Shown here: positions 1-21,540 of the stretch, piece after piece
Numbering within the stretch: position 1 is the first letter of the stretch
How the letters are laid out: every line of letters begins with the position of its first letter
Assembly (NCBI GenBank): GCA_947594085.1
Contig: CANQEB010000007.1
Span: forward strand, 1 to 21,540
Length of the DNA: 21,540 bases
Source of the DNA: an uncultured Lachnospiraceae bacterium
Lineage (GTDB): Bacteria > Bacillota > Clostridia > Lachnospirales > Lachnospiraceae
Reading direction: 5' to 3'
Translations under genes and position numbers: made by a program
Notes under the pieces: generated by a model
The model's database searches: none
The model's input: only the letters and a program-made list of their open reading frames with translations
What the model was told of the DNA's origin: nothing

Positions 1-24
1 AACTGCTTCTTCTATGATATTCAT
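1..24 (-). CDS. 5' end of an unidentified gene (partial)
   Basis: Only eight codons lie in the window, reading MNIIEEAV from an ATG at 24-22. The start is supported by a GAGAGA Shine-Dalgarno-like stretch about 9 nt upstream and by a well-formed promoter at 63-91, which would start transcription about 35 nt before the ATG. It is not spmB, whose product usually begins differently and is usually coupled to spmA. Too little is visible to assign a family. Confidence 0.5.
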
Positions 25-62
25 AAGTTAATATCTCTCTCATTTGTTTTCATATTTTCTAT

Positions 63-91
63 ATTTTATCGTATCTAAGGTATATTGTAAA
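63..91 (-). promoter_or_regulatory. Sigma-A-type promoter for the partial gene at the window start
   Basis: On the minus strand TTTACA (86-91) is followed by exactly 17 bp and TAAAAT (63-68). Each hexamer matches five of six consensus positions. It lies between the spmA stop and the ATG at 24, so it separates that gene from the spmA transcript. No convincing terminator sits between them; AGAGC/GCTCT near 119-136 gives only a short stem without a T-run. Confidence 0.65.
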
Positions 92-127
92 GCGAAAAAC
101 ATATCAACTATTTTTGACAGAGCGTTT

Positions 128-814
128 TCATGCTCTCCTCTTCCTGTCCATCGCCTTGCAGAACGCCACCGCCACCAGCGTACTCACCATTGTCGCTGCG
201 ATCCCCGGGCCGACGATCGCCGTGGGGTTCACGCTGCCGTACTGCGCGCGGTAAGCGATGACGTTGACGGGAATCAGCTGCAGGGAAGAGATATTCAGGA
301 TCAGAAACGTACACATCTCGTTGCTCGCTACGCCGCGGGGCATGGCAGGCACTTTCCGTCTGCGCTTCGCACCTGCTGCCTGCTGCGCTGTTTCTGCTGT
401 CCTCTGTGCCGCGTCCGTCCCCCGCTCGATTTCGGCCACCCTCCGCTCCTCCTCCAGCTCGGCCAGACTCTCCATCGCTTTCAGCCCCGCCGGGGTCGCC
501 GCCCAGCCGAGCCCCAGAAAGTTAGCCACAAAATTCATTGTGATATGCTCATTCGCCGGATGCTCTTCCGGAATATTCGGGAACAGAAAACGAATCAGGG
601 GCCGGATCCGCCTCGAAATCGAGCGAACCAGCCCCGCATCCTTCGCTATTTCCATCAGGCCCATCCAGAGGCCCATGACTCCGAGCATCGTGATACACAG
701 AGTGATCGCTTCCTTTGACGAGCTCAGCACCGCATCAGAAACCGCATCAATATGGCCCGTCAAAATCCCGTAGACCATCCCAATCAGTATCATTCCTGCC
801 CAAATATAATTCAT
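128..814 (-). CDS. spmA: Spore maturation protein A-like (nucleoside-recognition/Gate domain) membrane protein
   Basis: A 228-residue polytopic membrane protein that aligns by eye with SpmA of spore-forming Firmicutes. It opens with a hydrophobic segment, has a KEAITL..LGVMGLWMGLMEIA block (residues 35-57), the LFPNIPEEHPA motif (77-87), the NFVANFLGLGWAATPAGLKAME block (93-114) and a C-terminal NISSLQLIPVNVIAYR..VNPTAIVGP block. SpmA with SpmB is required for normal spore-core dehydration in Bacillus and Clostridium. It is a little longer than the roughly 196-residue Bacillus form, because of a charged, Ala/Glu/Arg-rich insertion at about residues 117-158, between the two conserved blocks. 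spmB is not adjacent: the next gene on this strand has its own promoter and starts with unrelated residues. The ATG at 814 is preceded by AGGTACAGGG, a mediocre ribosome site. Confidence 0.85.
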   Translation of the reverse strand: MNYIWAGMILIGMVYGILTGHIDAVSDAVLSSSKEAITLCITMLGVMGLWMGLMEIAKDAGLVRSISRRIRPLIRFLFPNIPEEHPANEHITMNFVANFLGLGWAATPAGLKAMESLAELEEERRVAEIERGTDAAQRTAETAQQAAGAKRRRKVPAMPRGVASNEMCTFLILNISSLQLIPVNVIAYRAQYGSVNPTAIVGPGIAATMVSTLVAVAFCKAMDRKRRA

Positions 815-902
815 CCCTGTACCTGCTTTCCGCCTGCGCGGCTCTCTCTGGCCAAGCTTTTCCGAGAGCGTCGATATCCCGCCAATATCCCCTGCGTCCC
901 AT
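747..902 (-). CDS. Possible 51-codon small ORF overlapping the spmA start
   Basis: An ATG at 902 is preceded by AGGAGG with 8-nt spacing, a much better ribosome site than that of spmA itself. The frame stays open for 51 codons (starting MGRRGYWRDIDALGKAWPER), overlaps spmA out of frame, and ends with TGA at 749-747. The product is charged, soluble-looking and resembles nothing I recognise. It could be a coupled leader ORF, or a chance frame in the 159-bp gap between the glycosyltransferase gene and spmA. Confidence 0.2.
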   Translation of the reverse strand: MGRRGYWRDIDALGKAWPERAAQAESRYRDELYLGRNDTDWDGLRDFDGPY

Positions 903-973
903 GAAACCAGCCTCCTGTCACGTCAGACATTCGCTTTGTACAGTATATTTTAGACTTCTCTGTTACATTCTGA

Positions 974-1912
974 TCAGCTTTTTTCTATTTCAGATTTTCG
1001 GCACTCAATCTTTCGCGAAATCAAATATCTCGGCCGGCCCTTTACCTCCTCATAAATCTTCGCAATATAATATCCTATGATTCCAAGGCTGATCATGATA
1101 ACGCTCCCGATAATCAGGAGCAAAAGAATCACGGTCGTGAAGCCCTCCACCGCATGCCCGCTAAAATAGTTCACAAGCGACTGGATACCGAGCACAATCG
1201 CAAGCAAGAGCACAAAAAGTCCTGCCACCGTAACGCACTGCATAGGAACCGTCGAAAATGAGACGATATTCTTAATCGCATATTTGATCAGCGCGCCTGT
1301 GGACCACTTAGATTCCCCTTCTGTGCGCTCCTGCACGTCAAATTCCACCGATATCGTGCGAAATCCGATCCAGGAAGACAGCGCGCGGAAAAACGTGTTC
1401 CGCTCCGGCATCGCAAGCAGCGCATCCACTGCTCTTCGGTCAAGCAGTTTGAAGTCAGAGGCACGCGACATATCGATCTTTGCCGCCTTCGAGATGATCC
1501 GATAAAACAACCCGGCGCTCATACGGTGCATCATGCTTTCCCTGCCCCTTGTGCGCTTCACACCCTCGATGACCTCATATCCCTGTTCCCAGAGCCGATA
1601 CATCTCTATAAGCGTCTCCGGCGGGTGCTGGAGATCACAGTCCATCACCGCGCAACATTCCCCCGAAGCGCCAGCGAGTCCTGCCAGCATCGCGGCTTCC
1701 TTGCCGAAATTGCGCGAAAAGCAAAGGGCAGTCACATGCGGATCGTTCTTTGCAGCCTTTTCGATCTCATTCCAGGTTCCATCCTTCGACCCATCATTTA
1801 CAAAGACAAGCTCATACGAGATACCGGCACTCTTAAGTACCTGCCCGACCGCCGTCGTCGCCGCCGCTATCATTCTTTCCTCATTGTAGGCCGGCAATAT
1901 TACCGAAAGCAT
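974..1912 (-). CDS. Membrane-anchored family-2 glycosyltransferase (GtrB/dolichol-phosphate sugar synthase-like)
   Basis: A GT-A fold glycosyltransferase of 312 residues. Visible motifs are SVILPAYNEE (3-12), FVNDGSKDGT (37-46), the metal-binding DCD (91-93) followed by LQHPPE, and RTEGESKW (196-203). Two transmembrane helices follow at about 226-250 and 258-284, then a basic tail. This is the layout of enzymes that move a sugar from a nucleotide donor to polyprenyl phosphate, as in GtrB and related proteins. Here it would supply a lipid-linked sugar for modifying the exported polymer; the sugar is unknown. The ATG at 1912 is chosen because AAAGGG lies 8 nt upstream. A GTG at 1957, directly next to the upstream stop, would add 15 residues that the family does not need. 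It is last in the minus-strand operon, with no clear terminator before spmA. Confidence 0.85.
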   Translation of the reverse strand: MLSVILPAYNEERMIAAATTAVGQVLKSAGISYELVFVNDGSKDGTWNEIEKAAKNDPHVTALCFSRNFGKEAAMLAGLAGASGECCAVMDCDLQHPPETLIEMYRLWEQGYEVIEGVKRTRGRESMMHRMSAGLFYRIISKAAKIDMSRASDFKLLDRRAVDALLAMPERNTFFRALSSWIGFRTISVEFDVQERTEGESKWSTGALIKYAIKNIVSFSTVPMQCVTVAGLFVLLLAIVLGIQSLVNYFSGHAVEGFTTVILLLLIIGSVIMISLGIIGYYIAKIYEEVKGRPRYLISRKIECRKSEIEKS

Positions 1913-1957
1913 TTCTTTATCCCTTTCTGTGCAAATTTCCTTCAAATCCGCTTGCAC

Positions 1958-3043
1958 TCACACAAATTCCTTCCAGGTCTGTCTCATGCTCGCAATCAGT
2001 CTTCGAAACATCTCTTTCAGATCGACCTCTGGCCTCCATCCCAGCGTGCGCAGTTTTTCTGCATTTATCAGCATCCGTGACGTCGGCGCATAGCCAAATT
2101 GATTCATGTCCTCCGGGATGTCAAACACGAGCTCGGATCCGCTTTCCGGATACTCAGCGATCACCATTTCTGCCATCTCCCGGATCGTCGAAAATGTCTC
2201 TTCGTTTGAGACGTTATAGGCCTCACCCGGTGCTCCGTCGAGCAGCACCTTCAGAATACCGCACACCGCGTCCGCCGTATAACAGTAACAGTGCGCCTTG
2301 CTCCCGTCCGTGTGCAGTACAATGTCCTTCCCTGTGAGGATACTGCGCGCAAATTGAGCAAACACGCGATTCTCGCCCTCCGGGATTCCTGCGCCGAACG
2401 TCTGAGCCAGCCGTACCGTTTTCACCGGCACCTGATACTCATGCGCATACGCCCCGCAAAGTCCCTCTGCCATGCGCTTGCTCTCTGAATAACTGCTGCG
2501 CACAAGGAGCGGATCAATATAACCGTAATCGCTCTCCCGTACGTTGTAATGCTCCGCATCCACAACCCCATACGCCTCCATCGATGAGAGATACACCATG
2601 CCTTGAACGTGCTTTTCCCGCGCCAGCTCAAGCAAATTCTCTGTCCCCTTAAGCGCTGTCAGAATAGTCTCCACTGGATGGTCCACGAAATCCTTCGATG
2701 TCGTCACACTTGCACCGTGTACGATATAATCGATTTCTCCGAGCGCCTCAATCGGAGCGAGGATGTCACAGGTAAATATTTCAAGCCCTTCTCCAAGAAA
2801 CGGCGCAAACAGCTTTTCCGCCTTTGCGCGATTTCGCACCAACGCGAGCACACGAAGATTCAATCCGCGGCTCTTTCCGGCGCAAACCAAAGCCCGCGCC
2901 AGGATACTCCCGATCAGCCCGGTCGCACCGGTCACAAGCACTCGTTTTCCTCTCAGTTTTTCCCAGTCAATCACATTCGATGCAGCGATTCTTTCCAAAT
3001 CCTGCTGCAGAGTCTCATCCTCACACCAAACTTTATCACTCAT
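1958..3043 (-). CDS. Extended SDR NAD-dependent epimerase/dehydratase
   Basis: A 361-residue extended short-chain dehydrogenase of the nucleotide-sugar epimerase/dehydratase type. The NAD-binding TGATGLIGS motif is at residues 38-46, Ser-Ser at 153-154, the catalytic Tyr185-xxx-Lys189 pair is intact (YSESK), and a C-terminal NVSNEETFSTIREMAE block is typical of sugar-nucleotide epimerases. The actual substrate cannot be read from sequence. It follows the cytidylyltransferase gene, so it may act on a CDP-linked or related precursor. It is not the TarJ reductase type, which is a zinc-dependent MDR enzyme. The ATG at 3043 is chosen because GAGAGGG sits 8 nt upstream; in-frame starts up to a TTG at 3091 exist but have worse sites. 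Confidence 0.85.
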   Translation of the reverse strand: MSDKVWCEDETLQQDLERIAASNVIDWEKLRGKRVLVTGATGLIGSILARALVCAGKSRGLNLRVLALVRNRAKAEKLFAPFLGEGLEIFTCDILAPIEALGEIDYIVHGASVTTSKDFVDHPVETILTALKGTENLLELAREKHVQGMVYLSSMEAYGVVDAEHYNVRESDYGYIDPLLVRSSYSESKRMAEGLCGAYAHEYQVPVKTVRLAQTFGAGIPEGENRVFAQFARSILTGKDIVLHTDGSKAHCYCYTADAVCGILKVLLDGAPGEAYNVSNEETFSTIREMAEMVIAEYPESGSELVFDIPEDMNQFGYAPTSRMLINAEKLRTLGWRPEVDLKEMFRRLIASMRQTWKEFV

Positions 3044-3127
3044 TTGACAAACCCTCTCACATGTCTCCATCATAGCCACCGGTTCACACAAAAATCAAAA
3101 CGCCATAAAGAAAACCTCCGCGATTCT

Positions 3128-3895
3128 TTACTTCCGATATCGATTCATCTTCGCGGCCAACCGATCCGTCAGCCCAAACCCGAACGCCTGCTCATTCTCC
3201 TTGTACTGAATAAGCGCCCGGAAAATATAGACATCCTCCGGAGTCGTCACCTTGATATTGCCGCGATTGCCCTGCACTATATGGGGTTGCTTTCCAAGCT
3301 CCCGGTAGATCGTACACGCATCCACCATGTTCTCATAGCCGGGATTGACCGCGCGAATAGCCCGGTGTGCCTCCAAAATATCCTTCAGATAAAAGCTCTG
3401 CGGTGCCTGCGCCGCATAGCTTTCCTTGCGCAGTGGAAGCTCGTCCACCTTCTGCCCGTCGCGACTGACAAGAATTGTCTCATAGCATGGCGTAGACGTA
3501 ATCGCGCTTCCATACTCTTGTACACTTTCGATATTGTTGCTGATGACACCGTACTCGACAAACGGCCGCACGCCGTCATGAATCAAGACAATAGAGTCAC
3601 CCGGATTCTCCTGCTCCGCCTTTTCAAGTGCGTTGTAGATCGAATCCTGTGCCGTCGCCCCGCCCGGTACAACTGCCGCAACCTTGTCAATCCGGTAGTC
3701 GAGCACCAGCTGTTGCGTATACCGGATATAATCACAGCTCATCGCAAGATAAATCTTGTCTATCTCCTCGTGCTCCTGAAAAAGCTGTAGCGTATGAATC
3801 AGAATGGGCTTTCCGTTGATTTCCAAAAACTGTTTGGGTACACCTGCGCCCATGCGCACGCCGCTTCCACCGGCAAATATGATCGCAATATTCAT
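3128..3895 (-). CDS. IspD/TarI-family cytidylyltransferase (CDP-polyol synthesis likely)
   Basis: A 255-residue CTP-dependent cytidylyltransferase. The CTP-binding loop FAGGSGVRMG (7-16), PKQFLEI (20-26), HDGVRPF in the middle and NIKVTTPEDVYIFRAL near the C terminus are diagnostic of the IspD/TarI family. IspD makes CDP-methylerythritol for isoprenoids; TarI makes CDP-ribitol for teichoic acids. The extra roughly 20 C-terminal residues and the position between a CDP-glycerol-transferase-like gene and an SDR gene favour a surface-polymer role, so I prefer a TarI-like reading without naming the polyol. AGGAGG lies 11 nt before the ATG at 3895. A TTG at 3904 is only 2 nt from it and so is unlikely to be the start. 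The gap to the upstream gene is 16 bp. Confidence 0.85.
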   Translation of the reverse strand: MNIAIIFAGGSGVRMGAGVPKQFLEINGKPILIHTLQLFQEHEEIDKIYLAMSCDYIRYTQQLVLDYRIDKVAAVVPGGATAQDSIYNALEKAEQENPGDSIVLIHDGVRPFVEYGVISNNIESVQEYGSAITSTPCYETILVSRDGQKVDELPLRKESYAAQAPQSFYLKDILEAHRAIRAVNPGYENMVDACTIYRELGKQPHIVQGNRGNIKVTTPEDVYIFRALIQYKENEQAFGFGLTDRLAAKMNRYRK

Positions 3896-3911
3896 AAACC
3901 TCAAATCCTCC

Positions 3912-5078
3912 TCACTGATCCAACCCCACGAGCTTCAGGATGCGCTCTGTCGAATGTCCGTCACACGCACCGACATAAGTCTCGCGAAATTGGTCCCGTT
4001 TCTCCTCAAGGCACCTTTCTCCAGATTTGTCTGTCTCAATTCTTTTCACTGCTTGTTCAAGCTCCGACCCAGTCCTCACGATCGGATATGGCATCTCATG
4101 ATAATTGATATAAAATCCACGCTCGGCCTCATACTGCTCCAGATCCGGCGCAAACAGTATGATCGGTTTCCGGTAGAATAAATAATCGAATGTCACCGAG
4201 GAGTAATCGGTAATCAACAGATCCGCGACAGGAAGGAGCTCTTCGGTCGGGATCGTGCAGTTGGAAACCAGCCTGTGTGTATCAATGTGCGGGTGCGCTT
4301 TGATCACAAAATACCACTTTTCAGAAAGCGCCTCTGCCGCCCGTTGCACCTCTTCAAGGCCCTCGAGCCTCGGCTTAGCCGCATTCCCGCGAAACGTCGG
4401 TGCCCACAGCGCGATCCGTTTTCCCTTCGCCTGCGGATATTGATCAAGAAATGACTTTCGACACTTGGCATTCCAGTCCTCGTCAAAATAATGATCGGTC
4501 CTGCTGACTCCCGTCGCGTAGATTCGCTCCTGAGGAATCCGAAGTGCCTGTGCATGCACCGGCACACAGACCTGCGCGCTCAAGGTTAAATACGTATAAT
4601 TTCCGAACATATTGCCGTGATAACCCTTGGGAATATCATCCCCGGCATCATGCGCAATCTTCTTCATAAGCCCGCAAGAATGCCAGAGCTGTACCACCTT
4701 TGTCTCCGGACGCTTGCGGCATGAAGCAACCGGCAGATAGTAATCGCAGACAAACACATACTCCGCTGTCGCATATTCCTTCATAAAGCGAAAGAGGTAT
4801 CTCAGCAGCTCTCCGTATGACATTTTTTCGAAATCACGGACAAACACTTCTATTTGCAGGGAACCGGCCTCCGGCGCATGCGGATTGCCGCTCTCTCTGG
4901 CCTCCCGCGATATCAGCGCATCGTAGACGCGGCGCATCGAGAATGGAATCTCGTCGTGATGAGCATCCGCAAAAATTATTCTGCCCTTTTCAACCGCATT
5001 TCTCGCATACCAAGCATAGAAAAATGGCAGGAGTATGTTTTGCAGAAACATTTTGATTAACTGTTTTACACGGAACAT
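3912..5078 (-). CDS. CDP-glycerol glycerophosphotransferase family protein (TagB/TagF-like)
   Basis: A 388-residue member of the Glyphos_transf family, which transfers polyol phosphate from a CDP-polyol in teichoic acid and capsule synthesis. The recognisable blocks are QLWHSCGLMKKI (130-141), WAPTFRG (225-231), KAHPHI (260-265), LLITDYSSVTFDYLFYRKP (287-305) and ERGFY (319-323). The His and Ser-rich elements match the CDP-binding C-terminal half of TagF. An amphipathic, basic N terminus (RVKQLIKMFLQNILLPFFYAW) could attach it to the membrane. It is next to the cytidylyltransferase gene, its presumed source of CDP-activated polyol. AAGGAG lies 5 nt before the ATG at 5078. Confidence 0.9.
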   Translation of the reverse strand: MFRVKQLIKMFLQNILLPFFYAWYARNAVEKGRIIFADAHHDEIPFSMRRVYDALISREARESGNPHAPEAGSLQIEVFVRDFEKMSYGELLRYLFRFMKEYATAEYVFVCDYYLPVASCRKRPETKVVQLWHSCGLMKKIAHDAGDDIPKGYHGNMFGNYTYLTLSAQVCVPVHAQALRIPQERIYATGVSRTDHYFDEDWNAKCRKSFLDQYPQAKGKRIALWAPTFRGNAAKPRLEGLEEVQRAAEALSEKWYFVIKAHPHIDTHRLVSNCTIPTEELLPVADLLITDYSSVTFDYLFYRKPIILFAPDLEQYEAERGFYINYHEMPYPIVRTGSELEQAVKRIETDKSGERCLEEKRDQFRETYVGACDGHSTERILKLVGLDQ

Positions 5079-5095
5079 GCATACTCCTTCTCAAA

Positions 5096-7012
5096 TCACT
5101 GTACCCAGACATTTAATTCCTTTGCCGCATCATTGATCGCAGCCTCAATAACCTTGTCCATATCGTAATATTTGTAAGAAGCGAGCCGTCCGCCAAATAT
5201 CACATTCTCCTCCTGTTCTGCTAAAGCGCGATATTTCTCATAGAGTGCATTGTTCTTCTCGTCATTCACCGGATAGTACGGATCGATCCCCGGCTTCCAC
5301 TCCATCGAATATTCCCTCGAAATAATGGAAAAATCCTTTGGATTCTCCTGCTCCGCCTCCGGCTCAAAATGCTTGTGCTCGATGACTCTCGTGTATGGCA
5401 CTTCACGGTCCGTATAATTGACCACTGCATTTCCCTGGTAATTCGCTTCCTCTACACGCTCTGTCTCAAAACGCACAGAACGGTATTCCAGATGTCCATA
5501 ACAGTAATCGAAATATTCATCGATCATGCCGGTGTAGACGACTTTGTCAAACATCTCCGAATGTTCCTTGCGATATTCAAAGAAATCCGTCTCCAGCATC
5601 ACATCGATATTGTTAAGGAGCCTCTCCATCATGCTTGTGTAGCCACCGCACGGTATTCCCTGATACAAATCATTGAAATAGTTGTTGTTGTAAGTGAAGC
5701 GCAGCGGAAGCCGCCGGATAATAAACGCCGGAAGATCCTTGCAGTCCCTTCCCCATTGTTTTTCCGTATAGCCCTTGACAAGCTTCTCATAGACATCACG
5801 GCCCACCAGGGACAATGCCTGCTCTTCAAGGTTCTTTGGCTCCTCTATGTGGAGATCCGCAATCTGCTCCGCAATCTTGGCTTGTACCTCCTGCGGTTTC
5901 TTCAAGCCCCAGAGCTTGGAAAAGGTGTTCATATTGAACGGCATATTGTAGAGCTCATCCTTATAGATCGCCAGCGGAGAATTGATGTAATGGTTGAACT
6001 CCGCAAATCGGTTCACATATCTCCATATTCTTTTGTCGCTCGTGTGGAAAATGTGTGCGCCGTATTTGTGCACCTGAATTCCGTCTACATCCTCCGTGTA
6101 TATATTGCCCCCAATATGGTTGCGCTTGTCAATCACCAGACAGCGCTTGCCGCGCCTCGTGAGTTCACGGGCAAACACGGCGCCATACAATCCTGCACCG
6201 ACAACCAAATAATCATACTTCCGCCCTTCCCGTCTGAGGCGTTCCCGTTTCTCCTCCTGTTTCTTGCGAACCTCTGCTTCCTGTTCCTCCGCATACGCGT
6301 CACAGACTTCCATGGATGGTCCGGCCATACGAATCTTGCCTTCATCCAGCCAGACTGCGTACTGGCAAAGATTTCTCACCGAGTCAATATTATGCGAGAC
6401 ATAGAGAAGCGTTGTCCCACCGGAGAGCATCCGCTGCATGCGCTCATTACACTTGCGGCGGAAACGCATATCTCCCACCTCAAGGACCTCGTCCACCACC
6501 AGAATATCCGGGTTCACAACTGTCGCAACTGCAAAACCGAGACGTGCCTTCATACCGGACGAAAAGTTCTTAACCGGAGAATCCAGGAATTTGCCGAGAT
6601 TCGAAAATTCCACAATCTCATCAAAATGCTCTTCCATAAATTCCCGTGAATGCCCGAGCACCATGCCGTTGAGGTAGATGTTTTCACGCGCGGTCAGATC
6701 CGGATCGATGCCGGCTCCGAGCTCAATCAAGGGCGCAATACGGCCGTGGATTTTGACCGTTCCCTCATATGGCTTCAAAATTCCGCTGATCGTCTTGAGC
6801 AGCGTGGATTTTCCGGAGCCATTAACGCCTACAAACCCCCAGGACTCACCCTTTTTTATCTTGAGATTGATATCCTGCAGTGCTATAAATTCCTGAAACA
6901 TCAGCTCATGCTTCATGAGCTTGATCGCGTATTCTTTGAGGTTATCTACTTTTTCATTTGCGAGATTAAAACGAATTTTTACATTCTCTACTTCAATTGC
7001 GTACTTAGCCAT
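5096..7012 (-). CDS. Fusion of polysaccharide-export ABC ATPase (Wzt/TagH-type) and UDP-galactopyranose mutase (Glf)
   Basis: One continuous 638-residue frame carries two complete enzymes. Residues 1-240 form an ABC ATPase of the Wzt/TagH group: Walker A GVNGSGKST (62-70), signature FSSGMKA (150-156), Walker B ILVVDEVLEVGD (170-181) and switch histidine SH (206-207). Residues 242-264 are a highly charged linker rich in Glu, Lys and Arg. Residues 265-638 form UDP-galactopyranose mutase: FAD-binding VVGAGLYG (270-277), KYGAHIFHTSDKRIW (316-330), GYTEKQWGRD (414-423), the RLPLRFTYNNNYF block, REYSMEW (566-572) and FGGRLASYKYYDMD near the end. The mutase converts UDP-galactopyranose to UDP-galactofuranose. 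The carbohydrate-binding C-terminal domain found in some Wzt proteins is absent, and Glf takes its place. The ATG at 7012 follows GGAGG by 5 nt. The permease gene is 30 bp upstream. Confidence 0.93.
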   Translation of the reverse strand: MAKYAIEVENVKIRFNLANEKVDNLKEYAIKLMKHELMFQEFIALQDINLKIKKGESWGFVGVNGSGKSTLLKTISGILKPYEGTVKIHGRIAPLIELGAGIDPDLTARENIYLNGMVLGHSREFMEEHFDEIVEFSNLGKFLDSPVKNFSSGMKARLGFAVATVVNPDILVVDEVLEVGDMRFRRKCNERMQRMLSGGTTLLYVSHNIDSVRNLCQYAVWLDEGKIRMAGPSMEVCDAYAEEQEAEVRKKQEEKRERLRREGRKYDYLVVGAGLYGAVFARELTRRGKRCLVIDKRNHIGGNIYTEDVDGIQVHKYGAHIFHTSDKRIWRYVNRFAEFNHYINSPLAIYKDELYNMPFNMNTFSKLWGLKKPQEVQAKIAEQIADLHIEEPKNLEEQALSLVGRDVYEKLVKGYTEKQWGRDCKDLPAFIIRRLPLRFTYNNNYFNDLYQGIPCGGYTSMMERLLNNIDVMLETDFFEYRKEHSEMFDKVVYTGMIDEYFDYCYGHLEYRSVRFETERVEEANYQGNAVVNYTDREVPYTRVIEHKHFEPEAEQENPKDFSIISREYSMEWKPGIDPYYPVNDEKNNALYEKYRALAEQEENVIFGGRLASYKYYDMDKVIEAAINDAAKELNVWVQ

Positions 7013-7042
7013 TCTCTCCTCCAAATGCGTTTTTTGTGGTGA

Positions 7043-7834
7043 TTAAATATAGAGTATAAACTTGTCCTTCGACCTCTGGAAGGCCCATACTCCTATCACC
7101 AACATGATGAATGCTATGATCCAGCCGCCAAAAAAGACCCTTGGGCCTGGAATATTTCCATAGTAGATAATGTCACGGGACTGAGCGACATAGTAATACA
7201 TCGGATTGATGCTCTTAACCAGGAGCTGATACCAGCGCGGGAAGCGATCATCCAGCTGGTAGATAATCGGGGTAAAGTACATCCATGCCGTCAATATAAC
7301 ACTATAGATGTACTGGATATCCCGGAAAAATACGTTGAGCTGCGCGAGCAAAAAGCCAAGCCCGCAGCAAAAAATATAGAGCTGCAGGACTATGAGCGGC
7401 AGCAACAGAATGGTCAGGTGAAATTGCGCCTTGGTCACGATCATTACAATGAGCAGCGCGCCCAGAGAGAGTACCATGTCCACCGTACAGCTTGTCACCT
7501 TCGCGAGCGTAAAAATGTACTTTGGAACATAAACCTTCCGCAGCAAAGCCGCATTGCCGACTACAGATTTCATCGCGTTGTTGGTGCTGTTCTTCATGAA
7601 ATCATACAGCATTCGTCCGCTCAGCAGATAGACCGGATAGTTCTCAATTTTTTTGCCGAGAAGATGTGTGAACACAACTGTGAGAACGATCATCGTCAAA
7701 AGAGGGTCCAGCACACTCCACACATACCCGAGAAAGCTGCGCCTGTATTTGAGCTTCAGGTCACGAGAGACCAATTCTTTGAGCAAATCCAAGTATTTGA
7801 ATAGCGTTTTTATTCTGTATTTAAATAAGTCCAT
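7043..7834 (-). CDS. Polysaccharide/teichoic-acid ABC transporter permease (Wzm/TagG-type)
   Basis: A 263-residue ABC-2 type membrane protein. The cytoplasmic N terminus includes LVSRDLKLKYRRSFLGYVWSVLDPLL (21-46), a signature of TagG/Wzm/RfbA permeases, followed by about six hydrophobic segments and a C-terminal INPMYYYVAQSRDIIYYG block. It would dimerise and work with the ATPase encoded just downstream to export a lipid-linked glycopolymer across the cytoplasmic membrane. GGAGG sits 6 nt upstream of the ATG at 7834. It is the first gene of the operon, with a promoter at 7877-7905, so export and synthesis genes are co-transcribed. Confidence 0.92.
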   Translation of the reverse strand: MDLFKYRIKTLFKYLDLLKELVSRDLKLKYRRSFLGYVWSVLDPLLTMIVLTVVFTHLLGKKIENYPVYLLSGRMLYDFMKNSTNNAMKSVVGNAALLRKVYVPKYIFTLAKVTSCTVDMVLSLGALLIVMIVTKAQFHLTILLLPLIVLQLYIFCCGLGFLLAQLNVFFRDIQYIYSVILTAWMYFTPIIYQLDDRFPRWYQLLVKSINPMYYYVAQSRDIIYYGNIPGPRVFFGGWIIAFIMLVIGVWAFQRSKDKFILYI

Positions 7835-7876
7835 CTTTTTCCTCCAATGTCCATGATTCCCTCTGTCATTCTTGTT

Positions 7877-7905
7877 ATATTACCATATTCGCCCTTCGCA
7901 TTCAA
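7877..7905 (-). promoter_or_regulatory. Promoter of the glycopolymer export/synthesis operon
   Basis: On the minus strand TTGAAT (7900-7905), a 17-bp spacer and TAATAT (7877-7882), with TG one base before the -10 (extended -10). The hexamers are imperfect, but spacing and TG element fit a sigma-A promoter. Transcription would start about 35 nt upstream of the permease ATG. Confidence 0.5.
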
Positions 7906-7943
7906 TAAAATATGACTTTTTTGTGGAAAATATCTCACAATCA

Positions 7944-7952
7944 TGATATGAT
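7944..7952 (+). promoter_or_regulatory. Extended -10 promoter of the acyltransferase gene
   Basis: TGATATGAT contains TG at 7944-7945 and TATGAT at 7947-7952, an extended -10 with five of six consensus bases. No good -35 is placed 17 bp upstream; TTGTGG at 7921-7926 is 20 bp away. It would start transcription about 55 nt before the ATG, divergent from the export-operon promoter. Confidence 0.4.
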
Positions 7953-8012
7953 GTGCCCGAAAACAATGGGCCGCGCAGAGGCACGCACGGCCAGAGCAGA
8001 AAGGGCACTGTA

Positions 8013-9020
8013 ATGGAAAAAGAACGCTTATACTATCTTGACGCGGCCAGGGGATTGGCGATTCTGCTTGTCGTTCTCGGCCATATATGGGAGACCGACC
8101 AGCCGGTTCCGGTTTTGATTTACTCCTTCCATGTGCCGTTGTTTTTTGTAATCAGTGGAATCCTAATTTCCTACACAGGGCAGGAGCACCGGACAGCAAG
8201 GCAGCTCGTCGTATCCAGAATATGGGGATTACTCGTCCCTTATCTGTTCTTTGAAGCTATTTTTGTGGCAATTTTCGGGCTCCGAAACCATTTTGACTTC
8301 AGCTCGCAGCACGCACATATTTATGACAGCCTGCTGCTCTCTCCTCTGAATGTGCCAATGTGGTTTCTCCCGACCCTCTTCCTGACAGAATTCTTTCTCA
8401 TCTTTTTGGTTCGGGCCATTCAAAGCAAAAAATATGCCGCTATGATCTGCCTGATCCTGTATCTTCTCCCTTTTGCCGCAGAAATCAGACATATCCTACC
8501 GGACGCTGTGCTTCGCTGCTTTTCATCGCTCGGCTTTCTCGCCATAGGGTATTTTGGTGCAGACTTTTTCCGCGAAAAAAATCCGCCGTTATATTTCTTG
8601 TTACCTATTGCTGTAGCGAGCTGCTTGCTCGCTTTGCTAAATGGGAAGACGGGAATCTACAAGCTGACCTTTCACAACCCTGTGCTTTTCACCGTCTGCG
8701 CACTCGCAGGGTCCTGCTGCACAATCTTCTTGCTTAAAAAGTGTACTCCGACAGGCAAGGCACAGGCAGCCTCCGCCTCCGATTCCTCCGGCAAAAAAAG
8801 CTACAGATGCACACTTCCGCTGGAGCTTGCCGGGCGAAACAGTCTGACGATCCTCGGGCTGCACATTATCGTGCTCCGGATTCTGCAGGAAATCTTCGGA
8901 TTAAATACAGATTCCGTGATCGGTGGCCTCACAGCCCTCGCCGGAATCTGCCTGCTTTTGACTCCGGTGTGTATATTTCTAAACCGTTTTCTCCCGTCCC
9001 TGATCGGGAAGCGTCGCTGA
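8013..9020 (+). CDS. Acyltransferase-3 family membrane protein (sugar O-acetyltransferase-like)
   Basis: A 335-residue polytopic membrane protein opening with YYLDAARGLAILLVVLGHIW, followed by FHVPLFFVISGIL. These two N-terminal motifs, with the His in GH, are hallmarks of the acyltransferase-3 family, in the branch that includes fucose 4-O-acetylase-like proteins. About ten hydrophobic segments follow, with a Ser/Lys-rich hydrophilic loop near residues 245-270 and a LELAGRNSLTILGLHI block typical of the family C terminus. Such proteins O-acylate cell-surface sugars, and the divergent glycopolymer operon makes that the likely role here. The ATG at 8013 follows AAAGGG by 7 nt. An in-frame GTG at 7953 would overlap the promoter and is rejected. 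Confidence 0.88.
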   Translation: MEKERLYYLDAARGLAILLVVLGHIWETDQPVPVLIYSFHVPLFFVISGILISYTGQEHRTARQLVVSRIWGLLVPYLFFEAIFVAIFGLRNHFDFSSQHAHIYDSLLLSPLNVPMWFLPTLFLTEFFLIFLVRAIQSKKYAAMICLILYLLPFAAEIRHILPDAVLRCFSSLGFLAIGYFGADFFREKNPPLYFLLPIAVASCLLALLNGKTGIYKLTFHNPVLFTVCALAGSCCTIFLLKKCTPTGKAQAASASDSSGKKSYRCTLPLELAGRNSLTILGLHIIVLRILQEIFGLNTDSVIGGLTALAGICLLLTPVCIFLNRFLPSLIGKRR

Positions 9021-9099
9021 CGAATATTCTGCGTATCCTCCCATGGTCACTACGAGTGAAAAGCTCCAATGTCCTCAACGGGCTAAAGCACACAGCAAA

Positions 9100-9125
9100 G
9101 GACCCAGGCATCTCTGCCTGGATCC
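9100..9125. terminator. Hairpin between convergent genes, probable terminator
   Basis: CCAGGCA and TGCCTGG (9104-9110 and 9115-9121) form a 7-bp stem with a TCTC loop, extended by three more pairs after one mismatch (9100-9125). It lies 19 bp beyond the cytidylate-kinase-like stop and 79 bp beyond the acyltransferase stop, so it could serve both. The T-tracts are imperfect: CCTTTGCTGTGTGCTTT on the minus strand; TTTTTATTT some 15 bp away on the plus strand, beyond a small CATTCGAATG palindrome. Confidence 0.5.
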
Positions 9126-9144
9126 CTGAAGCATTCGAATGTTT

Positions 9145-9753
9145 TTATTTCTGCCTGTATCGAATATAATCCATGATCAAATCCACGGATCCGTCGATCC
9201 CGAGAGAGCTGCTTTCCAGGCAGAGATTGTAGCTCGAGGCTGCGCCCCACTTCTTCTCGGACTGGAAATTGTAGTAGCTCGCGCGCTTCTTGTCCGTCTT
9301 TATCAGCATATCCTTCGCCTTTGCCTCTGAGACCTGGTATTCCGCAGCGATACGAGCCGCGCGGAAATCTGTACTCGCGTGGATAAAAACGCTGACAAGC
9401 TCCGGGCAATCCCTGAGCGTATAGTCCGCGCAGCGCCCCACGATCACGCAAGAGTCCTCCGAGAGCTTCCGGATCGCATCATAGGTCGCCTGATAAATCT
9501 GCTGGTCGATTGTCGGTCCGGAATACATCACAGACGGATAGATATCCATCACGATAGAGTACAGAAGGCTGTTCGTCGGCTTCTCATCGTAGCTCTCGAG
9601 CACCTTTTCGCAGAGGCCGCTCTCCTTCGCGACCAACTTGAGCAGCTCTTTATCATAAAACTTCACTCCCAGCTTCTTCGCAATCTTTTCTCCTATCTCG
9701 TGTCCTCCGCTGCCAAACTGGCGTCCTATGGTAAGAATTACTTTCTCTGACAT
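9145..9753 (-). CDS. Cytidylate kinase-like family protein
   Basis: A 202-residue P-loop protein of the cytidylate-kinase-like group. The nucleotide-binding loop is GRQFGSGGHEIG (10-21); also visible are DSCVIVGRCADYTL, VFIHAS, the KKRASYYNF basic block and a C-terminal YNLCLESSSLGIDG. This group is widespread in Clostridia beside the housekeeping cmk gene and its substrate is not established, so it should not be read as the CMP kinase of the cell. It follows the TPR/AAA gene by 46 bp on the same strand and is probably co-transcribed with it. GGAGG lies 7 nt before the ATG at 9753. A hairpin terminator follows the stop. Confidence 0.88.
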   Translation of the reverse strand: MSEKVILTIGRQFGSGGHEIGEKIAKKLGVKFYDKELLKLVAKESGLCEKVLESYDEKPTNSLLYSIVMDIYPSVMYSGPTIDQQIYQATYDAIRKLSEDSCVIVGRCADYTLRDCPELVSVFIHASTDFRAARIAAEYQVSEAKAKDMLIKTDKKRASYYNFQSEKKWGAASSYNLCLESSSLGIDGSVDLIMDYIRYRQK

Positions 9754-9799
9754 ACCGCTCCCTCCTGTCTCTTATCGTTTCTTGATTGTTGATTTACTT

Positions 9800-12241
9800 C
9801 TATTTGAAATCCTTCGGGAAAAGGATTACAAAATCATTCTCATCATAGCGCTTCTTTCCCATTGAAATCTTCCGGAAGAATTTTCCGGAGCGCGTGATTG
9901 CCTTGCTCACAATGTCAATGACGCCGGAGATTGTCATCGGTGTCCCGTCCGGATTGCCGGCCGCGATCTTCTGACAGAACGCGTCATACGCCTCCTCCCC
10001 GATCACGTAATCCTGAGCATTCGCGTAAATCCGCCCGAATCCTGCCAACTCCTCTACCGTATACTCCGGCAGATAGATCTGCGCCGTGAACTTCATCGTG
10101 AAACGCGGATGCCGCATCAGCATTTCGTGAATGTACTGCTGCTCATCCTCAAGAATCATGATCAGGCCATCCGTCCGGAACTCCATCGCAGTCGTGAGCT
10201 GCTCGACGGTATTCGGCTCAAGATCGCCGGCCTCCTCGATGATCAGCGTGCCACCCGCGATCTTGGCGATTGTCGCCGCAATATCTTTGCGGTTCAGATC
10301 TGTCGCATAGATTCTCGCGATCTTCATCGTCTGGCTTCCCTTGTCCTGCGCGATCGCTTTTGCAAGACTCATCGCAAGTGTCGTCTTGCCAGAACCATGT
10401 GCGCCAAAGATCAAAATATTGCCGCTGCGGGAGGTCTTGTCGTCTCCCTTGGCCTCGGTCTGAAGAATCGCGTTGGCAATCTGATCCTCCAGTCCCTCTA
10501 CCTCTGTAAATCCACTGAACAATCCACGAAGATACTGTGGAATGGTCAGATACTCGTCATCATATTCCGCCTCATTTTCCTCGGAAAGAGCCTCCGCCTC
10601 CGTCGGCTCCCCGTCATCGTACTGCTCGCCCTCCGGCAACTCCTGGACACTGTCAGGCTGCTCTGCGTCCTCCTCTTCCGAGACTGCTTCTCCCAGTCTG
10701 CGGGAAATCTCCTCCGTAGGAATCCGCTTCGTCTTTCCGGAGAGCGCGTCTTGTCTGACGGCCTCCATCAATTCTTCGCGACTGTCTCCGATCCTTCGCG
10801 TCTTTCCGAGATCTTCCGGCTCCTCTGTATAAGTCGGAAGCGAACTCTTGTTTCTCAAAAGCTTCTCCGGATTGCTGGTGTACTGAAGCGCCTCTCGCTG
10901 CGTCTCTGTCAGCTCATCTGCCGCCGCTTCCGTCACACTCCGGATCGTCCTCTCCGGAGCAGGTTCTTCTTTGGAAGATCTGTCCGCATCCTCAGTGGCA
11001 GCTTCGTCTAACTCCTTCAACGGTGTCGCTTCGTCCGCGGCTCGTTTTCCGTCTCCCGACTCTGCCACGGCGCTCTCCCCGCCAGACTTCTTTGCGTCTT
11101 CCTGCGCAGGCTCTGCCTCCGCCTGATCGTCGTCTTCTCCGAGCACCGTGTCTACAACCTTTCTTCCCTGATCGCTCATGGAGAGCAGAATATCGTCGAT
11201 CGACAACTGGCCGGCAATCTGTTCTGACTCCTCCGGAACTTCTGTTTTTATCTTATGCGGGACGCCGTCTACGGAAGCAGGGATATCCTCCTCTATCGCA
11301 TCGTTGTGCTTCACAACCCCGGAAATGATATTCCGCATGCTCTTCGCTAGCTTCACCTGCAGATCCTTCGGATCCTCGTCCGCAGGCTCCGGCGTTCCCT
11401 TCTCCGGCATCACATACTGCCTGGTCTTTTCTATTTCGGGCACCTCCTCCGGCGCCTTCTCCATCTCAGCCTTGTGAGCCGCCACCTGGCCTGCGATCTC
11501 CTTCTCCGTCTCAGCCATAATCGACTCCGCGATGACTTCCCCGTCCGTGCTCTCGACATTCTGGATCACATTGTCCTCTTCTTGTTCCTCACTCGACGAC
11601 AATTCTTCCTCCAGATTTTCCTCAAGGCACTCTTCATAGATCTGCTGCTGCTTTGGTGTGAGCGCCGCGTAACGCTTCTTGAGCTCAAGTGCCTTGGTCA
11701 CATATTTGCCACTGTGGAACCAGAGCACCAGGTCATCGCACGCGGCAAGGCACTTCTGCATCTGACCGGACTGCTGATACAGCTTCGCGAGCTCATATGC
11801 CCACTTCTCCGTGTACTCCTGGCCAAGGTACTCTTCAAGGATCGCGATCAACTCCTCTACTGAGCTTCCCCTTCCTTTGTAGATCTTATACTTAAGAATG
11901 TACCGGTTGTTATCGTGTGGCGCCGCCTGTACATACTCCGTATAATACTCGATCGCTTCATCGTACTGCTGCAGCTCGGTCGTCACCTCGATCAGCCGAT
12001 ACAATACCGTCCGCCCAACCGGCGAGCGTCTATATGCCCGGATCAGGATATTCTTGCTGTCCTCCAGCCTGCCTGACGCCTCATAGATCTCGCTGACAAG
12101 ACAGAGTGTGCGGATATTACGCACTCTTCTCCAGTCAATCGAATCAGCAAGATTGGCTGCCTCATTATAATTTCCCTGATCTACGAGTTTGTCAATTTCC
12201 TCCAGTTTGAGATTGTATTCATATTTATCCAACTCATCCAC
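9800..12241 (-). CDS. TPR-repeat protein with acidic linker and C-terminal AAA (CbbX/SpoVK-like) ATPase domain
   Basis: An 813-residue protein in three parts. Residues 1-200 are helical repeats of TPR type (GNYNEAANLAD, GRLEDSKNIL, QQYDEAIEYYTEYV). Residues about 205-565 are a low-complexity region rich in Glu, Asp and Ala, carrying three short KTRxI-like motifs (about 272, 480 and 503). Residues 575-790 are an ATPase: Walker A GAHGSGKTT (613-621), a degenerate Walker B LIIEEAG (666-672) with Glu where the first Asp is expected, and a YLPEYTVEEL block resembling CbbX/SpoVK-type AAA proteins. No signal peptide or membrane segment is visible. It may be a scaffold or remodelling ATPase; the function is unknown. 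The start is GTG at 12241; no ATG exists in frame and the ribosome site is weak, so the start is less certain than the rest. Confidence 0.85.
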   Translation of the reverse strand: MDELDKYEYNLKLEEIDKLVDQGNYNEAANLADSIDWRRVRNIRTLCLVSEIYEASGRLEDSKNILIRAYRRSPVGRTVLYRLIEVTTELQQYDEAIEYYTEYVQAAPHDNNRYILKYKIYKGRGSSVEELIAILEEYLGQEYTEKWAYELAKLYQQSGQMQKCLAACDDLVLWFHSGKYVTKALELKKRYAALTPKQQQIYEECLEENLEEELSSSEEQEEDNVIQNVESTDGEVIAESIMAETEKEIAGQVAAHKAEMEKAPEEVPEIEKTRQYVMPEKGTPEPADEDPKDLQVKLAKSMRNIISGVVKHNDAIEEDIPASVDGVPHKIKTEVPEESEQIAGQLSIDDILLSMSDQGRKVVDTVLGEDDDQAEAEPAQEDAKKSGGESAVAESGDGKRAADEATPLKELDEAATEDADRSSKEEPAPERTIRSVTEAAADELTETQREALQYTSNPEKLLRNKSSLPTYTEEPEDLGKTRRIGDSREELMEAVRQDALSGKTKRIPTEEISRRLGEAVSEEEDAEQPDSVQELPEGEQYDDGEPTEAEALSEENEAEYDDEYLTIPQYLRGLFSGFTEVEGLEDQIANAILQTEAKGDDKTSRSGNILIFGAHGSGKTTLAMSLAKAIAQDKGSQTMKIARIYATDLNRKDIAATIAKIAGGTLIIEEAGDLEPNTVEQLTTAMEFRTDGLIMILEDEQQYIHEMLMRHPRFTMKFTAQIYLPEYTVEELAGFGRIYANAQDYVIGEEAYDAFCQKIAAGNPDGTPMTISGVIDIVSKAITRSGKFFRKISMGKKRYDENDFVILFPKDFK

Positions 12242-12306
12242 CCCGCCATTGTTTCCGGCATTTGCCTTATGATCTGCATTACTTATTTATATTACATATT
12301 TTTTTA

Positions 12307-12335
12307 AGTGTACCATACCTGCATTTTGTTGTCAA
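12307..12335 (-). promoter_or_regulatory. Promoter of the TPR/AAA gene
   Basis: On the minus strand a perfect TTGACA (12330-12335), 17-bp spacer and TACACT (12307-12312) with a TG element (TGG before the -10). It lies just past the terminator of the structured RNA, so the AAA gene has its own promoter and a leader of about 60 nt. The same TTGACA-17-TGnTACACT layout recurs at 15642-15670. Confidence 0.8.
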
Positions 12336-12367
12336 AACTAACCTGTCGAAAATTGACGTTTTTGCAC

Positions 12368-12406
12368 AAAAAAAGGAGATATTTTGTTTTTTTAATATCT
12401 CCTTTT
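12368..12406 (-). terminator. Intrinsic terminator ending the structured RNA
   Basis: A perfect 13-bp inverted repeat (12371-12383 with 12394-12406, arms AAAAGGAGATATT/AATATCTCCTTTT) with a 10-nt loop. On the minus strand the stem runs straight into seven consecutive T residues (12374-12368, four of them in the stem). On the plus strand it is also followed by a T-rich stretch, but no plus-strand gene would use it. Confidence 0.8.
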
Positions 12407-12637
12407 GGTCTTTTATTAAATTTTTATTCAGTTTTTTTATTTATATTCTTGAATGATATTGGAGAGTGTCTTTCCTGTTTTGAATTATAAAAGAAGTCTT
12501 TTTCTTTTATAACCATGTGGTTTTTATTTATTCTTCGAACCTGCGAGTCCGATCTTCTTCGTTCTACCCGGATAAATGTTCTCTATCAGCAGATTCGTTC
12601 TACTCTCCAATGGATCGTTTTCATACGATTATTTGAA

Positions 12638-12718
12638 TCAATTCTGATAGAGGTCTTTTTTACAGGAAACATTTATCCAACCACATGTATCAATATACAT
12701 ATGTGAGACTGTGTCCAT
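12638..12718 (-). CDS. Possible 26-codon small ORF inside the structured RNA
   Basis: A perfect AGGAGG (12733-12728) lies 9 nt before an ATG at 12718-12716. The frame runs 26 codons (MDTVSHMYIDTCGWINVSCK, then KDLYQN) to TGA at 12640-12638. The peptide has two cysteines (positions 12 and 19), is not strongly hydrophobic, and is unlike type I toxins or amino-acid-rich attenuator peptides. It could be translated or could be coincidental within a structured RNA. The start codon lies in a 9-nt segment (12714-12722) that is perfectly complementary to 12606-12614. Confidence 0.3.
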   Translation of the reverse strand: MDTVSHMYIDTCGWINVSCKKDLYQN

Positions 12719-12799
12719 TGGAATCGACCTCCTGTCCTTTTGTAATCTTCTATAGGTATTTAATCTATAGGAACAACAAATGTTTTTGTTGATGACTGT

Positions 12800-12828
12800 A
12801 TCTTATCACAACCCTCCTTATTTGTCAA
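12800..12828 (-). promoter_or_regulatory. Strong promoter of the structured RNA
   Basis: On the minus strand a perfect TTGACA (12823-12828), 17-bp spacer and TAAGAT (12800-12805), with TG one base upstream of the -10. The predicted +1 is near 12793, directly before a 7-bp hairpin. It lies 114 bp past the stop of the LicD-fusion gene, within AT-rich DNA holding no other recognisable element. Confidence 0.8.
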
Positions 12829-12941
12829 CACTATTTTTTATTTTTCGGAAATTATTTTTACCACTATTGTTCTATTTTTCTATTTTTTATTAATTTAATA
12901 TATTTTACATAAATTTCAGATTATTTGCTCAACAGGGACAT

Positions 12942-14801
12942 TTAGCGATAATCCCGACAGCGGTAATGAGAATATTCACCCAGATCCGTCACTACGATGC
13001 TGTGGCTCGTCTGCCGCTCACTGACCGGAAGCATCTGCATGTAATCTCCGTACAGCCATGTCAGGTACTTGTCATACTCCTTCGGGACAGGGAACTTATA
13101 CCCCTCGAAATCCACGTAGACCGCTTCATCGAGCCACGCCTTCGGGAACGGCCCTCGCTTCAGGTTGCGCCCCATGCCGTCGTACAGATACTCGCTCTTC
13201 CTGTGCTGAAACAGTCGCAGCATTCTCGCCTGGAGCCACTCCGCCCACGACATCGGGATGAATCTTTTTATCCGATTGAGCACCGCGCACACATGGGGAT
13301 GTTTGCCACCGCTGATTATGTTCGTATTACCCCATTTGCGGAACACGAGCGCGCGCCCCAGGATCGTTCCATAGAGATGCAGCTTCTGGGACCATTTGTG
13401 GTTGGCCGTCTTATCGTGTGCCAGAATATCGAAGAAAATTCCGTTATGCATATCCAAGAACTTTGCGGTGAACAATGTCGAAAACATCGTGTTGTTGATG
13501 CGCAGCTTCGCAAACGCATTGTGATTGCCCTCCTCTGTGGAAGGAATCTGCAGGAAAATATTGTCCGGAACCTCGTCCTGCACAATCTCCATAAAATGAT
13601 CATAATCCTCGCGAAGCATCATGACGTCTGCATCATCGTCCCAGGGAATAAACCCGTGATGGCGGATTGCCCCGAGCAGCGTACCGCCGGCCAAAAAATA
13701 TTTGATCCCGTGCTTTTTGCATATCCGATCGATCTCCAGAAGATAACCGAGCAGAAGCTGTTGAACTGCCGTCAGTTTCCCCAGATAGGTGTTGTCAAAG
13801 ATAAAGGTCCCTTTCTGCTGCTGCATGCTCTTGACCAGCATAATCAGCCCGTCTTCCAGCGAAACCTTCGATGAAAACTTGTTTCTCGAGATCAGCTGCG
13901 GATTCAGCAAAATCCCTGTCTCGCCATCCTTTTTCTCACTCCACCGCAGCCCGATCCGACATTGATCCGGAAAGTTTCGATACAGCCTTGTGACCATTTC
14001 ACTCCTGGATGCGTTTGACGCCTTTCCGATCACATTGAAAATTTTGTTACTCTCACAAGTGGCAAGCATAAACTGAATCGCGGTCAGCACATCGTGAATG
14101 TTGACGTAAGAACTCTGCTCTGCACTGAACTCCAGCGTATCCTCCCGGCCTTCCGCGACCATGCGAGCCAGCCGATATGCATTGTGTTCCATGACATCAA
14201 TGTAGGCGCCAAGAATCAGACCGGTACGCAAAATATGATATTTGATATGGGCATCCCGTGCACAGCTTACCACAATGCTCTCAAGCGCCTGCAAAAAATA
14301 CTGCGTCTCAAATCCCTGCCCGCAAGGGTCCGTCTCACCTGCCTCATACTCAGATGCCGCGAACCCGTGTGGCAACCGTCCATACACTCTGCCGTCCGAC
14401 AAAAGAAGGATCTTTTCGCGCGCATATCCGGCCGCCGTCTGTGCGACCTCAAAGAAATGCGCCAGATATTCTATCTCCTCTTCCACGGTAAAAGAAACCT
14501 CGCGGCAGCAGTATCCTGTCAAGATCACATAGTCTGCCTCCTCCGGCGAAAAATCAGGCCCGGCGTAATGCTTGATCGCCCCGTCCATTGACATGTGTGT
14601 CACACTTAGCCCTACACTATAATTGTCATTCCAGGCCTCGAAGGACCAGGCCACTGCCTTCGTCAGAGAACTTTTCTCGCCAATCAGCAGTATTTTTTTC
14701 CCTCTGAAGCTCTCTTCATTCAGATATTTGGACCTGACAGCCGCCTGTGCCCAGTCAAGTTGAAACTCATTCAGCCTGTCTCGCAAACTCTTTTTTGACA
14801 T
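12942..14801 (-). CDS. Fusion of a degenerate SDR-like domain and a LicD family phosphotransferase
   Basis: A 619-residue protein with two parts. Residues about 35-325 look like an NAD-dependent epimerase fold (KILLIGEKSS, ILLLSDGRVYGRLP, YHILRTGLILG, YVNIHDVLTAI, IFNVIGKASN), but the glycine-rich NAD motif is missing and the Tyr at 168 has Ala four residues later instead of Lys. Residues about 345-610 are a LicD domain: YFLAGGTLLGAIRHHGFIPWDDDADV (368-393) is the nucleotidyltransferase-like core with its acidic cluster, followed by KLRINNT and GIFFDILAHD. LicD proteins transfer phosphocholine or similar phospho-substituents to surface polysaccharides and teichoic acids. The SDR part is probably structural or substrate-recognising. 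The gene follows a small SDR-like gene by 25 bp and is followed by AT-rich DNA without a clear terminator. Confidence 0.88.
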   Translation of the reverse strand: MSKKSLRDRLNEFQLDWAQAAVRSKYLNEESFRGKKILLIGEKSSLTKAVAWSFEAWNDNYSVGLSVTHMSMDGAIKHYAGPDFSPEEADYVILTGYCCREVSFTVEEEIEYLAHFFEVAQTAAGYAREKILLLSDGRVYGRLPHGFAASEYEAGETDPCGQGFETQYFLQALESIVVSCARDAHIKYHILRTGLILGAYIDVMEHNAYRLARMVAEGREDTLEFSAEQSSYVNIHDVLTAIQFMLATCESNKIFNVIGKASNASRSEMVTRLYRNFPDQCRIGLRWSEKKDGETGILLNPQLISRNKFSSKVSLEDGLIMLVKSMQQQKGTFIFDNTYLGKLTAVQQLLLGYLLEIDRICKKHGIKYFLAGGTLLGAIRHHGFIPWDDDADVMMLREDYDHFMEIVQDEVPDNIFLQIPSTEEGNHNAFAKLRINNTMFSTLFTAKFLDMHNGIFFDILAHDKTANHKWSQKLHLYGTILGRALVFRKWGNTNIISGGKHPHVCAVLNRIKRFIPMSWAEWLQARMLRLFQHRKSEYLYDGMGRNLKRGPFPKAWLDEAVYVDFEGYKFPVPKEYDKYLTWLYGDYMQMLPVSERQTSHSIVVTDLGEYSHYRCRDYR

Positions 14802-14826
14802 TTTTGTTTTCCGCCTTTCTTTTTGG

Positions 14827-15579
14827 TCACAGACTCTTCGCTTTTGCCAAATCTTCTACAATCTTGTTCGGCGAAAGCGGTGATATTTCTTCCATATCCT
14901 GGGACACCTGCCATGGCCCTGAAATATTGTACGGTTCCCCTGGTGTGCCCAAAAGAAGGACCCGCAGAAGCGTCTCTGTCATGTCAGACACATTGTTTGC
15001 GGCATCTTCTGCGCTCTGAAAGGAACGCTGCAACCGCGCAATGCGGATATTTATCCCGTCTTCCCGCGCCAGACGGCTGCACAGATGCTCTGTCATCCTC
15101 AACACCTGCCCGTCCTGCAGATCCTCATCTGTATGGCACAGATAGCCAATCTCATCCTCCCGGATCAAATGCGGTTCGTCAAACAGCTTCCCATAAACAC
15201 TGCTGTCAGACACGAAAACTGTCGCTGTCGGTTTTGTTTTTCGAATGCTTTGCAGCGCATTGGTCAATGCGCCAAATTCTGTCCAGCTCTTTAAGTGCGC
15301 CCCCTGCTCCTTCTCCTCGCGAATCCATGGATACTTTTCCGTCCCCCGTCTTTGCGGTTTCTTCCGGAAGTCCGCAATAGTTCCCATCAATATCACATAG
15401 TCCTCCGGCGATATATCCGACTGTTCTGAAACTTCTGATCTCTGCTCCACCTGCAGACCCATTCTCCGTAATTCTTCCGTCAAATATTCTTTTACTTCTG
15501 ATTCACAGCCCAATACCAAGATACGATGTCCCTGAAAACGAGCGAAAAAGTTCTGATCGCATATTGATTCTTCGCGCAT
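14827..15579 (-). CDS. Degenerate SDR/epimerase-like protein
   Basis: A 250-residue protein with the outline of an extended SDR: HRILVLGCESEVKEYL near the N terminus, ISPEDYVILMG, TVFVSDSSVYGKLF, IRIARLQRSF and a C-terminal EPYNISGPWQVSQ. The glycine-rich NAD motif is absent and the Tyr-xxx-Lys pair expected around GQVLRMTEHL is missing, so it is probably not an active oxidoreductase. It resembles the N-terminal half of the next gene in layout, which suggests a duplication or partnership. The ATG at 15579 follows GGAGGAG by 6 nt; a TTG at 15600 overlaps that site and is rejected. It is first in a two-gene operon with the LicD fusion. Confidence 0.75.
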   Translation of the reverse strand: MREESICDQNFFARFQGHRILVLGCESEVKEYLTEELRRMGLQVEQRSEVSEQSDISPEDYVILMGTIADFRKKPQRRGTEKYPWIREEKEQGAHLKSWTEFGALTNALQSIRKTKPTATVFVSDSSVYGKLFDEPHLIREDEIGYLCHTDEDLQDGQVLRMTEHLCSRLAREDGINIRIARLQRSFQSAEDAANNVSDMTETLLRVLLLGTPGEPYNISGPWQVSQDMEEISPLSPNKIVEDLAKAKSL

Positions 15580-15641
15580 AACGCACTCCTCCGTTCTCAA
15601 ACATTAATTTTATAATCTTAAATTAAACAATATCGTAAAAC

Positions 15642-15670
15642 AGTGTATCATATCTGTTTTTCCTTGTCAA
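15642..15670 (-). promoter_or_regulatory. Promoter of the SDR-like/LicD operon
   Basis: On the minus strand a perfect TTGACA (15665-15670), 17-bp spacer and TACACT (15642-15647) with a TG element (TGA before the -10). The predicted leader is about 55 nt. Its -35 lies 16 bp from the -35 of the divergent sulfation-operon promoter. Confidence 0.75.
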
Positions 15671-15686
15671 AAATAACCTTTTTTTA

Positions 15687-15715
15687 TTTACATATTTTTG
15701 AAAAAATGTTATGCT
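15687..15715 (+). promoter_or_regulatory. Promoter of the sulfation operon
   Basis: TTTACA (15687-15692), 17-bp spacer and TATGCT (15710-15715) with TG at 15707-15708 (extended -10). The start would be near 15722, giving a leader of about 114 nt before cysD. A second TATACT at 15785-15790 lacks a good -35. Confidence 0.6.
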
Positions 15716-15730
15716 TATGAATATTGGGCG

Positions 15731-15791
15731 ATCAGTATCCGCAAATTTGCGTATTTATTCTTTTTTCACCACAATCTGCCGGTATACTGAT
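15731..15791 (+). promoter_or_regulatory. Leader-region palindrome and inverted repeat upstream of cysD
   Basis: A perfect 12-bp palindrome CGCAAATTTGCG lies at 15740-15751, about 20 bp past the predicted transcription start. It is enclosed by an 8-bp inverted repeat (ATCAGTAT 15731-15738, ATACTGAT 15784-15791). The palindrome looks like an operator; the outer repeat could fold the leader RNA. No known regulator site is recognised. Confidence 0.35.
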
Positions 15792-15835
15792 TTATCTATG
15801 TACCCTATACCATTTAATTTCTGAATAAGGAGTTT

Positions 15836-16738
15836 ATGACGACAATGACACATCTCGACAAATTGGAAGCGGAAGCAATCTACATTATGCGCGAAGTTGC
15901 TGCCGAATGTGAAAAGCCGGTCATGCTATACTCGATCGGTAAGGATTCTTCTGTGATGCTGCGTCTTGCGCTCAAGGCATTTTATCCGGAGAAACCGCCT
16001 TTTCCCTTTCTGCATGTAAACACCACCTGGAAATTCCGAGAAATGATCGAATTCCGGGATAAAATTGCAGAGAAATACGGCATTACCATGCTCGAATACA
16101 TCAATCAAGAGGGCGTCGCGCAGGGGATCAACCCCTTCGACCACGGCTCGGCGTACACGGACATCATGAAGACGCAGGCGCTGAAACAGGCGCTCGACAA
16201 ATACGGGTTCACTGCCGCGTTTGGCGGCGGACGGCGAGACGAGGAAAAGTCCCGCGCCAAGGAGCGAATCTTCTCCTTCCGCAATGCCAGTCACGCATGG
16301 GATCCCAAAAACCAGCGTCCGGAAATGTGGAAGCTCTACAACACACAGATTCATCAGGGCGAGGAGATTCGTGTCTTTCCGCTCTCCAACTGGACGGAAG
16401 CCGATATCTGGCAGTATATCCGCCAGGAGAATATCGAAATCGTCCCTCTGTACTTTGCCAAGGAGCGCCCCTTCGTTCGCAGGAATGGCAACATCATCAT
16501 GGTTGACGACGACCGCATGCGCCTGAAGGAAGGCGAAGTCATAGAGCATGGAATGATCCGATTCCGGACTCTCGGCTGCTATCCGTTGACCGGAGGCGTA
16601 GAAAGCCACGCCGACACCCTGGATGCGATCGTCGAGGAGACGCTTGGCGCGGTATCCTCAGAGCGGACGAGCCGTGTGATCGACAGTGACGGCGGAAGCG
16701 CCAGCATGGAAAAAAGAAAGAAGGAGGGCTATTTTTAG
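15836..16738 (+). CDS. cysD: Sulfate adenylyltransferase subunit 2 (CysD)
   Basis: A 300-residue ATP-sulfurylase small subunit of the PP-loop family. The ATP-binding SIGKDSS is at 33-39, [15 protein letters not shown] follows, and [21 protein letters not shown] and [13 protein letters not shown] are family signatures. With CysN it makes adenosine phosphosulfate from ATP and sulfate. Length and ends match the Escherichia coli protein. The start is slightly ambiguous: AAGGAG is 3 nt from the ATG at 15836 and 12 nt from a second in-frame ATG at 15845. It is first in the plus-strand operon. No cysH-type reductase is nearby. Confidence 0.95.
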
Positions 16739-16740
16739 TC

Positions 16741-18600
16741 ATGAACAGTCTTCTGAAATTTATCACCTGCGGCAGTGTGGATGACGGAAAGTCCACGCTG
16801 ATTGGACATCTGCTCTACGACGCGAAGCTTCTCTTCGCCGACCAGGAACAAGCGCTCTACCTCGACAGTAAGGTAGGATCCCGCGGAGGCGCGATCGATT
16901 ATTCTCTGCTGCTCGACGGACTGATGGCCGAGCGAGAACAGGGAATCACGATCGATGTCGCATATCGATATTTTACAACCGAAAAGCGTTCCTTTATCGT
17001 CGCGGACACGCCCGGACATGAAGAGTATACGAGAAATATGGCGGTCGGCGCTTCTTTTGCGGATCTTGCCGTGATCCTTGTGGATGCCACACATGGAGTT
17101 CTTGTGCAGACGAGGCGTCATACGCGTATCTGTTCCATGATGGGGATTCGGCACTTTGTCTTTGCTGTCAACAAAATGGACCTGATCAACTATGATGAAA
17201 GCCGTTTCGAGAAAATATCGCGGGACATCCGGCGCATGATGTCAGAGCACGACTTCGAGACGATGAAGATCCTCCCCGTCTCCGCGACGGAGGGCGACAA
17301 TATTACCCAGAAGTCCAGTCACATGCTGTGGTACAGGGGAGTCTCTCTTCTGACCTACCTTGAGAACATCGATATCCATGAGTCGGATGATGACTCAGGG
17401 TTTGCGATGCCAGTGCAGAGAGTCTGCCGCCCAGATCACACGTTCCGCGGTTTCCAGGGTCAGATTGAGTCCGGCGCACTGAAGATCGGAGATGAGATCA
17501 CAACGCTCCCATCCAATGAGAAGGCTATCGTCAGCCGGATCATCGATGCCGGAAAGGATGTCACCTCCTCCGAGCGCGGACATGCAATTACCGTTTCCCT
17601 TGATAGGGAGGTGGACGTCTCCAGAGGGTGTGTACTCGTAAAAGACTATCAGCCATACGTCAGCACGCTTTTCAATGCGCGTCTTTTGTGGATGGACGAC
17701 AATGCCCTCATTGCAGGAAAGAATTACTACCTGAAGCTGGGCACCCGCCTGATCCCTGCCGTCGTGATGAACATCAATCACAAGATCGATGTCAATACCG
17801 GCAATGAAATTCCGGCAGATGCCACCTTCAAGAATGAGATCGTTGAGTGTGACATCTCTGTCTCCGACAAAATCATTTTTGACAAATTTTCCAGCAACCA
17901 GGCGCTGGGCTCGCTGATTTTGATTGACCGTGTCACAAACATGACCTCGGCCTGCGGCATTGTCTTGCGCAGCATTCAGCGTTCCAACAACCTGACCTGG
18001 CAAAAGCTCGATGTCACAAGAGAATTCCGCGCTGCACAGAAGGGACAGACGCCCTTCACCGTCTGGATGACCGGACTTTCCGGCGCCGGGAAATCCGTTG
18101 TATCCAACGAGCTGGAAAAGCGCCTTGTCTCCCTCGGTATGCATACGATGCTTTTGGATGGTGATAATATTCGCATGGGTCTGAACCGAAACCTTGGGTT
18201 CAAGGAATCAGACCGTATCGAAAATATCCGCCGCATCGCTGAGGTTTCCAAGCTGATGAATGACGCCGGACTGATTGTCATTACCGCTTTCATCTCTCCC
18301 TATGCGAGAGACCGACAGATCGCAAAAGACATCATCGGCTCAGACTCCTTCGTGGAGGTTTATGTGAGCACACCGCTGGAAGAGTGCGAACGGCGTGATA
18401 TCAAGGGACTTTATATGAAAGCCCGCAAAGGAGAGATCGCAGATTTTACAGGAATATCAAGTCCTTACGAGGTTCCTCAGCATGCGGATGTCTCGATCGA
18501 CACGACTTCTCTCAGCCCAGAGAAATGTGTTGACCAAATTTGGAATTCACTTACAGAGCGTTTCCCTCAACTGAAGCACTTCAACGAGGAAGCGAAGTAA
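16741..18600 (+). CDS. cysNC: Bifunctional sulfate adenylyltransferase subunit 1/APS kinase (CysN-CysC fusion)
   Basis: A 619-residue fusion of the NodQ type. Residues 1-420 are the CysN GTPase: GSVDDGKST (11-19), QGITIDVAY (67-75), DTPGHEEY (89-96), NKMD (144-147) and SATEGDN (181-187), then beta-barrel domains. Residues about 425-619 are APS kinase: P-loop GLSGAGKS (445-452), LDGDNIRMGLN (472-482), GFKESDRIENIRR (486-498) and SPYARDR (519-525). Together with CysD it converts sulfate to APS and then to PAPS, the donor for sulfotransferases. It starts 2 bp after the cysD stop, so the two are translationally coupled; GGAGGG lies 12 nt before the ATG. Confidence 0.95.
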   Translation: MNSLLKFITCGSVDDGKSTLIGHLLYDAKLLFADQEQALYLDSKVGSRGGAIDYSLLLDGLMAEREQGITIDVAYRYFTTEKRSFIVADTPGHEEYTRNMAVGASFADLAVILVDATHGVLVQTRRHTRICSMMGIRHFVFAVNKMDLINYDESRFEKISRDIRRMMSEHDFETMKILPVSATEGDNITQKSSHMLWYRGVSLLTYLENIDIHESDDDSGFAMPVQRVCRPDHTFRGFQGQIESGALKIGDEITTLPSNEKAIVSRIIDAGKDVTSSERGHAITVSLDREVDVSRGCVLVKDYQPYVSTLFNARLLWMDDNALIAGKNYYLKLGTRLIPAVVMNINHKIDVNTGNEIPADATFKNEIVECDISVSDKIIFDKFSSNQALGSLILIDRVTNMTSACGIVLRSIQRSNNLTWQKLDVTREFRAAQKGQTPFTVWMTGLSGAGKSVVSNELEKRLVSLGMHTMLLDGDNIRMGLNRNLGFKESDRIENIRRIAEVSKLMNDAGLIVITAFISPYARDRQIAKDIIGSDSFVEVYVSTPLEECERRDIKGLYMKARKGEIADFTGISSPYEVPQHADVSIDTTSLSPEKCVDQIWNSLTERFPQLKHFNEEAK

Positions 18601-18619
18601 CGATTACAGGAGGATAAGT

Positions 18620-19831
18620 ATGGCGACCGTCTATCTGCACATCGGGCTCCCGAAGACCGGAACGACCGCAATCCAAAGTTTTTTGGCAAAAAATAAAAAA
18701 GCGTTGCGGAAGCATAGCGCATGTTTCCCTGATTTCGGATATCGCTATCTGCGGCGTGACCATTATGTCCATATTGACAGCGTGCGAAACGCTCATTTTC
18801 TGGTCAAGGCCTGGGAAAGCCTCGTTACCGACACGCCGAATAAGACTTACTTATCCGTTCTTGATCAGCTTGAAGAGCTGGGCAAACAATATGACAAAAT
18901 CATTCTCTCTGACGAATCGCTCTGGCTCTTCGGGGATCTCTGTCCAGACGCCTGGACGGTTCTGAAGAGCGATCTGGAGAAGAGAGGGCTGAAGCTCTGC
19001 GCCATCGCATATCTCAGGCGGCAGGACAACTTTGCACTGTCCTATTATCGCCAGATGATCAAGAGTGCTGGCACTGGCCTCTCTTTCTACGATTACATGG
19101 ATAATGTATTCAAGGACAAATATCAGTTGGATTATTTCTCCCACTTGGAATTCCTGTCAGGTATTCTCGGGAGGGAGAATGTCTTTTTCCGCGTCTACGA
19201 AAAAGGACAGTTTCAGGGAGACGAACACAATATTTACTCGGATTTTCTTGATATTTTGGGTATTCCCTTAAAAGACGGTTTTGTATTGGAAAAAGAGATG
19301 TACAACGCATCGCTGGACGACTCTCTCTTGGAGTTGAAGCGCATTCTCAATCAGCTTCCCAAGCCGGACTGCTATAATTATTTACTGTCCGGGCACATTC
19401 GTGCTATGCTGAATGATCGGGATCCCGAAAAGCTCCATGAGAAGACTTCTTTGTTCCATCCGGGTGACCAGTCTGCCTATCTCGAAAGCTTTGCGGAGTC
19501 AAACAGCCGCTTTGCCAGAGAATATCTTGGGAGAGAAGACGGAACACTCTTTTACGATGATACAGATATGGAGCTTCCTGAGTGTCATGTCTCCACAGAA
19601 GATTTGCTGTACGATGTCATTCTCTACTATGCCAAAATAGTTCAGACACTCGAAAAGCAGCAGAAACAGATGGAAAAGCAATTAGAAACACAAATGAAAA
19701 CGCAATATCGTTCCCTGCGGGCGGAGTTTGTGGATGTCCGCGAATGTGTATTCCTGTATCGTCTGAGAAGAAAATACAGACATTTGAAAAATAAATTCAA
19801 AGCTCGTTTTGGTCAGAAGCAAACAGATTAA
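18620..19831 (+). CDS. PAPS-dependent sulfotransferase-like protein
   Basis: A 403-residue cytoplasmic protein. The N terminus YLHIGLPKTGTTAIQSFL (5-22) contains the 5'-phosphosulfate-binding loop PKTGTT (11-16) of sulfotransferases, and YLRRQDNFALSYYRQMI (131-147) fits the 3'-phosphate-binding element with Arg133 and Ser141. LSDESLW (96-102) and VFFRVYEK are also usual in bacterial carbohydrate sulfotransferase-like proteins. The C-terminal end has a coiled-coil stretch rich in Gln, Lys and Glu, then a strongly basic tail that could reach the membrane. The acceptor is unknown; the surrounding loci point to a surface glycan. AGGAGG is 6 nt before the ATG. The upstream two genes make its donor PAPS. 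Confidence 0.85.
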   Translation: MATVYLHIGLPKTGTTAIQSFLAKNKKALRKHSACFPDFGYRYLRRDHYVHIDSVRNAHFLVKAWESLVTDTPNKTYLSVLDQLEELGKQYDKIILSDESLWLFGDLCPDAWTVLKSDLEKRGLKLCAIAYLRRQDNFALSYYRQMIKSAGTGLSFYDYMDNVFKDKYQLDYFSHLEFLSGILGRENVFFRVYEKGQFQGDEHNIYSDFLDILGIPLKDGFVLEKEMYNASLDDSLLELKRILNQLPKPDCYNYLLSGHIRAMLNDRDPEKLHEKTSLFHPGDQSAYLESFAESNSRFAREYLGREDGTLFYDDTDMELPECHVSTEDLLYDVILYYAKIVQTLEKQQKQMEKQLETQMKTQYRSLRAEFVDVRECVFLYRLRRKYRHLKNKFKARFGQKQTD

Positions 19832-19841
19832 GGGGACACAT

Positions 19842-21197
19842 ATGAAAAGGCACAGACTCTCCTCTGTCATTGGGAGTATGCTAAAAATCGGTTTTATCGG
19901 ATTCGGCGGCGGAACCGCGCTGATTCCTGTCATTGAGACAGAAGTTGTCGAGCGATCCGGACTCGTCACAGAAGACGAATTCAACCGCGATGTCACAATT
20001 GCAAGCATCACACCCGGCGCGCTTCCTGTAGAAATCGCCGCCGGGATCGGCCGGGAAGCGGCTGGGAACGCCGGAATGATCGCCGCTGCGGTCGCAATGG
20101 CGTTTCCTGGCGCTTTTTTAACGCTTCTCCTGCTTATCTTGTTCTCAGGCATGGACAGCACGTTGCGCACCTTTATCAATATTTTCGCCGCCCTGGTTTC
20201 CATCTATATTATTGTACTTCTCCTCCGCTATGTGGTCGGCACAGTGAAGCAATCCTCCTCAGACAGGGAAAAGCTTCTATATCTTGCTATGATTTTCTCC
20301 GTCTTCGCGCTCTCGGCAGAAAAAAATCTGTATCGGCTATTTCAGGCAACGCGCACACCTTTGTTTGCGGCCTCCTCCGTACAGATTCTCGCTGTCGCTT
20401 TTTTTGTTATACTCTTTACCAAGGGAAATCTGCGTGAACTGCGGCGTACAATTCCCGCTCTGTTCATCTCCCTTGCATGTTTTCTGTGTGCAGGTGACGC
20501 ACAAATCCTTCCGGCAAGCCTTATGCCCTTTCTGGCCATCCTCATGACTGCTCTTGCACTGGTGGGTCTTTTTCAGTCCATCCGTGAAGCGAAGGTCAAA
20601 AACATATCCAACAACCGCGCTGATAGCCAAAATCAAGGCGATATGCAATTCACTCAGAAAAAACGCTCGCTCGGGAAGGATCTCTCCCGGACGATGTTTA
20701 TCTGGCTTCTGTTTCTGGCTATTTTGTCACTTCCCGCGGTCTTCTTAACTTTCAGAAGTTTTTCCTTTGTCGGTACAGGTGTACTGTCTTCTGTCATGTC
20801 ATTTGGCGGAGGTGACGCATACCTCACCGTAGCGCAGGGCCTGTTCGTCGAAAATGGAATGATCAGCCGCGCTGATTTCTATGGGAATATTGTGACGGTA
20901 GCCAATGCCCTTCCCGGTTCCATTCTCTGCAAGATTCTAACCGGTGTCGGATATTTTCTCGGCTACCATCTGCACAATTCCATCCCAGAGGGAATCATGA
21001 TGGCTGTTTGCGGTTTTGCCTGCAGTGTCGCGGCTTCCGGCTCTATCTATGTCATCATGTGGGGCCTCTTTCAGAAATACGAAAATTTGAGGATTTTCGC
21101 AACCATTCGGCACTTTATACGCCCGATTGTATCCGGTCTGTTGCTAAATGTCGCACTCTCCCTCTTTCTCTCTGTCATCTATCCTGTTCTTTTCTGA
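19842..21197 (+). CDS. chrA: CHR family (chromate/sulfate-type) transporter, two-domain
   Basis: A 451-residue membrane protein with two CHR domains in tandem. The first opens with IGFIGFGGGTALIPVIETEVV, includes TPGALPVEIAAGIGREAAG and several hydrophobic segments; the second repeats the pattern with MSFGGGDAYLTVAQGLFV and ANALPGSILCKILTGVGYFLG. A hydrophilic linker of about 45 residues (Lys/Asn/Gln-rich) separates the halves. CHR proteins are known for chromate efflux and are thought to handle sulfate as well. Here, 10 bp after the sulfotransferase gene in an operon for sulfate activation, sulfate movement is the more natural job (inference). The ATG at 19842 follows AGGGG by 6 nt; an in-frame ATG at 19809 overlaps the upstream gene and has no such site. 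Confidence 0.88.
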   Translation: MKRHRLSSVIGSMLKIGFIGFGGGTALIPVIETEVVERSGLVTEDEFNRDVTIASITPGALPVEIAAGIGREAAGNAGMIAAAVAMAFPGAFLTLLLLILFSGMDSTLRTFINIFAALVSIYIIVLLLRYVVGTVKQSSSDREKLLYLAMIFSVFALSAEKNLYRLFQATRTPLFAASSVQILAVAFFVILFTKGNLRELRRTIPALFISLACFLCAGDAQILPASLMPFLAILMTALALVGLFQSIREAKVKNISNNRADSQNQGDMQFTQKKRSLGKDLSRTMFIWLLFLAILSLPAVFLTFRSFSFVGTGVLSSVMSFGGGDAYLTVAQGLFVENGMISRADFYGNIVTVANALPGSILCKILTGVGYFLGYHLHNSIPEGIMMAVCGFACSVAASGSIYVIMWGLFQKYENLRIFATIRHFIRPIVSGLLLNVALSLFLSVIYPVLF

Positions 21198-21255
21198 GCA
21201 TGAGAACGGTGGCGCCGCCCTGACACACAATTTCCAAATCTATCTGTTATCTGTT

Positions 21256-21540
21256 TTATTTTACCCGGTTGTAATTGATCAGGCAGCCATCGAGAATAAT
21301 CTGCCTCTCCTCGTCCGTCATCTCACCGAGCCGCAACGTAAACGGCTTGAGCGCTCCGTCCTTCACGACGTAAGCCTTCACCTCCGCCGCCTTGTCCTGC
21401 ACCGCCTTACGAATGCCTGGGATAAACAGATAATCCTTATTTGCAAACGGAAGCTCGCCCTCGTCGATCAGGAACGGAAGCATGCCCCAGTTGATCAGGT
21501 TGGAGCGATAGCGCTTCGTCGCATAGCTGTGCGCGATGTT
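21256..21540 (-). CDS. Aconitase-family hydratase, C-terminal part (cut by window edge)
   Basis: The last 94 residues of a minus-strand gene that continues beyond the window. NIAHSYATKRYRSNLINWG is followed by MLPFLIDEGELPF, a conserved C-terminal block of aconitate hydratase and related proteins with the substrate-binding Arg region, and the protein ends LINYNRVK. It stops at TAA 21258-21256. It is convergent with the chrA gene; the 58-bp gap has only a short GC-rich palindrome (GGCGCC) and no convincing terminator. It is unlikely to be linked to the surface-glycan genes. Confidence 0.85.
   Translation of the reverse strand, partial: NIAHSYATKRYRSNLINWGMLPFLIDEGELPFANKDYLFIPGIRKAVQDKAAEVKAYVVKDGALKPFTLRLGEMTDEERQIILDGCLINYNRVK

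Follow-up and report, generated by a model that had tools for sequence, protein, structure and literature searches.

A covarying RNA family of Lachnospiraceae, absent from Rfam 15, whose short reading frame lies within its core helices

The window analysed here (i.e. the whole 21,540-nt stretch of Lachnospiraceae DNA) carries on its minus strand a predicted gene for a long RNA, which almost certainly represents a genuine RNA family with covarying structure that Rfam 15 lacks. Two of its features were overlooked in the original prediction: a short open reading frame (ORF) preceded by a Shine–Dalgarno (SD) sequence, and the complementarity of the RNA 3' end to two internal stretches, one of which lies in the ORF. 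Our best explanation, to which we give about an even chance, is a chromosomal, autonomous, dual-function structured RNA that is gated by translation. In its length and its extensive covarying structure, the window RNA appears to resemble the large ornate structured RNAs.

The RNA gene and its predicted signals

The gene, its putative signals and its local hairpins are as follows:

12371..12793, minus strand: RNA gene, from the predicted 5' end to the end of the terminator stem (∼423 nt plus a T-run; both ends predicted)
12800..12828, minus strand: extended −10 promoter TTGACA-17-TGnTAAGAT, with TG preceding the −10
12774..12791, minus strand: 5' hairpin CAACAAA/TTTGTTG, 7 bp
12750..12770, minus strand: CTATAG...CTATAG hairpin
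12485..12512, minus strand: 11-bp hairpin
12371..12406, minus strand: intrinsic terminator-like hairpin with a 13-bp stem, followed by a T-run

The near-consensus extended promoter of the original prediction is found as described (12828–12800, minus strand), and the 5' hairpin, the 11-bp hairpin and the 13-bp terminator have complementary arms where it had placed them. Promoter matches of this type are common by chance (three in the 1.6-kb region versus 4.6 ± 2.4 in shuffles). TTGACA occurs 60–160 nt upstream of the ORF in 39 of the 40 same-genus loci (L034 lacks it), and the promoter, SD and core can be aligned across these 40 loci. A consensus terminator scan missed the window terminator because its 10-nt loop exceeds the limit of 8 used there; a separate scan listed it. 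Longer relatives have terminator-like sites up to ∼1.2 kb from the 5' end (heuristic scan, with a site in 32/42 loci). The MFE of the window RNA is −98.1 kcal/mol (z −5.99), and none of 100 shuffles folds equally well. Promoter and terminator-like sites travel with the RNA while its neighbours vary, in line with the stand-alone gene that had been proposed. These comparisons support an RNA gene that is probably autonomous, with a promoter and a terminator of its own.

The string GACGAGAAA, a hairpin loop by eye, occurs upstream of the ORF in 22/47 rows outside the genus and 0/40 inside it, and the loop-like string G[TC][AG]AAGAA occurs downstream of the core in 25/40 genus rows and 37/47 other rows; both were counted by pattern alone, without a chance control.

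Distribution in Lachnospiraceae

Of 194 genomes searched by DNA similarity, 47 belong to the same genus, and 42 of these, its own genome included, carry the element. Twelve further DNA matches in other genera were short and of low complexity by eye, and were not counted. The RNA is present in Parablautia sp. Marseille-Q6255 and in bacterium 1XD42-54. The whole core is found in 40 same-genus loci, while two more (L041 and L042) are cut by contig ends and were left out of all genus counts. The five same-genus genomes that lack a DNA match gave no match either to R1, a covariance model built on the genus, which is a weak negative because two genomes with copies cut by contig ends also gave none.

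R1 finds four loci that had been fetched by a pattern running from the SD to TCCTG (L050 of Robinsoniella peoriensis, L049, L058 and L068), with E-values from 4e-18 to 3.5e-6, and matches 14/397 Lachnospiraceae genomes. Loci L047, L054, L063, L077 and L086 look like chance among the 48 genome-contig pattern matches, and the four viral-contig matches of the first pattern scan have unrelated reading frames. A second model, R2, made from eight R1-found loci outside the genus, matches 74/397 Lachnospiraceae genomes in 64/334 genera, and recovers the window copy at E 3.3e-8; a third, R3, made from 41 rows with none from the same-genus loci L001–L042, matches 54/240 family genomes at E ≤ 0.001 in 53/239 genera and the window at 9.7e-12. 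The E-values of R2 and R3 are rough because calibration was short, the rows descend from R1 hits and the samples overlap. Relatives were found in the same genus by DNA and in other Lachnospiraceae genera by model, and roughly one in five sampled genera of the family has the RNA. A sample of the order gave matches in 23/392 genomes, 22 in Lachnospiraceae and one, weak, outside (E 0.003), and a sample of the class gave a match in 1/245, the window's own; the proportion of genomes from outside Lachnospiraceae in these samples is established only in part. A set of 34 loci fitted to R1 (A2) misplaced other genera by eye and was dropped.

Two genomes (G203 and G234) each have two model matches. The RNA may be duplicated in them, or a contig end may split one copy; the second match in G234 begins at base 1 of a contig.

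A covariance search of Rfam 15 returned no matches for the window RNA. The region 12240–12960, searched at E up to 10, gave three matches (STnc370, tp2 and sR16; best E 2.1), and 13 related loci, searched at E up to 1, gave another three (mir-5, Phe_leader and mir-451; best E 0.12), all below gathering and rejected. The original prediction had recognised no known RNA family, and Rfam 15 agrees with it at gathering level for the window, the region and the 13 related loci. No description of the window RNA was found in the literature within reach, beyond which lay most subscription papers, preprints and supplements.

Core helices and compensatory changes

The proposed core consists of five helices:

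12679..12687 (5' strand) and 12514..12522 (3' strand), minus strand: P1, with compensatory changes
12668..12678 (5' strand) and 12570..12580 (3' strand), minus strand: P2, with compensatory changes
12644..12652 (5' strand) and 12581..12589 (3' strand), minus strand: P3, with compensatory changes
12635..12639 (5' strand) and 12592..12596 (3' strand), minus strand: P4, with both-side changes in 1/5 pairs (genus)
12614..12629, minus strand: P5 hairpin ATCGT/ACGAT, with both-side changes in 1/5 pairs

The nested stems of 9, 11 and 9 bp that had been predicted (P1, P2 and P3) are present with complementary arms, and all three show compensatory changes among homologues. P1–P3 rest on this comparison rather than on the MFE fold, because the MFE fold of the window RNA does not contain them; with P1–P5 enforced, the fold has −94.5 kcal/mol, pseudoknots uncounted.

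For P2–P5 in the 40 same-genus loci, 95.6% of cells pair, versus 31–41% in slid controls, a comparison in which the structure is favoured over its slid versions because it derives from one of the tested sequences. Changes on both sides occur in 13/29 pairs (6.3 in shuffles), mostly in P2 (5/10 pairs) and P3 (6/9), whereas P4 and P5 contribute a single pair apiece; further pair types show no excess (24 versus 23.5 in shuffles). Outside the genus set, 94.3% of cells pair in helices A, P2 and P4 of 41 loci (A5), versus 28–39% in slid controls, and both-side changes occur in 16/21 pairs (9.1 in shuffles); the A5 alignment was fitted to the covariance model and is biased towards the model structure.

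The 3' strand of P1 lies at a variable distance from the 5' strand. In 24 of the 40 same-genus loci, the own 5' strand has an exact downstream complement of 8 nt; another 10 loci have one of 7 nt and three have one of 6 nt, and L005, L006 and L024 have none. Control 5' strands differing at T/C of TGYGG match at 8 nt in 12/400 trials, compared with 24/40 for the own strands; the control is weak at 6 nt (103/400 trials match), and some short or distant matches (e.g. in L019) may be chance.

A short ORF with a conserved frame

Two putative translation elements lie upstream of and within the core:

12726..12733, minus strand: Shine–Dalgarno sequence AGGAGGTC
12638..12718, minus strand: 26-codon ORF MDTVSHMYIDTCGWINVSCKKDLYQN plus stop

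An ORF of 25–27 codons follows the SD in all 40 same-genus loci and reads about [MV]DTVSH...CG.INVSC.KDL. In the R2 loci L109–L150, ATG, GTG or TTG occurs 15–17 nt into the match in 42/42, the script having taken the start codon nearest position 16. Across 87 rows (86 places, as L101 and L135 are one place), the first codon is ATG in 51, GTG in 21, TTG in 15 and CTG in none, and the second is GAC or GAT (Asp) in 77. The ORF has 24–36 codons in 81/87 loci; the shorter ones have 18 (L144 and L145), 15 (L148 and L149), three (L150) and two codons (L107). L107 and L101 were left out of A3.

The frame is conserved along with the start. Between the start and the P1/A anchor, the distance takes the values 30, 33 and 36 in genus loci (multiples of three in 40/40) and is a multiple of three in 43/46 other loci, and the distance from the start to TTCC is in frame in 36/36 genus loci and 38/44 others (loci with a recognised anchor only). 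By contrast, two spacings outside the ORF (GACC to GGAG and GGAG to the next anchor) occur in all three frame classes. Length changes inside the ORF go by threes and those outside do not, which supports a genuine ORF and frame.

The pN/pS ratio is 0.65 in frame versus 0.80 and 0.73 in the other frames; from codon 11 to the end it is 0.58 versus 0.52 and 0.63, so that the in-frame value is not the lowest, and one frame of a noncoding control gives 0.54. These values hint only weakly at amino-acid selection. QY is found in 29 of 30 peptides hand-picked for alignment, and these 30 diverge widely outside the stem-forming stretch. In our reading, the ORF is very probably translated, and translation appears to be maintained while the peptide sequence is kept loosely.

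These data bear on two other explanations. The first, which we consider unlikely, is that a small peptide is the product and the RNA its mRNA, the surrounding fold being regulatory. Conservation of the SD, start codon and frame, together with the common Asp at the second codon, would fit such a message; the wide variation of the aligned peptides, the weak amino-acid selection and the six of 87 loci that retain the RNA despite a broken or truncated ORF argue against it. The second, distinctly unlikely, is a purely noncoding large structured RNA in which what looks like an ORF is a by-product of the fold or a mere ribosome-binding site. Strong covariation with weak amino-acid selection is consistent with it, as are L107 and L150, which retain the RNA without a usable ORF. 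It does not account for length changes by threes inside the ORF but not outside, nor for a first start-codon position that is only A, G or T in 87/87 rows. A translation-gated RNA with two functions is the reading that we prefer to both.

L107 and L150 keep the RNA core motifs despite their broken ORFs, and L107 matches R3 at E 1.4e-15. In another locus, L108, the family SD/start context (reverse strand, start codon at position 1524) precedes an ORF of only 10 codons, after which a T-run hairpin can be made out by eye; it may be a degenerate or miniature copy, or chance (R3 E 0.049).

Proposed pairing of the 3' end and of the SD

The 3' end of the RNA is complementary to the following internal stretches:

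12662..12669, minus strand: helix C, 5' strand TTTCCTGT, inside the ORF
12471..12478, minus strand: helix C, 3' strand ACAGGAAA
12603..12611, minus strand: helix D, 5' strand ATTGGAGAG, in the internal loop between P5 and P4
12458..12466, minus strand: helix D, 3' strand CTCTCCAAT

The 3' strands of both helices sit just ahead of the terminator region. Variants of the C core (ATTGGAG, ATCGGAG, ATCAGAG, TTCGGAG, CCTGGAG and ACCGAAG) are each paired with their own complement, and the D-core variants TTCCTG and TTCCCG likewise occur with theirs. Own C and D partners, in exact Watson–Crick pairing and in order, are found in 37/74 loci, 13 of the 87 loci having been left out for lack of a recognised core. 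Swap controls gave 0/618 with both cores swapped and 15/1227 with D alone swapped, and 11 of 19 core combinations have no own C/D match. A search allowing G-U pairs was noisy and was superseded by this exact matching with swaps. P1, C and D cross along the RNA, which implies a multiple pseudoknot or a set of alternatives; the comparisons support a multi-pseudoknot structure as the probable arrangement.

The SD appears to have a partner as well. In the MFE fold, its GGAGGTC (12726–12732) pairs with 12649–12655 (GACCUCU, in the ORF), and this pairing covaries in relatives (GGUC:GACC and GGCUU:AAGCC). Over 84 loci, 0/1000 shuffles reach the observed covariation at two positions, while the third is not above shuffles; distinct pairs outside the genus are not significant (60 and 300 of 1000 shuffles reach the value). 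Comparison of sequences thus gives moderate support to an interaction between the SD and the ORF end.

In 27/30 loci outside the genus, the 3' D strand starts with an extra C before CTCC or a variant. The base opposite this C in helix D is A, C or T, so no pair is possible there. CCUCC matches the SD, which at most suggests an alternative partner for the 3' D strand.

Long-range complementarity of this kind is known from hok-type type I toxin mRNAs, in which complementarity between the 3' end and the coding region at the 5' side locks the message. The window RNA shares the 3'-to-coding-region complementarity and a possible occlusion of the SD, as would a type I toxin mRNA or a comparable message under antitoxin control that 5'–3' pairing locks. 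However, its peptides are polar (mean GRAVY −0.37, n = 81, range −1.07 to 0.61; highest 15-residue window 1.47) rather than of the short hydrophobic membrane type, and its core is long and covarying, which makes this explanation improbable.

Genomic neighbourhood

On the downstream side, the window contains:

9800..12241, minus strand: TPR protein gene, with a homologue downstream of the RNA in many relatives
12307..12335, minus strand: promoter-like site TTGACA-17-TACACT ahead of the TPR gene

The original prediction had set the RNA between glycopolymer genes, which holds upstream, where a LicD gene lies, and fails downstream, where the neighbour is the TPR protein gene. It had also given the downstream gene a promoter of its own, and a promoter-like site is indeed located past the terminator (12335–12307). 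In L050, a similar promoter-like string lies ahead of the TPR homologue, by eye.

A TPR homologue lies downstream on the same strand in 32/62 loci compared, including the Robinsoniella-like L109, and the RNA stands <2 kb before the TPR gene, on its strand, in 13/24 R3 matches (in genomes also searched for the TPR gene). These adjacencies are what a leader or attenuator of the TPR gene would give, a very improbable explanation given that a terminator-like hairpin and a promoter-like site separate the two in the window, that the TPR gene is a core gene (115/120 family genomes) with a clear R2 match to the RNA in only 6/30 TPR loci with up to 1.5 kb upstream, and that the position is not constant, the RNA standing beside other neighbours in other loci. 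R3, applied to 25 of those 30 loci, found only L153 (already known) plus one match at E 0.37. The adjacency of the RNA and the TPR gene seems to be a matter of inherited gene order. On the upstream side, 14/62 loci have an aconitase-family gene.

A match to a mobile-element remnant had been named as potential counter-evidence; comparing the window sequence with 72,556 plasmid and 50,697 phage records gave no match. The sole family match among viral contigs is L182 (1–1860, a provirus of the viral collection), which starts exactly at the ORF start codon and carries the 3' part of the RNA; an opposite-strand ORF after this part matches Pfam Phage_integrase (E 6e-7). The provirus edge adjoins the RNA gene, and the phage seems to sit just 3' of it.

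Elsewhere in the window (5096–7024), a single ORF has matches to an ABC transporter ATPase domain as well as to UDP-galactopyranose mutase and looks like a fusion.

A possible mechanism

Under the preferred reading of a translation-gated, dual-function RNA, the transcript would be made from its own promoter and end at its own terminator. The codons of the ORF would double as the 5' sides of helices P1, P2 and C, and in other genera of helix A too. When the RNA is folded, its 3' end would dock on the ORF (helix C) and on the internal loop (helix D), and the SD could pair with codons near the ORF end, giving low initiation. Once loaded, a ribosome would melt helices P1, P2 and C. Each of these helices, like the SD pairing, involves nucleotides of the ORF or the SD, so that a translating ribosome must open it; since several long-range helices draw their 5' strands from the ORF, translation and the fold should be mutually exclusive. 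The RNA would then toggle between folded and translated forms, which could make it responsive to translation initiation; downstream action would come from the folded form, from the peptide or from both. Transcription, translation, mutual exclusion in vivo, use as a switch, and any target, partner or downstream action are inferences.

A bolder proposal, which we put forward tentatively and hold to be somewhat unlikely, is that the RNA represents a new class of translation-gated large RNA, a multi-pseudoknot RNA whose own ORF is its folding core. Every initiating ribosome would erase the functional fold, the RNA would be a direct sensor of translation initiation, and the undocked 3' CCUCC would be free to seize its own or other SD sequences.

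Comparison with known systems

RNAIII (Staphylococcus), SR1 (Bacillus), SgrS and VcdRP are, as is predicted for the window RNA, free-standing transcripts that combine a short ORF with an RNA part. In these four, the coding and pairing parts are largely separate, whereas the window ORF supplies strands of core helices and the RNA has no Rfam 15 match. VcdRP harbours a 29-residue protein (PMC8672173) and SR1 encodes SR1P (PMC8501984). Short conserved ORFs in or beside conserved RNA structure are also found in odc1-type uORF motifs, the odc1 motif being described as a control element of the main ORF in the same mRNA (PMC8632094). The window RNA differs from them in having its own terminator-like hairpin and differing neighbours.

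OLE, ROOL, GOLLD and raiA RNA (ModT) share with the window RNA a large size and an elaborate conserved fold. All four are free-standing genes, and large structured RNAs form a small group in bacteria. Even some of the best-studied ones have no known biochemical role, OLE being described as an RNA of unknown precise biochemical function. In contrast to these RNAs, the window RNA has no Rfam 15 match, carries an embedded ORF with a conserved frame, and belongs to a family so far found almost wholly in one bacterial family.

In brief, this RNA, which Rfam 15 does not contain, combines an elaborate fold with a short ORF and occurs in roughly one in five of the genera sampled from a major gut family. 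If translation and folding truly exclude each other, an RNA-structure readout of ribosome activity would be directly testable in common commensals.
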